From Oxynema aestuarii AP17 (GTDB lineage Bacteria > Cyanobacteriota > Cyanobacteriia > Cyanobacteriales > Laspinemataceae), in assembly GCF_012295525.1 (NCBI RefSeq), contig NZ_CP051167.1, positions 2,046,001 through 2,110,000 on the forward strand: a DNA stretch of 64,000 bases, written 5' to 3'. Below are positions 1-64,000 of the stretch, one piece after another. The translations under genes were made by a program, and so were the position numbers. The notes under the pieces are model-generated. The model was not told the DNA's origin. It saw only the letters and a program-made list of their open reading frames with translations, and ran no database searches. Positions within the stretch are counted from its first letter, which is position 1. Each line of letters opens with the position of its first letter.

Positions 1-1
1 T

Positions 2-373
2 TTAGAGGAGGATTACGCGGAAGAACTCCGCTTGCGTCAACGACACGATCGCCCGCGCAGCGCCTTTGTCGAAGTGATCCCCCTCGCGGAAGCCCAATTG
101 CCGAAAATTTGCTATCTCGTGATCGATCGCGGCGCCGAGTTGATTACCCGACCGTTGAAAGATTTTTCCGAATTGGGCAATATCCCCGCCCAGGAGGTGC
201 AAGAAAAAACCCTCCCGGTGTTCGACAATCACCGCGTCGCCCGTCGTTTTTCCGCCCGCAACCAACGGGTGATCAAGGTTCCCGATGGTAAGATGCTGCA
301 AAAAACGAGCAGTTATTTGCAAGAAAAGGGAATCACCCGCTTGTTATTTGACGGACAGGTTTATTCTCTCTAG
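2..373 (+). CDS. Hypothetical protein, C-terminal part (5' truncated by window edge)
   Basis: The reading frame is open from the first bases of the window and ends at a TAG at 371-373. It gives about 123 residues with no clear start, because an in-frame TTG at 32 has no ribosome binding site and the frame extends upstream of it. The translation is soluble, rich in charged residues, and has no transmembrane segment or signal peptide. I do not recognise the family. Codon use and the presence of GATCGC motifs match the neighbouring real genes, so I treat it as the 3' end of a genuine gene. The opposite-strand frame over the same bases is its shadow. Confidence 0.6.
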   Translation, partial: LEEDYAEELRLRQRHDRPRSAFVEVIPLAEAQLPKICYLVIDRGAELITRPLKDFSELGNIPAQEVQEKTLPVFDNHRVARRFSARNQRVIKVPDGKMLQKTSSYLQEKGITRLLFDGQVYSL

Positions 374-537
374 GTCGTTTCACCGTCAAGCATAGTATCA
401 TCAACGCAGCTACAAAGACCTGAATGGGTGGGTAAAACTCCCCGTGGTAGGACGTACAGTTAAAAGACGGTTGGCCGAAATTCTAGTTTCAGAGCTTCTC
501 AAGGAATTGGGATCTAAGCCCGAACAGTAGGAGCATC

Positions 538-567
538 AACCCCCTGAGTAGTCGAACTTAGGGGGTT
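538..567. terminator. Hairpin, possible terminator downstream of the partial gene
   Basis: An 8-bp perfect inverted repeat, AACCCCCT / AGGGGGTT, with a 14-nt loop is followed by ATTTT. It could end the transcript of the upstream partial gene, or be part of the left flank of the IS remnant. The stretch 374-630 holds no recognisable intact gene. Confidence 0.4.
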
Positions 568-629
568 ATTTTCTGGGAAACCTCAATCACTACAGAGAAA
601 GTTTAGAAAACCGTTTTAACCGACGTGAG

Positions 630-1369
630 CGAGAATTCCCCCATCTCAACGAAGTAGATGGGGGATGAAAGCGAACTTAGAATGAAGTTCGATCTTTTTG
701 TGATTTAATAAATCGATCGCTAAAAGTTTTACTGGTAATGTTGAGAGCAACAAGAGTCAGAATCTATCCTACCGCAAAACAACGACAGCACTTAGCCCAA
801 AGTTTTGGGTGTTGTCGTTTTGCTTGGAATTATGCTCTTAACCTAACCAATGAAACCTATAAAGCAACCGGAAAAGGTCTTTCTAGGTTCGCTATTCAGA
901 AAGAGATAACGAATCTCAAGAAAGAATATGAGTGGATGAAAGAGCCTTATTCTCAGTGCTTACAGGTGGTAGCTCTCAACTTATCTCCGGGGGGAATTAG
1001 TCAGGTCGGTTGGGGTCAATTTTGCACCCTGTTGAAATACAAGTGTGAGTGGGAAGGCAAAGTATATTACGAAGTCGATCGTTTTTTCCCTAGCTCTAAA
1101 ACTTGTAATGTCTGCCTAAATCAAGTCAGAAGCCTGACCCTCGATCTTAGGAGTTGGCAGTGTGAAAAGTGCGGGACTCAACACGATCGCGACATCAACG
1201 CTGCCAAAAAGATCGGAGATGAAGGAGTGCGGATTATATCCTCTGGGACGGGGGAGATCGCCGATCGCCCAAGTGTAAGTCGAGATAGTAGAGGTCGCAA
1301 GACCGCTACCGTTTCGCAGTTTGATGGGTAGGAAGCCCCAACCTGCGATCGCAGGTTGGGGTAGTTCAC
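630..1369 (+). mobile_element. TnpB-only IS200/IS605-type element remnant
   Basis: The element contains a deleted tnpB gene at 738-1331 flanked by structured ends. On the left, 638-664 forms a 9-bp hairpin (CCCCCATCT / AGATGGGGG). On the right, 1336-1361 is a perfect 26-nt palindrome centred on GCGATCGC, followed by TAGTTCAC at 1362-1369, which resembles the usual right end of cyanobacterial IS605-family elements. In this family the tnpB 3' end and right-end hairpin form the guide RNA scaffold, and the guide lies just outside the right end. No tnpA transposase is present. The exact left boundary is uncertain. Confidence 0.6.
738..1331 (+). pseudogene. tnpB: tnpB with large in-frame internal deletion
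   Basis: The 197-residue product has a normal TnpB N-terminus (residues 1-85, OrfB helix-turn-helix type, starting LRATRVRIYP) joined directly to a normal TnpB C-terminus. The C-terminus carries the zinc ribbon (CNVC ... CEKC) and the last RuvC aspartate in the motif HDRDINAA. TnpB proteins are usually near 400 residues. The missing middle includes the RuvC-I DxG aspartate and the RuvC-II glutamate, so no nuclease activity is expected. The junction lies near residues 84-90 and keeps the frame open. It could still make a small zinc-ribbon protein that binds the guide RNA, but decay by deletion is the simpler reading. Confidence 0.8.
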
Positions 1370-1896
1370 ATGTCATCAACCCTCATAGACTAGATTTTGG
1401 AAGAACCATTGAGGTTCTCAGCATCCGAGGTCTCCGATTCAGACCGCGATCGTCACCTCCTCATCCTTCGATCGCCACAAACAATTTCCTTTACTAAATA
1501 CAATCTTTATTTTTAGAAAAGGTTATCGATCCGGTTCTCGGATTAGATCCCTTGAATACCTAACTCGCTCCAGATCGTAGCGAGGCGATCGCCTTTCGGA
1601 TCGAAAAGATTTATCCGTATAAAATTGGCGATCGCCAATCATCGGCAAACTCTCTTAATTTCCTAATTACTCGAAGATCGGTAGACTCTTAAGTCTCGTG
1701 TTGTCGTGGTTTCTATCATTTTCTATTCCACGATCTGCCATGACGACGGTCATTATTTTTCAGATGCAATCCGGATTTTTTCTGCAAAAAGATTTCTATT
1801 TAGACAACAATCTCTATTATTTTTTCTTCATTTTTTTACCGGATGTAACCCTCACACCCGAGAAAGAAAAAATAGAAGCGCTGAGACGGTTTTTTT

Positions 1897-2167
1897 ATGA
1901 GCAGCTACAAATCTATCGTGGTTTTCAGCCTGTTGTTAATGGGTTTAGTTGCAAACTTCCGGAACGTTGCAGGAGATAATTCTATGGTTTCTCATGGTCC
2001 AGAACAGTCAATAGCGGCGCAACTGGATTCTGGAACTAATCAACCTTATCCCCACCGTGGAAGTGGCCGATAACAATTCCTCGATTTGGGAGATAAATTT
2101 CTTCCAGTCAATGGAAATTCGTTCGGGAAAAAGCCGAATCTATCACTTCAGATTTAGCGGTTTTTAA
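1897..2167 (+). pseudogene. Decayed small exported-protein gene (frameshifted)
   Basis: An ATG at 1897 opens a 58-residue frame ending at TAA 2071-2073. It starts with a plausible signal sequence: MSSYK, then a hydrophobic stretch of about 16 residues, then a polar region. After that stop, another frame continues with protein-like content (residues reading VEVADNNSSIWEINFF) up to a TAA at 2165-2167, which suggests one gene broken by a frameshift. The family is not recognised. The surrounding 1380-2385 is otherwise without a supported gene. A longer overlapping frame at 1698-1979 is low-complexity, phenylalanine-rich and probably not coding. Confidence 0.3.
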
Positions 2168-2385
2168 AAGGATAAGGAACCGGGGGTGTAGAATTCCACC
2201 AAATCGCCGACACTACAAATTTCTAGGGTTACACGAGCGCGCTCTTGTCCATTCTTTAGCAAAATTTAGGCACGAATCGGCGCGGAGCTATCGGGTCAGT
2301 CAGTCAATTGAAGGGAATCTAGCCGGAAAACTCGCTTGTTTACCAATGGATTGATAGCCAGCCGATTTTCGGATAGGCGATCGCC

Positions 2386-2428
2386 AATAAGAACAGGGAC
2401 ATGGTAACCCCATGTCCCTGTTCTTATT
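2386..2428 (-). terminator. Terminator hairpin downstream of ilvN
   Basis: A perfect 19-bp inverted repeat (2386-2404 with 2410-2428) has a 5-nt loop. It lies 24 bases beyond the ilvN stop codon. On the minus strand the stem ends in TTCTTATT, a weak U tract. Its length and position fit a transcription terminator or RNA-stabilising hairpin. Confidence 0.7.
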
Positions 2429-2451
2429 TATCTTCTCGATCGCCAGTTCTG

Positions 2452-2970
2452 CTAAATCTTCGCTTCCAAAGACTTGAGATATTCCGTATTGACCCCGGAT
2501 TCGCGAGTGAGCGCAATCTTACCCGTTCTCGAAATTTCGCGAATGCCAAATTTGTTGAGAACTTGAACGATCGCCACCATTTTACCGGGGTCGCCGACGA
2601 CTTCGATAATGAGAGAATCTTCCGCCACATCGACCACCCGCGCGCGGAAAATTTGCGCCAGTTCGACCACTTCCGATCGCGTGGTACTGTTGGCGTTGAC
2701 TTTAAGCAACATCAACTCCCGTTCGACGCACGGAGTTTCGGTAATGTCTTGAACCTTAAGGACGTGAATGAGTTTGTAGAGTTGTTTGGTTAACTGTTCG
2801 ATGACGCGATCGTCTCCCGTGACGACCATGGTAATTCGAGAAATGCCCAGTTGTTCGGCTGGTCCTACGGCCAAACTTTCAATATTGAAGCCGCGCCGAG
2901 CAAATAAACCCGCAATCCGGGTCAACACGCCTGCTTCATCTTCCACTAGAACAGAAAGTGTATGTTTCAT
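2452..2970 (-). CDS. ilvN: Acetolactate synthase small (regulatory) subunit
   Basis: This is the 172-residue regulatory subunit of acetohydroxyacid synthase, which starts valine, leucine and isoleucine synthesis. It binds the catalytic IlvB subunit and confers feedback inhibition by valine. The N-terminal ACT domain (about residues 3-76) begins [20 protein letters not shown] and continues [14 protein letters not shown], both typical of the family. The C-terminal half (about 85-170) is the second ACT-like domain, with the motif [18 protein letters not shown]. Length matches the family (160-175). The ATG at 2970 is the family start. It appears monocistronic with a strong hairpin downstream, and ilvB is not in the window. 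leuA at 60 kb is the only other branched-chain gene here. Confidence 0.95.
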
Positions 2971-3354
2971 CAGTGACCGTCGCCCTTGTGAAAATCTAAG
3001 ATCTTCGATTCCTGTTGTAATTGCTTATTTTATCTTGACCCTCAGAAGTTGCGGTCTTTTTTAAGCTTATTGTTAGAGATAAGGACGAGGCGATCGCGTC
3101 GAGATCGCCAATCGGGTGAGTGTTCCGGAAACCGTTTGTCTCTACAGAAGAGAGCCTAAGATGCTCGATTCTAAAAGATTTGGCTGCAATCGAGTCTTCG
3201 GTCTACCATGCGATCGAGACAGGCGTTCTCGTCACGGATCCACTGAAGCGGCGATCGCCCGGCGATCGCGATCGGTGTCATCTATCTTTAGATAGACCGA
3301 GATCGTCCTCGTCATCGCATACTATCTGAACATCCATTTTGGGAGACAAATGAT
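2971..3354. other. Intergenic region between divergent ilvN and BON gene
   Basis: These 384 bases lie between two divergently transcribed genes and must hold both promoters. I see HIP1-type sites and a GGGAGA ribosome binding site 9 bases before the ATG at 3355. No RNA gene or protein gene is supported. Confidence 0.5.
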
Positions 3355-3741
3355 ATGGGTTGGTTAAATCGCATTTTTGATATGGTCACGCCGGGTGGCG
3401 AACCGGAAACCATCGAAGCTCCTCCACCGGACGATCCCTCCGGTCCGGCGCAAGCGTACAGCGTCCCCAAAGCGCCGGAAGATCCCTCTACCCCTCCGGA
3501 ACGGCTGGGATTAAATGGAGAATACGACCAAAGTGGCTTGGCGAAACGAGTCGCCCTCGCTCTCGACCAAAATCCCGATACCGACGACTTCGAGCGCCTC
3601 TGGGTCGCGCAAACTGGCGGTACGGTGGTTTTAAAAGGTGAAGTTCCCTCTCAAGACGATTTAGACCGGGTGGTCAACGTTGCCAGTGGCGTTTATGGCG
3701 CTACGGGGGTAAATACGGACGAGGTAACGATTACGGGTTAA
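3355..3741 (+). CDS. BON domain protein
   Basis: A 128-residue protein. After a short N-terminal segment (MGWLNRIFDMVTPGG) and a proline-rich linker (residues 20-55), residues about 58-127 form a BON domain: KRVALALDQNP, then a hydrophobic strand with VVLKGEVPSQDDLDRVV, then GVYGATGVNTDEVTI. BON domains bind phospholipid or act as small adaptor modules in envelope and channel proteins. There is no signal peptide, so it is probably cytoplasmic or membrane-peripheral. The start at 3355 is supported by GGGAGA upstream. A 13-bp tandem triplication lies across its stop codon. Confidence 0.8.
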   Translation: MGWLNRIFDMVTPGGEPETIEAPPPDDPSGPAQAYSVPKAPEDPSTPPERLGLNGEYDQSGLAKRVALALDQNPDTDDFERLWVAQTGGTVVLKGEVPSQDDLDRVVNVASGVYGATGVNTDEVTITG

Positions 3742-3771
3742 TTTTACGGGTTAATTTTACGGGTTAATTTT
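3733..3771. repeat. 13-bp tandem repeat x3 across the BON stop codon
   Basis: The unit ACGGGTTAATTTT is repeated three times exactly. The first copy encodes the last residues and the stop codon (GGT TAA). The additional copies lie in the 3' untranslated region and carry further in-phase or shifted TAA triplets. Confidence 0.9.
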
Positions 3772-3798
3772 CCGTCAGTCCTTAACCTAAGCTCGAAA

Positions 3799-3834
3799 AA
3801 GCGGGGACGATCGCGATCGCGATCGTCCCCGCTT
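3799..3834. terminator. Bidirectional terminator built from HIP1 sequence
   Basis: A perfect 36-nt palindrome begins AAGCGGGGACGATCG and is centred on overlapping GCGATCGC octamers. It is preceded by an A run on the plus strand, which gives a U run on the minus strand. It sits between the convergent BON gene and the antiporter gene and could terminate both. Confidence 0.75.
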
Positions 3835-3856
3835 GGCGTTACGAATTGGTGTGGTG

Positions 3857-5281
3857 CTAGTCCTTCGTAGACCCGACCACTTCAGGTGTAGTGACAGGTT
3901 CGCGAAATACCAATCGCAATAAGGGAGGAGCGACAAATGTTGTCAGGATGACCATCATGATGATGGCGGCTTGTAGGGCATCGGAAAGGGCGCCACTGGC
4001 GGCTCCGACTCCAGCAAAGACCAACCCGACTTCACCTCGGGGAATCATACCAATGCCAATCCCCAAACGCTTGACTTCTGTTTGTCCAAATACGCTATAT
4101 CCGGCAACGACTTTGCCAATAATGGCGACCACGATTAAAAAGGCCGCGATGATTAGCCCTTCTCGGTTGCTCGGAACCGCAGGATTGAGAACGCCGAGGT
4201 TCGTTTTGGCGCCGACGACCACGAAGAAAACCGGGACGAAAACATCGGCGACGGGAACGACTTGTTCTTCCAGTTCTTGTTGTTTCTCAGTTTCTCCCAA
4301 GACTAAGCCTGCGGCAAACGCGCCCAAAATGGCTTCTAAGTGAATTGCCGCACCAATATAGGACAGGATAAAGGCAATCACGAGAGCGGAGATTAAGAGC
4401 GGACCGCGCGTTTTGAGCTCTTTAACAAAACTGACGTAGTAAGGACTCAAAAATCGTCCTAGGAGAATCACGCCGACGAGAAAGGCTCCGGCGCTGACGA
4501 TTAAAACGAGAATGTTGGTGACTTCGACTTCACCGGTTTTCACCAAGCTGGCGACGACGGCGAGGACGATAATCCCGAGAATATCGTCGAGAACTGCCGC
4601 GCCGATAATGATCTGACCTTCTTTTGAACTGAGTTGTCCGATTTCGGCCAACACTTTTGCGGTAATCCCGATACTGGTCGCCGTAAGGGCGGCGCCTGCA
4701 AAAATAGCCGGGATCGTGGCGACGTGGAACAGGGTAATTAAACCGACGGTTCCCGCCGTAAAGGGCGCGACAACCCCGACGACGGCAACTACGGCGGCTT
4801 GCGGGCCGTATTTGATCAGTTCTTTGAGTTCCGATTCCAGGCCGATTTCAAACAGCAAAATGATGACGCCAAGTTCGGCAAAGATCGTAATGACTTCACT
4901 TTGCGCTTCAAAGGTGGCGATCGCGGCTGCAGGTTCTAAACCTGTGGTCTTTTGCAGCACGCTGATAATCACTGACTCGCTGCCGTCTACTCCACTTTCG
5001 GGAAAGATGAGTAGTTTGAAGACGGATACGCCGACGATGACGCCTCCGACCAAGTCCCCGAGGACGGGGGGCAGGTTAATGCGCGTGCAAATTTCACCGC
5101 CAATTTTGCTGGCGAGGTAGATGACAACTAAACTCAGCAGAACCCCAGCAACAATGATGGATTCTTCTGGTTTGGCGGCTTCGGCGGTTTCCGCCGCAGC
5201 CAGTAAGGGTGCAATGGTTCCCTGACCCGGTAGGTACAAGTTGGGGGAAAGGGAGGTCATAAACGTCAGGAAATCTGCCAT
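3857..5281 (-). CDS. nhaS3: Na+/H+ antiporter, CPA2 family (NhaS3-like)
   Basis: A 474-residue polytopic membrane protein with about 12-13 hydrophobic segments. It is a cation:proton antiporter of the CPA2 family. The family core is visible: LPPVLGDLVGGVIVGVSV, then a helix with ELGVIILLFEIGLESEL, the unwound-helix aspartates in GAAVLDDILGIIVLA, and a C-terminal IGIGMIPRGEVGLVFAGVG motif. The length and the N-terminal alanine-rich region before the first helix resemble cyanobacterial NhaS3, which acts in the thylakoid membrane in Synechocystis. That location is known for the homologue and only inferred here. It is transcribed alone, convergent with the BON gene. Confidence 0.85.
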   Translation of the reverse strand: MADFLTFMTSLSPNLYLPGQGTIAPLLAAAETAEAAKPEESIIVAGVLLSLVVIYLASKIGGEICTRINLPPVLGDLVGGVIVGVSVFKLLIFPESGVDGSESVIISVLQKTTGLEPAAAIATFEAQSEVITIFAELGVIILLFEIGLESELKELIKYGPQAAVVAVVGVVAPFTAGTVGLITLFHVATIPAIFAGAALTATSIGITAKVLAEIGQLSSKEGQIIIGAAVLDDILGIIVLAVVASLVKTGEVEVTNILVLIVSAGAFLVGVILLGRFLSPYYVSFVKELKTRGPLLISALVIAFILSYIGAAIHLEAILGAFAAGLVLGETEKQQELEEQVVPVADVFVPVFFVVVGAKTNLGVLNPAVPSNREGLIIAAFLIVVAIIGKVVAGYSVFGQTEVKRLGIGIGMIPRGEVGLVFAGVGAASGALSDALQAAIIMMVILTTFVAPPLLRLVFREPVTTPEVVGSTKD

Positions 5282-5674
5282 TTATTTCGCAGAACTCTTT
5301 GAGTGCAATTTACAAGTCTACTTCGATTTTCTTGATAAAATACTAGTATTATCTAGTGTTTTTGTCTTTTCTGTTATAATTATCGCTTTTGTTTAGGATA
5401 AGGTATTAACAAATTATTCCAGGGACTCGGGGAGAGCGCCCCGATACCGATCTCGATAAAATTTTTAATTTTAAAGTCTTGACAAATTTACCGATTCCTG
5501 CTGCATTTCTCGGTAAAAATGAAGCCCTCGACGGGATAAAATCGAAGCTCGGCAAACGCTGAAAGGAATGGTTTGTAAAGGGTTGGCGGTTGCGAGTCGA
5601 TCGCATTTTAGCGGAATTTGACGGGGCGATCGATCGCGATCGCCCCTCGATCGCTTCGGTTTTCTTAGTTCAAT
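5282..5674. other. Intergenic, near-palindromic HIP1 hairpin at 5623-5646
   Basis: This 393-base gap separates the antiporter from cbiX, both on the minus strand. Bases 5623-5646 form a 10-bp stem (GGGGCGATCG / CGATCGCCCC) 29 bases after the cbiX stop, a likely terminator-type structure without a clear U tract. The short frames here have no protein-like features, and I see nothing else. Confidence 0.4.
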
Positions 5675-6721
5675 TTAGGGAGCCTGCCAAATGCGATCGT
5701 GGTAGACTTGTTCGTCCGCATACGGATCCGGTGCCGAGCCGTCATGGTGATGGTGTCCGTGATGATGTCCGTGATGATGTCCGTGATGGTGTCCGTGATG
5801 GTGTCCGGCTTCGGCAGAACCGGAATTGAGTGCGGCTAAGCGGAATTTACACGCTTCGCAATTCATCTGCACTTGACCGAGTTGGGTTTCGATTTCGCGA
5901 TCGCGCACCACCTGCAACAGTTGCGGCTGAATCCCCATTTCCGGCAAACAGGTCATCTCGATTTCGGGGAACTGTTGCTGTTGTTGAGCGGTAATCTGAA
6001 AAATCTTCTCGACCAAGACCCCGGTAAAGAGGAAATAGGGTAGAACGATAATCCGTTTGGGTTTGTAAAAACGAGCGCGATGGAAACCTTCTTCCAAACG
6101 GGGGTGAGTAATCCCAATAAAACAGGTTTCCACGGTTTTGTAACCGCTTCCTTCCCACAGCATCCGTGCCATTTTATACACGTCCCCATTGGCGTCCGGA
6201 TCGCTCGAACCCCGTCCCACAAAGAGCAAGACCGTTTCGGCGCGATCGATCCGATCGGGATTGTGTTCCGGGCGATCGAGCTGTTCGAGGCGATCGCGCC
6301 ACAAATCTAAAATCCCCGGGGTAATGCCGAAATGACGCCCGTAGTGGAACTTTAACTCTGGATGACGACTTCTCGCCCGATCTAATTCGTTGGTAATATC
6401 GAACTTATTGTGTCGCGCGGCAAATAGCAGGATCGGCAGCACGGAAAATTCTGTATATCCTTGCTCCACACAGCGATCGATCCCTTCTTGAATCGTCGGT
6501 CCGGTCAATTCCAGAAAACAGGGAACCACGGGACGCGATCGATCTAAAACTTGATAACTTGAAGCAAAATCGAGAAAGGTTTGTCGTCCCTGTTCGTTGC
6601 GAGTTCCATGACCGACCAGTAATAAGGGACGTTGGATCGGCAGTGGCTCCAAGGATAAATCTTCGATAACTTGGGAGTTGGCGTTAAGTGCTGTCAAATC
6701 GTTAGTTTCAAGCGTCGGCAT
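5675..6721 (-). CDS. cbiX: Sirohydrochlorin cobaltochelatase, long CbiX with His-rich tail
   Basis: This chelatase inserts a divalent metal into sirohydrochlorin: cobalt for cobalamin, or possibly iron or nickel. It is the long, two-domain form (348 residues). The first CbiX domain (about 31-150) starts [19 protein letters not shown] with the catalytic-type His, and the second (about 165-300) starts [17 protein letters not shown]. Near the C-terminus is MNCEAC, matching the MxCxxC iron-sulfur motif described for Bacillus megaterium CbiX. A histidine-rich tail follows, with five GHHH-type repeats, also known from that protein. I chose the ATG at 6721 because AAAGGAG lies upstream and the longer frame would translate a cobalamin riboswitch. 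The riboswitch supports cobalt/B12 metabolism as its role. Confidence 0.9.
5749..5808. repeat. 12-bp tandem repeat x5 encoding the CbiX His tail
   Basis: Five 12-bp units of the type GATGRTGTCCGT encode repeated GHHH on the minus strand. The units differ only at one purine, so copy number can change by slippage without breaking the frame. Confidence 0.9.
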
Positions 6722-6759
6722 GAATTTGGTAACTCCTTTCCCGTGCGAGGCAGGAAATC

Positions 6760-6950
6760 GAGTGAGCAGGTAACAGACAGGCATTCTGGCTCGCGATCTC
6801 GGTCGGGTTCGCTTCCCCGGTCTCCCCGGAGACCCCTCGTGTTGTTTCCCTCGGCGACAAACCCCCCCATCCGGTTCGCTGACAGTTGCCGCACAGCCCC
6901 GGAGTTCCACCGGAGTTTCCCCGTACTGCTACCGTTCACGTTTGCCTGGT
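6760..6950 (-). promoter_or_regulatory. Cobalamin (AdoCbl) riboswitch upstream of cbiX
   Basis: Read on the minus strand, the region contains GGGGAAACTCCGGTGGAACT followed by CCGGGGCTGTGCGGCAACTGT, which match the conserved core of the cobalamin riboswitch including the B12 box. A GAGCCAGAATGCCTG segment lies near the 3' side, as in the consensus. It ends about 40 nt before the cbiX ATG, and AAAGGAG precedes that ATG. Translation or transcription of cbiX is therefore probably repressed when cobalamin is abundant. Boundaries are approximate. Confidence 0.88.
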
Positions 6951-7085
6951 CATTTTAGCCTATTCCCTGTCTCCCCAGAATCCCGGGGTGGGGGGTGAGG
7001 GGCGATCGAAGCGCGATCGCGTTCGACGGCGCCGAGTTCGTTAATCTTTTCTAAAATAAGACTACGCCCGACCTTTTTACCCCCA

Positions 7086-7832
7086 ATGACTATGTCTGTT
7101 CTCCAACAGCGCGATCGCGCCTCCGATAAAGAATCTCCTGAAACCGAAGTTAAAGATGTTATAGTTCCTCCGTGCGATCGCTACAGTGACGAACCGCCCT
7201 TGGAAACTTACTTACACTTGCAGCAAATGATGCTGCTAATTAAATGTCTCGAATGGTTGTGGCAAGACCGCGATGACTTTTTTGCCACGGGGAATCAAAC
7301 CATTTATTATTCCGCCAATCAACGCAAATCGGAAGACTTTCGCGGTCCGGATTTCTTCGTCGTTTTAAATACCCGACGCCAACCGCGCAAAAGTTGGACG
7401 GTTTGGGAAGAAGACGGCAAATATCCTAATTTAATCGTCGAACTGCTTTCGGCGAGTACCGCTCAAGTAGACCGGGAATTGAAAAAACAAATTTATCAAG
7501 ATATTTTTCGCACTCCCGATTATTTTTGGTTTGACCCAGATTCTCTGGAGTTCGCCGGATTTCATTTAAGCGATGGCTCTTATCACCCTTTGGAGGCCAA
7601 CCCTCGCGGTCATTTGTGGAGCGAACAATTACAATTATTTTTAGGTATTGACAATCGCCAGTTGCGCTTTTTCACTCCCGAGGGGGAATTAGTCCCGACG
7701 CCGGAAGAAGCGGCGAAATTAGCTCAACAAGAAGTTAACCGGGAACGCCAAGAAAGAGAGCTGGCTCAACAAGAAATCGATCGCCTCAGTCAAAAGTTAA
7801 GAGAATTAGGAATAGATCCGAATAGATTATAA
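7086..7832 (+). CDS. Uma2 family protein, tandem copy 1
   Basis: A 248-residue protein of the Uma2 (DUF820) family, which has a PD-(D/E)XK nuclease-like fold and is greatly expanded in cyanobacteria with no settled function. The core motifs are the segment reading [12 protein letters not shown], then [18 protein letters not shown] with the acidic ELLS, and [18 protein letters not shown]. The C-terminus (about 205-245) is a charged coiled coil with the 14-residue motif QEVNRERQERELAQ, ending LRELGIDPNRL. The first 22 residues differ from copies 2 and 3. The remainder is almost identical to them at DNA level. It starts a three-gene array with 15-base gaps. Confidence 0.85.
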   Translation: MTMSVLQQRDRASDKESPETEVKDVIVPPCDRYSDEPPLETYLHLQQMMLLIKCLEWLWQDRDDFFATGNQTIYYSANQRKSEDFRGPDFFVVLNTRRQPRKSWTVWEEDGKYPNLIVELLSASTAQVDRELKKQIYQDIFRTPDYFWFDPDSLEFAGFHLSDGSYHPLEANPRGHLWSEQLQLFLGIDNRQLRFFTPEGELVPTPEEAAKLAQQEVNRERQERELAQQEIDRLSQKLRELGIDPNRL

Positions 7833-7847
7833 ACCCGAGGAAGAACC

Positions 7848-8603
7848 ATGCCTGTTACCAAAACATTGGAAAACCAGGGGAAAGATGTTATAGTTCCTCC
7901 GTGCGATCGCTACAGTGACGAACCGCCCTTGGAAACTTACTTACACTTGCAGCAAATGATGCTGCTAATTAAATGTCTCGAATGGTTGTGGCAAGACCGC
8001 GATGACTTTTTTGCCACGGGGAATCAAACCATTTATTATTCCGCCAATCAACGCAAATCGGAAGACTTTCGCGGTCCGGATTTCTTCGTTGTTTTAAATA
8101 CCCAACGCCAACCGCGCAAAAGTTGGACGGTTTGGGAAGAAGACGGCAAATATCCTAATTTAATCGTCGAACTGCTTTCGGCGAGTACCGCTCAAGTAGA
8201 CCGGGAATTGAAAAAACAAATTTATCAAGATATTTTTCGCACTCCCGATTATTTTTGGTTTGACCCAGATTCTCTGGAGTTCGCCGGATTTCATTTAAGC
8301 GATGGCTCTTATCAATCTTTGGAGGCCAACCCTCGCGGTCATTTGTGGAGCGAACAATTACAATTATTTTTAGGTATTGACAATCGCCAGTTGCGCTTTT
8401 TCACTCCCGAGGGGGAATTAGTCCCGACGCCGGAAGAAGCGGCGAAATTAGCTCAACAAGAAGTTAACCGGGAACGCCAAGAAAGAGAGCTGGCTCAACA
8501 AGAAGTTAACCGGGAACGCCAAGAAAGAGAGCTGGCTCAACAAGAAATCAATCGCCTCAGTCAAAAGTTAAGAGAATTAGGAATAGATCCGAATAGATTA
8601 TAA
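7848..8603 (+). CDS. Uma2 family protein, tandem copy 2
   Basis: A 251-residue paralogue nearly identical to copy 1 from residue 11 onward. It starts [13 protein letters not shown], with GAGGAAGAACC just upstream as ribosome binding site. It carries one extra 14-residue (two-heptad, 42-bp) unit in the C-terminal coiled coil compared with copy 1. It differs at an Arg-to-Gln site (NTQRQP) and reads YQSLEA where copies 1 and 3 read YHPLEA. The 15-base spacing and conserved leader imply cotranscription with copies 1 and 3. The biochemical function is unknown. Confidence 0.85.
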   Translation: MPVTKTLENQGKDVIVPPCDRYSDEPPLETYLHLQQMMLLIKCLEWLWQDRDDFFATGNQTIYYSANQRKSEDFRGPDFFVVLNTQRQPRKSWTVWEEDGKYPNLIVELLSASTAQVDRELKKQIYQDIFRTPDYFWFDPDSLEFAGFHLSDGSYQSLEANPRGHLWSEQLQLFLGIDNRQLRFFTPEGELVPTPEEAAKLAQQEVNRERQERELAQQEVNRERQERELAQQEINRLSQKLRELGIDPNRL

Positions 8604-8618
8604 ACCCGAGGAAGAACC

Positions 8619-9290
8619 ATGCCTGTTACCAAAACATTGGAAAACCAGGGGAAAGATGTTATAGTTCCTCCGTGCGATCGCTACAGTGACGAACCGCCCT
8701 TGGAAACTTACTTACACTTGCAGCAAATGATGCTGCTAATTAAATGTCTCGAATGGTTGTGGCAAGACCGCGATGACTTTTTTGCCACGGGGAATCAAAC
8801 CATTTATTATTCCGCCAATCAACGCAAATCGGAAGACTTTCGCGGTCCGGATTTCTTCGTCGTTTTAAATACCCAACGCCAACCGCGCAAAAGTTGGACG
8901 GTTTGGGAAGAAGACGGCAAATATCCTAATTTAATCGTCGAACTGCTTTCGGCGAGTACCGCTCAAGTAGACCGGGAATTGAAAAAACAAATTTATCAAG
9001 ATATTTTTCGCACTCCCGATTATTTTTGGTTTGACCCAGATTCTCTGGAGTTCGCCGGATTTCATTTAAGCGATGGCTCTTATCACCCTTTGGAGGCCAA
9101 CCCTCGCGGTCATTTGTGGAGCGAACAATTACAATTATTTTTAGGTATTGACAATCGCCAGTTGCGCTTTTTCACTCCCGAGGGGGAATTAGTCCCGACG
9201 CCGGAAGAAGCGGCGAAGTCCGGGCAAGAAAAAATCGATCGCCTCAGTGAAAAGTTGCGGGAGTTAGGTGTGGATCCCGACAGTATTTAA
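8619..9290 (+). CDS. Uma2 family protein, tandem copy 3
   Basis: A 223-residue paralogue with the same leader and core as copy 2 but a shorter coiled coil. After EEAAK it diverges to [23 protein letters not shown] and lacks the 14-residue repeats. It combines the NTQRQP of copy 2 with the YHPLEA of copy 1, a mosaic that suggests gene conversion. Its 3' end overlaps the convergent coaBC gene by 27 bases. Confidence 0.85.
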
Positions 9291-10532
9291 ACTGAGAAAA
9301 TCGAATAAACGATGGGCTAATTCCAACTTGCTACAAGGCTCGATTTTTTGTTGTCGTTCCTGGGAGTCGATCGCTACGGCCCAATTCGTATCGCTGCCGA
9401 AACCCGCACCACTTTTATCGATCGGATTGGCAACGATCGCGTCAAGTTGTTTGCGGCGTAGTTTATCTAGGGCTGGGGTGACAATATCTCCAGTTTGAGC
9501 GGCAAATCCCACTAATGTTTGATGGGGTTGTTTGCGTTTACCTAACTCGGCGACGATATCGGGAACGGGTTCGAGGGCGATCGCCTCGGGAAGCGAACGT
9601 TTTGGCAATTTTTCCGGGCTGTAACTGGCGGGTTTGACATCGGCGACGGCGGCGGACATAATTGTGAGATCGGCGGTCTCGAATTCGTCGAGCATCACTT
9701 GTTGCATTTGAGCTGCCGTAGTCACGGCGATCGCTCTCACTCCGCCCAAGGTAGTGAGAAGGTGGGGGGCGATCGCCGCACACACTAGCGTTACTTCTGC
9801 CCCCCGAGACACCGCAGCTTGAGCGAGGGCGATTCCCATTTTTCCCGTCGCCGGATTGCCAATAAAACGAACCGGATCGAGGTGTTCTCGCGTCCCCCCC
9901 GCACTAATTAAAACCCGCTTGCCTTGTAAGTCTCGCCGACCGCCAGTATATAATAGTGAGTCAATCCAACTCAGAAGTTGTGCGGGTTCCGCCATGCGTC
10001 CGGAACCGACCCGATCGCACGCCAAGATTCCCGATCCCGGTTCCAAGCCCCAAACGCGCGGATCGCCGAGGATCTCGCGCCAGTTGCGCTGAGTCGTAGG
10101 CTGTTCCCACATATCCGTATTCATCGCCGGGGCGAGCAATAACGGACATCTGGACGCTAAAACCGTATTAGTCAGTAAATTGTCCGCCATCCCCGTTGCC
10201 AGTTTGGCTAGGGTATTCGCCGTTAGCGGGGCGATCGCGAACAGGTCGGCCCACTCTCCTAGCTCGATATGTAAGGGTCTGCCCCGAGTGGGCGACCAAA
10301 AATCGGCGTCTGTATAGGCTGGATGACGAGACAAAGTAGAAATAGTGAGAGGCGCGATAAATTCTCGCGCCCCAGATGTCAGTATAGAACGAACTTCTAC
10401 CCCGGATTTGGCCAGAGTGGAAACGATCTCACAAACCTTATAAGCAGCAATCCCCCCCGTGATGCCGATTAAGACTCGTCCCGGACGACTCGAAGGAGGA
10501 GGGGAAATCACCGAATTGCGATCGCCGGACAT
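9264..10532 (-). CDS. coaBC: Bifunctional CoaBC (phosphopantothenoylcysteine decarboxylase/synthetase)
   Basis: This enzyme performs two steps of coenzyme A synthesis: it joins cysteine to phosphopantothenate (CoaB) and decarboxylates the product (CoaC). The N-terminal flavoprotein domain begins [20 protein letters not shown], with [21 protein letters not shown] and the active-site region [11 protein letters not shown]. The C-terminal CoaB domain starts [20 protein letters not shown] and contains [14 protein letters not shown] chose the ATG at 10532 because GGAGGA stands 10 bases upstream. A GTG at 10559 would add nine residues. The last residues are encoded inside the 3' end of the convergent Uma2 copy 3. 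Confidence 0.93.
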
Positions 10533-10559
10533 TCTGCTCGTTCCTCCTTCGAGATGCAC

Positions 10560-10787
10560 TCAAGCTTCGTCGTAGGCTTCTAAATCTAACAAGTAGATGT
10601 AGGGTTCGACGAGTTCGGGACGCTCAAAAGCGATCGCGCGGAGCAAATGCCAATCGTTCAAGCCTTCAAAGGCATTCGTATACTCATCGCACTCCAGGCG
10701 AAATGCCAATTGTTCAACATCCGATGGGGTGAGAGCAGCAATGTCCCGCTTTGAAATCGTAGCTGTAATCACAATCTGCGCCTCCAT
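10560..10787 (-). CDS. DUF2555 family protein
   Basis: A 75-residue acidic cyanobacterial protein with the segment LTPSDVEQLAFRLECDEYTNAFEGLNDW followed by HLLRAIAFERPELVEPYIYLLD, here cited in two pieces, characteristic of DUF2555. Its function is unknown. It lies directly upstream of coaBC on the same strand with its stop 27 bases before the coaBC ATG, so the two are probably cotranscribed. That pairing is familiar in cyanobacteria. Confidence 0.8.
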   Translation of the reverse strand: MEAQIVITATISKRDIAALTPSDVEQLAFRLECDEYTNAFEGLNDWHLLRAIAFERPELVEPYIYLLDLEAYDEA

Positions 10788-10920
10788 CCACGTAAAGCCT
10801 ACATCGATTTGGATTCGATGCCGATTTGTCTTTAAATTCTACCGCAAGCGATCCGGTATCGGGAGAATTTGCAAAGGTTTTCAATATTCGGTTTTTAGGG
10901 GGGATGTGTTACCGCCTCGA

Positions 10921-10940
10921 TCTAAAATCTAAAATCTAAA
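10921..10940. repeat. TAAAATC-type short tandem repeat
   Basis: Reiterated TCTAAAA units lie just past the esterase stop codon. The same 7-8-mer, in the opposite orientation, is found at 11569-11601 before the esterase and again at 22337-22375. Such short tandemly repeated heptamers are common in filamentous cyanobacteria. Confidence 0.7.
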
Positions 10941-11559
10941 CCTCCCCCAAATTCAATCCCCGAACAAATTGATGGAAGAGGGCGATTTCTTCGGGACAGA
11001 TGGCGTGATTCATCGTAAATTCGCGATATTGAACGCTCATCCCTAATGCTTGGAACAAATCGCGGACTTGGTGGGCGGCGGCGATCGGGACGACTGGATC
11101 TTGGATGCCGTGCATGATTAAACTGGGGGGGAGGCGATCGCCCGTCGGTTCCGGTTCGCAGTGCAGGTAACCACTCATCGACACGAGCGCCGCCACGGGT
11201 AAGCGCAACCCGACATCGAGAATCGTGGCGCCGCCTTGCGAAAAACCACTTAAAATCGTTCGCGATAAGGGAACCCCCGTGTCCTGTTCCAATTCGCCCA
11301 ACCAATCCATAACCTGTTGGCGACTCTCTTCTAATCCTTCGTAATTGTCGCTCTCCAAGTCGTACCACATCTTACCCCCCGGGACTTGAGGATGGGGGAA
11401 GGGGGCGTCGAGAAATTCAAACTGATATTCCGGTAAATTTAAAGCTTCGGCGAGGGGTTCGAGGTCGTAGCAATTGGCACCCCAGCCGTGCAGCATGACG
11501 ATAATTCCTGTAGGGGATTGAGTCGTTGTGGGTTTAATGGAAATGGATTTAAGAGACAC
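10936..11559 (-). CDS. Alpha/beta hydrolase, carboxylesterase/phospholipase type
   Basis: A 207-residue serine hydrolase of the carboxylesterase / acyl-protein thioesterase family (Abhydrolase_2). The oxyanion-hole region is IVMLHGWGANCYDL, the nucleophile elbow is LSGFSQGGATI, the catalytic aspartate is in HGIQDPVVPI, and the histidine is in TMNHAICPEE. There is no signal peptide, so it acts in the cytoplasm, probably on small esters or lysophospholipids. The natural substrate is unknown. It is flanked on both sides by TAAAATC short tandem repeats. Confidence 0.85.
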   Translation of the reverse strand: MSLKSISIKPTTTQSPTGIIVMLHGWGANCYDLEPLAEALNLPEYQFEFLDAPFPHPQVPGGKMWYDLESDNYEGLEESRQQVMDWLGELEQDTGVPLSRTILSGFSQGGATILDVGLRLPVAALVSMSGYLHCEPEPTGDRLPPSLIMHGIQDPVVPIAAAHQVRDLFQALGMSVQYREFTMNHAICPEEIALFHQFVRGLNLGEV

Positions 11560-11568
11560 GGCGATGTG

Positions 11569-11601
11569 ATTTTAGATTTTAGATTGTAGATTTTAGATTG
11601 T
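11569..11601. repeat. ATTTTAG-type short tandem repeat
   Basis: Four ATTTTAGATT-like units lie immediately upstream of the esterase gene. They are the inverse of the array at 10921-10940 on the other side of that gene. Confidence 0.7.
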
Positions 11602-11636
11602 ATATGAAGAGCTTCTCGCTGCTGAGGGGCGATCGC

Positions 11637-14600
11637 TCAATCTCTGGGAATTCTTCCTCGTGGTTCGTCCCTACTCCCAACAACATTACAGTCTACATCA
11701 GGATACCAAGTTGCCCGATCGCCCCTCTCCCTTGCCGTCAACACCGTTTCCCCTCGATCGTTCACCGTCCAGCCGCGTGCTTCCACCAAGGGAGGCGGAC
11801 TCGATTCGGGATCGGGAGGAGCAACAGGAAAGGAATGGCGATCGACATTGGCAGGATGAGGCGTCATTTCGCCAAAATCGACCCAAATACTTTCGCTGGT
11901 GAGGGGATCGTCTGGATTGAACGGCAAACCACCCCGTCCGGTGACGATAAATTCGCTGCGATTGGCGTCATTACCGCAACCTTGGAAGACGCGATCGCTC
12001 GCCTGGATAAATTGCGAGGGTAACGGGACGATCCCCTGACTCGGATCGAGATCCGGGGTGTCGATGCGGACCACACCATCGATCCCGCGTTGGGAACTGG
12101 CGCTAATTTGGCTGTCGGGAGACTCGAATAGCCCTTGAGTCAAAATACTGATGTTGCCGCCGTTTCCTTGAATGGCGGTGGCGCGAATTTGACTATTTTC
12201 GAGAACGCTTAACACGTCAGTGGAGATCGCGACGTTGCCGCCATTTCCCGATCCGGTCGCTTCGGCAGACATTTCGGAGTTGCGGCGCAAGGTGACCGCT
12301 TGGGGAGAGGCGATCTCGATATTTCCCCCTTGACCGGAGGCGGTAATGGCGACGAGTAGACTCGAATCTAACACGAGGCGATCGCTGGTAATTTTGAGGT
12401 TGCCGGAATCCCCTTCCCCGGAACTGCTCACGGTAATCCCAGACTGATTCGTCAGGGTCAAAGAAGGGGTGACGATCGCCAATTGTCCGGCATTTCCCGC
12501 GCTCAAGGTAGCGGTGACCAAACTGCTGTTATCGGTGATTTCCACCCTTTCCGAGGCAAAAATGCTCAGATCGCCGCCTTTTCCCTGGGTTGAGGTAGCG
12601 GTAGAAATCCCCGAGGCGTCGGTGACCCTTAACGATCCGGTTTCGATCCGCAATCCGCCTGCATCTCCGGATCCTTCGGTGGTGGTCAAGATCGCCGATC
12701 CGTCGCTCAAGTCGATCGCTTCAGATGCCTTAATATCAATCGAACCACCGGATCCTTGGGCGATCGTCGAAGTAATCGCTGCAGCTTGATTGCGCAATAT
12801 CAATCGTCCGGTATTGACGCTTAAATTCCCCGCTTCACCTTCCCCAGAGGTTCCCGTCAGCAAGGTGGAGCGATCGAGTTCGACCCATTCCGAGGCGCGA
12901 ATGGTCAAATTGCCCCCATCCCCTTGCAATAAGGTCGCCGTGGAGATGTTGCCGCGATCGCGCACGCTGAGACGACGAGTTTCGAGGGTCAAATTGCCCG
13001 CCTTCCCCGGTCCGACACTCGAAGTATACAAGCCATCTTGTAAATTCGCCGGGTCAAAATTGCCCTCGATGACGGCAGTTCCTAAATCAAATTCTCCCGT
13101 TCCAAAGATGGTGACCGAATCGGTGGCGCGAATAGTCAGGTCTCCTCCTTCCCCGGATCCGGTGGTCGCCGCAGAAATTAAGGCGCCGTCGCCGACCAGG
13201 AGCGATCGCGCCGTCACGTTTAAATCCCCTGCCGGACCGATATCGTAGCTTTGGGTAAATAAGCCACTCGATTTAATCCGATTGGGCGATCGCCCGACAA
13301 TTTCCACCGTATCTGCGTTAATATTCACCGTTCCACCCGCTACCGCACTAAAACTCGATGCCGCAATTTGGGCGCCCCCGCGCAAACTCAATCGCGGCGT
13401 CGTCACGTTCAAATTGCCTGCAGGTTCGGTAGCATCCCAATATGCCGTGGCAAACATGCCGCTATTAAACCGTTCGTTCGGGGTCATCCCGACGATTTCC
13501 ATCGCTTCGGTAGCGGTAATGTTGACCATTCCCCCGCGTCCGTCGCCGAAGGTAGACGCGGCGATCGCCCCCCCTTCGAGAATTTGGATCGTTTTGGCGT
13601 TGACTTCAATTTGTCCCGCGTCGGCGTTACCGAAATTGTCCGCGAAAAATTGAGACCCCCGCAGGGCGATCGCCCCCGCCTCTACGGTCAGATTACCGCC
13701 GTTTCCCGTGGCGAACGGGGCCGTGGAAATAAAGGCGCCATTGTCTAAATTCAACTGTTGCGATCGCACCTGCAAATTTCCCGCAGAACCGGAACCGAAA
13801 CTGAGCGAAAAAATCCCCGTGGACAGTTGGTCCGGACGGGTGACTCGTTTCTCAAAGAGGTCGTCGAGAATGTCTTGATACGTCCCGTCACCGACCAGAG
13901 TAATGTCCCCACTCACCTCAATTTCCATATTCCCGCCGTTTCCCGACCCGAAGGTAGACGCCGACAAGTGCGACCGATCGCCCATTTGTAATTGGGACGC
14001 GCTCACCCACATCCCGCCGCCGTCGCGATCGCCCAAGGTATTTGTGATAATTTTAGAATTATCTTGCAAGGTTACGCGATCGCCCCACAGCCGCAGTTCC
14101 CCCGCGCCCACCCCACTCGCATCGACGATCGCCCCGTCGGAAAACGTCAGGTTGCCCCGTCGGACTTCTCCCGAAAACGTCCCGTCAAACCGGGCAACTC
14201 CATTAGTTATTCCCAAAACTTCCAGATAGCCTCCCGGCGATCGCACCTCCCCCGCCGCGATCGTCACTTCCGCGCCCCCCAATCGCAACTCGCGATCGGG
14301 AGCCCCTGCTAAAATTGCAGAATTAACGCCAATCTTGCCCGAATTTTCCCCATACTGCAACCCCACCGGAACGGCGATCGTCAGTACGGACTCACTCCCC
14401 TCCGGACGCGCCGAAAACCCCGTTCCATCGTCAAATAACAGGCGTTCGGCACTACTCGCGACCAGAGATCCCCCCAAATTCAAGCGCGCATTCGGTCCGA
14501 ACTGAATCCCGTTGGGGTTGAGGACAAATAAGTTCGCATTGCCATTCGCCGCCAAAACCCCATCGATATTCGAGATTTGATTTCCCGTAACGCGGGTAAT

Positions 14601-14885
14601 AATATTGGCGATCGCCTCTCCATTATTAAAATAGGCCGTTTCTCCCGCCGAAATTCCAAATCGTTCAAAGCTATGAAATAAATTATTGCCCGCTTGAGTC
14701 CCACCAGTAATCGTTTTTAGAGTATCTTCCGTCGTTACGGTAGAATTATTAGGAAGTGTCGCATCCGGAATAATCTGACCGAGAACGACAGAGGGAGAGG
14801 CGATCGTACCGACGACAAACAATAAACAAGCCGACTTGGAACGAGTCAGCCAGCCAGAAACAAAGTGGAGACGACGCGGAAGCAT
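11637..14885 (-). CDS. Filamentous haemagglutinin-type exoprotein (TPS domain, beta-helix)
   Basis: A 1082-residue secreted protein. A long signal peptide (residues 1-37, ending SVVLG|Q) is followed by a two-partner-secretion haemagglutination domain (about 38-160), with NLFHSFERFGISAGETAYF, NIITRVTGNQISNIDG and NLFVLNPNGIQFGPNARL. The rest, to about residue 960, is a run of repeats rich in G, N and T with motifs such as GSGNGGNLT, expected to form a right-handed beta-helix. In known systems such proteins are exported by a TpsB/FhaC-type outer membrane pore, which is not in the window. The C-terminal 100 residues are proline-rich and end GRIPRD. A role in adhesion or surface contact is an inference. 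Confidence 0.88.
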   Translation of the reverse strand: MLPRRLHFVSGWLTRSKSACLLFVVGTIASPSVVLGQIIPDATLPNNSTVTTEDTLKTITGGTQAGNNLFHSFERFGISAGETAYFNNGEAIANIITRVTGNQISNIDGVLAANGNANLFVLNPNGIQFGPNARLNLGGSLVASSAERLLFDDGTGFSARPEGSESVLTIAVPVGLQYGENSGKIGVNSAILAGAPDRELRLGGAEVTIAAGEVRSPGGYLEVLGITNGVARFDGTFSGEVRRGNLTFSDGAIVDASGVGAGELRLWGDRVTLQDNSKIITNTLGDRDGGGMWVSASQLQMGDRSHLSASTFGSGNGGNMEIEVSGDITLVGDGTYQDILDDLFEKRVTRPDQLSTGIFSLSFGSGSAGNLQVRSQQLNLDNGAFISTAPFATGNGGNLTVEAGAIALRGSQFFADNFGNADAGQIEVNAKTIQILEGGAIAASTFGDGRGGMVNITATEAMEIVGMTPNERFNSGMFATAYWDATEPAGNLNVTTPRLSLRGGAQIAASSFSAVAGGTVNINADTVEIVGRSPNRIKSSGLFTQSYDIGPAGDLNVTARSLLVGDGALISAATTGSGEGGDLTIRATDSVTIFGTGEFDLGTAVIEGNFDPANLQDGLYTSSVGPGKAGNLTLETRRLSVRDRGNISTATLLQGDGGNLTIRASEWVELDRSTLLTGTSGEGEAGNLSVNTGRLILRNQAAAITSTIAQGSGGSIDIKASEAIDLSDGSAILTTTEGSGDAGGLRIETGSLRVTDASGISTATSTQGKGGDLSIFASERVEITDNSSLVTATLSAGNAGQLAIVTPSLTLTNQSGITVSSSGEGDSGNLKITSDRLVLDSSLLVAITASGQGGNIEIASPQAVTLRRNSEMSAEATGSGNGGNVAISTDVLSVLENSQIRATAIQGNGGNISILTQGLFESPDSQISASSQRGIDGVVRIDTPDLDPSQGIVPLPSQFIQASDRVFQGCGNDANRSEFIVTGRGGLPFNPDDPLTSESIWVDFGEMTPHPANVDRHSFPVAPPDPESSPPPLVEARGWTVNDRGETVLTARERGDRATWYPDVDCNVVGSRDEPRGRIPRD

Positions 14886-14970
14886 CTATACAAGGGGTAG
14901 GGGGTTACCGTCAGGCTAGCATAGGTTCGTCGGAATTGTCCCAAACCTTTGACGGGAGGGAAAAAATAGA

Positions 14971-14994
14971 GAGTTGAGAGTTGAGAGTTGAGAG
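14971..14994. repeat. Short tandem GAGAGTT-type repeat
   Basis: Three to four near-copies of GAGTTGA/GAGAGTT lie in tandem immediately beside the left terminal repeat of the MITE-like element. Confidence 0.7.
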
Positions 14995-15148
14995 ACTGTT
15001 TATAAAATAAACATTAACAGCCCTGTTTGAGAGGAGGCAATCGCCCCAGCATCAAACGACCGATGGCAGCCATCGGTTTACCCAAGATCGGGGGTTTGGT
15101 CACCCAACCCCTACAAGATTTTTTATCTTTTCTTCATAAACAGTCTCT
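14991..15148. mobile_element. MITE-like element with 16-bp terminal inverted repeats
   Basis: The left end AGAGACTGTTTATAAA (14991-15006) is matched by the inverted right end at 15133-15148 with one mismatch. The 158-bp interior has no coding potential but contains a further hairpin around GATGGCAGCCATC. Size, inverted ends and lack of genes fit a miniature inverted-repeat transposable element. The parent transposase is not in the window. It lies in the 375-base gap between two divergent genes. Confidence 0.6.
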
Positions 15149-15260
15149 TAGATGATGGAGTAAACCCTCGTATCTCCTGCCTTTTCCCCACCCCCTCCTA
15201 GAGAAAAAACAAACTTCGGCGTATCCTAAAAACGATATCGAGAGAAAGGATTACGGAGTC

Positions 15261-16826
15261 ATGGCGCGTCTGGCACTGCTGAGTACATCTGATAAAACCG
15301 GGTTAGTAGAATTCGCCCGTCACCTCGTTGAGGAGTTCGAGTTCGACCTCATCAGCAGTGGTGGGACGGCAAAAGTCTTGAAAGAAGCGGGATTACCCGT
15401 GACCAAAGTTTCCGATTACACCGGATCGCCGGAAATTTTGGGCGGTCGCGTCAAAACCTTGCACCCGCGCATTCACGGCGGTATTTTAGCCCGTCGCGAT
15501 TTGGCCGAAGATCGGGCGGATTTGGACAATAACGACATTCGCCCCATCGATCTGGTCGTGGTTAATTTATATCCGTTCGAGCAAACGATCGCCAAACCAG
15601 GAACGACCCTGGCGGAGGCGATCGAAAATATCGATATCGGCGGACCGACCTTATTGCGCGCCTCGGCGAAAAATTACGCTCATTTAACCGTATTGTCCGA
15701 TCCGGCGCAATACGAGGCGTATCTCGGCGAATTGCGCGCCAAAAACGGCGAAGTTTCCCTAGAATTCCGGCAAGCGTGCGCCCGCGAGGCATTTTGGCAT
15801 ACGGCGAGTTACGATCGCGCGATCGCCACGTACCTCAGCGAACAACCCCTCGAAAACGTTCCCGAAAGCTTGCCGCAACAGCAACATTTCGGCATTGCCG
15901 GATCGTTGATGCAGTCCCTCCGCTACGGCGAAAACCCCCATCAATCCGCCGGATGGTATCAAATCGGCGCGCAACCGACGGGATGGGCCGCCGCCGAGAA
16001 ATTGCAGGGGAAAGAACTCAGTTATAACAACTTAGTCGATTTAGAAGCTGCCCGCCGCATTATTTGCGAGTTTGTCGGCCCGGAGAATTCCCCCGCCGCC
16101 GCCGTGCTCAAACATACCAATCCCTGTGGGGTGGCGATGGGTGAGACCTTGGTAGAAGCCTATCAGAAAGCCTTTGCTGCCGATTCCGTATCCGCTTTTG
16201 GCGGAATTGTCGCCTTAAACCGGGCGATCGACGCAGCAACGGCCACGGAATTGACGAAAACCTTCCTCGAATGCGTCGTCGCCCCCGCTTGCGAACCGGA
16301 AGCGGCAGAAATTCTCCAGAAAAAGTCCAAAGTCCGGATTTTAACCCTTTCCGATTTAACTACCGGACCGAAACAGACCGTCAAGGCGATCGCGGGCGGA
16401 TTTTTAGTCCAGGACTCGGACGATGCTGTAGAAAATCCCGACAACTGGGAAGTGGTGACCGAGAAAAAACCCAGTGACGACCAACTGGCGGAACTTCTGT
16501 TCGCTTGGAAGGTCGTCAAGCACGTTAAATCTAACGCAATTTTAGTCTCGCGCGATCGCGCCACCTTGGGCGTCGGCGCCGGACAAATGAACCGGGTTGG
16601 GGCGGTCAAAATTGCCCTGGAAGAAGCCGGAGACCGCGCCCAAGGCGCCGTTTTGGCCTCCGATGGCTTTTTCCCCTTCGACGACTCCGTAAGAACGGCG
16701 GCGGCGGCAGGCATCACCGCGATCGTCCAACCGGGGGGCAGTATGCGCGATCGAGATTCGATCGCCGCCGCCAACGAACTCGGCATCGTCATGGTCTTGA
16801 CGGGAATGCGGCATTTCTTACATTAA
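15261..16826 (+). CDS. purH: Bifunctional AICAR transformylase / IMP cyclohydrolase
   Basis: This enzyme catalyses the last two steps of de novo purine synthesis, formylating AICAR with 10-formyl-tetrahydrofolate and closing the ring to IMP. The N-terminal MGS-like cyclohydrolase domain (residues 1-195) has ALLSTSDKTGLVEFARHL, SSGGTAKVL and the motif GGRVKTLHPRIHGGIL. The AICARFT domain follows with LRYGENPHQSAGWY, VLKHTNPCGVA (catalytic Lys-His) and DSVSAFGGIVALN. The length of 521 is normal. The start at 15261 is preceded by GAAAGGATTACGGAGTC. The gene stands alone, and a 12-bp triplication lies across its stop codon. Confidence 0.96.
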   Translation: MARLALLSTSDKTGLVEFARHLVEEFEFDLISSGGTAKVLKEAGLPVTKVSDYTGSPEILGGRVKTLHPRIHGGILARRDLAEDRADLDNNDIRPIDLVVVNLYPFEQTIAKPGTTLAEAIENIDIGGPTLLRASAKNYAHLTVLSDPAQYEAYLGELRAKNGEVSLEFRQACAREAFWHTASYDRAIATYLSEQPLENVPESLPQQQHFGIAGSLMQSLRYGENPHQSAGWYQIGAQPTGWAAAEKLQGKELSYNNLVDLEAARRIICEFVGPENSPAAAVLKHTNPCGVAMGETLVEAYQKAFAADSVSAFGGIVALNRAIDAATATELTKTFLECVVAPACEPEAAEILQKKSKVRILTLSDLTTGPKQTVKAIAGGFLVQDSDDAVENPDNWEVVTEKKPSDDQLAELLFAWKVVKHVKSNAILVSRDRATLGVGAGQMNRVGAVKIALEEAGDRAQGAVLASDGFFPFDDSVRTAAAAGITAIVQPGGSMRDRDSIAAANELGIVMVLTGMRHFLH

Positions 16827-16856
16827 TGTAGGCATTAATATAGGCATTAATGTAAG
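16821..16856. repeat. 12-bp tandem repeat x3 across the purH stop codon
   Basis: Three units of the type CATTAATRTARG run from the last histidine codon and TAA stop of purH into the 3' untranslated region. It parallels the 13-bp triplication across the BON gene stop at 3733-3771. Confidence 0.9.
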
Positions 16857-16901
16857 TCAGGCATCGGGCCGACTTCTAGACAAGACAAAATCAATTCTGT
16901 G

Positions 16902-16922
16902 GGGCAGGCATCGGGCCTGCCC
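16902..16922 (+). terminator. Hairpin downstream of purH
   Basis: The 8-bp stem GGGCAGGC / GCCTGCCC with a 5-base loop lies 75 bases after the purH stop. There is no strong U tract, so termination is likely but not certain. Confidence 0.5.
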
Positions 16923-17023
16923 GTTACTCCTGTCCATTCCCTCTTGATTTTCTTTTCAATAAAGCCTAAAAATATTCTCTCATCTCGACGATCTCATCTT
17001 GTTAACATTAGGAAGAAAAAAAT

Positions 17024-18085
17024 ATGCGCGATCTCGCCCCTTTACTGCCCAGCAACTGGCAAGAATGGATTGCCAACCATAAATCTCGCAAGATTGCCGA
17101 CGGTGAAATCGTCAACGCCATGATCGAACAAGGCATTGACATTAGAATAGCGACAGCAGCCGTTAAGGAAATTATTCCCACCGAGAAGAACAATGGCGAT
17201 CGCGCTACCGATGGCAAAATTGCACAACTCGAAGCCAAAATTGCCCAACAAGCCGAACAACTCAAAAGCTTAAAACTACAACTCGATATTTATTACGATT
17301 TAGAACAACTCGAACCCAATTTCGGCAAAGTCGAACGGCGATCGGGGTTATCCCGTCAAGAATTCCTCGAAAACTATTACGCCAAAAATCGCCCCGTTAT
17401 CTTGACCGATATCGTTCCCCAGTGGAAAGCTCATTCACGGTGGACCCCCGACTATCTCAAAAAAAAATACGGTCATCTCGACGTTTCCGTTCAGTACGAT
17501 CGCCACTCCAACCCGCTTTATGAAATCGAAAAAGAAAAACATCAAAAAACGATGAAATTAGGCGAATATGCCGATCTCGTCGTCAATGGCGGTAAAACAA
17601 ATCAATATTATATGGTGCCCTTTAACGCCAATATTCTCAAAGATGAATTTCAAGGCTTATTTGAAGATGTCCAACTCTCCGACAACTATTTCGATCGCAG
17701 CTTAGGACGAGAACGTTTCTCATTTTGGTTCGGTCCGGAAGGAACGATTACCCCGCTTCATTTTGACCTGATGAATAGTTTTCTCTGTCAGGTTTACGGA
17801 CGCAAACGGATGCGACTAATTTCGCCCAACCAAAAACATCTCATGTACAACTACATGAGTTTCCACACCCCAATCGATCTCGACCGTCCGGATTTTACAA
17901 AATACCCTTTATTTAAAAACGTTAACGTCATCGACGTCGTGATTCACCCCGGTGAAGCGATGTTTGTTCCGGCGGGGTGGTGGCATCACGTCACTGCTTT
18001 AGATATTACCATTTCCCTCTCGGTGATGAATTTTGTTTTTCCGAACGGTTACGACCACTTACTCAGTAAAAATTACGAGATTTAG
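17024..18085 (+). CDS. JmjC/cupin-like Fe(II)/2-oxoglutarate oxygenase
   Basis: A 353-residue cytoplasmic protein. The N-terminal 55 residues form a small helical domain (DGEIVNAMIEQGIDIRIATA). Residues 62-98 are a coiled coil, and residues 100-345 form a cupin_8/JmjC domain starting FLENYYAKNRPVILTDIV. The metal ligands are H246 and D248 in TPLHFDLMN and H321 in VPAGWWHHV, so the enzyme is probably active as a hydroxylase of protein or small-molecule substrates. The start is supported by AGGAAG upstream. The next gene on the same strand begins 20 bases later and encodes a dioxygenase-fold protein, which suggests an operon. The substrate is unknown. Confidence 0.85.
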   Translation: MRDLAPLLPSNWQEWIANHKSRKIADGEIVNAMIEQGIDIRIATAAVKEIIPTEKNNGDRATDGKIAQLEAKIAQQAEQLKSLKLQLDIYYDLEQLEPNFGKVERRSGLSRQEFLENYYAKNRPVILTDIVPQWKAHSRWTPDYLKKKYGHLDVSVQYDRHSNPLYEIEKEKHQKTMKLGEYADLVVNGGKTNQYYMVPFNANILKDEFQGLFEDVQLSDNYFDRSLGRERFSFWFGPEGTITPLHFDLMNSFLCQVYGRKRMRLISPNQKHLMYNYMSFHTPIDLDRPDFTKYPLFKNVNVIDVVIHPGEAMFVPAGWWHHVTALDITISLSVMNFVFPNGYDHLLSKNYEI

Positions 18086-18105
18086 AAGGAAAGCGATCGC
18101 GGACT

Positions 18106-18981
18106 ATGCAAGCGGATTTAGACTCTATCGATCTAACTATTTTACTGCGTGGCGGTCATCAATGCCAGCTTTCTGTCTCGCCAGATAGCAAACTGCTGCG
18201 TTCTCTGTTCGAGGCGTTAGCCAACGTCAAATCTGAAGATTATCGGGGAGAATTATTCAAAATCCCTTTAGAAGAAGGACGATCGACCTTGTATTTTCCT
18301 CCGCAATCTTTAGTGGCGATCGCCACTCAGCCAACAATTGACCTGCATTCCTTATTTCCAGAAACAGAAGCACCACAAAAAAGTTTATCGTTTCCGCCAA
18401 GAACCCTGAAAACTGAATATATTCAAATTGAAAACTTTCTCGATCGCCAATCTCATCAAACCCTGACCAATTACGTTATCAACCATCAAAATGATTTCCG
18501 GCGATCGCCCCTTTACCGTCCTTACCCGCATTCCTTTGCAAGCTTGCGAACCCTCTTAGTAGACCGTTTAAAGGCGATCGCCCCCGATATCCTCAGTAAA
18601 TTGGGAATCCCTCATTTTCCGATCGCCGAAATTGAAGCCGAATTGACTCCGGCGATCGCCGTCCCACAACTGCAAATAAATGGCGATAATGACGCCCCGG
18701 AAACGCAAAGGCGATCGGTCAGTTTTCTCTATTTCTTCTATCCCGAACCGCGAGGATTCATGGGGGGACAGATTCGCCTTTACGACACGCAAATCGAAAA
18801 TAATGTTTGCATTCCTGCCAAATCTTATCAAACTATCGAGACGAGGAATAATTCGGCGCTATTTTTCTTGAGTCCGACCCCTTATGAAATGCTAGAATTG
18901 AAACCGCGATCGGCCAACATGGCAGACCACTGCTTTATCTTCAGAGGGTGGCTGTGTCGGGGGGAGACCAAGCGGGGATAG
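18106..18981 (+). CDS. 2OG-Fe(II) dioxygenase-fold protein lacking metal ligands
   Basis: A 291-residue paralogue of the gene at 19064. Both share an N-terminal domain (about residues 8-80; GGHQCQLSVS ... EEGRSTLYFPPQSLVAIAT) and a C-terminal prolyl-4-hydroxylase-like domain (about 104-285). Aligned with its neighbour over this domain, the iron ligand His231 becomes Asn192, the Asp is kept (Asp194), the distal His301 becomes Tyr260, and the 2OG-binding Arg317 becomes Cys276. It is therefore very probably inactive as an oxygenase. The fold and reading frame are intact and codon use is normal, so a structural or regulatory partner of the other two oxygenases is plausible. Confidence 0.75.
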   Translation: MQADLDSIDLTILLRGGHQCQLSVSPDSKLLRSLFEALANVKSEDYRGELFKIPLEEGRSTLYFPPQSLVAIATQPTIDLHSLFPETEAPQKSLSFPPRTLKTEYIQIENFLDRQSHQTLTNYVINHQNDFRRSPLYRPYPHSFASLRTLLVDRLKAIAPDILSKLGIPHFPIAEIEAELTPAIAVPQLQINGDNDAPETQRRSVSFLYFFYPEPRGFMGGQIRLYDTQIENNVCIPAKSYQTIETRNNSALFFLSPTPYEMLELKPRSANMADHCFIFRGWLCRGETKRG

Positions 18982-19063
18982 AAAGCAGGGAGAGAACGTC
19001 GAGAGTTCGCTTCTCGCATGAAGATTCACTCGAACGAGAAACTACAAACCATCACTAAGAATT

Positions 19064-20044
19064 ATGAGCGCAACTACGCAAAATATCGAGTCTCAAGTTC
19101 ACGTTATGATGTTGATTGAAGGGGGACATCAATGCGAATTGTCTCTCAGTTTCGACTCGCCATTATTACTGGAATTACTCGAAGCATTGCAAAACCGTTC
19201 TCAGGGAGAAACGGAGAATAATCGCCTCTTTCAAATTCCCGTAGATGAGGGGCGATCGATGTTGTATTTTCCCAGTCATTCGATCGTGGCGATCGCCACC
19301 GATCCGCCGTTGACGTTCGGCGAAACAGGCGAACTCAAAGAAATGACTCAAATGGTTCAATCCCCGCCCGAACCGACCCCCACGCCGCAAGCGGAGACCC
19401 CACAAATTCAGGCGCAAAGTACCGCCGATCCCAACTCCAGCAATGGTCCAGTTTTAATCGAATCTCGTTACTTCCAAATCGAAAACTTTTTAACCCCAAA
19501 AGAACATAATCGCTTATTAAATTACGTCCTGAACAAAAAATCCGAGTTCGTCCAAAGTACGGTATCGAGTGGCGATCCAGAATATCGCAAATCCCTACTG
19601 TTATTCTATTTTGAAGATTTCGCGGAACTGATTCAAGCCCGCCTCAAACAAAATTTCTCGACGATTTGCAAGGAGTTGGGAATTGGCGAGTTTCCCATCA
19701 GTCAAATTGAAACCCAAATCACCGCCCATAATGACGGGCATTATTATAAAGCCCACAATGACAACGGCGACGAAAAAACTGCAACTCGGGCGATCAGTTA
19801 CGTTTATTATTTCAACCGCGAACCAAAACAGTTCTCGGGGGGAGAATTAAAAATTTACGATAGTTGGAAGCACAACGAATCCTATTACACGATGGCGGCG
19901 GAATCGTCGAAAGTCGTGCAACCGTACAATAACAGTATTGTCTTTTTTAGTAGTAGTTGCTGTCACGAAGTCCAACCCGTTCGCTGTTCTTCTAATGATT
20001 TTGCAGACAGTCGCTTTACCCTCAACGGTTGGATTCGTTATTGA
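19064..20044 (+). CDS. 2OG-Fe(II) oxygenase, prolyl-4-hydroxylase-like
   Basis: A 326-residue protein. The N-terminal domain (about 13-82; GGHQCELSLS ... DEGRSMLYFPSHSIVAIAT) is shared with the preceding gene. A proline-rich linker (98-130) follows, and residues 132-326 form a 2OG-Fe(II) oxygenase domain. The metal ligands are H231 and D233 in HYYKAHNDN and H301 in CCHEVQPV, and R317 in SRFTLNGW binds 2-oxoglutarate. The strand motif GGELKIYD is typical of P4H-like enzymes. It probably hydroxylates a peptide or protein side chain, with the substrate unknown. It ends the cluster that starts with the JmjC gene, and a terminator follows at 20085. Confidence 0.85.
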   Translation: MSATTQNIESQVHVMMLIEGGHQCELSLSFDSPLLLELLEALQNRSQGETENNRLFQIPVDEGRSMLYFPSHSIVAIATDPPLTFGETGELKEMTQMVQSPPEPTPTPQAETPQIQAQSTADPNSSNGPVLIESRYFQIENFLTPKEHNRLLNYVLNKKSEFVQSTVSSGDPEYRKSLLLFYFEDFAELIQARLKQNFSTICKELGIGEFPISQIETQITAHNDGHYYKAHNDNGDEKTATRAISYVYYFNREPKQFSGGELKIYDSWKHNESYYTMAAESSKVVQPYNNSIVFFSSSCCHEVQPVRCSSNDFADSRFTLNGWIRY

Positions 20045-20084
20045 GGGTCTGGAAGTTGCCGAATGAAGAGATGAAATAGGAAGC

Positions 20085-20119
20085 GTAGGGGCGCTATTTT
20101 GGATTTTTTGCGCCCCTAC
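20085..20119. terminator. Terminator between oxygenase cluster and cyclase gene
   Basis: The 10-bp stem GTAGGGGCGC / GCGCCCCTAC has a T-rich loop and lies between two convergent genes. The GTAGGGGCG core also occurs as a palindrome inside the metacaspase/STAND gene near 56145-56175, so it is a dispersed cyanobacterial repeat used here as a terminator. Confidence 0.6.
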
Positions 20120-20152
20120 ATCGTGAAGCTTGCATCTGCTTTTACGGTTTTG

Positions 20153-20842
20153 CTAGGGAATGAAGGCGAAAACGGCGGCGGGAGATCCGCTACCTTTTTG
20201 CAGGCGCAAAATACCGATCGCCAATGTGGTTCCCGTCGGGGGAAGGCGGTCTAAATTGGCAAGATTTTCTAAAACAATGCCCTGTTTTGCCAAGATTTGA
20301 CGATTGGTGGCGAAGCGATCGTCTTGTCCGGGATCGACGCCGTGAGTGTCGGTTCCGACGCCGCCGATTTGTCGTCGTTCGAGTAAAAATTGGCTGGTTT
20401 CCGCCGCAAAACCGGGGAAATGGCGATCGTTGATAAATTGTTCCCCTGAAGCCCAGCGTTGTTGCCAACCCGTGTATAAAAGAACGACGCTGCCGGGGGC
20501 GATCGCGCCGTGTAGGGCTTCCCAGGCGAGGATGTCGGCAATTTCTACAACCGAGTCCGGGTGGGCGATCGCGCGATCGCGCCAGTCGAGAACCACCGCC
20601 GGGAGGATTAAAGATTCGGCAGCATAAGCATCGATACCGACGCCATCGGTATAAAAACTGTTGGGCGCGTTGATGTGAGTAGCGCTATGTTCTCCCATCG
20701 AAAATCGCCGCAAATAATAGCCGTCTTCCGGCAGTTGGGCGATCGCCTCGAACTCGACCGGGGGATCCCCGGGCCATCGCGGGATCTCGGGGTGAATGGG
20801 GTGACTGAGATGAATCACTTGAGAATAAACAATCTGTTTCAT
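20153..20842 (-). CDS. Cyclase family protein (kynurenine formamidase-like hydrolase)
   Basis: A 229-residue metal-dependent hydrolase of the cyclase family (PF04199), whose members include bacterial kynurenine formamidase. The visible motifs are IHLSHPIHPEIPRWPGDPP at the N-terminus, then GEHSATHINAPNSF, corresponding to the metal-binding HxGTHxDxPxH region with substitutions, and GVGTDTHGVDPG near residue 160. There is no signal peptide. Because the metal-binding motif is a variant and tryptophan catabolism genes are not nearby, the substrate should be left open. Confidence 0.75.
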   Translation of the reverse strand: MKQIVYSQVIHLSHPIHPEIPRWPGDPPVEFEAIAQLPEDGYYLRRFSMGEHSATHINAPNSFYTDGVGIDAYAAESLILPAVVLDWRDRAIAHPDSVVEIADILAWEALHGAIAPGSVVLLYTGWQQRWASGEQFINDRHFPGFAAETSQFLLERRQIGGVGTDTHGVDPGQDDRFATNRQILAKQGIVLENLANLDRLPPTGTTLAIGILRLQKGSGSPAAVFAFIP

Positions 20843-21025
20843 GGCGGTTCAAATGATTCCCTAAAATTATTTAAAATTATTCCCCAAACGAAGGATTGGC
20901 AGGGATCTACGCGGGGACAAATCGGATCCGAATCCCTTCGGAAAAATCAACGGTTCTCGGTAAGGATATACTAGCCCTTGACACGCTTACGATCTTTGTT
21001 GAAATTGTCAGGGGAAAGGAGAATC

Positions 21026-21454
21026 ATGCAAGAACTCAAACACATCACCGCTTGGGTTAAAGAACAATATGCAGAAAGTTATTTACTCACTTGGCTGTTA
21101 AGTCAGCCGGGGTTATGGTGGTGCGATGGAGAAATTTATGAGGCGGCTTTGCTTAAAGATGGCGATCGCCTCAAAGCGTTGATTCAAAAACACGAACAAA
21201 GCGAATTACTCACTGGAATTACCGAAAAACTCGCCCGCGATGAAAGCTGGGATGCCCTCGCCAGCAGTCTGACCCGCATTTTTGAGGTGTATCAAGAAGA
21301 GCTGACAAAATTGCAAGATGCCCGCCGCAAGCGCGAAATTTTGCAACGGCGTCAGGGGGGCAATCATAAAAATTCCGGCGACGGTTGGTCGCGGGAAGTG
21401 TCGAAACCGTTACCGCAACCCCACGCCGACCCCCTGACGGGAATTGATGGCTGA
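21026..21454 (+). CDS. Hypothetical protein, cyanobacterial
   Basis: A 142-residue soluble, mostly helical protein beginning MQELKHITAWVKEQYAESYL, with the segment LLTWLLSQPGLWWCDGEIYE. It ends in a basic, proline-containing tail. I chose the ATG at 21026 because GGAAAGGAG stands just upstream. An earlier in-frame ATG at 20978 lacks a ribosome binding site. I recognise no domain. It lies 44 bases before the DUF3386 gene on the same strand, so the two may be cotranscribed. Confidence 0.65.
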   Translation: MQELKHITAWVKEQYAESYLLTWLLSQPGLWWCDGEIYEAALLKDGDRLKALIQKHEQSELLTGITEKLARDESWDALASSLTRIFEVYQEELTKLQDARRKREILQRRQGGNHKNSGDGWSREVSKPLPQPHADPLTGIDG

Positions 21455-21497
21455 GTGGGGACGGCGATCGGCAAAAACTCGGCGAAATCGTTAAATT

Positions 21498-22274
21498 ATG
21501 TCAATGACAAGATTTCGCGCAATATCGATCGCCATGCTACACCGATTCACACGAATTGTTTTGACTTTAACCTGCTGCGTCGCCCTCCTCGCCACAGTTT
21601 GGGGAGGGTCTACCCCGGCGAACGCGGCCCCGATGGCCTTTAGCGAAAGCCACAGCGCCCTTGAAGTGTTCCGGGAGGCGTATGAAAACCGCTATACCTG
21701 GGATGAAGACTTTCCCGGTTACCAGGCGGCGGTGGAGGTCAACTGGAACGGGGAGACCTATCGCGGTCAACTCCGTCTCGATGCGGATTTGAACGGCGAA
21801 GTCACGGGGATTGATAACCCGGAAGTGACGAAGGAAGTGTCGCAACAGTTGAATATGTTGGCGACTCACCGACACGCGGTTCCTTTTGAACGTGCCCACG
21901 AGGAAGAGAGTTTTAATTTCGGAGAAATCCGCAATAATGGCGCGGTCGAAATCGATCAAATTGGGGGAACGCCATCTTATTATTTGGTGCGCGATCGCAA
22001 AATCGTGCAAGTCAATCGCTTGATGGGTGAAGTGGCGGTTAAAGTCGATTTATTGGGCGATCGCGATACGCCAAATGGCTATCTCGGCACCCAATATCGC
22101 GCGGTATTTACGGCAGATGCTACGGGAGAAACCTTAGCAAAGGTAAATTTTGAAGATTTTTACGACAAAATCGGCGGTTATTACATCCCGACTCGCCAAA
22201 AAATTGAAACGGTAGAAACGGGGAAAACTAGTCAGGTCAAAATTGATTTGACGGACGTGCAGTTATTATCGTAA
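21498..22274 (+). CDS. DUF3386 family exported protein
   Basis: A 258-residue protein with an N-terminal signal sequence (hydrophobic core LTLTCCVALLATVWG, probable cleavage after ANAA at about residue 44). The mature part (about 45-258) matches DUF3386: SHSALEVFREAYENRYTW, FPGYQAAVEVNWNGETYRG, and GGYYIPTRQKIETVE. The function is unknown; by its signal it is periplasmic or lumenal. The start could be 21498 or the ATG at 21534, and neither has a clear ribosome binding site. The later one gives a more usual signal peptide length. A strong hairpin follows at 22288. Confidence 0.8.
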   Translation: MSMTRFRAISIAMLHRFTRIVLTLTCCVALLATVWGGSTPANAAPMAFSESHSALEVFREAYENRYTWDEDFPGYQAAVEVNWNGETYRGQLRLDADLNGEVTGIDNPEVTKEVSQQLNMLATHRHAVPFERAHEEESFNFGEIRNNGAVEIDQIGGTPSYYLVRDRKIVQVNRLMGEVAVKVDLLGDRDTPNGYLGTQYRAVFTADATGETLAKVNFEDFYDKIGGYYIPTRQKIETVETGKTSQVKIDLTDVQLLS

Positions 22275-22287
22275 TGCTCAAAAAAGA

Positions 22288-22326
22288 CCCGATCGCCTCT
22301 CTTGATATTGAAGACGGGCGATCGGG
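22288..22326 (+). terminator. Terminator of the DUF3386 gene
   Basis: The perfect 10-bp stem CCCGATCGCC / GGCGATCGGG has a 19-nt loop and lies 13 bases after the stop codon. Confidence 0.6.
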
Positions 22327-22336
22327 GGGGTAGAAT

Positions 22337-22375
22337 TTTAGATTTTAGATTGGGGATTTTAGATTTTAGATTTCA
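22337..22375. repeat. ATTTTAG-type short tandem repeat
   Basis: Two blocks of ATTTTAGATTTTAGATT are separated by a short GGGG interruption. This is the same family as the arrays at 10921 and 11569. Confidence 0.7.
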
Positions 22376-22410
22376 AAATCATCTTTCATGTCCACAGAAG
22401 CGTGCAGCTA

Positions 22411-22583
22411 CAGCATTTTCCTCTGGGAGGCAAGACATTTAGATAGATCCCCCTAAATCCCCCTTAAAAAGGGGGACTTTCCTCGTCCCCCCGAAATCCC
22501 CCCAACCATCCCCCCAACCCCCCTTTGAAAGGGGGGCGAAGGGGGGATAGGGCGATCGGCGCTGTACCTCATCAGATGCCCGA
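22411..22583. repeat. Dispersed C/G-tract palindromic repeat element
   Basis: The element reads GCAAGACATTTAGAT, then CCCCCTAAATCCCCC and several C-run/G-run inverted repeats, and ends CTGTACCTCATCAGAT. Its left part recurs at 31921-33140 and 36595-36645, and its right part recurs at 33314-33344. The 9-mer GTGCAGCTA stands at both edges (22402-22410 and 22584-22592), which could be a target duplication. Its role is unknown. Confidence 0.6.
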
Positions 22584-22597
22584 GTGCAGCTAACCAG

Positions 22598-22650
22598 CCC
22601 TCAAGCTACTATCTTGCAGACAATCTTGCAGAGAAAAAAGAGCTTGAGGG
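22598..22650 (-). terminator. Terminator of the aminotransferase gene
   Basis: The 10-bp stem CCCTCAAGCT / AGCTTGAGGG encloses a 33-nt loop containing a direct repeat of ATCTTGCAGA. It lies 23 bases beyond the aminotransferase stop on the minus strand. Confidence 0.55.
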
Positions 22651-22673
22651 AAGCAAAAATCGAGCCAAATCGC

Positions 22674-23840
22674 TTACAAATGCGATCGCACGAAGCGTTC
22701 TAAACGATCCATCCCTTTCTCAATCGTCGGTAAATCTGTCGCATAGGAAAGGCGGATGCAATCGTCGGCGCCGAAAGCGATTCCGGGAATCGTCGCCACA
22801 TTTTCCCGGTCTAATAATGCCTTGCAAAAATCGAGAGATTTCATCCCCGTTTGGCTGATATTGGGAAACACGTAAAACGCGCCTTTGGGTTCGGGACAGG
22901 TCAATCCGGGGATAGCTTTGAGGCGATCGAGAATGTAGGTGCGTCGTTTGGCAAAGGCTTGACGCATTTCTTCGACGCAATCTTGGGATCCTTCCAGGGC
23001 CGCGATCGCCCCGTATTGAGCAAAGGTGCAGACATTCGAGGTACTGTGACTTTGCAGGGTACTCACCGCTTTAATTAACTCTAGCGGTCCGGCGAGAAAT
23101 CCCAACCGCCATCCGGTCATCGAGTAAGCTTTGGCAAAACCGTTACTAATAATCGTCCGGGCGAAGATTTCCGGCGATAACGAACCGATACTGACTTGTT
23201 CGGCGTCGTCGTAGATGATTTTTTCGTAAATTTCGTCAGAAACTACCAAAATATCGCGTTCGACAACCACTTCGGCGATCGCGCGCAATTCTTGGGGAGT
23301 ATAGACCATTCCGGTCGGATTGGACGGCGAATTGAGGACTAACAAGCGCGTTTTCGGCGTGCAAGCGTCGCGCAACTGTTGCGGGGTGAGTTTGTAGCCG
23401 TTTTCCGCCGTGGTATCGACAATTTTGGGAGTCCCTTCGGCGAGTTTGACCATTTCCGGGTAACTCAACCAATAGGGGGCCGGGATAATGACTTCGTCGC
23501 CGGGATCGAGTAGGGCCACCATCAGGTTATAAAGGGAATGTTTGCCCCCGTTGGTGACGATCGTATTCTCGGCTTGATAGTCGAGTTGATTTTCTGTTTG
23601 CAGTTTAGCGGCGATCGCCGCGCGCAATTGCGGATCGCCAGCAGCCGGGCCGTATTTGGTTTTTCCCTCGTCCAGTGCTTTTTTGGCGGCAGCTTTAATA
23701 TGGTCGGGCGTGTCAAAATCCGGTTCGCCCGCGCTAAAGCTACAAACATCGATACCTTCCGCCTTCATCGCTTTGGCTTGGGCGGAAATCGCTAAGGTGA
23801 GGGAGGGAGTCACCTGACCAACTCTTGCTGCCAGCTTCAT
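22674..23840 (-). CDS. PLP-dependent aminotransferase, aspartate aminotransferase type I
   Basis: A 388-residue class I aminotransferase, most like the bacterial AspC/AspAT Ib group and transferring amino groups between aspartate and 2-oxoglutarate (or prephenate in some members). The motifs are [29 protein letters not shown] for cofactor phosphate binding, [23 protein letters not shown], and the PLP lysine in [17 protein letters not shown], followed by RLSYA with the carboxylate-binding arginine. I chose the ATG at 23840 ([13 protein letters not shown]), the usual family start. An in-frame ATG at 23882 would add 14 residues. It is monocistronic. Confidence 0.9.
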
Positions 23841-23944
23841 GCCTAATTCTGTTAACTGTTTACGAATTTGCTTCGACCGCAATATTCTACTTTACTGGCA
23901 ACGGCTCTAACTCGCTAGAGATGTCAGCCGATCGTAACATCGAG

Positions 23945-24343
23945 CTAATCGAGAACGCTGCGGCGATCGGCTAAGGCATTCACCGGGACGGGAGAGCTGG
24001 GTAAAATACTGTTGCAGTGGCGATCGCTGCGTTCGGAACAGGCTTCGTTCCGTTCGGAGACTTCGGCGAGGGTCTCGGAGTGGACCGCACTCGCCGGGAC
24101 GGAGGGAACCCGGTTCGCCTCGGGGCTGGGGTTGGAGGAAAGGGCGCGATCGCCCAGCGACGCCTTCGGCGGATCGCCACCGTGAGCCCGTTCGCTGCTA
24201 ATTTTGACTGATTCGGACAGTTGAGAACCGACGGTTACGTATAATAAACCCGTCAGCACGACAGCCAGCAGCAAACGATGCAACGGTTCGGGAGTGCGAT
24301 CGCCTTCGTTGTCTGAATAAGAGTCTGGAATGTACTGTTTCAT
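23945..24343 (-). CDS. Hypothetical protein with one transmembrane helix
   Basis: A 132-residue protein beginning MKQYIPDSYSDNEGDR, with one hydrophobic helix (LLLAVVLTGLLYVTV, about residues 25-40). A serine- and proline-rich, low-complexity tail probably lies outside the cytoplasm. The start at 24343 is supported by GGGAGG 8 bases upstream. I recognise no family. The tail contains HIP1-derived codons and may be evolving quickly. Confidence 0.5.
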   Translation of the reverse strand: MKQYIPDSYSDNEGDRTPEPLHRLLLAVVLTGLLYVTVGSQLSESVKISSERAHGGDPPKASLGDRALSSNPSPEANRVPSVPASAVHSETLAEVSERNEACSERSDRHCNSILPSSPVPVNALADRRSVLD

Positions 24344-24951
24344 TATCGGCCTCCCGAATCGGTATTTCGAGCTAAAAAAGATGCCAGTCGATATCAGTTG
24401 CACCCCGATTCATAAAGGCTCCGGAAACCTTTTAATAATAGTTAGTTAAGGATCCGCATTCATTTTTTCAAAAAGTTTAGCTTGACTTTTAAGGCTATTT
24501 ATGCATCAACTAAAAACCAAGGAGCTGACAGTCCGTTTCCGGTTGCCAGCCGTTGAGAAACTGCCTTAAGTTTCTCCAATTACTTCTATGTTTTAAGACT
24601 TTTGCACCCTGACAGTTGTTTCCAATGCGACGGACTGGATTTTAAACTGTCAAACTTTGCTCAATAACGCTCGAATTGTCGATCTCTTTAGAGATTTGCC
24701 CGGGGAAATTATGGGATCTTTCCCCACGAGCGATTGAGTTATCCCCATTTTCTCGTATGGAACGGCTTTTGTCAGTGGCGATCCTTGAATATTCATTTAA
24801 TCTTCATAAAATCCGTAAATTTGAGGCGATCGGATTGAAGCAGATTTTAGAAATGAATTGAGCCATTCAATTTCAGTGGGGAAACCCCTTCGGCAACGCC
24901 GCACTTATCTAGGGTTCGAGGTCGAGCAGCGTTGCAGGGTCGAATGGGACT
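24344..24951. other. Intergenic, 608 bases, no supported gene
   Basis: The region is AT-rich compared with its neighbours. A 61-codon frame at 24676-24861 has no ribosome binding site or protein-like pattern. Short direct repeats of a CTGACAGT/ACTGTCAA type occur around 24525-24650. I see no RNA gene. Confidence 0.4.
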
Positions 24952-25866
24952 CTAATCCGTGGTACTGGCAAAATTGAGCGTATCTTGCAGCAAAATATGG
25001 TGGGTGAAATCGACAGTCACCCGCACAATGCGCTTGCCAAAAGGTTGCCCGAGGTCTTGGTATTCGGCATAAACGGGATAGGTTCCGTCGCCGATGCCCG
25101 TAGAAACTGCAACTCCGGCTTCAAATAAGGGGGTACGACCTTGGGCGATCGCCTCTAGAACCGCATCTGGATTGGGGAAGGGCGCGTAAAGTTGACCGCC
25201 CATAGCTTCGGTATGATGAGTGGCATTGTGGGCGCCGGAGAAGGAAAAATCTTGAGCGCGATCGCTCCCGTCGGGAAGATTATCTTGCCACAAGTTCAAA
25301 TAGGACGGATCGGCGATCGCCACCATACCGCAATCGACGGCGACATAACCGAGCAAACGGCGTTCGACCCCGTTGCGTTCGGGCGACAATCGCCAGTCCC
25401 CATCGACGCCGGGTCGGTCTGCGGACGCGCCGTTGAGGCTGGCGCCGAAGGGATAGTCTTCGCGATCTTGTTCCACTTCCAGATACGCATTGCGATCGAA
25501 AAAGCGGGTTTCGTAGAAATCGTAGTGGGATTGCATCCCCGGTAACTCGCCGAGATAAAGCGGTTGGACTTGCTCCCATTCGAGGGCGGGAATTTCGAGC
25601 AGTTTGGCGAGTTGGCGGGTGCGTTTGTGAGCGGCTTTGCGTTTTTTATGCTCGAAGCGCAGCATTTCTCGTACCGCCACCCATCCGGAGGGGGTATAAC
25701 CTCGGGCGTCGTAGAATTCGAGTAAAACGATGCGATAGGAATCTAAAGGATAGGGATCGGTGTCGAGATCGAGCGATTCGATCGCCGGATCGAACCCGTA
25801 GACCGCGATCGCCGCCAAACAACGATCGCCGGGTATCGGGGTAATGAGGTGTTTTTGTTTAGACAT
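24952..25866 (-). CDS. Hypothetical protein, possible DUF4241-like domain
   Basis: A soluble protein of about 304 residues, using the ATG at 25866 (MSKQKHLITPIPGDRC). The frame extends upstream to 25980, but that segment is basic and not family-like. The C-terminal third contains VAVDCGMVAIADPSYLN and AVSTGIGDGTYPVYAEY, then GKRIVRVTVDF, a pattern reminiscent of DUF4241 proteins. The assignment is tentative and no function is implied. No ribosome binding site stands out for either start. It is followed by an unannotated stretch before the protease gene. Confidence 0.6.
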   Translation of the reverse strand: MSKQKHLITPIPGDRCLAAIAVYGFDPAIESLDLDTDPYPLDSYRIVLLEFYDARGYTPSGWVAVREMLRFEHKKRKAAHKRTRQLAKLLEIPALEWEQVQPLYLGELPGMQSHYDFYETRFFDRNAYLEVEQDREDYPFGASLNGASADRPGVDGDWRLSPERNGVERRLLGYVAVDCGMVAIADPSYLNLWQDNLPDGSDRAQDFSFSGAHNATHHTEAMGGQLYAPFPNPDAVLEAIAQGRTPLFEAGVAVSTGIGDGTYPVYAEYQDLGQPFGKRIVRVTVDFTHHILLQDTLNFASTTD

Positions 25867-26342
25867 AGATTGGCTGATAGGGAGCCTCAATAATATGCGA
25901 GCGCGATCGCCCATCGTCCCATAATTCATCCCGTTTGTCTTTTCCAGTTTTCCAGGAGCGACGGAGGAGGCGACCGACATGGTATTCAGCCATCAAATTC
26001 GGCTTTTCCCGAATGCCACCCGCCTAAAACCTTTAATTTTGGCAAAATCTGTGGCAAAACCTGGCGAACGCGCGCGAGCTGCCCCTCAGCCCCGATCTCT
26101 CTACAGTTGGACTCTCTCGGGACATGAGGACGAGACCTCGACGGGATTCGGGCGATCGCCGAGAGCGATTTGGGTCGGTGAATTATCGCGTCCGCTCGAT
26201 TATATGACGATCGCCGAGGTGGCGATCGTTCGCGCCACAATTTGCAATAGTTGCAATCGTTGCCATCGTTGCCATCGTTTTTTGGGCGATCGGCACGAAC
26301 AAGAACCCCGAGCGATCGCCGATCTCCTCACCCTCGACTCGG
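25867..26342. other. Intergenic with 9-bp tandem repeat at 26246-26275
   Basis: Tandem TTGCAATCG/TTGCCATCG units lie at about 26246-26275. A frame of 164 codons spans 25979-26473 on the plus strand but overlaps the protease gene and is rich in Arg, Ser and Ala with no family resemblance, so I do not call it. Confidence 0.4.
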
Positions 26343-26378
26343 CAAAAAAGAGGCGGTCAGCCTTGCTAGCTCACCGCC
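26343..26378 (-). terminator. Rho-independent terminator of the processing protease gene
   Basis: On the minus strand the stem GGCGGT ... ACCGCC is followed by TCTTTTTT, a classical intrinsic terminator. It lies 49 bases beyond the protease stop codon. Confidence 0.8.
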
Positions 26379-26426
26379 GACGCGCGATCGCGGTTCAAAA
26401 CAGATCGGACTGGAAACCTCCAATCC

Positions 26427-27722
26427 CTACTGAACCGCTAACGGTTTCGGAGTCAACTGCGCTTGTAACGTAGACAGCGCTTGATTGTAATAAGGATCTT
26501 GGGGCGTCCCAATCAAATCCGGATTGGTCACTAATTGTTGTCGTTGGGTCCCACTCAGTTCGATGGTAATATCTGGCGTAATGCCCTTATGACTGATATC
26601 CGTACCGTCGGGGGTATAGTAGTGGGCGATCGTCACCGTCAACCCAGACCCGTCCGACAAGCCGTGAACCGACTGAACCAACGCCTTACCAAAGGTTTGC
26701 GTACCGATAATCGTAGCCCGTCCGTTATCTTTGAGCGCACCCGCTAAAATTTCGCTGGCACTCGCCGAATTGCTATCGACCAACACCGCCAGAGGTTTCT
26801 CGGAAATCGCCGTGTGATTGGCGTTAAAATCTTGACTGTGGCCGCCGCGATCCACGGTCCGCACGATCGCCCCGTTATCCATCCACATTTGCGCGATCTC
26901 GATACTCGCATACAACAACCCTCCCGGATTGCCGCGCAAATCCAGCACGAACGCTTGCGCGTCCTGTTCGTCCAAGGTTTCGATCGCCCGTTTCATCTGT
27001 TCCGCCGCATGGGAACTAAATTCTTTCAAACGGATATAACCGACCTTCGTCCCCCCTTCCTGCTGCAAGGTGTAGTTCACCGCCGCCAGCTCGATTTTGG
27101 CTCGCTTCAGGGTCAAGTCGAACGGTTCTTCACTCGGACGCCAAATCTGCAAGGTGACTTCAGTCCCCACCGTTCCCCGAATCAATTCCGCCGCTTTTTC
27201 GACGCTCATATTTTCGGTGGACTTTTCATCGATCGCCAGAATCTGGTCCCCCGCTTGAATTCCCGCTTCCAGGGCCGGAGAATTTTCTAACGGTTCGACC
27301 ACTGAAATCCGCCCGGTGTCTTCGTCGAGTTCCAGTCGAATCCCGACCCCTGTCAGTTCCCCTGCGGTTTGGCTGGTTAACGCGGCATACTGGGCCGGAT
27401 CTAAAAACCGAGTATAGGGGTCGTTTAACTGTTCTAACGCTTCGCGAACGGCCCGATAAGCTTCTTCTTGAGAACTGTAATTGCGGTCGAGCAGTTCGGC
27501 GCGGGTGGCTTCCCAATCAGTTTGGTTGAAGGAACCATCTACATAGTCTCGATTGACAATTTGCCAAACTTCATCGACCAACATTTTGGGACTGTTGTCC
27601 AATTCGGCTCGCACGGCCCGGGATCCGAGGGGGGTCAGTAAGGAGAGGGTCGTGGTAGTGGCGACGGCGCCAGCAAACAGGGCGAGGTGAAAGAAGCGAA
27701 AACGGTTGGATTTTCCAGTCAT
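26427..27722 (-). CDS. C-terminal processing peptidase, S41 family
   Basis: A 431-residue exported protease. The signal peptide is in residues 1-38 (FHLALFAGAVATTTTLSLL). A helical region follows, then a PDZ domain (about 105-195; GVGIRLELDEDTGRISVVEP, AGIQAGDQILAID), then the S41 catalytic domain. The catalytic serine is in VDSNSASASEIL and the lysine in GTQTFGKALVQ; DLRGNPGG is also typical. It belongs to the CtpA/CtpB/CtpC group. In cyanobacteria CtpA trims the photosystem II D1 precursor in the lumen, and the others have less defined roles. I cannot tell the paralogue from sequence alone. It has its own terminator at 26343. Confidence 0.92.
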   Translation of the reverse strand: MTGKSNRFRFFHLALFAGAVATTTTLSLLTPLGSRAVRAELDNSPKMLVDEVWQIVNRDYVDGSFNQTDWEATRAELLDRNYSSQEEAYRAVREALEQLNDPYTRFLDPAQYAALTSQTAGELTGVGIRLELDEDTGRISVVEPLENSPALEAGIQAGDQILAIDEKSTENMSVEKAAELIRGTVGTEVTLQIWRPSEEPFDLTLKRAKIELAAVNYTLQQEGGTKVGYIRLKEFSSHAAEQMKRAIETLDEQDAQAFVLDLRGNPGGLLYASIEIAQMWMDNGAIVRTVDRGGHSQDFNANHTAISEKPLAVLVDSNSASASEILAGALKDNGRATIIGTQTFGKALVQSVHGLSDGSGLTVTIAHYYTPDGTDISHKGITPDITIELSGTQRQQLVTNPDLIGTPQDPYYNQALSTLQAQLTPKPLAVQ

Positions 27723-28238
27723 TTAGATTAAGCGACGATATGGGTTGACGGCAACAAAACGGATTCGGTCAGCTCGGGATCGGCGATCGCAACGCGCTCG
27801 AACGGCGCACTTTTGAAGAGAAATAATCTTAAAGTCGAGAAAAAAAGGAGAGAGAAAATGGGCAGATCCGCAGGAGTGGGTTCGATCGGGGCAGATGCGA
27901 GCCTTTTTCAAGGGACTTGGAGATTCGGGGACTAGATAAATACCTGTCGATCCAAGCGCAACAAAACCGTAGCTTTTTAGTGCTGAAGATAACAATTCAA
28001 TCGGAGTAACGGTCGGCAGTCGTCGGATAGATCGAGGGTTATGTTTAAGATAACCTAGCCAAGGGGCTAATTGGGGAAAGTTTTGTGACAGGTTGCTAAG
28101 CGTCCATGTCCGTAACCCCCTCGTCGCCCTACTCAACACTGACTTCACGAACCTGCGATCGGTTTCCGGAGGTGGTTTTGCCGCTTTTTACGAGCCGCGA
28201 TCGCGTCGATCCCCGTCCCTAGTCTAGCTAGAATAATT
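27723..28238. other. Intergenic, promoter region of divergent genes
   Basis: These 516 bases lie between the divergent protease and membrane protein genes. A 141-codon frame at 27723-28148 on the minus strand has an unlikely composition (rich in R, S and P, no domains) and ends where the protease starts, so I regard it as non-coding. No RNA gene is recognised. Confidence 0.4.
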
Positions 28239-29096
28239 TTGAGATCGTCTAGTGCTACTCAAATCTGGATAAGATCTCAACACAGTGCAATTGACTCGGA
28301 GCGATCGCCCGTGCAAGCCAAAGTCAAACCTTTTCCCAAAACCAAACTCCCCCTACTGCTCAACAGCGCGATCGTCGCGCTTGCTTTGGTCGGCGTCGTC
28401 GCCTTGCAGCAACTTCAACTGGATCGTCCCCGCCTATCGACCCTCACCCCCGAACAACAAGAACAACAATGGGGTTTGCGGTTGCAATTGCTCGAACAAA
28501 CCCCCACTCTCGATTTCGATAACCTCATCGCCGATTGGACGTTTTTAAACTTCATCCAATATTTTGGCGACGACCCGGCTCGCTTACAAACAGGTTACGA
28601 TCTCAATGACGATTACTTCAAACTGATTACCCAACTCGACCCGCGTTTTGTCGAGATTTACTTGTTTCTCTCCAGCGCCGTTTCCTTCTACCAAGCCGAT
28701 CCGGAATTGAGTATTCAACTGATGGATCGCGGAACCGACGCCCTCAGTCCGACCATGCACCCTGATGCCTTTTTAGTGTGGCGCTATAAAGGCTTGGATC
28801 AATTACTCCTCCTCGGCGATATTCAAGGGAGCGTTCGGTCTCACGAAATGGCCGCGCGTTGGGCGCAAGCTTCCGGCAATACCGAGCTCGCAGAAATCTA
28901 CCGCCGCACTGCCGAATTCCTCAAAACCGATCCGGACAGTACCCGGGTGCGGTTTTGGGGGTGGCAAGAAGTATATTACACGGCCATCGATCGCCAACGC
29001 CAGCAAAAAGCCGAAGAAGAACTGTTAAAACTGGGTGCGAAAAAACAAGTGGATTCCCAGGGTCGCGTCACCTTTAGCTTGCCCGAATCCGAATAG
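28239..29096 (+). CDS. Hypothetical membrane-anchored helical-repeat protein
   Basis: A 285-residue protein with one N-terminal membrane anchor (LLLNSAIVALALVGVVALQQL). A soluble region follows whose helices resemble TPR-type repeats (FVEIYLFLSSAVSFYQADPE, then GDIQGSVRSHEMAARWAQ, then TELAEIYRRTAEFLKTDP). A GTG at 28311 may be the true start, since the first 24 residues are not hydrophobic or conserved-looking and no ribosome binding site supports 28239. The next gene starts 12 bases after its stop, so the two are probably cotranscribed. The function is unknown. Confidence 0.7.
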   Translation: MRSSSATQIWIRSQHSAIDSERSPVQAKVKPFPKTKLPLLLNSAIVALALVGVVALQQLQLDRPRLSTLTPEQQEQQWGLRLQLLEQTPTLDFDNLIADWTFLNFIQYFGDDPARLQTGYDLNDDYFKLITQLDPRFVEIYLFLSSAVSFYQADPELSIQLMDRGTDALSPTMHPDAFLVWRYKGLDQLLLLGDIQGSVRSHEMAARWAQASGNTELAEIYRRTAEFLKTDPDSTRVRFWGWQEVYYTAIDRQRQQKAEEELLKLGAKKQVDSQGRVTFSLPESE

Positions 29097-29108
29097 TTCT
29101 CCCCCTTT

Positions 29109-29840
29109 GTGATTGTGAAGTTTAAAACGCGACGGCAGCGATCTCGATCGCTGCCCGATTCGGTTAAAAGAAAAAGACCGGGAAAAAAATTCTATCTGTT
29201 AAGCACTTTGGCGTTACTGCTGGCAATTTTGACCGCTACCGCCGTCCCTCACGCGATCGCCCTACACGCGGCCCGTCGCGGTCCGGTCGATGCAATTTTG
29301 GTTCTCGGTGGCAGCATTCGCCGGGAACTCTACGTCGCCGAACTGGCTAAAACTCAGCCGCAAATTCCGATTTTAATTTCCAGTGGTTCCAAAAATCCCT
29401 GTATTTGGTTGATTTTCGAGCGATCGCAAGCGCCGACAGAGCGAGTCTGGCTGGAAAACTGCGCCAGTTCCACGTTTGGCAATTTTTATTTCAGTTGTCC
29501 GATTTTAGAACAGTGGAATGTGAGGAAAGTTAAAGTCATTACCTCGCCGTCGCACTTGCCCCGGGCGAAATGGCTCGCTCAAATTATTTTAGGGGCGAAA
29601 GGGATTGCGGTCGAGGTCGAGTTGGTCAGCGAAACCGGAGTCCCGGGAAATCAGGAGTTTTGGCTCAAAACTATGTTGGACGTGACCCGCAGTTTGGGGT
29701 GGGCGGCGATCGCCCAATTCCATTCGCCGCCACCGTGCGCCCATCTCACTCACTTATCGGAAGTCGATATGGATCGCTGGTACGAGGTGGGTTTCGAGTG
29801 CGAGCATCAAGCCAACCTCGACGAAAACCCAGCGCCCTAA
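29109..29840 (+). CDS. YdcF family protein (DUF218)
   Basis: A 243-residue protein with an N-terminal basic segment, one membrane helix (LLSTLALLLAILTATAVP), and a DUF218/ElyC-SanA-YdcF domain (about 58-205). The markers are VDAILVLGGSIRRELY, IPILISSGSKNP, the acidic ERVWLENCASSTFGN, and VKVITSPSHLPRAKWLA. YdcF-like proteins are linked to envelope maintenance and may bind nucleotide-sugars, but the activity is not established. The start is GTG at 29109, 12 bases after the upstream membrane protein gene. Confidence 0.8.
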   Translation: MIVKFKTRRQRSRSLPDSVKRKRPGKKFYLLSTLALLLAILTATAVPHAIALHAARRGPVDAILVLGGSIRRELYVAELAKTQPQIPILISSGSKNPCIWLIFERSQAPTERVWLENCASSTFGNFYFSCPILEQWNVRKVKVITSPSHLPRAKWLAQIILGAKGIAVEVELVSETGVPGNQEFWLKTMLDVTRSLGWAAIAQFHSPPPCAHLTHLSEVDMDRWYEVGFECEHQANLDENPAP

Positions 29841-30080
29841 ACGCTTTTATGGCTCGATGCTATTCCTGCAAATCCTCGATCGCCCAGTTTGCATCTCGCT
29901 GCCCCCTGCTCCAACTCCCCATCTCTCGAACCCCCTCCTCATCAAGGGTTCGGCTTCTCTCACTTCTCTGCTTCTCCCCCTAGATTGGCCGTTCCATTGT
30001 CTTTTTTGGGGAACTTTCCGTCACGCGACAGAATGCGGGTTCGGCGTTTAATGACTCGATGCAAATCGCCAATGGCGCTT

Positions 30081-31532
30081 TTACCGATATTTCTGCCACC
30101 ATTTGGCGATACTGCCGTTGAGACAAGCGGCGATCGCGAAGAAAAATATACCAATTCCCCCACTGACAAGCAAAGTGAGAACGCCGGGGTGAATATCTTG
30201 CCAATTCCCCGTGAGTTTGAGGGTCATGCCCGTACTGATGTGACCGGACAGGGCCGAGGCGGCGATCCCACCTGCCCCCAAACCCGCACCCAAGTTTTGA
30301 ATCGTATTCTCGATCGCCCGATCGCGCTTCGCCTGGTCAATTTCTACGATGCCGCGAATGGAGGCGATCGCTCCCTCGATCAAATCGGTGCCGTGTTTGT
30401 AGTAGCGCAAATCCGCACTAATTTTTCTGAGGAAATGGGGCGCGGTAGCCTCCGAGAATTGACTTAAAGTTGATAGTTCTTCCTTATCGACTTCGAGTTT
30501 ACCACAAATCTGCGCTAACTTCTCATTATAATTGTAAAGATTTATCTCGATCGTTGTTTGATAATCCTCCAACTTTCGCAACGATCGCGTGTAGCTTAAA
30601 GCGTCTGTCGCCAGGACTTTTAACTGGCTTTGGAACTGTTCTAATTGCCGATAGTCAATGCGTTTTTGAGCGGTTTCGAGTTTGCCGTGCAGTGAGTCGA
30701 GCTTTTGTTCGACTTCGGTGTAATCGCGATCGAGGTTTTGATAAACTTTACGGCTATCTTGAAACGCTCGGACAACTTTATGGCGATAAAAGAATAGTTC
30801 GGTGAATTGTTGATAGCAATCACTAAACTTTTGGTCGGCATTCTCGTCGCGGAAGAGCCAAACCAAGACGCGATCGCAACGATCGCCGTTTTTGGGTAAC
30901 TCATATTCATAAATCGTACTTCCAAATAACTCCCCACGGCGGGGGACGGGTGGCGGCGTTTGCCCGATTAATTCCGTATAACACCCATCGCTTAAATCGT
31001 GCAGATAGTCAAAATTGAGTTGTTTGTTTCTCGTCGTCAACCAGGCGGTGACGAGTAAAGTAGAGCCTAAAAATAAGGGCGTATCGGGAGCAATTAATAA
31101 TTCTTTATTGGGATTGAAGGATCCTAGAGAAGAAATCGGCACCTGAAAGCGCGAACTAGCCGACTCCTCATTGTCGGGATAGCCGACATTGAGGTAAATG
31201 ACATAACTATCGTGGAGTTGTAAGGGTTGAATCGCTCCTTCTAAATCCGGGTTATTGCGATCGCGGAAATCTAAACTATTGGTATCGTTGGGTAATAAAT
31301 CAATCCGAATCTCATCGGTGGGATCTTCGGGAAACTGGAGCTGGGGAGTCAGTTGCTTGTCGTCAAAAGATTTTAAAAATCGATCGCACCATTGCCATAA
31401 CGGGTGATTCCCCTTAATTTTATCGGTGTGTTCCCGATTTTTTTGCAAAAAAGAAGCGAACAGATAGACATTGGGGGCGTCAATCGACTCATCTGAAGCA
31501 GGATGAGACTTCGGGTTTTCGGGCGCAGTCAT
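30081..31532 (-). CDS. Coiled-coil membrane protein of putative CHAT conflict module
   Basis: A 483-residue protein. The N-terminal region (about 20-240) is globular and unrecognised, with YLFASFLQKNREHTD and a beta-rich middle. Residues about 245-345 form long coiled coils (YTEVEQKLDSLHGKLETAQK), followed by a further helical segment. The C-terminus has two hydrophobic segments: AGLGAGGIAASALSG and GVLTLLVSGGIGIFFFAIA. The architecture of an N-terminal sensor or linker, coiled coil and C-terminal membrane pair fits a membrane-acting effector, which is an inference. Its ATG overlaps the stop of the small upstream gene (TAATG), so translation is coupled. Confidence 0.65.
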   Translation of the reverse strand: MTAPENPKSHPASDESIDAPNVYLFASFLQKNREHTDKIKGNHPLWQWCDRFLKSFDDKQLTPQLQFPEDPTDEIRIDLLPNDTNSLDFRDRNNPDLEGAIQPLQLHDSYVIYLNVGYPDNEESASSRFQVPISSLGSFNPNKELLIAPDTPLFLGSTLLVTAWLTTRNKQLNFDYLHDLSDGCYTELIGQTPPPVPRRGELFGSTIYEYELPKNGDRCDRVLVWLFRDENADQKFSDCYQQFTELFFYRHKVVRAFQDSRKVYQNLDRDYTEVEQKLDSLHGKLETAQKRIDYRQLEQFQSQLKVLATDALSYTRSLRKLEDYQTTIEINLYNYNEKLAQICGKLEVDKEELSTLSQFSEATAPHFLRKISADLRYYKHGTDLIEGAIASIRGIVEIDQAKRDRAIENTIQNLGAGLGAGGIAASALSGHISTGMTLKLTGNWQDIHPGVLTLLVSGGIGIFFFAIAACLNGSIAKWWQKYR

Positions 31533-31864
31533 TACGAGTTCTCCGTGTCATGCGTCGGCACTCGTTCGTTTAAATTTTGATATAATTCGGGATAGCGATT
31601 GGTGAGAACCTGGCTCCGATCTTCCGGTTTTGTTCTGCTGAGTTTGGGTTTGCGGCTATTTTCTAAAACTTCATTGCGTAAAGGTTTGTAAGTCTTGCAC
31701 CATTTTTTGAGGGTTTTCGCGACGGTTTCATTGTCTTGTCCGCGCAATTCGATGATTTGAGTTTGCAGACTTTCCAAACTATCGACAGCGCCCGTTTCCT
31801 CGAATAACTCCGGTTGAGTCTCCCAAACTTCTAAGAATGCCTTAATTATTATTTCTGGTGTCAT
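31532..31864 (-). CDS. Small helical protein coupled to the membrane protein
   Basis: A 110-residue protein with a helical N-terminal domain (residues 1-65: IIIKAFLEVWETQPELFEET, then LESLQTQIIELRGQ, then VAKTLKKWCKTYKPLRNEV) and a polar, basic tail. No family is recognised. Size and position suggest an adaptor domain of the kind used to link sensors and effectors in bacterial conflict systems, which is an inference. Its TAA overlaps the ATG of the next gene by one base. Its 5' region is the tandem repeat array. Confidence 0.6.
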   Translation of the reverse strand: MTPEIIIKAFLEVWETQPELFEETGAVDSLESLQTQIIELRGQDNETVAKTLKKWCKTYKPLRNEVLENSRKPKLSRTKPEDRSQVLTNRYPELYQNLNERVPTHDTENS

Positions 31865-31920
31865 TTTTCCTACTTAAATTGTTTTCTGTACGGGTGATGG
31901 TTTTATCTGTCTATTCTATA

Positions 31921-33345
31921 TATTATTTTCCTCGGCTATGCAAGACATTTAAATCCCCCTAAATCCCCCTTGGAAAGGGGGACTTTCACTGCCCCCTTTG
32001 AAAGGGGGACTTTCACTGCCCCCCTTGTTAAGGGGGGTTGGGGGGATATGTGCCTCGTGTATCTCATGAGAGTGCCAATTGCTGTATTATTTTCCTCGGC
32101 TATGCAAGACATTTAAATCCCCCTAAATCCCCCTTGGAAAGGGGGACTTTCACTGCCCCCTTGGAAAGGGGGACTTTCACTGCCCCCCTTGTTAAGGGGG
32201 GTTGGGGGGGTATGTGCCTCGTGTATCTCATGAGAGTGCCAATTGCTGTATTATTTTCCTCGGCTATGCAAGACATTTAAATCCCCCTAAATCCCCCTTG
32301 GAAAGGGGGACTTTCACTGCCCCCTTGGAAAGGGGGACTTTCACTGCCCCCTTGGAAAGGGGGACTTTCACTGCCCCCCTTGTTAAGGGGGGTTGGGGGG
32401 ATATGTGCCTCGTGTATCTCATGAGAGTGCCAATTGCTGTATTATTTTCCTCGGCTATGCAAGACATTTAAATCCCCCTAAATCCCCCTTGGAAAGGGGG
32501 ACTTTCACTGCCCCCTTGGAAAGGGGGACTTTCACTGCCCCCCTTGTTAAGGGGGGTTGGGGGGATATGTGCCTCGTGTATCTCATGAGAGTGCCAATTG
32601 CTGTATTATTTTCCTCGGCTATGCAAGACATTTAAATCCCCCTAAATCCCCCTTGGAAAGGGGGACTTTCACTGCCCCCTTGGAAAGGGAGACTTTCACT
32701 GCCCCCCTTGTTAAGGGGGGTTGGGGGGATATGTGCCTCGTGTATCTCATGAGAGTGCCAATTGCTGTATTATTTTCCTCGGCTATGCAAGACATTTAAA
32801 TCCCCCTAAATCCCCCTTGGAAAGGGAGACTTTCACTGCCCCCTTGGAAAGGGGGACTTTCACTGCCCCCCTTAACAAGGGGGGTTGGGGGGATATGTGC
32901 CTCGTGTATCTCATGAGAGTGCCAATTGCTGTATTATTTTCCTCGGCTATGCAAGACATTTAAATCCCCCTAAATCCCCCTTGGAAAGGGGGACTTTCAC
33001 TGCCCCCTTGGAAAGGGAGACTTTCACTGCCCCCCTTGTTAAGGGGGGTTGGGGGGATATGTGCCTCGTGTATCTCATGAGAGTGCCAATTGCTGTATTA
33101 TTTTCCTCGGCTATGCAAGACATTTAAATCCCCCTAAATCCCCCTTGGAAAGGGGGACTTTCACTGCCCCCTTGGAAAGGGGGACTTTCACTGCCCCCTT
33201 TGAAAGGGGGACTTTCACTGCCCCCTTTGAAAGGGGGACTTTCACTGCCCCCTTGGAAAGGGGGACTTTCACTGCCCCCCTTTCCAAGGGGGGTTGGGGG
33301 GATTTCGGGATCGGCACTGTACCTCATCAGATCGCCCGAGTGCTA
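31921..33345. repeat. Nested tandem repeat array, 8 units of about 164 bp
   Basis: Units begin at 31921, 32085, 32249, 32440, 32604, 32768, 32932 and 33096 with the sequence TATTATTTTCCTCGGC. Spacing is 164 bases except the third unit (191). Inside each unit a 27-bp subunit (C-run, TTGGAAA, G-run, ACTTTCACTG) is repeated two times, three times in unit 3 and five times in unit 8. The C-run/G-run pairs can fold into many hairpins. The final unit ends in the right-end sequence CTGTACCTCATCAGAT shared with the element at 22411. The 80-codon frames it generates repeat with the DNA and are not considered genes. Confidence 0.97.
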
Positions 33346-33405
33346 TATATTATTGCATCCGCCGTAGGGAGACGGCATTGGTGTTTTTCCTATCGCTTGC
33401 TTGTC

Positions 33406-36400
33406 TTATTGACCGACTGCAGTAAATCCAGCCCAAAAGTAAGGAGATTCAAACGGGGTTTCGTCTAAATCGAGCCAATCCAAATCCAAATAGTTTTGCA
33501 GCTTCTTTTTCTCCTCACTATCGATGGACCGCGAATCTTCAACCCACTTTAACAAGTCACCCACGGTAGACTCGCGCAACCAGGTTTGGGCAGTTTTCAA
33601 TGCGACAGCTACCGATACATCGGACTCCCGCGATAGGAATAACTCGTAAAAGCGGACGGTCAACAACGCCGTCGAAAAATCGTTGACCGCCCATAACGTG
33701 CCCAGAACATTCGGCGCCCCGGCGAACAGAAACCCAGCCACCAAACTGATATATTCATCGCTGGTTTGTTGGATATCGACCATGGCAGTTTCGCAGGCGG
33801 AAAGGCTGACTAGGCGGCAGTTTGGCAGGCGGAGGTCGAAGATTTCCGGGAGGGTGAAGCAAGCTTCGGCGTCGAAGTCGCCTCGGCGCGATCGAATTGA
33901 GCGCACTCCCTTACTCGCGCTGGTCGAACCCGTCTCTATGCGAGCATTGGCGAGGATGAGGGCGCTCTTGCGCGGTTGGCTGAAGTCGAACAGACCGTGA
34001 CAGGAGAAATGCGCCACCGCCGCCGTTTTCAAGACATCTTTCTGGGTGCTAAAGGTGGGTTTCGTGGCGGTTTCGCCTGCTAAAATCTGGGCGGGAGCGA
34101 AGTTTTTGGAGATCGCTTGCACTTCTAAATCCGTGTACGGCAAATCTCCGGTGGGATTTTGGATGGCAAACAGGGGTAAGGGCGACCCGGCAACATTGCC
34201 CTGTCTGACCGACAGGTGTAAGATTTGGCTGCTGGGGGCGTAGCGAATCCCCCGAGAGAATAGATCGCCGAAATACTGACCCGGGGTCTCCCCTAGGGGC
34301 AAAGCGTGGAAGGGGAACAGGTGCAAGTTGCGGTGAGGAATGACGATTAATTCGTCGCAATTGCTCAGCTTGGCGCCGATCTCCTGGAGGGGCAAAATCG
34401 CCGCCAATCGTTGCAGGACCTCGGGTAACTTTGCCCGCCAGTTCTTTTGAGAGTGAATGTAATTTTTGAGATACTCGTCGGTCAACTCGGTTAACGCAGT
34501 GGCGGCGGCGCGGTCGGTGGCGAAATGTTGGGGGCCGTCGTCGTGGCGGGTGACCAGAAAGCCGTGAATGGCATCGGCGGTAAGGTACCATTCCAACAGG
34601 GCAGTCCCTTCGCCGAGGAGGGCTTGGATCTCTCCATATTCCATCGGTTGGACTCCTTGTCCGAAGCGGAATTGCTTGTCGTGGGGAGCGATCTCGCGTT
34701 CGACGAACTCGTCGATTTGCTGCCGTAACTGCGCCAAGGTCGGTCTGTTTGGGGCGGGGGTTGCGGTATCGCCGGGGTGAGGACGGCGGACTTGGCGCGC
34801 TTCCCCGTCGTCACTGGCGCTGAAGGTCGGCCCGGGGTTGCCGTTTTGCGGTCGGTTCTGTTGTAATTGCAGCCATTGTTCGTGCAGTTGACAATAGCGT
34901 TCCCACACCTGTGCGGAGACGCCGTCGGGTTTGAGCCGGATGGCGGCGAGCAGTTCGACCAAGTTGCGTGCTTTGCTGCGTTCGACGTATTCCAGGGCGG
35001 CGGCGTACTGTTCCAACTCCAAACAGACTTCGACAGTATGGCGATAGAGCTTATTCCATTCTTCTGCTAATTTCTGGCGGTCCGCTTCGCCCCCTTCGAT
35101 GATGCCACTGCGGATCAACTCTACGGTATCGATGCCCTCTTTAAAGGTATCGTAGGCATCGTGTAATTGGGAAGCATCGCGATAGGCTAAGCCTAGATTG
35201 AATAAGGTTTCCGCATTGTCTTGGGGAAAAGCGTCACGGGTACGCACTTGTAATGCCCCTCGGTAACAGGCGATCGCCTCCTCGAGATTCTCCCCCCGTT
35301 CCCCTCGGATGCGGTATAAGTAGGCAGTCCCCAGATTGTTTTGGGTCATGGCCCACTGTTGGGGAAAAGCGTCGCGGGTATAAACGTGTAAAGCCTCTCG
35401 GTAACAGGCGATCGCCTCCTCGAGATTCTCCCCCCGTTCCCCTCGGATGCGGTATAAGTAGGCATTCCCCAGATTGTTTTGGGTCGTGGCCCACTGTTGG
35501 GGAAAAGCGTCGCGGGTATAAACGTGTAAAGCCTCTCGGTAACAGGCGATCGCCGCTTCGAGATTCTCCCCCCGTTCCCCTCGGATGCGGTCGGAGTAGG
35601 CAGTCCCCAGATTGTTTTGGGTCGTGGCCCACTGTTGGGGAAAAGCGTCGCGGGTACGCACTTGTAATGCCTCTCCGTAACAGGCGATCGCCTCCTCGAG
35701 ATTCTCCCCCCGTTCCCCTCGGATGCGGTTTCTGTAGGCATTCCCCAGATTGTTTTGGGTCATCGCCCAATCTTGGGGAAAGGCGTCGCGGGTACGCACT
35801 TGTAATGCCTCTCCGTAACAGGCGATCGCCTCTTCGAGATTCTCCCCCCGTTCCCCTCGGATGCGGTTTCTGTAGGCATTCCCCAGATTGTTTTGGGTCA
35901 TCGCCCACTCTTGGGGAAAGGCGTCGCGGGTATAAACGTGTAAAGCCCCTCGGTAACAGGCGATCGCCTCCTCGAGATTCTCCCCCCGTTCCCCTCGGAT
36001 GCGGTCGGAGTAGGCATTCCCCAGATTGTTTTGGGTCATCGCCCACTCTTGGGGAAAGGCGTCGCGGGTATAAACGTGTAAAGCCCCTCGGTAACAGGCG
36101 ATCGCCTCCTCGAGATTCTCCCCCCGTTCCCCTCGGATGCGGTCGGAGTAGGCATTCCCCAGATTATATTGGGTCGTGGCCCAATCTTGGGGAAAGGCGT
36201 CGCGGGTACACACTTGTAATGCCTCTCCGTAACAGGCGATCGCGATTTCGAGGTTGTTCGCCCGATTGCCTAACGGAAATTGATATAGATCGACAGCAAG
36301 GTAGAAGATCGACGTTAGGGCTTGGTTTCTTTCTGACTGATTTTTGTCGAGTTGGGAGTTAAACCACTGTGTGGCAACTTCGGCAAAAGTCAAGTCGAGT

Positions 36401-36510
36401 TTATCTTGGTGTCGTGCGAGGAGGGGATAAACGACCTGTCGGTTATTGTTGCTTGCAATGATTGCTTGCAACAGCTCTTGCAAAAAGCTGCGATAGTCTT
36501 CTGCGTTCAT
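33406..36510 (-). CDS. TPR-CHAT protease (caspase-like) of putative conflict module
   Basis: A protein of about 1034 residues. After a helical N-terminus (NAEDYRSFLQELLQAI), eight nearly identical 46-residue TPR units (about residues 85-465) contain CYREALHVYTRDAFPQ and NNLGNAYLYRIRGERGEN. A CHAT domain occupies the C-terminus, with the caspase-type dyad H838 in AHFSCHGLF and C906 in SLSACETAM, and the usual LVAGFLFAGAPNVLGTLW. CHAT proteases cleave partner proteins in bacterial immunity and cell death, and TPR arrays act as sensors or docking surfaces. I chose the ATG at 36510; an earlier ATG at 36606 lies inside a dispersed repeat. Its likely partners are the two genes downstream of the repeat array. 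Confidence 0.85.
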   Translation of the reverse strand: MNAEDYRSFLQELLQAIIASNNNRQVVYPLLARHQDKLDLTFAEVATQWFNSQLDKNQSERNQALTSIFYLAVDLYQFPLGNRANNLEIAIACYGEALQVCTRDAFPQDWATTQYNLGNAYSDRIRGERGENLEEAIACYRGALHVYTRDAFPQEWAMTQNNLGNAYSDRIRGERGENLEEAIACYRGALHVYTRDAFPQEWAMTQNNLGNAYRNRIRGERGENLEEAIACYGEALQVRTRDAFPQDWAMTQNNLGNAYRNRIRGERGENLEEAIACYGEALQVRTRDAFPQQWATTQNNLGTAYSDRIRGERGENLEAAIACYREALHVYTRDAFPQQWATTQNNLGNAYLYRIRGERGENLEEAIACYREALHVYTRDAFPQQWAMTQNNLGTAYLYRIRGERGENLEEAIACYRGALQVRTRDAFPQDNAETLFNLGLAYRDASQLHDAYDTFKEGIDTVELIRSGIIEGGEADRQKLAEEWNKLYRHTVEVCLELEQYAAALEYVERSKARNLVELLAAIRLKPDGVSAQVWERYCQLHEQWLQLQQNRPQNGNPGPTFSASDDGEARQVRRPHPGDTATPAPNRPTLAQLRQQIDEFVEREIAPHDKQFRFGQGVQPMEYGEIQALLGEGTALLEWYLTADAIHGFLVTRHDDGPQHFATDRAAATALTELTDEYLKNYIHSQKNWRAKLPEVLQRLAAILPLQEIGAKLSNCDELIVIPHRNLHLFPFHALPLGETPGQYFGDLFSRGIRYAPSSQILHLSVRQGNVAGSPLPLFAIQNPTGDLPYTDLEVQAISKNFAPAQILAGETATKPTFSTQKDVLKTAAVAHFSCHGLFDFSQPRKSALILANARIETGSTSASKGVRSIRSRRGDFDAEACFTLPEIFDLRLPNCRLVSLSACETAMVDIQQTSDEYISLVAGFLFAGAPNVLGTLWAVNDFSTALLTVRFYELFLSRESDVSVAVALKTAQTWLRESTVGDLLKWVEDSRSIDSEEKKKLQNYLDLDWLDLDETPFESPYFWAGFTAVGQ
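35222..36260. repeat. 138-bp tandem repeat encoding the TPR units
   Basis: About eight 138-bp units are nearly identical at DNA level, with recurring GCGTCGCGGGTA and CTCCCCCCGTTCCCC blocks. They encode the 46-residue TPR units of the CHAT protein. This near-identity implies recent expansion or homogenisation. Confidence 0.92.
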
Positions 36511-36559
36511 GGGGTCGGTGTTCTCACCTATGGCGGGGGGTGACTCATGTTTCGATGAT

Positions 36560-36655
36560 AGCTCATCGATCGCCCGTACAGCACTTTCCTCTGCTATGCA
36601 AGACATTTAGATCCCCCTAAATCCCCCTTAACAAGGGGGACTTTGTTGGTGGGGG
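36560..36655. repeat. Copy of the dispersed C/G-tract repeat element
   Basis: The sequence CAGCACTTTCCTCTGCTATG, GCAAGACATTTAGAT, CCCCCTAAATCCCCC and a C-run/G-run pair lies just upstream of the TPR-CHAT gene. It matches the left part of the elements at 22411 and 31921. It adds an in-frame ATG that artificially lengthens the CHAT frame. Confidence 0.7.
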
Positions 36656-36668
36656 GTTGCGGCGGATG

Positions 36669-37745
36669 CTAACGGAGGCGATCGCCTGTTTTGAGGTCAA
36701 ACCAATGGATGGACTCCGGGGGGATCGCTAATTTCACCTCATCCCCTCCCCAGTCTACATCTGCGGATAACAACGCCCGAACTGTGGTAGATTCGTCATG
36801 CTCTCCGGTCACTCTCACACTCAAGAGGTTTTGCATTCCCAAGTTTTCCACTAAAAAGATCCGTCCGTGCACGATGAGGCGATCGGTCTCCTGGGGAAGT
36901 CTCACGTGTTCCGGACGAATTCCCATGACGATTTGTGGTGGCGTCGATAACCCTTCCGGTAAAGGAATGTGCAGATCGCCTAAAATCCCATGATTTCCCT
37001 GACAATTCAAAGTCAGTAAATTCATCTGAGGACTGCCGACAAACCCCGCCACAAATTGATTGGCGGGATGGGTATAAATTCGTTGCGGAGGGTCGAGTTG
37101 TTGGACGTTTCCTTCGTAAAGGACGGCCACTTTACTCGAAAGGGTCATCGCCTCTACTTGGTCGTGAGTGACGTAGACCACCGGGGCTTTTTGTTGTTCA
37201 AATAATTGTTTGATTTCGGCGCGTACTCGTTCGCGCAAGAGCGCATCTAAATTACTTAACGGTTCGTCTAATAAAAATACCTCCGGCTGTCGGACTAAGG
37301 CGCGACCCAAAGCCACTCGCTGTCTTTGTCCGCCGGAGAGTTGCCCGGGTTTGCGATTCATTAAATCCAGGTTTAAATCTAACAAGCGGCTGGCTTCTTC
37401 AACCCGTTTTCTAATTTCTTGGGTCGGAATTTTTCGCAGTTTCAACCCCGAGGCCATATTTTCATAAACGGTCATATGAGGATAAAGGGCGTAGCTTTGA
37501 AATACCATCGAAATATCGCGATCGCCCGGTTTTAAATGGGTCACGTCGCGATCGCCGATTAAGATTTGACCTCGGGTGGGTTGTTCCAATCCAGCAATTA
37601 ATCTTAAGGTAGTCGATTTACCGCAGCCCGACGGTCCGAGTAAGGTTAAAAATTCGTCATCGTTGACTTCCAGGCTGATATTTTTAACGGGAATCGTTTT
37701 GGAATTGTATGTTTTATTGAGGTTTTTAATCTCTAGTTTAGCCAT
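36669..37745 (-). CDS. Sugar/osmolyte ABC transporter ATP-binding protein (MalK/GgtA type)
   Basis: The 358-residue ATPase of a carbohydrate importer. Walker A is GPSGCGKSTT, the signature is LSGGQRQRVALGRAL, and Walker B is EVFLLDEPLSNLDA with the switch histidine in YVTHDQ. The C-terminal OB-fold/TOBE region (about 240-355) includes VMGIRPEHVRLP and is typical of the MalK/UgpC subgroup. It is last in the operon with two permeases and a binding protein (order binding protein, permease, permease, ATPase on the minus strand). The set resembles cyanobacterial glucosylglycerol/sucrose/trehalose uptake (Ggt). The start is supported by GCAGGAG 8 bases upstream. Confidence 0.9.
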   Translation of the reverse strand: MAKLEIKNLNKTYNSKTIPVKNISLEVNDDEFLTLLGPSGCGKSTTLRLIAGLEQPTRGQILIGDRDVTHLKPGDRDISMVFQSYALYPHMTVYENMASGLKLRKIPTQEIRKRVEEASRLLDLNLDLMNRKPGQLSGGQRQRVALGRALVRQPEVFLLDEPLSNLDALLRERVRAEIKQLFEQQKAPVVYVTHDQVEAMTLSSKVAVLYEGNVQQLDPPQRIYTHPANQFVAGFVGSPQMNLLTLNCQGNHGILGDLHIPLPEGLSTPPQIVMGIRPEHVRLPQETDRLIVHGRIFLVENLGMQNLLSVRVTGEHDESTTVRALLSADVDWGGDEVKLAIPPESIHWFDLKTGDRLR

Positions 37746-37755
37746 TTTGCGAACT

Positions 37756-37791
37756 CCTGCTATTTTTCCTGCTATTTTTCCTGCTATTTCT
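37756..37791. repeat. 12-bp tandem repeat x3 carrying Shine-Dalgarno-like motifs
   Basis: On the minus strand the unit reads AAAAATAGCAGG. The copy nearest the ATPase gene gives GCAGGAG, 8 bases before its ATG, and the upstream copies present two further AGGA motifs. Confidence 0.85.
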
Positions 37792-37838
37792 GAATAAAAG
37801 ATCGCCCCGGGCGGCGGGGGATACTCTTCTATCTTTCT

Positions 37839-38723
37839 CTACCCTTTCACCGCCCCCGCCGTTAACCCTTGTACGATCTTACGTTGGAAGAATAACACCA
37901 ATAAAATCAACGGCAACGTCCCGAGAATTGTGGCGGCGGCTAGGGCGCCGTAAGGCGTATCGAATTGAGAAGCCCCGCTTAATTGGGCGGCGGCGACGGG
38001 AATCGTTTTCATGGTTTCTTTGGTGATAAAAGTCAAAGCAAAAAGAAACTCATTCCAAGAAAAAATAAAGGTTAAAATTCCCGTAGTCACCATAGCAGGC
38101 AAGGTAAGCGGTAAAACAATTCGAGTTAACATCTGCCAAGTATTGTAACCGTCTACTTTGGCGACATCTTCTAAATCTTTAGGGAGTTGCTGAAAGAAGC
38201 TGCGCATGACCAGAATCGTCAAGGGTAAATTAATCGCCGTGTAGGGGATAATCAAAGCTAAATAGTTATTCGCCAATCCCACCGCTTTGATGACTTCCAG
38301 CAAGCCTAAAAAGAGCAGAATGTAAGGAAACAGGGTAACGATTAAAACTCCTGCCAGAATGATTTTTTCTCCCGCTATTCTCAATCGCGCCAAGGCATAA
38401 GCGGCGGGAGACCCGATCGCCAAACACAATACAGTTGAAACGATCGAGACCAAAGCACTGTTTAAAATATAGGCAAAGAACGGACGACGCACGAACAATT
38501 CCGTATAATGTTGAACGGTGATTTTGGAGGGGATATAAACATTGGGAATTGTTTCGATTTCTGGGTTGACTTTAAAAGAAGTCAGCAGTTGCCACAAAAC
38601 GGGCGCTAAGGTAAAAACTACGATCGCCGTTACGGCAATGGGAATCACGAGCGATCGCCAGGAAAAAGCGATCGATTGATTTTGATTTGAATTGTTTTGA
38701 TTTGAGCTGGATGCTGTTGCCAT
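37839..38723 (-). CDS. Carbohydrate ABC transporter permease (MalG/GgtD type)
   Basis: A 294-residue inner membrane permease with six predicted helices. The EAA loop motif is DVAKVDGYNTWQMLTRIVLPLT, with AMVTTGILTFIFSWNEFLFAL after it, typical of MalG-type subunits. The Asn/Gln-rich N-terminal 20 residues are cytoplasmic. The gene is separated from the ATPase by 93 bases and from the other permease by 64 bases, and is presumably one transcript with them. Confidence 0.9.
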   Translation of the reverse strand: MATASSSNQNNSNQNQSIAFSWRSLVIPIAVTAIVVFTLAPVLWQLLTSFKVNPEIETIPNVYIPSKITVQHYTELFVRRPFFAYILNSALVSIVSTVLCLAIGSPAAYALARLRIAGEKIILAGVLIVTLFPYILLFLGLLEVIKAVGLANNYLALIIPYTAINLPLTILVMRSFFQQLPKDLEDVAKVDGYNTWQMLTRIVLPLTLPAMVTTGILTFIFSWNEFLFALTFITKETMKTIPVAAAQLSGASQFDTPYGALAAATILGTLPLILLVLFFQRKIVQGLTAGAVKG

Positions 38724-38787
38724 AATCTACAAATTAAATCAGATCGAATTACAAATTAAATATCTTTCAAAGATGGTCACAATTTAA

Positions 38788-39693
38788 CTAAATTGGATCG
38801 CTACTATGGCGAGATTTCGAGAGAAAATAAGCGGCGATCGCCACCACGATAATTAGGAGCAAAAAAGTCACCACCACTAACGCCGCACCATAACCAAAAT
38901 CGAGATAGCGCATGACATTGGCATAGATATAAACCGAGACCATTTCAGTTGCTCCCCCGGGGCCGCCTCCAGTCATCACTTGAATGAGATCGAAAATGCC
39001 GAAAGCTTGGGCGAACCGAAATAGTAAGGCGATCGTAATTTGTGGCATTAAAAGCGGCAGCGTAATTTGGCGAAAACTCTGCCAAGGCGTGGCGCCGTCG
39101 ATCGCGTGAGCTTCGTATAAATCCTCGGAAATGGATTGCAATCCAGCCAGCAATAAAATACTAATAAATGGAGTGGTTTTCCAAACATCGGCGACCACGA
39201 CCGCCACCATTGCCAGGGCTGGATTTCCCAACCAGTTAATCCCTTGTTGGATCAGTCCCAAACGCATTAAAATATCATTGACGACGCCGAATTGATCGTT
39301 AAAAATCCACGCCCAAGCTAACGCCATAATCGCAGTCGGTAAGGCCCAAGGAATAATGGCGATCGTGCGAACGGCGCCCCGTCCGGGAAAAGATTGATTT
39401 AAAACGAGGGCAATTCCCAACCCAAAAATCAATTCTAAAATCACGGATGCTGTTGTAAAAATGCTCGTATTCCAGATACTTTGCCAAAAGCGACCGTCTC
39501 CAAACATACGGGCGTAATTGGACAATCCTGTAAATTCGGCTTGCAAGTTAGTCCCGAGGTTTTCAGCGAACAAACTCAAGACGAATGCACGTCCGATGGG
39601 ATAAGCAAAGACGAGTAATAATAACAGCAATGCGGGGGTAACGAGAATCCACCCGGTGAGTTGGTCTCTACCTCGAATTGTATCGATTTTCAT
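38788..39693 (-). CDS. Carbohydrate ABC transporter permease (MalF/GgtC type)
   Basis: A 301-residue permease with six predicted helices beginning LTGWILVTPALLLLLLVFAY. The EAA motif is EAHAIDGATPWQSFRQITLPLL, cited here as 20 residues plus its end, and is preceded by TPFISILLLAGLQSISEDLY. It pairs with the MalG-type permease that follows. It lies 191 bases downstream of the binding protein gene, and that gap contains a 15-bp direct duplication at 39724-39753. Confidence 0.9.
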   Translation of the reverse strand: MKIDTIRGRDQLTGWILVTPALLLLLLVFAYPIGRAFVLSLFAENLGTNLQAEFTGLSNYARMFGDGRFWQSIWNTSIFTTASVILELIFGLGIALVLNQSFPGRGAVRTIAIIPWALPTAIMALAWAWIFNDQFGVVNDILMRLGLIQQGINWLGNPALAMVAVVVADVWKTTPFISILLLAGLQSISEDLYEAHAIDGATPWQSFRQITLPLLMPQITIALLFRFAQAFGIFDLIQVMTGGGPGGATEMVSVYIYANVMRYLDFGYGAALVVVTFLLLIIVVAIAAYFLSKSRHSSDPI

Positions 39694-39723
39694 GGAAGAA
39701 GTTGTAGATTTCTACAATCGGCT

Positions 39724-39753
39724 AAAATTCAATCGGTGAAAATTCAATCGGTG
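39724..39753. repeat. 15-bp direct tandem duplication
   Basis: The sequence AAAATTCAATCGGTG occurs twice in tandem between the binding protein and first permease genes. Confidence 0.8.
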
Positions 39754-39884
39754 AAAAACGGGGGTTAAAAGGCGATCGCCATTGAAGCCATGAGATCGGC
39801 ATACCTTATATGAGAAACGATCTCGGGAGAACGGGACGGGCGATCGCGGTATTAAGTGAGGTAAATCGCTACTCTCCACGCGAT

Positions 39885-41249
39885 TTACTGCCCTAATAAC
39901 CTGCGAGTTTCGGCGGCGGCGCTTTGCATGGCGTCTTCCGGGGTCAATCGCCCGCTTAACGCCGCCGTGAGATAGCGTTGTAAAATATCGGAGGCTTGGG
40001 CGTATTGGGCGACGGGAGGACGCAAAACGGCGTTATCTAACACGCTTAACAGTTCGGGATAGTGACCGTATTCGGCGACAATTTGGGGGTCGGTAAACAG
40101 CGATCGTCGCGAGGGAACGTAGCTGGTGGATAAGACGAATTGGCGTTGAAATTCTTCGCTACTGAAATATTGAATAACTTTCCAGGCTTCCTCGGTATAG
40201 GCGGTGGTGGAAGAGATGCCCAATCCCCACCCACCTTGACAGCCGCCACTGTTATATTTGGGGGCATGAACCATCGGTTTGAGGGCAATTTTTCCGGCAA
40301 TGGGCGAGTCATCTTTATTGGCTTCTCGCCATACATAAGGCCAATTTCTTAAAAATACGGATTCGCCGTTAATGAAAAACCGAAGCGTTTCATTTTCGGT
40401 GTAGGTAGTCACGCCTTTTGGTGTAATTCCAGTGTCGATTGTTGCGGTTAAAAATTTGACGGCATCGATCGCATTGGCGCGATCGAGTCCGACGGTATTG
40501 GTTGCGGGATCGATCCAAAAACCGCCATATCCTTTGAGAACTTCGACGAACATCGCCGAGAGTCCTTCATATTGTTTTCCTTGCCAAAGGTAACCCCAAT
40601 CGGCTGGGGAATTTTCTTGTAAATTGGCGGCAATGGTTTGTAATTCTTCAAAGGTTTCTGGAGGATTGTAACCACCTTCGGCTAATAAATCGGTGCGGTA
40701 ATAGAGCATTCCGACATCCGATCGCACGGGAATGCGATACAGTTGGTCTTGATAGCGTCCCGCTTCGATATCCCCTGGTAAAAACTGGTTGAGTTCGGCT
40801 TTGGGGATGCGATCGTCGAGGGGTTGTAGCCAGCCTGCGGCGGCGAATTTCGGCGCCCAAACCGTATCCATATAGACGAGATCGTAAGGCGAATCGCCGA
40901 GAAGAAAGGCGGAGGTATAGAGATCTTCAATTAAATTAGTGGCGTTGGGTCCTTCGATGATATTGAGGTCGATTCCGGGGTTTTCCGCCTCGAATTGGGG
41001 GACGAAGGGTTGCCATTGACTGGCTTCGAGGGCGTTCATCAAGATGTTAATCGTAACAGTTTCTTGACCGTAAGCCGGAAGAGCGAACAAAAATTTAAAA
41101 CTGAGCATGACTAAGGCCGTGCCCAGTCCTAAAATGCTGTAAAATTTATATTTGCAAAAGTATTTTGACAAATATTTTGACAAATATTTTGACAAGTATT
41201 TTGACAAGTATTTTGACAGGGTTTTTAAGCGGGTAAATGAGTTTTTCAT
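39885..41249 (-). CDS. ABC transporter sugar/osmolyte-binding protein (GgtB-like)
   Basis: A 454-residue family 1 solute-binding protein. It has an unusually long basic N-terminus in which SKYL is repeated, then a hydrophobic core (YSILGLGTALVMLSFKFLFA) and probable cleavage after AYG. The mature domain has INILMNALEASQWQPF, GPNATNLIEDLYTSAFLLGD, YDLVYMDTVWAPKFAAAGWL and GCQGGWGLGIS. These segments resemble GgtB, which binds glucosylglycerol, sucrose or trehalose in Synechocystis. The ligand here is inferred. It is first in a four-gene operon with both permeases and the ATPase. Confidence 0.85.
   Translation of the reverse strand: MKNSFTRLKTLSKYLSKYLSKYLSKYLSKYFCKYKFYSILGLGTALVMLSFKFLFALPAYGQETVTINILMNALEASQWQPFVPQFEAENPGIDLNIIEGPNATNLIEDLYTSAFLLGDSPYDLVYMDTVWAPKFAAAGWLQPLDDRIPKAELNQFLPGDIEAGRYQDQLYRIPVRSDVGMLYYRTDLLAEGGYNPPETFEELQTIAANLQENSPADWGYLWQGKQYEGLSAMFVEVLKGYGGFWIDPATNTVGLDRANAIDAVKFLTATIDTGITPKGVTTYTENETLRFFINGESVFLRNWPYVWREANKDDSPIAGKIALKPMVHAPKYNSGGCQGGWGLGISSTTAYTEEAWKVIQYFSSEEFQRQFVLSTSYVPSRRSLFTDPQIVAEYGHYPELLSVLDNAVLRPPVAQYAQASDILQRYLTAALSGRLTPEDAMQSAAAETRRLLGQ
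41161..41220. repeat. 12-bp tandem repeat x5 in a signal peptide
   Basis: Five units of TATTTTGACAAR encode repeated SKYL in the n-region of the binding protein signal sequence. A degenerate unit stands at 41149. Copy number changes would lengthen or shorten the n-region in four-residue steps without loss of frame. Confidence 0.92.
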
Positions 41250-41661
41250 ATTGCCGATCGCTTTGCAAATCTATGCGGGCGATCGCGGCTAGCATCAAAA
41301 ATTGATTGCAATGGTCAAGTCGGTTGTCGATCCTTGGGGATGGCAACACGATCGCTCGCTCAGACTTGAAAATCTCGAATTTTTTAGAGAACTGCCGTCC
41401 ATTTTACCAAGGGTTCTGCGATCGCGGGTCGATCGACGATTTGAATTGTTACGAAGCTTAATTTTGTTAAGAAATACTTCTTCAATTGGTGAGCTTTTTA
41501 GGGGGGCGAAGCCACGAATCAGGCAAAAAATTGCTTGGCGACTAGCCAATTTTTCAAGATTCGACATCTACCTAAAGATAGAAATGAGGCGAAGCGATCG
41601 CCCGTTTCGGCAAAAAAAAGCAACCGAGCGATCGCCATTCGGACTCATTTTAACTCTCAAT
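41250..41661. other. Intergenic, 412 bases
   Basis: This separates the binding protein start from the end of gvpF, both on the minus strand. It must contain the promoter of the transporter operon. A long plus-strand frame (41302-41859) crosses into gvpF antisense and is not protein-like. No RNA gene is recognised. Confidence 0.4.
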
Positions 41662-42402
41662 TTAATCGGAGTTGAGCCGTGCGAAATTGAAGGGGGCTGT
41701 AAAATTGTTGTAGCGGATGCGCAGGCGACCTTCAAAAGCGCGATCGAGACGTTCGACGCGATCGCCGAATTCGGTTTCTCGATCCCAAGGAATCAAATAA
41801 GCGGCATTATAAATCATCGCTTCGGTAAGGGGATCGTTTTCCACCCTATCGATCGCTAGAGCATTGAGTTCGTGGTGAAAGCGATCGATAATCCCCTGTT
41901 TTTGAGCTTCGAGCGATCGCTCCAATTCCTGACCGATGGCGATCGTTTCTTCCATGCTTAAAACTTTCCCTTGTAAGTTATCTCGTTTCGCTTTTAATTC
42001 CGGTTGGAGATCGAGTAAGCGTTGTAACTCTTCGTTCGTTTCCCAAAAGATTTTAATCCCGACTTCTCGATTTCCCGTCAACTGTTTTAACAACTCGTGC
42101 AACTGTTGGCGATGAGGGACGAGTAACTCCTTCTCGACGGCTTGCCAGCTTTCGGCGATCGTGCCGAATTTCAAGGGGAGAACCGTTCGATATCCGGCGT
42201 GCATGGCTTCTTCCAAGACGGTTTCGTGGCCGAGTAAATTGCGCCGACTGGCTAAATAGCGTTGTTGTTTGGCTTCGGAATATAAAAACACAAAATCATC
42301 AAAAATATGAGTTTTAACGGGTTGTTTATCCAATCCTTCTAGCTCTAATTTTTGCGGTCCCGGGAGGGGAAAAATACCATACAAGTAAAATCCGTATCTC
42401 AT
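41662..42402 (-). CDS. gvpF: Gas vesicle protein GvpF/GvpL family
   Basis: A 246-residue protein of the GvpL/GvpF family, minor gas vesicle shell or assembly proteins. It starts MRYGFYLYGIFPLPGPQKL and contains HETVLEEAMHAGYRTVLPLKFGT, cited as the family core, NREVGIKIFWE, and the C-terminal NDPLTEAMIYNAAYLIPWD. The frame continues upstream to 42609 but overlaps the nfi gene and is not protein-like, so I chose the ATG at 42402. No other gvp gene (gvpA, C, N, J, K, G) is within the window, so this is an isolated copy that may act elsewhere or be a relic. Confidence 0.85.
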   Translation of the reverse strand: MRYGFYLYGIFPLPGPQKLELEGLDKQPVKTHIFDDFVFLYSEAKQQRYLASRRNLLGHETVLEEAMHAGYRTVLPLKFGTIAESWQAVEKELLVPHRQQLHELLKQLTGNREVGIKIFWETNEELQRLLDLQPELKAKRDNLQGKVLSMEETIAIGQELERSLEAQKQGIIDRFHHELNALAIDRVENDPLTEAMIYNAAYLIPWDRETEFGDRVERLDRAFEGRLRIRYNNFTAPFNFARLNSD

Positions 42403-42523
42403 GTACAATTTTGCCTTTAAATGTGCCTGCAAAGCGTTGAGTGTTATTCTAATACAAGATAATAAATCAGAACATTGAAAGCATTGAGGGGTTGCCCGAG
42501 TTTCCGTCTCTCGTGCGATCGCC

Positions 42524-43195
42524 TTAATTAGTTTTGTCTTCGCGCGAAAGGCGATCGCTCCAGCGCGTCGTTTCCGGCAACCGATACTTGGAGGTACAGC
42601 GTAAGACATAATCGATCGCCGTTGTGAGAGCGACTCGGTGACCGATGGAGACGTAAATCGGCTTGACTCCGGTGCGCGATCGCACCACGGCGCCGATGGT
42701 TTCGCCGCGATCGAGGAGAGGTTGCCAATGTCCGCGACGGTTGCTTAAGGCTTCGTGTTCGCCGATGAGGCGCGATTTAGCGACCCCGATCGCCGGAAGG
42801 TCGGTAATGACACCGAGATGACACGCCAAGCCGAAACGGCGCGGATGGGCCAGTCCCTGACCGTCGCAGAGGACTAAATCCGGGGTAATCTTCAATTTTT
42901 CTAAGGCTTGTAACACCGCCGGGACTTCGCGAAAGGAGAGAAACCCGGGGATGTAGGGAAACGTGGTCGGGGTTTGTGCGATCGCGCGATCGCACAATTG
43001 CAAATCCGGGAAGCTCAAGACGACAACGGCGGCCCGGGTGAGGGAATCGGAGTGCTTGTAACCGACATCGACGCCAGCGACGTAGCGGACCTCGGCCAAT
43101 TCGTCGGTGGTGACGACTTGCGATCGCAACTGCTCTTGAATGGAAATCGCCTCTTGAGTATTGCTGGGCCAAGCATGAGGGGGGTTTGTCTTCAT
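42524..43195 (-). CDS. nfi: Endonuclease V (deoxyinosine-specific)
   Basis: A 223-residue DNA repair nuclease that cuts near deoxyinosine arising from adenine deamination. The signature motifs are RYVAGVDVGYKH (first acidic residue), TFPYIPGFLSFREVPAVL with the wedge PYIPG motif, LCDGQGLAHPRRFGLACHLG and GVAKSRLIG. The ATG at 43195 gives the usual family length; an earlier in-frame ATG at 43222 would add nine residues. It is 121 bases upstream of gvpF on the same strand. Confidence 0.92.
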   Translation of the reverse strand: MKTNPPHAWPSNTQEAISIQEQLRSQVVTTDELAEVRYVAGVDVGYKHSDSLTRAAVVVLSFPDLQLCDRAIAQTPTTFPYIPGFLSFREVPAVLQALEKLKITPDLVLCDGQGLAHPRRFGLACHLGVITDLPAIGVAKSRLIGEHEALSNRRGHWQPLLDRGETIGAVVRSRTGVKPIYVSIGHRVALTTAIDYVLRCTSKYRLPETTRWSDRLSREDKTN

Positions 43196-43449
43196 AAAAC
43201 TAAATGACTGAGTGACACCCATCGTTTTTAAGGTCTAGCATAGAACAATACAGTTGTCGTACTCGAATATCTTGGCACGATCGCGTAGATACCGCTTTCG
43301 GGTAACTATTTTTTGAGTTCAGTTTTACTGCAAATTGGATGGCGATGGAGGATAAGACTTAAATTTTTTGGAAAATATCGGTCAATTTCTCTGTCAGTGA
43401 GGTTCCATTGAGTGGAGAAAGCGAAAAACACAATACAGGTAAATTGATT

Positions 43450-44310
43450 ATGAGATCGAATCGAAATTCAGCAACCTCCTATGATGCCAAAAATATTCTG
43501 ATTATTGCGGGAGGCATTGCGGGAGCTTTTGTTTTGCTGCTGGCGATTACTGCCTTAAAACCGTTCGTGATTGTCGATGCGGGACAGCGCGGCGTTCTCA
43601 AGAAGTTTGGCGCCGTTCAAGATACGGTATTGGGGGAAGGTCTCCATCCGATCGTCCCGATCGTTTACAGCGTCGAAAAAATTAGCGTTCGCGTCGATAA
43701 AAGCGATATTCCGGCCCAGGCGGCCTCGAAAGATTTGCAAGATGTGAAAATGAATGTTGCCCTCAACTGGAGCATCGATCCGCAAAAGGTCAATGAGGTT
43801 TATCAGAGTATTGGCGATTCGGAACAGGTGGTGCAGCGTATTATTTTCCCGGCAGTTTCCGAAGTCGTGAAAGCGGCGACGGCGAAGAAAAATGCGGAGG
43901 AAATTATTACCAAACGCACGGAATTAAAAGACGAAATCGATCGCGAATTGCAAGCTCGGCTGCAAGATTACGGGTTGATTATTCGGGATATTTCTTTAGT
44001 CGATGTCGCGTTTTCGCCGGAGTTTGCGAAAGCGATCGAAGCGAAACAAATTGCCGAACAAGATGCTAAGCGCGCCGTGTTTCGCGCCCAACAAGCGGAA
44101 CAAGATGCCCAGGCAGAAATTAACCGCGCGAGGGGACAAGCGGAAGCGCAACGGCTGTTAAGAGAAACGATTACCCAGGAAATTTTGCAACAGGCGGCGA
44201 TCGAGAAGTGGAACGGTCAGTTTCCGATGGTGATGGGGAACGATGGCGCGCTACCGTTTATTAATATCAATCCGGGGACGGCGGGCAATCGCGCGCCCCA
44301 AGGGCAATAA
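43450..44310 (+). CDS. Prohibitin family protein (SPFH/Band 7)
   Basis: A membrane-anchored scaffold protein of 286 residues. One N-terminal helix (ILIIAGGIAGAFVLLLAITA) is followed by a Band 7 domain (about 40-215; VIVDAGQRGVLKKFGAV, GLHPIVPIVYSVEKISVRV) and a coiled coil rich in A, E, Q and R (about 205-260). It resembles Synechocystis Slr1106-type prohibitins, which form large ring complexes in the membrane and associate with FtsH proteases. I chose the ATG at 43450; a TTG at 43408 would add 14 residues. It is convergent with glycerate kinase with only 6 bases between the stops. Confidence 0.9.
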   Translation: MRSNRNSATSYDAKNILIIAGGIAGAFVLLLAITALKPFVIVDAGQRGVLKKFGAVQDTVLGEGLHPIVPIVYSVEKISVRVDKSDIPAQAASKDLQDVKMNVALNWSIDPQKVNEVYQSIGDSEQVVQRIIFPAVSEVVKAATAKKNAEEIITKRTELKDEIDRELQARLQDYGLIIRDISLVDVAFSPEFAKAIEAKQIAEQDAKRAVFRAQQAEQDAQAEINRARGQAEAQRLLRETITQEILQQAAIEKWNGQFPMVMGNDGALPFININPGTAGNRAPQGQ

Positions 44311-44316
44311 GCGGTT

Positions 44317-45360
44317 TTAGTACGCGGCGCGGTAGGAGCGATCGCGATCGATCTGTAAAATCAGGTCTACCCGATCGCGATCGGCCCGCAAGGGAGGCAG
44401 GAATAGTTCGGGATGTAAGGCTTTCCAGAAATATTCGACGAAAGCTCGGATTTGGTCGTCACTCATCCCGTCGCGTCCTCGCGCTTTCATTTCGCGTTCC
44501 GCTTGCATTCGCCACTGACAGCTCAGTTGCCAATCGACGGGATCGAGGACGGTGAGGCGATCGAGGCGATCCCACAAGGGGAGATAGGCGTGCAGGCGGT
44601 CGTTACAGTCCCGAGCAAATTGGCGGTCGGCGTCGGTTTCGATGGGCCAGGGGGCGCGATCGAAGTGGTGGGAGGCGATCGGGCGCACGCCGACCAACCA
44701 ACCTTCAAAGAGGACGAGATCCACGGCGCCGACTCGTTCGGGTTCGCCCCGATCGCCCGCGCCGCCATAAGCGGATTTGTCGAACCGGGGAACGGCGATC
44801 GGGCGATCGTCGGGCGATCGCAGTCGGTCTAATACGGCGATTCCCAGGTCGATATCGTGGGTTCCCGGGGGACCGCGCCAAATTAAGCGGGGGTCTTGTC
44901 GTTGCAGTTGTTGGCGATCGCGATAGGTTTTGTAGAGGTCGTCTACGGACAAACAGAGTACCTTGAGGTCTAACTCGGTGAGGATCGCGCTTAAAATGTG
45001 AGTGAGGGTGGTTTTGCCCGTTCCCTGCAATCCTAAAATCCCCTGAATCCAGGGCCGACCCAGATCGGTTCGCCGACGGGCTAAGTGTTGGGCGAGGGGG
45101 AGCCAGACGAACCACAAACTCGGTAAAAATGTCTTGCTGTCGATACGCTTTAAACTCGGGCGCCCCACGACGGACTCGAAAAGGCGCGATCGCTGGGCTA
45201 AATCGGTCCGGAGGCGATCGCGATCGATGCCGAAAGCGTTGAGACGGCGCGGGTCTTCGAGTTCGTAGGGTTCGAGTTGGGCGATCGCCTCCGCAGAGGA
45301 AATCTCACCGCGCGCCCACTGTTGCAAAATTGCGGCGATCGTTGTCGTTCGGTCGGTCAT
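44317..45360 (-). CDS. glyK: D-glycerate 3-kinase (plant/cyanobacterial GLYK type)
   Basis: A 347-residue P-loop kinase that phosphorylates glycerate to 3-phosphoglycerate, the last step of the photorespiratory cycle. Walker A is GILGLQGTGKTTLTHIL, SVDDLYKTYRDRQQL follows, and then WRGPPGTHDIDLGIAVLD, RFDKSAYGGAGDR and VLFEGWLVGVRPI. The N-terminal 85 residues are helical, as in plant GLYK, which this resembles more than the bacterial GarK/GlxK types. It may be cotranscribed with ycf20, whose stop codon is 39 bases upstream on the same strand. Confidence 0.88.
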   Translation of the reverse strand: MTDRTTTIAAILQQWARGEISSAEAIAQLEPYELEDPRRLNAFGIDRDRLRTDLAQRSRLFESVVGRPSLKRIDSKTFLPSLWFVWLPLAQHLARRRTDLGRPWIQGILGLQGTGKTTLTHILSAILTELDLKVLCLSVDDLYKTYRDRQQLQRQDPRLIWRGPPGTHDIDLGIAVLDRLRSPDDRPIAVPRFDKSAYGGAGDRGEPERVGAVDLVLFEGWLVGVRPIASHHFDRAPWPIETDADRQFARDCNDRLHAYLPLWDRLDRLTVLDPVDWQLSCQWRMQAEREMKARGRDGMSDDQIRAFVEYFWKALHPELFLPPLRADRDRVDLILQIDRDRSYRAAY

Positions 45361-45399
45361 GACGCTGTCGGGATGAATCCGGGCAAGGACACGCAGAGG

Positions 45400-45732
45400 T
45401 TAGGATCCGAGGGTAAAGGCCAAAACGAAGAGATTGTAAATTAAGCCGACTTTAAACGCATTGACGCTTTGGACGAACAAGGATTGGGAGACTCGGCGAT
45501 TGGCCCGATAGACAAACCAACTGTAAGTTTCGGTCACTACAATTAAGATCGCGGCGACCACCGTATCTAAGTTGGCATTTTGTCCGGCGATCGTCGAAAT
45601 CGTCGTTCCCATCAAATTGCCTAACAGAAAACTAATCGCAAATAACGCCAGTCGCCGCCAAGGATTGCGAAGGGACGCCCGCAACCGCCCGAAAGCAAGA
45701 TCGAACAAGCTGTTAAGACGAGTATTTTGCAT
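45400..45732 (-). CDS. ycf20: Ycf20 family membrane protein (DUF565)
   Basis: A 110-residue protein with three to four hydrophobic segments. It begins NTRLNSLFDLAFGRLR, with the pattern NPWRRLALFAISFLLGNLMG and the C-terminal FKVGLIYNLFVLAFTLG. The family is conserved in cyanobacteria and chloroplasts. Algal and plant relatives affect non-photochemical quenching, but the molecular role is unresolved. It lies just upstream of glycerate kinase on the same strand. Confidence 0.85.
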   Translation of the reverse strand: MQNTRLNSLFDLAFGRLRASLRNPWRRLALFAISFLLGNLMGTTISTIAGQNANLDTVVAAILIVVTETYSWFVYRANRRVSQSLFVQSVNAFKVGLIYNLFVLAFTLGS

Positions 45733-45794
45733 GACCGAGACTCGAAGGCAACTTCTTGATTGTATGCGATCGTGTGCCTCGCTCGGACGACACA

Positions 45795-45823
45795 GGAGGG
45801 ACGCGGCATTGCCGTGTCCCTCC
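45795..45823. terminator. Hairpin between ycf20 and the second IS element
   Basis: A 13-bp stem with one G-U wobble (45795-45807 with 45811-45823) and an ATT loop. Its GGGAC...GTCCC core resembles the hairpin after ilvN. With no gene ending towards it, it may be a relic terminator or a boundary structure. Confidence 0.4.
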
Positions 45824-45985
45824 TCGCAATCTCTGAATTATTGTCGAACAATGCTTTCCAATTGGATTAACTTTTGAGGGGTTCGGGGAGCTGGTCTCAT
45901 CCCCACCCTGCGGGAAGGGTCAAGCCCTACGATGGGGATGAGACCAGCATTTATCAGCAGCTATAGTCTGTAGTAAATTATAGTC

Positions 45986-47261
45986 ATGCTGACCATGAAC
46001 TACACCTACCGAATCTATCCAAATGTCGTACAGCAGACTGAACTGCGGTCGTGGCTTGAGACGTGCAGAGGGGTATATAACTACGCTTTGCGCGAACTCA
46101 AGGATTGGATTGCTTCTCGTAAGTGTTCGGTAGACCGATGCTCGTTGGAAAAGGAATACATCATTCCCGCCGATGAGCCATTCCCGTCTTACCATCGTCA
46201 GCAGAACAACCTGCCCAAAGCAAAGAAGCAATTCCCGCATCTGGGTCAGGTGCATTCTCAGGTGTTGCAGACCACGATTCGCAGACTGCACGATACCTGG
46301 GAAGTATTTCAGAAACGGGGATATGGATTCCCGCATTTCAAAAAATTCGGTCAACTCAAATCCTTTCTATTTCCCCAGTTCAAGAACAATCCCATCAATG
46401 GCTTCACAATCAAATTGCCAAAGATCGGGGAAGTACCCATCAACCTGCATCCCCCCTTCGCCCCCCTTTCAAAGGGGGGTTGGGGGGATACAGGTAAGGG
46501 TATTGTCCAGGGTGCGAGGAACGCAATGGTACGTTGTCGTCACGATTGAATCGGATATCTCGGTTCCCGATGCTCCAGTTCGCGGTCGCGCGATTGGGAT
46601 TGACCTGGGATTAGAGCGATTCTTGACGGCTTGCGATCGCTCTTTCCAAGAACGCCCTAAGTTTTTCAAGTCGATGCAACGCAAGCTAAAATTGCTGCAA
46701 CGCAGAGCAGCACGAAAACAGAAGGGTTCTCAAAATTGGGAGAAGGCGCAAATCGAAGTGGCTAGAATGCACCATCGCATTGCCAATCGTCGTAAAGACT
46801 TCCATCTGAAAACGGCTCATCAGCTTTGCGATCGGGCGCAAACCATCTTTGCAGAAGACCTCAACGTCAAAAGCTTGACGAGAGGAATGCTGCGAAAAGA
46901 TTGTGTAGATGCTGCCTTCGGACAATTCCTGTCTCTGACGGAATGGGTTTGCTGGAAGCGTGGGGTCTACTTTGCTAAAGTCAATCCCAACGGCACCAGT
47001 CAAACCTGTCCATCCTGCCTTGCTACGGCGAGCAAAGGGTTGGAAGTCAGAGAGCATCATTGTCCTGAGTGTGGGTATCGAACGCATCGTGACCATGCTG
47101 CAGCCGAGATGGTTTTGCGTCGTGGACAAGAAAACGTAGTAACCCAGGGACTCTGGGGAACGGAAACCGCCTGTCAAGTCGGTCTGTCGGGGGTCTATGA
47201 CCTAGATAAGTGGCGCGGGGCAGGAATACCCAATCGTGAGGCTGGGAAGCCCGCGCTGTAA
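45986..47261 (+). pseudogene. tnpB: tnpB frameshifted by a palindromic repeat insertion
   Basis: The first frame (45986-46549) encodes a normal TnpB N-terminus (MNYTYRIYPNVVQQTELRSW) up to PKIGEVPINLH, then enters a C/G-run repeat and stops. The second frame resumes with RVLSRVRGTQWYVVVTIESD and continues through RuvC-I (GIDLGLERF), RuvC-II (FAEDLNVKSL), the zinc ribbon (CPSC ... CPEC) and RDHAAAEMVL. About 40 bases of repeat (46451-46490) stand at the frame break. All catalytic residues survive in the second frame, but the N-terminal nucleic-acid binding part is disconnected, so activity is unlikely unless frameshifting restores it. Confidence 0.88.
46451..46490. repeat. C/G-tract palindromic repeat inserted in tnpB
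   Basis: A block with C6, TTCG, C6, TTTCAAA, G6, TT, G6 and ATA. It matches the C-run/G-run repeats at 22490-22550 and 31940-33300. Its 40-base length is not a multiple of three, which explains the frameshift. Confidence 0.85.
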
Positions 47262-47286
47262 TCTTTGATTCAGCCTCGGGAGGATG

Positions 47287-48174
47287 TCACCAATTGCTGC
47301 TTTGTTTTTTATGACGTTTGACACCGAAAGCACTCAAGCCGAGGAACGCCAAACCGATGAGGCTAGAAGGTTCGGGAACACTTTGAGTCGGGGCTTCGGG
47401 TTCGCCGAAAACGGAGGATTTGCTAAAGCTAAAAGCGATGGTTTCGCTACCGCCAAATAACGAGCGATCGAAATGTCCGTCGGCTAAGTCCTCGTCACTG
47501 AGCCAATTAATCCCACTGAGGGGAGTTCCAGAGGCGATCGTATTGAGGCTACTCCCTCCTCGATAGTATTGTTGGCCGTTGTCGAGATACCCATCGGCGT
47601 CCATGTCGCCCAAATCTGCGCTCGCAATCGCGTCGTGGTAAGCATCCAAGCTAGCATAACCGTGGTTCGATCCAGTAACGCTTTGAGCGGTGACATTTCT
47701 GTATAAACCGACTTCGGAGACTCCAGAATCGTTCGTACCCGCGAAGCGAACGCCGTACAAACTGCCTTCACTACTAGCTGTTTGGAAATCAGTTGTCGGG
47801 TTTAAATTAAAGAATAAATCGCCCCAGCCAATATTGTCGTCAGCCGCATCAGAATCAAAGACGCCAGTCAGAGGTGTATTGCCGTTGAGGACGACCCAAA
47901 TGCTATCTTGGGTTTCGCGAACCCCCATCCCGAACATTTCAAATTGGCTGCCGCCACTGCCGTCGTTGGTGGCATCGATCGCGTACTGCCAATTATATTC
48001 GTTCACCCGGGCGTCATCTCTTTGCAGGACGACACCATCGTTAATACATTCCAGGAAAACGTTGAAAACTACACCGTTCAAAGGATTGGCACTGGCACCT
48101 TGAGCCGTTAAGCAGAGAAGACCCAAAGCAACTGTTCCAGTTTTAAGTCCGTTGGTAAAGAGTTGAGATTTCAT
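47287..48174 (-). CDS. PEP-CTERM sorting domain protein
   Basis: A 295-residue exported protein. The signal peptide is at residues 1-30 (KTGTVALGLLCLTAQGASA|N). The mature domain is rich in G, N, S and D, with no family I can name (GDLFFNLNPTTDFQTASSEG). The C-terminal sorting signal is VPEPSSLIGLAFLGLSAFG followed by KRHKK, as expected for an exosortase substrate. I chose the ATG at 48174 because AAGGA precedes it; the frame otherwise runs to 48270. The stop codon overlaps the right end of the adjacent IS element, so the last residues may have been altered by the insertion. Confidence 0.88.
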   Translation of the reverse strand: MKSQLFTNGLKTGTVALGLLCLTAQGASANPLNGVVFNVFLECINDGVVLQRDDARVNEYNWQYAIDATNDGSGGSQFEMFGMGVRETQDSIWVVLNGNTPLTGVFDSDAADDNIGWGDLFFNLNPTTDFQTASSEGSLYGVRFAGTNDSGVSEVGLYRNVTAQSVTGSNHGYASLDAYHDAIASADLGDMDADGYLDNGQQYYRGGSSLNTIASGTPLSGINWLSDEDLADGHFDRSLFGGSETIAFSFSKSSVFGEPEAPTQSVPEPSSLIGLAFLGLSAFGVKRHKKQSSNW

Positions 48175-49004
48175 AATTCCTTGTGCCAATTTATTCGTGT
48201 TAACTACATTGCAAACTTGCTTCCCCCTAGTTCTTATTCTCGGTGATTCTGGAAAGATTGCCATTGTCAAAAACCCGGAACTTTTAGGATTGTTTTGCTT
48301 CTACAAATGAAAAACTATCGCTTTTTAAGATGAAGTTAGTTTACATTCTCAGGATTCTTTTATTTGAGTAGACTTCCAGTAGATCCACTAGCTGTGGGAT
48401 CGAACAAGTGCAGTTTTTATTGATGTTTTCAACACGGACACTTTACGATAACTTCATCTTCATAATTGGCTTTTTTCCGTATTTTTACTTAGACCCGATC
48501 GCCTCGAATGGGCGCCCTGGAGGGGGCGATCGCCCCTAGCGCCCCCGAAAAAGCCCATTTTTTAGATAAAAGTATTGATTTATATTCAAAAAGTTAAATC
48601 GCTAAAACCATTACTAAAAGGCTATTGTGCTAATTAAATCAATTTTCTTTGATAAAAAAGCAATCTTAAAATTCATCAAAAAATTACAACGAGAGAAGGG
48701 AGCGATCGCGGGATCTGTCCAGGGATCTCTTGCTTGCGCAAATTCCCCTAGTAAAAATACTGACTCCTGAGTTAGGGTGGGAAAAGCATCGCCCTTCAAT
48801 CCGGGAAACCTAGACTAGACCCTGTCCCCCGGAATCATCGACCTTTGCATCTACCGTTTTTGATAGGGAAGTCGCGATCGCGGCAAAAACGCACGGAAAA
48901 CCAACCATCCGGGACGGATCGAAAACTAGACCCGGAAACAACAGCGCGATCGCCTCGCCCTCGCTTTCCCTTGCCCTCCTAACCTCACCACCGCAGACCG
49001 AACC
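48175..49004. other. Intergenic, 830 bases, with HIP1-based hairpin at 48509-48547
   Basis: The region separates two divergent genes. Bases 48509-48547 hold nested inverted repeats (GGGCGCC..., AGGGGGCGATCGCCCCT). The rest is AT-rich with no coding frame of note and probably holds the promoters of the PEP-CTERM and kinase genes. I see no RNA gene. Confidence 0.4.
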
Positions 49005-52000
49005 ATGCCGACGACCACCAAAACCGCCCCCGCCAACAACAACGACCTCCTCAACGAACTCCTCACCACCCTCAACGCCCTCAAACAAGGCGACTTCAAC
49101 ACCCGAATGCCCCTACACCATACGGGCTTAGAAGGCAAAGTCGCCGACACCCTCAACGAAATCCTCGAACAAAACCAGCAAATGGTCGGCGAATTCCAAC
49201 GCATCGGCGAAGTCGTCGGCAAAAAAGGAAAAATCGGCGATCGGGCCACCCTCAACGGCAACAACGGCGCCTGGAAAACCTGCATCGAATCCGTCAACAC
49301 CCTAATCGGCGACCTCGTACAGCCGATGACCGAAACCACCCGCGTCATCCAAGCCGTCGCCAACGGCGACCTCTCCCACAAAATCCCCCTCGAACTCGAC
49401 GATCGCCCCCTCAAAGGCGAATTTCTCAAAACCGCCAAACTCGTTAACAGCATGGTCGATCAACTCGGATCCTTCTCCAGCGAAGTCACCCGGGTCGCCC
49501 GCGAAGTCGGAACCGAAGGCAAACTCGGCGGTCAAGCCGACGTCCAAGGAGTTCGAGGCATCTGGAAAGAACTCACCACCAACGTCAACCTGATGGCGGA
49601 CAACCTCACCGCCCAAGTTCGCAACATCGCCGACGTCACCACCGCCGTCGCCAACGGCGACTTATCCAAAAAAGTCACCGTAGACGTCAAAGGCGAAATC
49701 CTCGAACTCAAAAACACCGTCAACACCATGGTCGATCGCCTCAGTTCCTTCGCCAGCGAAGTCACCCGGGTCGCCCGGGAAGTCGGAACCGAAGGCAAAC
49801 TCGGCGGTCAAGCCCACGTCCAAGGGGTCGCCGGAACCTGGAAAGACCTCACCGACAACGTCAACTCCATGGCGGAGAACCTCACCGACCAAGTTCGCAA
49901 CATCGCCGCCGTCACCACCGCCGTCGCCAACGGCGACTTATCCAAAAAAGTCACCGTAGACGTCAAAGGCGAAATCCTCGAACTCAAAAACACCATTAAC
50001 ACCATGGTCGATCGCCTCGGATCCTTCGCCAGCGAAGTCACCCGCGTCGCCTGCGAAGTCGGAACCGAAGGCAAACTCGGCGGTCAGGCCCACGTCCAGG
50101 GGGTCGCCGGAACCTGGAAAGACCTCACCGACAACGTCAACTCCATGGCGGACAATCTCACCGACCAAGTTCGCAACATCGCCGACGTCACCACCGCCGT
50201 CGCCAACGGCAATTTATCCAAAAAAGTCACCGTAGACGTCAAAGGCGAAATCCTCGAACTCAAAAACACCATCAACACCATGGTCGATCGCCTCGGATCC
50301 TTCGCCAGCGAGGTCACCCGCGTCGCCCGCGAAGTCGGAACCGAAGGCAAACTCGGCGGTCAAGCCGACGTTCCCGGCGTCGCCGGAACCTGGAAAGACC
50401 TCACCGACAACGTCAACTCCATGGCGGGCAATTTAACCGCCCAAGTTCGCAACATCGCCGACGTCACCACCGCCGTCGCCAACGGCGATTTATCTAAAAA
50501 AGTCACCGTAGACGTCAAAGGCGAAATCCTCGAACTCAAAAACACCGTCAACACCATGGTCGATCAACTCAGTTCCTTCGCCTCCGAAGTCACCCGGGTG
50601 GCGCGAGATGTGGGCACCGAAGGCAAACTTGGCGGTCAAGCGGACGTCAAAGGAGTCGCCGGAACCTGGAAAGACCTCACCGACAACGTTAACTTGATGG
50701 CGGGCAATCTCACCGCCCAAGTTCGCAACATCGCCGAAGTCACCACCGCCGTCGCCAACGGCGATTTATCCAAAAAAGTCACCGTAGACGTCAAAGGCGA
50801 AATCCTCGAACTCAAAAACACCGTCAACACCATGGTCGATCAACTCAGTTCCTTCGCCTCCGAAGTCACCCGGGTGGCGCGAGAAGTCGGAACCGAGGGC
50901 AAACTCGGCGGTCAAGCGGACGTCAAAGGGGTCGCCGGAACCTGGAAAGACCTCACCGACAACGTTAACTTGATGGCGAACAATTTAACCGCCCAAGTTC
51001 GCAACATCGCCGAAGTCACCACGGCGGTCGCCAACGGCGATTTATCTAAAAAAATTACCGTCGATGTACGCGGCGAGATTTGGGAGTTGAAAAATACCAT
51101 TAATACGATGGTGGATCGCCTCAGTTCCTTCGCCTCGGAAGTCACCCGGGTGGCGAGAGAGGTGGGAACCGAGGGCAAACTCGGCGGTCAGGCGCAAGTG
51201 AAAGGGGTCGCCGGAACCTGGAAAGACCTCACCGACAACGTTAACTTGATGGCGAACAATTTAACGGCCCAAGTTCGCAACATTGCCGAAGTGACCACGG
51301 CGGTCGCCAACGGCGAGTTATCGAAGAAAATCACCGTCGATGTCAAAGGTGAGATGCTGGAGTTGAAAAATACGGTCAACACGATGGTGGACCGTCTCAG
51401 TTCCTTCGCCTCCGAAGTCACCCGGGTGGCGCGGGAAGTGGGAACCGAGGGTAAGTTAGGCGGTCAGGCCCACGTCGAAGGGGTGGCGGGAACCTGGAAA
51501 GATCTCACCGATAATGTCAACTCGATGGCGAGTAATTTAACGGCCCAAGTTCGCGGAATCGCCCGAGTAATTACGGCGGTAGCGAATGGGGACCTCAAGA
51601 GTAAGATGGCGGTGGAGGCGAAGGGAGAAATTGCCGCCCTGGCGCAAACGATCGATACGACGGTGGAAACTCTGGCGACTTTTGCCGAACAGGTGACCAC
51701 GGTAGCGCGAGAAGTGGGGATCGAGGGTAAGTTAGGCGGTCAGGCGCGGGTTCCGGGGGCGTCGGGAACGTGGCGAGATCTGACGGATAATGTCAACCAG
51801 TTGGCGGCGAATTTGACCACTCAGGTTCGGGCGATCGCCGAAGTGGCGAAGGCGGTGACGAAGGGGGATCTGACGCGATCGATCGCGGTCCAAGCCCAAG
51901 GAGAAGTGGCGGCGCTGAAGGATAATATCAATCAGATGATCGCCAATTTGCGCCAGACGACGCAGAAAAATAACGAGCAAGATTGGCTGAAAACGAACTT

Positions 52001-55000
52001 AGCGAAGTTCAGCCGGATTTTACAAGGGCAGCGCGATTTACAGGCGGTGTCTAAGTTGATTCTGTCGGAACTGGCGCCGTTAGTTTCGGGGCACCACGGG
52101 GCGTTTTTCTTGATGGAAAATGTCAATGCGACGCCGGGAAATGCGATCGCCGAACCGTTCCTGAAGTTGGTCAGTACCTACGCCTATCGTCATCGCAAAC
52201 ATCTCTCGAATACGTTCCATTTAGGGGAAGGTTTGGTCGGACAGTGCGCCCTGGAAAAGGAAACAATTTTATTGACCGAGGTTCCGTCGGATTACATTAA
52301 AATTAGTTCGGCTTTGGGCGAGGCGTCTCCCCTCAATATTGTAGTGATTCCGGTGTTGTTTGAGGGACAAGTGACGGCGGTGTTGGAGTTGGCGTCGTTC
52401 CAACGCTTCAGCGACATTCACCTCAAGTTTTTAGACCAACTCACGGAAAGTATCGGGGTCGTTCTCAATACGATCGGCGCCTCGATGCGGACGGAACAGT
52501 TGCTGAAACAGTCGCAGTTGCTGACGGAAGAACAGCAGAAACAGCAGAAGGAGTTAACTCAAACGAATCAGCGTTTGGAACAACAGGCGCAATCGTTGAA
52601 AGCATCGGAAGAGTTGTTGAAAACGCAGCAGGAAGAGTTACAGCGTACGAACGAACAACTGGCAGAAAAAGCGCGGTTGCTGTCGGCGCAAAATGCAGAA
52701 GTGGAGCGCAAGAATCAGGAAATCGAACGGGCGCGGTTGGCGTTGGAAGAGAAGGCGGCGCAGTTGGCGCAAACGTCGAAGTACAAGTCGGAATTTTTGG
52801 CGAATATGTCCCACGAGTTGCGGACGCCGCTTAATAGTTTGCTGATTTTGGCGAAGATGTTGGCGGACAATGGGGATAAGAATTTGAGCGATCGCCAGGT
52901 GATGTATGCGAAGACGATCCATTCGGCGGGGATGGATTTGTTGACGTTAATTAATGAGATTTTGGACTTGGCAAAAATCGAGTCGGGTAAGATGCGAATC
53001 GAGGTGCAAGAAATGCCGTTGAAGGAGTTGCACGACTATCTCGATCGCACGTTCCACCAAGTGGCGTTTGAGAAAAAACTCGATTTTGAAATTACTTGTG
53101 AGGAGGGGTTGCCGCGATCGGTTTATACGGACAATCAACGGTTGCAGCAAATTCTCAAAAATTTACTCTCGAATGCGTTTAAGTTTACGGAACAAGGAAA
53201 AGTCACATTAAATATCCGTCGGGTCACGTCGGGTTGGAAGCCAAATCACCCGTTTCTCGATCGCGCGGATCGCGCGATCGCCTTTGCGGTCACGGATACC
53301 GGGATCGGCATCCCGGAAGACAAGCAAGACGTGATTTTTGAGGCGTTCCAGCAAGTCGATGGTACCACCAGCCGCAAGTACGGCGGGACGGGGTTGGGCT
53401 TGTCGATTACCCGCGAACTCGCCGGGTTACTCGGCGGCGATTTATCGGTCACCAGTACCCCGAATATCGGTAGCACGTTTACTTTATATTTACCGGAACG
53501 GTATATGGGTTCGGTGCAGAAGCCGAAGGAAGGACCGCCGCAACCCCAACAACCCCCGAAGCCTGCGGCGGTCGAGACGGAACGGCCCCGGGAAACGGTG
53601 GCGAGTCCGCCGTCGGAGTCGTTAATTTCGACAATCTCTCACATTACGCCGCCCCCGTCGCCGATCGCCGACGACCGGGATGCGATCCGGACGGGCGATC
53701 GCACGTTGTTGATCGTCGAGGATGATGTGAATTTTGCCAGCATCCTTTTAGATATGGGTCGCCAACGGGGGTTTAAATGTCTGGTGGCGTTGCAAGGGGA
53801 TACGGGTTTGTTTTTAGCGAAGCAGTTCAAACCGGATGCAATTCTGCTCGACATTCGCCTCCCGGTGATGGATGGTTTGACGGTTCTCAGTCGGTTGAAG
53901 GACGATCCGAATACACGGTATATTCCGGTGCAGATTCTTTCGGTGGAGGAGGAACAGCAACGGGGATTGCAACTCGGGGCGTTATTTTATTTACTCAAAC
54001 CCATTTCGCCGGAGGAATTGGCCCAGGCGTTCGACCGGATTGCGGCGATTTTACCTCCGGTACAGACGCCGAAGGAAGGCGAATCGAAACGGTTGTTAGT
54101 GGTGGACCGCGATGTGACCCAGCGCAACAGTTTTATACAAGCGCTCCAGGAACGCGGCGTGCAGGCGATCGCCGCGAATACGGTTCCAGAAGCGTTGGAC
54201 TGTTTGCGCGGCAATCGCGTCGACGGGGTGGTGTTGGATTTGGCGTTGGCGAATGGGTTGGAGTTACTCAAAGCGATTCGTCACGAGCTGAATTTGTGGG
54301 AATTGCCGATTATTGTCTACACCGGACAGGAGTTAACGCCACCGGAAGAAGCCGCACTCAAGCGGATGGCGGATACGGTGATTCGCAAGGACGATCGCTC
54401 GTTGGAGGATTTGGAGGAACAGATGGAGGTGTTCCGTCCGAGTCCATCCCCGAATGGCGATCGTCAGCTTCCCGCAACGCCTCTCGTAGCGGAGGCGCCG
54501 CCGCGTCTTCCCCTAGAGGAACTTGCACAAGCATCGCCCCCGCCGATGCCGCCAGTGCCGCAGGTGGCAGGCGATCGCACTCCGGTAGCACCCGCCGTCC
54601 GGGAGGAAGTGAAGCGCGAGGATCCCGCCGCACCCTCCACCGACGTGTTAGTGGGTCAAAAGGTGTTGATTGTCGATGACGACGTTCGCAATGTATTTGC
54701 GCTGACGAGCATGTTAGAGCAGTATCGGATGGAGGTGGTGTACGCGGAAAATGGCCGCGACGCGATCGAGTTACTCCAGTCCACCCCGGACATCAAAATC
54801 GTGCTGATGGATATTATGATGCCGGAAATGGACGGCTATCAAACAATGGAAGCGATTCGCAAAATTCCGGAATTTCAATTCCTACCGACGATCGCCCTCA
54901 CGGCAAAAGCGATGAAGGGCGATCGGGAAAAATGCATCGCGGCGGGGGCGTCGGACTACATCGCCAAACCCGTAGACACCGAGGAACTGCTCGCCCTCTT

Positions 55001-55022
55001 GCGCATGTGGTTGGCGAAATAA
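49005..55022 (+). CDS. Giant soluble hybrid histidine kinase with HAMP array, GAF and three REC domains
   Basis: A 2005-residue signalling protein without membrane segments. Residues about 10-985 are a long HAMP array in which a 92-residue unit ([19 protein letters not shown], then [18 protein letters not shown], then [12 protein letters not shown]) occurs about nine times. A GAF-like domain follows (about 1000-1155), then a Q/E-rich coiled coil (1160-1260). Next is HisKA with the phosphorylated H1270 in [10 protein letters not shown], and an HATPase_c domain ([20 protein letters not shown]). Three receiver domains have predicted phospho-acceptors D1616, D1745 and D1936, and the second is degenerate. 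The layout resembles fungal group III (Nik1/Os-1) osmosensing kinases and their bacterial relatives. The signal is unknown. Confidence 0.93.
49480..51800. repeat. 276-bp tandem repeat encoding the HAMP array
   Basis: The motif for EGKLGGQ recurs every 276 bases, near 49510, 49786, 50062, 50338, 50614, 50890, 51166, 51442 and 51718. The first six to seven units are almost identical in DNA and the last ones are more diverged. This indicates expansion from one end and recent homogenisation. Confidence 0.93.
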
Positions 55023-55158
55023 ATGCAGTGAAGGGTGGGGCGGAGGTTTGACCTCAAGCCTTCGTCCCCCGTCATTTCCGTTTGTGTGAAAATCTATAGA
55101 GGGGGATATACACAAAACATCTCTAATGAAATCATAATGAGTAGAAACTCATTGATTC

Positions 55159-57243
55159 TCATTTCTCATGGTTTTTGAAAAAATCAGTAACCTTAGATAC
55201 TATTCCTGGAATTCCCCTTCGGTCACGAGCTTCAATACTCAGTTGAATGAGTTCAATAGCAACCGAAGAAAGCTCCTCTGGATAGCGCTTAAGAAAGGCT
55301 TCAAATTCAGCTAAGCGAATACCTCGAAGTAAATCTTCGGGATTTCGCGGTTTTCCCCAGTCTTCCCACTCTTGGGCTGTCCATTGGATTTCGTCTCTTT
55401 GACGCTTGATTTCGGGGTTTTCGCCTAGCCACTGCTTTAAGGTCTCCCAGTTGCGAATCAGCGCTTCGTGGGCGACATCCACTACCTTGATTTTATCCCC
55501 GTTGTTCCCTCTGGCTTGCAGTTCGCCGGTGACGATTAAGCGGGCGTCTTCTAATTTCGCCAGTACGGTTTCTACTGTTTCTGGGGAGGGGGGTAAGTCG
55601 GTTAACCGGGTTTTGCGGACTTGTCTGCAGGTGGGTTTGTCCTCTTCTACCAGTTGGGTGAGTTCGAGGAAGATGCTCTTGGCGACGGTCTTTTCTTCTG
55701 GGTCGAGGGAGTTATAAATCTTATCCGCTTGCGTTTGTAGGGCTCCGAGTACGCCGCCCATGTCTTGGTAGGTTTTCACCTTCAAACCGCGATCTCTCCA
55801 ATCCCACAGTTCGTACAGGAGGTATTGCAATAAGGGCAAGCTTCCCGGGGACTGCTGCACGTCTTTCACTATCTCGTTTTGCAGGTCTTCCGGGATGGTC
55901 CATCCTTCTTTCTCGGCGGGTTTAGCAATGGCTTCGCGTAACTCCGCCTCCTGCATTTGGCCAACAATTTTATTATTCGTTTCGATGAGTTGCGCCAGTT
56001 GGGGATATTCGGCACATTCCCCGACAAAATCCGCCCGCATGGTGATTACGACCCGTAGGGAGGGGGAGTATCCCCCCCGGCCCCCCTTGGAAAGGGGGGG
56101 GTCGGAGTCGATGTGGGGGGTGTGTCGGGTTTGAATTGCCCCTGGTGTAGGGGCGATTCGCGAATCGCCCCTACAATGGTTTAATGCCCCCAATAAACAA
56201 TCCAAAAATTGTTGGCGTTTGGCGTGACTTTGACATTGAGTAAAAATTTGCTCGAATTGATCTATGACCAACACCACCGCCGGGGCTTCGGTTTCGGCAA
56301 TCAGCCGTTGTAAGCCTTCGGCCCCTTGGGCGAGTTCGGCGTTAACCCGGTCGAAGGAATGGCGTTCGTCCACCAAGACGCGGGCTAAACTCTCTAGGGG
56401 GTCGTCTCCGGGTTTGAAGGGGTCGTAAATTTTCCAGGATTGGGTGTCGGGGAAGCGATCTCCTTTCTCCAATTCGGGAATTAATCCGGCCCTGACCACC
56501 GAGGATTTCCCACTGCCAGAAATCCCCAATACTGCCAAAAATGAATCGTCATGGATGCGATTGACTAAGGTTTTCGTCAGGTCTTGGCGACCGAAGAAAT
56601 AGGGGGCGTCTTCTTTTTGAAAGGCGGCCAATCCTTTATAGGGATTTTTCCCCGTCACCACCGCTTTCTCGCGTTCCCGTAACGGTTCTTTGTCCGGGTC
56701 GATTAAGATAATCTCGCCGTCGCGGTTGATAGCTTTTGGGGTTTGCCCGCAAGGTTCTAACGCTTGGATGAGATAATGAGAGAGGGTGACGGTACTCACG
56801 ACGCCCTCCTGCTGCAACCCTTGCAATAATGCCTCGGCGAATACGCTATGTTCGGCTGTGGTGGACTCATACGCCAATTCCGGCGCGCCACAAGCGGATA
56901 TCAAACAGCGCGTCACTCGTTCCGATTGTCCCGGGTCTGCTTCTTGATAATTGAAGAGTTCCCCGGAATGGCAGCAGTCGAGGATCGCGATTTGCTGTTT
57001 GACGGGACTGTGTTCTAAAACTTGCCGCAAGTATGGCAGGGATACCCCCCATTTCTCGGTGCTGTTATTCTTGGGGTTGGCGCGACTGGTGGCTAGAAAT
57101 CCTTGGGTGAAGCGACCTTTCCTCTGTCGCACGGCAACTCGCTTTTCTCTCGCTTGTGTGGCAGTCATAGCCCGTCCTCTAACCCAATTTTCTAGTATTG
57201 TGGTGGCAATTGGCAGCGATTTAGCCGATCGCATCCCAATCAA
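55159..57243 (-). CDS. Truncated metacaspase fused to STAND NTPase (nSTAND1)
   Basis: A 694-residue protein. Residues about 48-180 are the second half of a metacaspase (peptidase C14): GFLATSRANP, then ILDCCHSGEL with the catalytic Cys, then FAEALLQGLQ. The first half, including the catalytic His normally found in a YFSGHG motif, is missing. Residues 198-600 form an nSTAND1 NTPase: NPYKGLAAFQKEDAPYFFGR, Walker A GISGSGKSS (240-248), Walker B VVLVIDQFEQIF. Residues 357-395 are translated from inserted repeats. The usual WD40/TPR sensor after the NTPase is also absent. It may be a decaying or repurposed cell-death protein. An alternative start is the ATG at 57168. The frame overlaps the upstream Uma2 stop by 23 bases. 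Confidence 0.8.
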   Translation of the reverse strand: MIGMRSAKSLPIATTILENWVRGRAMTATQAREKRVAVRQRKGRFTQGFLATSRANPKNNSTEKWGVSLPYLRQVLEHSPVKQQIAILDCCHSGELFNYQEADPGQSERVTRCLISACGAPELAYESTTAEHSVFAEALLQGLQQEGVVSTVTLSHYLIQALEPCGQTPKAINRDGEIILIDPDKEPLREREKAVVTGKNPYKGLAAFQKEDAPYFFGRQDLTKTLVNRIHDDSFLAVLGISGSGKSSVVRAGLIPELEKGDRFPDTQSWKIYDPFKPGDDPLESLARVLVDERHSFDRVNAELAQGAEGLQRLIAETEAPAVVLVIDQFEQIFTQCQSHAKRQQFLDCLLGALNHCRGDSRIAPTPGAIQTRHTPHIDSDPPLSKGGRGGYSPSLRVVITMRADFVGECAEYPQLAQLIETNNKIVGQMQEAELREAIAKPAEKEGWTIPEDLQNEIVKDVQQSPGSLPLLQYLLYELWDWRDRGLKVKTYQDMGGVLGALQTQADKIYNSLDPEEKTVAKSIFLELTQLVEEDKPTCRQVRKTRLTDLPPSPETVETVLAKLEDARLIVTGELQARGNNGDKIKVVDVAHEALIRNWETLKQWLGENPEIKRQRDEIQWTAQEWEDWGKPRNPEDLLRGIRLAEFEAFLKRYPEELSSVAIELIQLSIEARDRRGIPGIVSKVTDFFKNHEK
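56058..56180. repeat. Two palindromic repeats inserted in frame in the STAND gene
   Basis: A C/G-run repeat (56072-56102, encoding PPLSKGGRGG on the minus strand) and a GTAGGGGCGATTCGCGAAT palindrome (about 56145-56175) interrupt the conserved NTPase segment between LLGALNH and LRVVITMRADF. They add about 39 codons without a stop. Confidence 0.8.
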
Positions 57244-58003
57244 TTCCCAAACTCGCTAATTGTTCGGGAGAGAGCGATCGCACTTTCTCCTCTAACTGTT
57301 GGCGCTTTTGGCGTTCCTTTTGTGCTTCTTCCTGACCGATAAGTAATAGATTGCCCTCCAAATCCCACCAGCGCAACCATTGTTGGGTTTGATTTTGATA
57401 GGTTCCTTCCCAAATTCCCAACTCTACTTGCATCGGGGGAATTGGATAATGTCCGCGATCGTTGGGGGTCATCGGCTGATAGAATCCATCGACGTGATGA
57501 TAGACTTCTAAACTGTTATCTTGAATTGAAAAAATTCCATAATAAGGTGCGCGAATAATCTGCTCGTAAACCCAAAATTTACCCGGTTTGCTTACATCCC
57601 CTCGATCGCTCCGATATAATGGCGTTCGATCGCGTTCCTCACTACCATCTCCCGAGGCAAATTCCAACACGATAGTCGGCGCAATATGTTCTCGCCAAAT
57701 CACATAAGAACGGCGATATTGCCCCTGCAATTTCGGTGGTACATTTGCCACGTAAAACCAATCGGGAGCCTCTGCACCTTTTTCCGGCGGGTCGGTTTCG
57801 CGCCAATAAATCCCACAATCTTGACCGATACAATAATAGCCGTCTGGATGTAGCCGTTGCAGGGTAGAGGTCAGGGAGTCAGTAAGTAGGAGACTTTGCG
57901 GATGTTCTTGAAAATTTTTCACAAACGTACCGTCAGATTCGGGTAATTGGGTATGGTCTGGGAAAAATGGCGGTAAATCGCTTTTCTTTACTGTCTCAGT
58001 CAT
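57221..58003 (-). CDS. Uma2 family protein
   Basis: A 260-residue Uma2 (DUF820) protein distinct from the tandem set at 7-9 kb. The core is EAPDWFYVANVPP, then APTIVLEFASGDGSEERDRT and KFWVYEQIIRAPYYGIFSI, and a short charged coiled coil ends SLSPEQLASLGIDWDAIG. The fold is nuclease-like and the function is unknown. I chose the ATG at 58003 (MTETVKKSD); an in-frame ATG at 58015 would add four residues. Its stop overlaps the start region of the metacaspase/STAND gene, so the two are probably cotranscribed. Confidence 0.82.
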   Translation of the reverse strand: MTETVKKSDLPPFFPDHTQLPESDGTFVKNFQEHPQSLLLTDSLTSTLQRLHPDGYYCIGQDCGIYWRETDPPEKGAEAPDWFYVANVPPKLQGQYRRSYVIWREHIAPTIVLEFASGDGSEERDRTPLYRSDRGDVSKPGKFWVYEQIIRAPYYGIFSIQDNSLEVYHHVDGFYQPMTPNDRGHYPIPPMQVELGIWEGTYQNQTQQWLRWWDLEGNLLLIGQEEAQKERQKRQQLEEKVRSLSPEQLASLGIDWDAIG

Positions 58004-58144
58004 GATTTTTTTCAAAAAATTAAGATTTCTATTCCTGTTTGCTTACTTTTTTATTCTAGTCTACCAACTTTACAGTACCTCGTTCTTTTTTGTCCCTATT
58101 TCCTAGATCGCATCAATTCCAGAGGTAGAATTTACCCCGGATGT

Positions 58145-59299
58145 TTAGGGTTTGGGCGATCGCCCCTGCAAAACTGCGATCGCCCGATTCAACCCATGCA
58201 AACTCAACCCAAACATCGGCACAAACCGCGCAATTTCCCCTGCGGTATTCTGCTGCCAATCTTCACTTGGCATTGGATTTAACCAAGCAAAATATCGCAC
58301 AGATCGCTGCAACTGTTCGATAAACTCTTGGGTTGCTTTCACCCGTTGTTCATCGTAATTTCCCCGTGCAGCCCCCGCATCGCTGATAATTAAAACTACC
58401 GCCCGTTCCCCAATGTTTTGCCAAACTTCCTCAATCAGTTGTGCCTGAAATCGTCCCGGATGTCGATACAAATAGCGATCGGGATAATCGTGAAAGTAGT
58501 AAACCCGCGTCTGTCGCAGTCGTCCCCCGCGTTGCGCCGTTTCCACCAATTGCCGGGATAACCCGTGAAACGGCACCATCGACCCTTCCACATCCACCAA
58601 CATCACTAAATCCGTGCGATTCACCCGACGGGGAACCAGTACGGGTTCCAGCAAAATCCCCTCCCGCCCGATTTTCTCTACCGTCGCCTCCACATCCAAC
58701 TCGGTGGGCGCTCCTTCCCGCAGGGGACGCCGCAGATAGCGCCAACACTGCTTCATTTCCCGGCGCGTCACCGGGAAATATTCCCTCTGCAAGGCATAAC
58801 GCGGGCGTGGAAGTTCTATCTGTGGCGCAGAATCGCGAATTGCCTGCACGGTTTGCACGGGTTCCTCGACCACTGTAAAGGTATTCTGGGGTTCCGGCGT
58901 CGGCGTTATCTCAGGTGTAGCTTCAGGTTTTGGCGTTGGGGGAGGTGAATCCACTGGCGGCGCTTCGGGAGTCGGAGTTTCCGGCGTCGGTTGTGTCTCG
59001 GTTTCGGCGATCGGCGTTGGAGTGGATTCGGGTTTTTTCTGCGGAGGGCGTAGCTCGATTTGTCGCCACATTTTTGCAAGTTCTCGGCGCACCGTGTTTT
59101 GTTCCGCCTCGGATGTCGCCCATACCAGACAGCACAGTTGTTCTAATTCTTGGCAATTTTCCAATCCAAACCCACCGCGCAATGCCTGCAAAATGGTTAA
59201 ATACTCGTCAATTCCTAACGGCAAGCGGTGAGTTTCGCGCAAGGTTTTAAAAATATCGAAGAGGGAGGGGACGCAGGGTGCAACAAACGAGTAGGGCAC
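58145..59299 (-). CDS. VWA-type domain protein (CoxE/SAV_2336-like)
   Basis: A 384-residue protein. The N-terminal helical domain (residues about 10-85) reads LPLGIDEYLTILQALRGGFG, with LCCLVWATSEAEQ. A long Pro/Thr/Glu-rich linker (90-145) follows. The C-terminal half (about 165-380) has a VWA-like core with TDLVMLVDVEGSMVPFHGLS, a variant MIDAS in which DxSxS becomes DVEGS, then VVLIISDAGAARGNYDEQRV. Similar proteins work with MoxR-type AAA ATPases or conflict-system effectors, but no MoxR gene is in the window. It is upstream of the Uma2 and metacaspase/STAND genes on the same strand. Confidence 0.75.
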   Translation of the reverse strand: MPYSFVAPCVPSLFDIFKTLRETHRLPLGIDEYLTILQALRGGFGLENCQELEQLCCLVWATSEAEQNTVRRELAKMWRQIELRPPQKKPESTPTPIAETETQPTPETPTPEAPPVDSPPPTPKPEATPEITPTPEPQNTFTVVEEPVQTVQAIRDSAPQIELPRPRYALQREYFPVTRREMKQCWRYLRRPLREGAPTELDVEATVEKIGREGILLEPVLVPRRVNRTDLVMLVDVEGSMVPFHGLSRQLVETAQRGGRLRQTRVYYFHDYPDRYLYRHPGRFQAQLIEEVWQNIGERAVVLIISDAGAARGNYDEQRVKATQEFIEQLQRSVRYFAWLNPMPSEDWQQNTAGEIARFVPMFGLSLHGLNRAIAVLQGRSPKP

Positions 59300-59501
59300 T
59301 GCCGGAGAGAAACTGGATCGGGGTCGAGCTTACTTTCGGGGATGACATCTGGGAAATGAAACATGGAATCATTCTATTATAAAACCATGAAATGCTTACC
59401 AGATAAAGGATTCAGCCTTTGCAACTGTCCTGCAAATTAACAAACCATATTTTTACCCCTAGCTATTGAGTGAAAAATGTGGTATGAATAGAGAAATGTA
59501 A

Positions 59502-59574
59502 GGGCATGTAGCTCAGTGGATAGAGCATCAGATTCCGGTTCTGAGGGTCGGGGGTTCAAATCCCTCCATGCTCG
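59502..59574 (+). tRNA. trnR-CCG: tRNA-Arg (anticodon CCG)
   Basis: The 73-nt sequence folds as a cloverleaf. The acceptor stem is GGGCATG / CATGCTC with one G-U-type pair, the D arm is GCTC/GAGC, the anticodon stem is TCAGA/TCTGA with loop TTCCGGT giving anticodon CCG, and the T arm is GGGGG/CCCTC with TTCAAAT. The discriminator base is G, and CCA is not encoded. It reads CGG codons. Confidence 0.93.
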
Positions 59575-59678
59575 TCGCTCCTTAATCTCAGTCAAGTTCG
59601 CAGGTGCTTTCGCTCAAACCATTGAAGCGGGTAGGTGCTCTCGGTCTCTTTTCTGCTGAATATCCCTTTTCTGTCAGT

Positions 59679-60317
59679 CTAGGAAAACCCTTGTCTTGAC
59701 TGAATTCTAGAACGCTTACGGGGTCGGCGATCGCGACGGTTTTTCCAAAAAAAGCCACTTAAAAATATAGTTGGAGTAAAAAAAGCAACCTCTTTACAGT
59801 TGTTCTGGCGGGTTTTGGGATTGGAACCGTGCAACATGATTTTCTGTTGTCCTTCGCGAGTATATTCGTGAGGTTCTAATGGTTGTCCGCATTGAGGACA
59901 AGGATGCTCGCTTCACTTCGTCGAATCCGGTTTTTGCTGGGAATAAGGGAGTTCGTATTGCAGGGTAGCAAGATTTAGAAACATCACCGTTCCGCATCCT
60001 CCCTCACGATCGCTACAACTGAGAAAATGCTCGGCTTTAAGTTTGGGCGATCGCCAAAAAACCTTAGTCATAAATCGTTTGCACTGCGGACAAACTACCT
60101 CAGTCGCTTCAGTTTTGACCGCAGAACGACGACTGGACTTTTGTTCGGAAACGCGGATCGGAACGAATTGTTTAATCTCCTGTTTTGCCTTGATTAAAGC
60201 AGGATAAAAACAATCTCGATTCCATCCGGTTAAATAAGGTTCCGAGTTTAATTTTCCATCGGCGATCGCGTCACTCTCACCAGCCTCGATCTCACGATAT
60301 CTATAAAGCGACTTCAC
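59679..60317 (-). pseudogene. Zinc-ribbon protein gene broken by a TGA stop
   Basis: The first part (59913-60317, 134 codons, start GTG) encodes SLYRYREIEAGESDAIADGK and a zinc ribbon (VVCPQCKRFM ... CSDREGGCGTVMF). It stops at a TGA at 59913-59915. In the same frame the sequence continues immediately as SEHPCPQCGQPLEPHEYT with a second zinc-ribbon-like CxxC and further protein-like residues. A single nonsense mutation in a longer two-ribbon protein is the simplest reading. The frame also extends upstream of the GTG without an ATG. The family is not recognised. Bases 59575-59678 hold nothing I can name. Confidence 0.6.
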
Positions 60318-60381
60318 CGTGACCTGGACGAATTCGAGTCAGTCCGAAGGGGCTACAGGGCCGATCGCCGTCCCTCCCATC

Positions 60382-60418
60382 AAAAAAGGCACGATCGCCG
60401 CGATCGCGCCTTTTTTTT
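60382..60418. terminator. Bidirectional terminator after leuA
   Basis: A stem of AAAAAAGGC and CGATCG pairs with CGATCG and GCCTTTTTT (one mismatch), with A and T runs on both sides. It is an intrinsic terminator on either strand and lies 23 bases past the leuA stop. Confidence 0.85.
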
Positions 60419-60440
60419 CAGTTGTAGCTTTCGCTCAAAA

Positions 60441-62054
60441 CTAGGAACCAGCTACAGAAGCGATCGCCTCTCCTTGTTCCTGACCTTGAGTTTCTAACCA
60501 CGCATAAAGGCGGTTCATAGCATTGACGTAAGCGTGAGCCGAAGCCACGATAATATCCGTATTCGCCGCGTGACCGGAGAAAATGCGATCGCCGTACTTC
60601 AAGCGGATCGTCACTTCGCCGAGGGCGTCGATCCCCGCCGTCACCGACTGCACCGAAAACTCGATCAACTGGTTGGGAACGTTGACCACCCGATTGATCG
60701 CCTTATACACCGCATCCACCGGACCCGTTCCGATCGCCGCGTCGGTGAGTTCTTCTCCACTCGGCGTCCGCAAGGTCACCGTCGCCGTGGGTCGGGAGCG
60801 ATCGCCGCAAGACACTTGTACTAACTCCAACCGGAACAATTCCGGGGGTTGCTGAATTTCGTTATTGACGATCGATTCGAGATCCCAATCCGTGATCTCC
60901 CGTTTCTTATCCGCGATCGCCTTAAACTTGAGAAATGCCTTATTGAGTTCGTTCTCGCCGAGGTCGAAACCCAACTCTTTGAGGCGACTGGCGAACGCAT
61001 GACGCCCGGACAACTTGCCCAACACGATCTGATTGTCCGTCAACCCGATCGTTTGTGCCTCCATAATTTCGTAAGTGAGCTTGTTTTTCAACACCCCATC
61101 TTGGTGAATCCCGGACTCGTGGGCGAACGCATTGGCGCCGACGATCGCCTTATTCGGCTGCACCAACATCCCGGTCAAGTTCGAGACCAAGCGCGACGTT
61201 TTATAGATCTGGCGCGTGTCGATCTGAGTCAACGGTTCTTCCGACTCCGCCGGACGACCGAGGAACGGATTAAAATACTGGCGCCGGACGTGCAACGCCA
61301 TCACCAATTCTTCGAGGGCCGCATTGCCCGCCCGTTCGCCGATGCCATTGATCGTGCATTCGAGTTGGCGCGCCCCATTTTTCACCGCTTCGAGGAAGTT
61401 GGCGACTGCCAAGCCGAGGTCGTTGTGACCGTGGACGGAGATAATGGCGCGATCGATATTGGGGACATTTTCTTTAATCCCGCGAATCAAGGCGCCGAAT
61501 TCGTGGGGAGTTGTATAACCGACTGTATCGGGAATGTTGATCGTCGTCGCCCCGGCGGCGATCGCCCGTTCGAGAACCTGATAGAGAAACTCCGGATCGG
61601 ACCGACCCGCATCTTCCGGGGAAAATTCGATATCATCCACGAGAGATTTGGCGTGGGCGACCATTTCCTCGGCGATCGCGATGACCTCCGACCGCGTTTT
61701 TTTGAGTTTGTACTCTAAATGAATGTCCGAAGTGGCGATAAAGGTATGAATGCGCTTGTTAACCGCAGGTTTGAGGGCTTCGGCTGCCGTTTCGATATCC
61801 TTGCGCGTCGCCCGGGCCAAACCGCAAATCGTCGGACCGCCTTCGACCCCCACTATTTCGGCAATTTTCTGCACTGCTTCAAAGTCCCCGGGACTGGCAT
61901 AAGGAAATCCCGCTTCGATGATATCGACATTGAGGCGGGCGAGTTGACGGGCGATCGTCAATTTTTCATCGAGGTTCAAACTCGCCCCGGGAGACTGTTC
62001 GCCGTCGCGGAGGGTGGTGTCGAAAATAATAATGCGATCTTGGGATGGACTCAT
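60441..62054 (-). CDS. leuA: 2-isopropylmalate synthase
   Basis: This 537-residue enzyme condenses acetyl-CoA with 2-oxoisovalerate, the first committed step of leucine synthesis. The catalytic TIM barrel (about 7-280) starts [19 protein letters not shown], with [20 protein letters not shown] and [19 protein letters not shown]. The linker has [13 protein letters not shown], and the C-terminal leucine-binding regulatory domain spans about 395-515. The length is that of the long bacterial LeuA form. The ATG at 62054 is preceded by CAGGAG. It is monocistronic with a strong terminator, and is feedback-inhibited by leucine in known homologues. Confidence 0.96.
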
Positions 62055-62197
62055 GTAGGTTTTACTCCTGTCTGCTACGGACTTGGGTTCGATCTTCTAT
62101 CAGTTTGAATGGCAAATGACTAATTGCTAGTTTAACGAATCGTTTAGGGGTTCGTGGCTGGGAAGCGATCGCCCCCGGTAGGGGTGAAGAATCGCGT

Positions 62198-62704
62198 TTA
62201 GTAATCGAGTTTTTCGATCCGATCGCGGATGTCGTTGAGGTCGATATAGCGATCGGTGGCGTTGCGAAGTTCTCGGGCGATCATGCCTTCGGTAGAGACG
62301 ACGGTAATATGAGTATTTTTAGAGCGTAACAGTTCGATCGCCCGCTCGAAATCTCCATCGCCGCTAAACAGAACGACGCGATCGTATTGATCGACGGTGT
62401 TAAACATATCGACGACAATTTCAATATCTAAGTTAGCTTTTTGAGAATACCGACCGGATACGTCGTCGTAATATTCTTTCAGAATTTTGGTGCGAACAGT
62501 GTAACCCAGGCTGATCAGTGCGTCTCGAAATCCCCGTTGATCTTGCGGATCTTTCAATCCGGTGTACCAAAATGCATTAATCAACATCACGCCAGGTTCT
62601 TTCGTAAAAAATTCGAGAACTCGTCGCGGATCGAAAAACCACCCATTTTTTTGTTGGGCGTAGAACATATTGTTTCCGTCTACAAAAATAGACAGACGGT
62701 TCAT
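62198..62704 (-). CDS. NYN domain protein, LabA-like
   Basis: A 168-residue NYN (PIN-like) domain protein. It starts MNRLSIFVDGNNMFYAQQ, with the acidic DGNN motif, then KANLDIEIVVDMFNTVDQYD and VVLFSGDGDFERAIELLRS with the remaining acidic residues, so a metal-dependent RNase site appears complete. It closely resembles the LabA family; LabA in Synechococcus elongatus acts in negative feedback of circadian gene expression. I chose the ATG at 62704, which matches the family N-terminus, over the one at 62716. It is monocistronic. Confidence 0.85.
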   Translation of the reverse strand: MNRLSIFVDGNNMFYAQQKNGWFFDPRRVLEFFTKEPGVMLINAFWYTGLKDPQDQRGFRDALISLGYTVRTKILKEYYDDVSGRYSQKANLDIEIVVDMFNTVDQYDRVVLFSGDGDFERAIELLRSKNTHITVVSTEGMIARELRNATDRYIDLNDIRDRIEKLDY

Positions 62705-63557
62705 GGAACACGTCATAGAAGTTAATACCTAAAATTAGTAGAATAAATTTATTTTTGGACAGTCAATAATTTTACCCAAAACTGCCCAGCTCTATGGGGT
62801 AAAACTGACATTCATCTTAGAAAAGCTGCAAAGCTCGAAAAGTAGAATCACTTTTTTAAAAGATGGACGTATTCTCTTTTTCGAGGTCGGCAAAAATCAA
62901 TCCGAGCCGCTCGAACCCCGGCAGGCTTTCCCCCGATCGCGATCGTCCCCCGAACCCACTGCAACCTGCTCGTTGTAGTTGTGTTTTCACGGAAAACATC
63001 CCCCAATTCCCCCGAACCATCGGGGCGACCGTCCAATTTAATTGTTTCTTGTTGACCGGATGGAAGAAGTTTTTAAACTCTAAAAATAAACAATTTATCG
63101 GGATAGTTTTCAATTTTAAGAAAGTCATTCTACTAAGAGTAAATGATGAAATAATGAGTAGGAATTGTCTATAGTCAATTAACCCAATTGCGGGGTAGAG
63201 GTTCGCCCGGGATAGTCCTAGCGGTCACCTTCCCCAGGAAAGGAGCATAAACTCCCTTCCCTATCAACTTTACCGCTAAATCTGGGGTTGTGGCTGGATC
63301 GATCGCTGCTCGCGAATCCCGAGCGATCGTCCGCCCGTCGTCCGGTTCGCTGACGGGTCGCTCGCCCCCTTCATCCCGTCCGGCTCCCCAGGGACGCTCT
63401 CAAGGGCAATCCGAACCCTGAGATCGCCAAGGGCGATCGAACGGCATCTTTGCGCCCCCCCAACAGCACTGAATTGACTCCCCCAGAACCCTCGTGCCTC
63501 ACTGCCGATTTGGACTGCAAACGATTGTCCGGCTCCGAGATCGGCGTCCCCCAACAC
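62705..63557. other. Intergenic, 850 bases, with structured GC-rich segment 63190-63480
   Basis: The part to 63180 is AT-rich and has no supported gene. Bases 63190-63480 are GC-rich and full of inverted repeats: CCCGTC/GACGGG around 63336-63360, GGAAAGGAG/CTCCCTTCC around 63237-63264, AGCGGT/ACCGCT around 63219-63279, and nested GATCGCT/AGCGATC at 63300-63328. The frames through it have no protein resemblance. It could be a structured 3' untranslated region of the response regulator or a small RNA gene. I could not match it to tmRNA, RNase P RNA, SRP RNA or a riboswitch. Confidence 0.35.
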
Positions 63558-64000
63558 TCACGCCATGTTCGTTTCGATCGCCCAGCGCGCCAACTCCGTA
63601 CGGTTGTGCAAACCCGTTTTCGCCAGCATGTTCGAGACGTGGCTTTCGACGGTGCGCTGGCTGACATTCATTTCACTGGCAATTTCTCGGTTAGCCATTC
63701 CCTGAGAAACGAGGCGAACCACCTTCAGTTCCGTCGGTGTCAGTTCGACATCTAACGGCACTTGCATTTTCGGTCCCCCATCGGGAATCTTCGTTTTGTG
63801 GCTCAGAACCCGTCCGGTTTGCTTGAGGGAAGACTCGACCTGAGCGACGAGTTCTTCGGGTTCGAAGGGTTTGACCATATAGACATCGGCTCCCTTGGTC
63901 AACCCTTTAATGCGATCTTCGCTTTGTCCTTTCGCCGAAAGAAACAAAATGGGGATCCAGTCGAAACGCGGATCTTTTCTAACGTGTTGTACGAACGAGT
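63558..64000 (-). CDS. NarL/LuxR-type response regulator, C-terminal part (5' end outside window)
   Basis: The frame is open to the window edge. The visible protein begins inside the receiver domain (RKDPRFDWIPILFLSAKG, with the conserved Ser and then VYMVKPFEPEEL carrying the Lys of the active site). After a linker comes a LuxR-type helix-turn-helix (LTPTELKVVRLVSQGMANRE, then NVSQRTVESHVSNMLAKTGL). It is a DNA-binding two-component regulator, and its partner kinase and targets are unknown. The phosphorylated aspartate lies outside the window. Confidence 0.88.
   Translation of the reverse strand, partial: SFVQHVRKDPRFDWIPILFLSAKGQSEDRIKGLTKGADVYMVKPFEPEELVAQVESSLKQTGRVLSHKTKIPDGGPKMQVPLDVELTPTELKVVRLVSQGMANREIASEMNVSQRTVESHVSNMLAKTGLHNRTELARWAIETNMA

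Follow-up and report, generated by a model that had tools for sequence, protein, structure and literature searches.

The middle gene of a three-gene oxygenase cluster in Oxynema aestuarii AP17 probably encodes a retained, non-catalytic protein of the PHD fold, and the persistence of such a ligand-less protein beside a second kind of oxygenase suggests that it is now a helper. The cluster lies in a 64,000-nucleotide stretch of contig NZ_CP051167.1, which is called the window below. The reading preferred here, tentatively and with a probability of about 0.42, is that the middle protein acts as a non-catalytic subunit for the neighbouring JmjC enzyme, and possibly for its own active paralogue too, with a shared N-terminal domain (the N-domain) as the docking module. 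The sequence evidence that argues for it comprises the loss of ligands, the grouping of the ligand-less copies in a single clade, purifying selection, adjacency to the JmjC gene, the joint absence of these two genes and the fusion of the N-domain to a JmjC protein; the PHD-like fold of the middle protein and of its intact paralogue is taken from predicted models.

The three genes and the ligand-less middle protein

The cluster consists of three ORFs on the + strand, separated by intergenic gaps of 20 bp and then 82 bp, with purH (AICAR transformylase/IMP cyclohydrolase; 15261–16826, +; Pfam AICARFT_IMPCHas, 3.6e-121) as a context gene. The first ORF (17024–18085, +; 353 amino acids) is predicted to encode a JmjC hydroxylase of the JMJD5/FIH group. 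Specifically, its product matches Cupin_8 (1.1e-47) and JmjC (1.8e-8) in Pfam, as well as JMJD5 (1.1e-32) and FIH (6.5e-21) in the PDB, and it carries H246, D248, K261 and H321, in agreement with the initial annotation, which had described a JmjC-type oxygenase with intact ligands. From the HxD...H pattern, H246, D248 and H321 are candidate cofactor residues, and K261 is a candidate 2OG lysine by analogy with JMJD5. The H, D, K, H set is identical in 30 of the 31 JmjC proteins compared, this one among them, and the third ligand is a Tyr in one of 11 JmjC1 proteins (L082). The window protein thus shares with JMJD5 and FIH the JmjC sequence match and these four residues, but differs from them in its N-terminal region and in its linkage to a PHD-like pair; in the JmjC tree it was placed nearer to neither JmjC1 nor JmjC2.

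The third ORF (19064–20044, +; 326 amino acids) encodes the intact paralogue, an N-domain joined to a PHD-like 2OG oxygenase (Pfam 2OG-FeII_Oxy_3, 2.3e-20). The HxD...H iron triad and the 2OG arginine (H231, D233, H301 and R317) are invariant in an alignment of 53 proteins, that is, this one and 52 relatives. Its model (pLDDT 85) forms a double-stranded beta-helix of the prolyl-hydroxylase type; the best Foldseek match is PPHD with EF-Tu (4iw3, 2.0e-11), PHD2 is matched with Z 18.8 (rmsd 3.0, 173 aligned), and PHD2, PPHD and PhyA all fall at Z 16–19 among the Foldseek and VIA matches.

The second ORF (18106–18981, +; 291 amino acids) matches the same Pfam family only weakly (1.4e-4), its 23.2 bits falling short of the cut-off at 27. 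Its product pairs with the third protein over almost the full length (35% identity, E 1e-50), across both the GGHQC and the EGRS.LYFP motifs, so that the two are indeed paralogues with a common N-terminal domain, as originally proposed; the alignment is not ungapped, as had also been claimed, since 37 of its 313 columns contain gaps, and the middle protein is the shorter in the linker and in the stretch ahead of the barrel. The substitutions noted at the outset agree with the aligned columns: H231 is replaced by N192 (codon 18679–18681, +), H301 by Y260 (18883–18885, +) and R317 by C276 (18931–18933, +), and D233 is kept as D194 (18685–18687, +). All 11 orthologues of the middle protein (pseudo orthologues hereafter) lack both histidines, with Tyr in place of the second in 10, and all have Cys for Arg and retain the Asp; in two (L034 and L090) gaps near the first ligand make the residue opposite the first His uncertain, its absence being certain. 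The combination of HxD...H triad and 2OG arginine that marks an active 2OG oxygenase is therefore missing from the middle protein, as from every one of its orthologues. More broadly, of 53 columns conserved to at least 96% among the 53 intact proteins, 10 are altered or missing throughout the 11 pseudo proteins, including both histidines and the arginine, and 16 are retained in all 11.

The earlier statement that frame and fold persist held as well: the frame is open in all 11 genomes, and the AlphaFold2 model of the middle protein (mean pLDDT 83.8) has a barrel that matches Tpa1, PPHD and PHD2 at Z of about 14, the N-terminal barrel of Tpa1 being among the tied top matches (Z 14.1, rmsd 3.1, 177 aligned). 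Both window paralogues would accordingly have the barrel fold in common with the prolyl hydroxylases PHD2, Pseudomonas putida PPHD and Dictyostelium PhyA, from which both differ by the additional N-domain. The intact paralogue resembles these enzymes in its HxD...H...R set, whereas the middle protein is without both histidines and the arginine.

Distribution, gene order and selection

Among the loci examined, the cluster is confined to the window's family, where it occurs in 11 of 14 genomes. The 11 pseudo orthologues are spread over four genera (the window, eight Laspinema-group genomes, SIO1A7 and M33_DOE_052), and in each of the 11 genomes the gene immediately upstream encodes a JmjC protein. 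An intact copy is always in the same cluster, downstream of the pseudo gene in the window and the Laspinema group, upstream of it in SIO1A7 and on both sides in M33_DOE_052. With only four genera represented, the adjacency of the JmjC and pseudo genes may be a single inherited arrangement. The three genomes of the genus Planktothricoides, all of which nest within the family in the purH tree (placement beside the window weak, 82/86), have neither the JmjC nor the pseudo gene and have kept the intact one; transfer of the cassette could stand in for joint loss in this genus.

Outside the family, the intact gene at the loci examined has no JmjC neighbour and often follows purH (an oxygenase gene lies directly downstream of purH in 32 of 79 named loci), and any JmjC gene present is elsewhere in the genome, unlinked. 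JmjC-bearing oxygenase loci number eight among the 79, all within the family, and the eight pseudo orthologues there are the only barrel ORFs with non-intact ligand columns, one further barrel ORF (L133) ending at a contig edge. Another reading, of 29 loci (L005–L033) from 44 matching genomes, found every non-family barrel intact. In an order-wide search of 388 genomes, 119 matched at 1e-30; scores were 393–530 bits for the 11 pseudo proteins and 287 for the next match, although these scores favour pseudo proteins because the profile was made from them. The next 19 non-family loci all read Y-H-D-H-R, and since the non-family reading ended there, further copies that are more distant and decayed independently may exist. 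No protein resembling the pseudo orthologues was found in 13 sampled non-family genomes with a JmjC homologue, so that the JmjC can in general do without the pseudo-oxygenase, a point against the subunit reading. The neighbours of 12 unlinked JmjC genes included some recurrent ones, none indicating a target. Conservation of the trio in other cyanobacteria, proposed as a check at the outset, thus holds for linkage across four genera and, among the loci examined, stops at the window's family; the view of the cluster as a general cyanobacterial feature was rejected.

The pseudo gene has the marks of a gene under constraint. All 11 orthologues form one clade (support 100/99), and over the 28 pairs of the eight Laspinema-group genomes the median dN/dS is 0.18 for the pseudo gene, 0.19 for the intact gene and 0.15 for both JmjC1 and N+JmjC2; in these genomes purifying selection acts on the pseudo gene much as it does on the intact one. 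That the middle gene is a functionless, decaying duplicate is, consequently, hardly credible. Its branches are longer than those of the intact paralogues (about 1.0–1.5 against about 0.3–0.55 changes per column), as decay would have it, but an open frame throughout, one clade spanning four genera, the low dN/dS and a fold kept in the model speak against it. Local decay in the window, which orthologues with a surviving HxD...H would have indicated, was rejected on the same clade and dN/dS and on the loss of the ligands in all 11.

The N-domain

The N-domain, of about 85 residues, occupies 18127–18336 (+; about residues 8–77) in the pseudo-oxygenase gene and 19064–19312 (+) in the intact one, and both match profile A4 (2.0e-31 and 8.2e-37), E-values that are not independent because the rows of the profile include both window domains. 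In the model of the intact enzyme it is arranged as beta-beta-alpha-beta-beta-beta. The initial annotation had not recognised it, and searches of Pfam, NCBIfam and PDB sequences likewise gave no convincing match; a scan of 10 N-domains returned weak matches by single members only, below the curated cut-off (best Pfam 0.019, best NCBIfam 0.0055). The structure match lists of both whole-protein models were filled by the barrel, and no publication describing the cluster or the N-domain was found in titles and abstract openings among the matches listed.

Each of the eight Laspinema-group genomes encodes a second JmjC protein to which the N-domain is fused (N+JmjC2); that the group keeps the pseudo gene despite this fusion weighs against the subunit reading. 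A close JmjC homologue is present in the 13 sampled non-family genomes, 11 of which also have an N-domain, unlinked. Across 386 genomes, 13 have both N-domain and JmjC, 11 and 2 have one of them and 360 have neither (Fisher p 4.5e-16, a test that ignores relatedness and was not taken as proof). It is the JmjC and pseudo genes that make up the constant pair, given their adjacency in 11 of 11 genomes, their joint absence from three and the fusion in eight. The enzyme/pseudo-enzyme pair working with a JmjC hydroxylase, as first suggested, therefore stands as regards linkage and conserved loss, but not in taking the two paralogues as the pair.

Possible roles and related systems

If the middle protein is a JmjC subunit, it would have originated by duplication of an N-domain plus PHD/PPHD-like 2OG oxygenase that is scattered among cyanobacteria and that in many loci lies after purH. 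The loss of the two metal histidines and of the 2OG arginine would have happened once, and the copy would have been retained as the partner of the upstream JmjC. Each of the two intact oxygenases, JmjC and PHD-like, would hydroxylate protein side chains with O2, Fe(II) and 2OG, and the N-domain may be a common docking module bringing the oxygenases to one target or to each other; that they share one protein target is a guess. Since the pseudo-oxygenase bears an N-domain and an emptied barrel, we propose that, inactive itself, it would associate physically with the window's N-domain-less JmjC and give it access to the docking site. Its role may otherwise be to stabilise or gate the JmjC, by analogy with TlxI and TlxJ.

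The middle protein could instead be an obligate partner of its intact paralogue, with the JmjC as a mere neighbour or a further member, which is possible if somewhat unlikely. Enzyme/pseudoenzyme pairs frequently descend from homodimers, and the two window paralogues have the same architecture and share a cluster in all 11 genomes. A direct structural precedent exists in TlxI, the auxiliary subunit of a fungal 2OG-oxygenase heterodimer, which is reported to be without the 2OG arginine, to make its partner TlxJ more active and to be encoded in the same gene cluster as TlxJ (PMC12141560). The middle protein is similar, being a 2OG-oxygenase homologue that has no 2OG arginine and is clustered with active-looking oxygenases, but it also lacks both metal histidines, its constant neighbour comes from another oxygenase branch (JmjC), and TlxI/TlxJ belong to a fungal small-molecule pathway. 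Against such a partnership, the position of the intact gene relative to the pseudo gene varies, that of the JmjC gene being constant, and the intact gene occurs without a pseudo copy at the non-family loci examined and in the three Planktothricoides genomes. Other known pairings are more remote. In the P3H1/CRTAP collagen complex, a prolyl hydroxylase reportedly requires a closely related protein for its action, but this is a eukaryotic ER system. CRTAP is not known to have any catalytic domain. In OGFOD1, a metal-less double-stranded beta-helix domain is reported to pack against the active one (PMC4396695); OGFOD1 and Tpa1 carry the active and the metal-site-less barrel on one polypeptide and have no JmjC and no N-domain, whereas the window barrels are separate proteins with stop codons between their ORFs, and membership of that family was rejected.

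It is distinctly unlikely that the middle protein is a changed enzyme or sensor, with Asp, Tyr and Cys as a new site for a metal or a ligand. All 11 orthologues share the Asp and the Cys, and 10 the Tyr, and AspH variants with a single protein ligand are reported to be still active (PMC10947486), so that ligand loss does not prove inactivity; here, though, the 2OG arginine is lost too, as are N223, Y228, S316 and T319 (fully or almost fully conserved among the intact proteins) in all 11, and conservation across four genera is thin evidence for a new site. A very doubtful proposal concerns the substrate, which would be an ankyrin-repeat protein with repeats bearing the FIH-type pattern L.....[DE][VI]N. 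A convergent ankyrin gene adjoins or lies near the intact enzyme in 24 of the 79 named loci, one stands beside the M33_DOE_052 cluster, in four Laspinema-group genomes one is found some 11–14 kb away from the cassette, and three such proteins have 6, 7 and 4 motifs. FIH is reported to act on ankyrin repeats (PMC7864055). However, the motif is frequent in ankyrin repeats at large, the Planktothricoides genomes have the ankyrin gene without the JmjC, and a dedicated target is made less credible by a distance of 1.9 Mb in the window's genome and by poor overlap with N-domain genomes: of 386 genomes, 39 have the gene at E<=1e-90, and just 12 of these are among the 24 with an N-domain. Rather unlikely as well is the idea of a bacterial counterpart, in layout, of the HIF-acting PHD and FIH, in which a JmjC hydroxylase and a prolyl hydroxylase of the PHD type would meet on one protein target through a new N-terminal docking domain, one PHD copy having given up catalysis to serve as the JmjC docking subunit. 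If it is true, such a system would couple O2, iron and 2OG levels to a protein modification; 2OG is a signal of nitrogen status in cyanobacteria.

To our knowledge, pseudoenzymes are much less studied among 2OG oxygenases than among kinases. The loss described here is conserved within one clade with living intact relatives for comparison, and gene order, joint absence and gene fusion link the protein with an oxygenase from another branch, so that the cluster offers a simple test system for how a dead oxygenase might serve a live one. It also brings to light a small, unnamed domain that occurs in proteins of both the PHD-like and the JmjC kind, and is a pointer to regulated hydroxylation of proteins in cyanobacteria.

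A phage or defence origin was discarded. Against PHROGs, the JmjC protein matched families of unknown function, the intact enzyme matched two 2OG-oxygenase families and one entry named endonuclease V, and the middle protein had no match; in PADLOC the intact enzyme hit two generic 2OG models and the middle protein again none. A scan for promoters and terminators, with 8 against 5.0 +/- 1.9 and 7 against 4.4 +/- 1.9 in shuffles, was uninformative.

Ligands and fold of the pseudo-oxygenase

Three adjacent plus-strand genes encode a JmjC protein (protein 1, 17024-18085, with a cupin_8/JmjC match), a ligand-less pseudo-oxygenase (protein 2, 18106-18981) and an intact PHD-like oxygenase (protein 3, 19064-20044). 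By sequence comparison with solved structures, the closest relatives of protein 1 are JMJD5 (1.1e-32) and FIH (6.5e-21). Pairwise alignment shows proteins 2 and 3 to be paralogues with 35% identity; protein 3 scores above and protein 2 below the Pfam 2OG-FeII_Oxy_3 cut-off. In their alignment H231, H301 and R317 of protein 3 become N192, Y260 and C276 of protein 2, while D233 is retained as D194.

All 53 aligned intact proteins carry H231, D233, H301 and R317. The same H, D, H, R set is found in every complete barrel ORF of the 79 named loci except eight pseudo orthologues, and in 19 further order-level loci. In 11/11 pseudo orthologues the first histidine is replaced (by Asn, Ser, Ala, Pro or Phe), as are the second (by Tyr in ten and Ser in one) and the arginine (by Cys), with the aspartate retained; R175, S177, N223, Y228, C308, S316 and T319 are likewise altered or deleted in all 11. 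Caution is needed before calling protein 2 dead on sequence grounds alone, as AspH variants with a single protein ligand are active (PMC10947486). The JmjC residues are complete in 30 of the 31 proteins compared, the exception being JmjC1 of one genome of the Laspinema group, genus g144 (L082:4580-5662), where the third metal ligand, His in the other ten JmjC1-type proteins, is Tyr.

AlphaFold2 models built from 53 sequences for protein 3 and 44 for protein 2 reached mean pLDDT values of 85.0 and 83.8. In model alignments the barrel of protein 3 matched PHD2 (Z 18.8, rmsd 3.0, 173 residues), PPHD (4iw3; Z 18.2, rmsd 3.0, 172 residues) and PhyA (Z 16.9, rmsd 3.4, 174 residues), and that of protein 2 matched Tpa1 (Z 14.1, rmsd 3.1, 177 residues) and PPHD (4j25; Z 14.0, rmsd 3.4, 164 residues); matches at most 1 Z unit apart count as ties, so no family is singled out as the closest. 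The models support retention of the predicted fold in protein 2, an indication that is not independent of the intact relatives, since these were included in its alignment.

The shared N-terminal domain

The domain of about 85 residues that precedes both barrels (N-domain) is predicted as beta-beta-alpha-beta-beta-beta in the protein 3 model, and sequence searches of Pfam, NCBIfam and PDB sequences gave no convincing match. It can stand alone, because N-domain-only ORFs exist in two genomes, G011 (L229:5518-5988, in the slot between purH and DUF4079 that the full oxygenase occupies elsewhere) and G005 (L228:5871-6224). In all eight Laspinema-group genomes it is joined to a second JmjC, JmjC2 (L082-L089, e.g. 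L082:5678-6841), replacing the N-terminal region found in JmjC1. Two PHD-like barrels (L168:1961-2920, L169:6530-7588) sit on a different N-terminal region, winged-helix-like by impression only.

Distribution and gene order

Among 386 phylum genomes, 44 were matched by protein 2 (at 0.001), 24 by the N-domain profile and 15 by protein 1 (at 1e-40); N-domain and protein 1 homologue occur together in 13, two of them in the window's family. Within this family, which includes the window genome (one contig, 6.36 Mb), the Laspinema group, Oscillatoria sp. SIO1A7 and Oscillatoriaceae cyanobacterium M33_DOE_052, protein 2 matches 14/14 genomes and protein 1 matches 11/14. The remaining three are of genus g145 (two match Planktothricoides sp. 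SR001 and Oscillatoriales isolate S07.Bin090) and have a solo intact gene only. Six of the eight g144 genomes match Laspinema palackyanum D2a, L. olomoucense D3b, Laspinema sp. D2d, Oscillatoria sp. HE19RPO 203, Oscillatoria bin S11.Bin022 and Phormidium pseudopriestleyi FRX01.

Read 5' to 3', the order is JmjC, pseudo, intact in the window; JmjC1, N-domain+JmjC2, pseudo, intact in the eight Laspinema-group genomes; intact, JmjC, pseudo, intact in M33_DOE_052; and intact, JmjC, pseudo in SIO1A7. Thus a JmjC gene lies immediately upstream of the pseudo gene in 11/11 cases, at a distance of up to about 230 bp by longest-ORF starts (the longest ORFs overlap in L087). Eight of the 79 named loci contain JmjC, every one in the family. 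Eleven genomes outside the family have both N-domain and JmjC, located on separate contigs or hundreds of kilobases from each other; the sequence stretches around the N-domain contained no JmjC, and those around JmjC no N-domain.

Directly upstream of the oxygenase lies purH in 32/79 named loci, and it does not adjoin the cluster in M33_DOE_052 or SIO1A7. In many of the named loci the oxygenase is followed by a convergent ankyrin-repeat gene and by a DUF4079 gene (e.g. L034:5842-7233, L035:5801-7285); the ankyrin gene is 1.9 Mb distant in the window's genome. A second PHD-like gene without N-domain follows the solo gene directly in L157:8370-8990 (ligands intact) and L133:4004-4533 (truncated by the contig edge), with similar second ORFs in L246, L247, L250 and L254.

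Origin and proposed role of the pseudo protein

The pseudo proteins form a single clade (support 100/99, tree of 56 rows); its inner order is unsure, since the tree software flagged a meeting of long branches within this clade. Median dN/dS (Nei-Gojobori, custom script; 28 non-independent pairs among eight genomes) was 0.18 (0.11-0.28) for pseudo, 0.19 (0.09-0.26) for intact, and 0.15 for both JmjC1 and N+JmjC2. The family forms one group (98/97) in a 24-row purH tree, with g145 nested with the window (82/86), and bearers of the JmjC-pseudo cassette fall on one side in 2% of 200 bootstrap trees; this favours joint loss of both genes in g145 rather than their late acquisition in a single event, although the cassette may instead have been transferred.

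The pseudo protein is linked to JmjC by constant adjacency, by joint absence where the intact gene is kept, and by the N-domain/JmjC fusion of the Laspinema group. These agree with a model in which an ancestral intact N-domain oxygenase would have associated with JmjC and, after duplication, one copy may have specialised for that putative association and lost catalysis. Against a JmjC partner stand two observations: no pseudo protein was seen in the non-family genomes that have JmjC, and Laspinema-group genomes retain the pseudo gene alongside the fusion. The main rival, put forward in the initial annotation, is that the pseudo protein may instead partner its intact paralogue. A 2OG-oxygenase lacking the 2OG arginine can serve as auxiliary subunit in TlxI/TlxJ (PMC12141560), and in OGFOD1 a barrel without metal packs against the active one (PMC4396695).

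Elsewhere in the window, a 12-base repeat occurs three times head-to-tail at 16821-16856, starting at the extreme end of purH ahead of the JmjC gene, and a hybrid histidine kinase of 2005 residues (49005-55022) combines a long HAMP-domain array with three receiver domains. Three near-identical tandem paralogues (7086-9290) resemble Uma2-type endonuclease-fold proteins.
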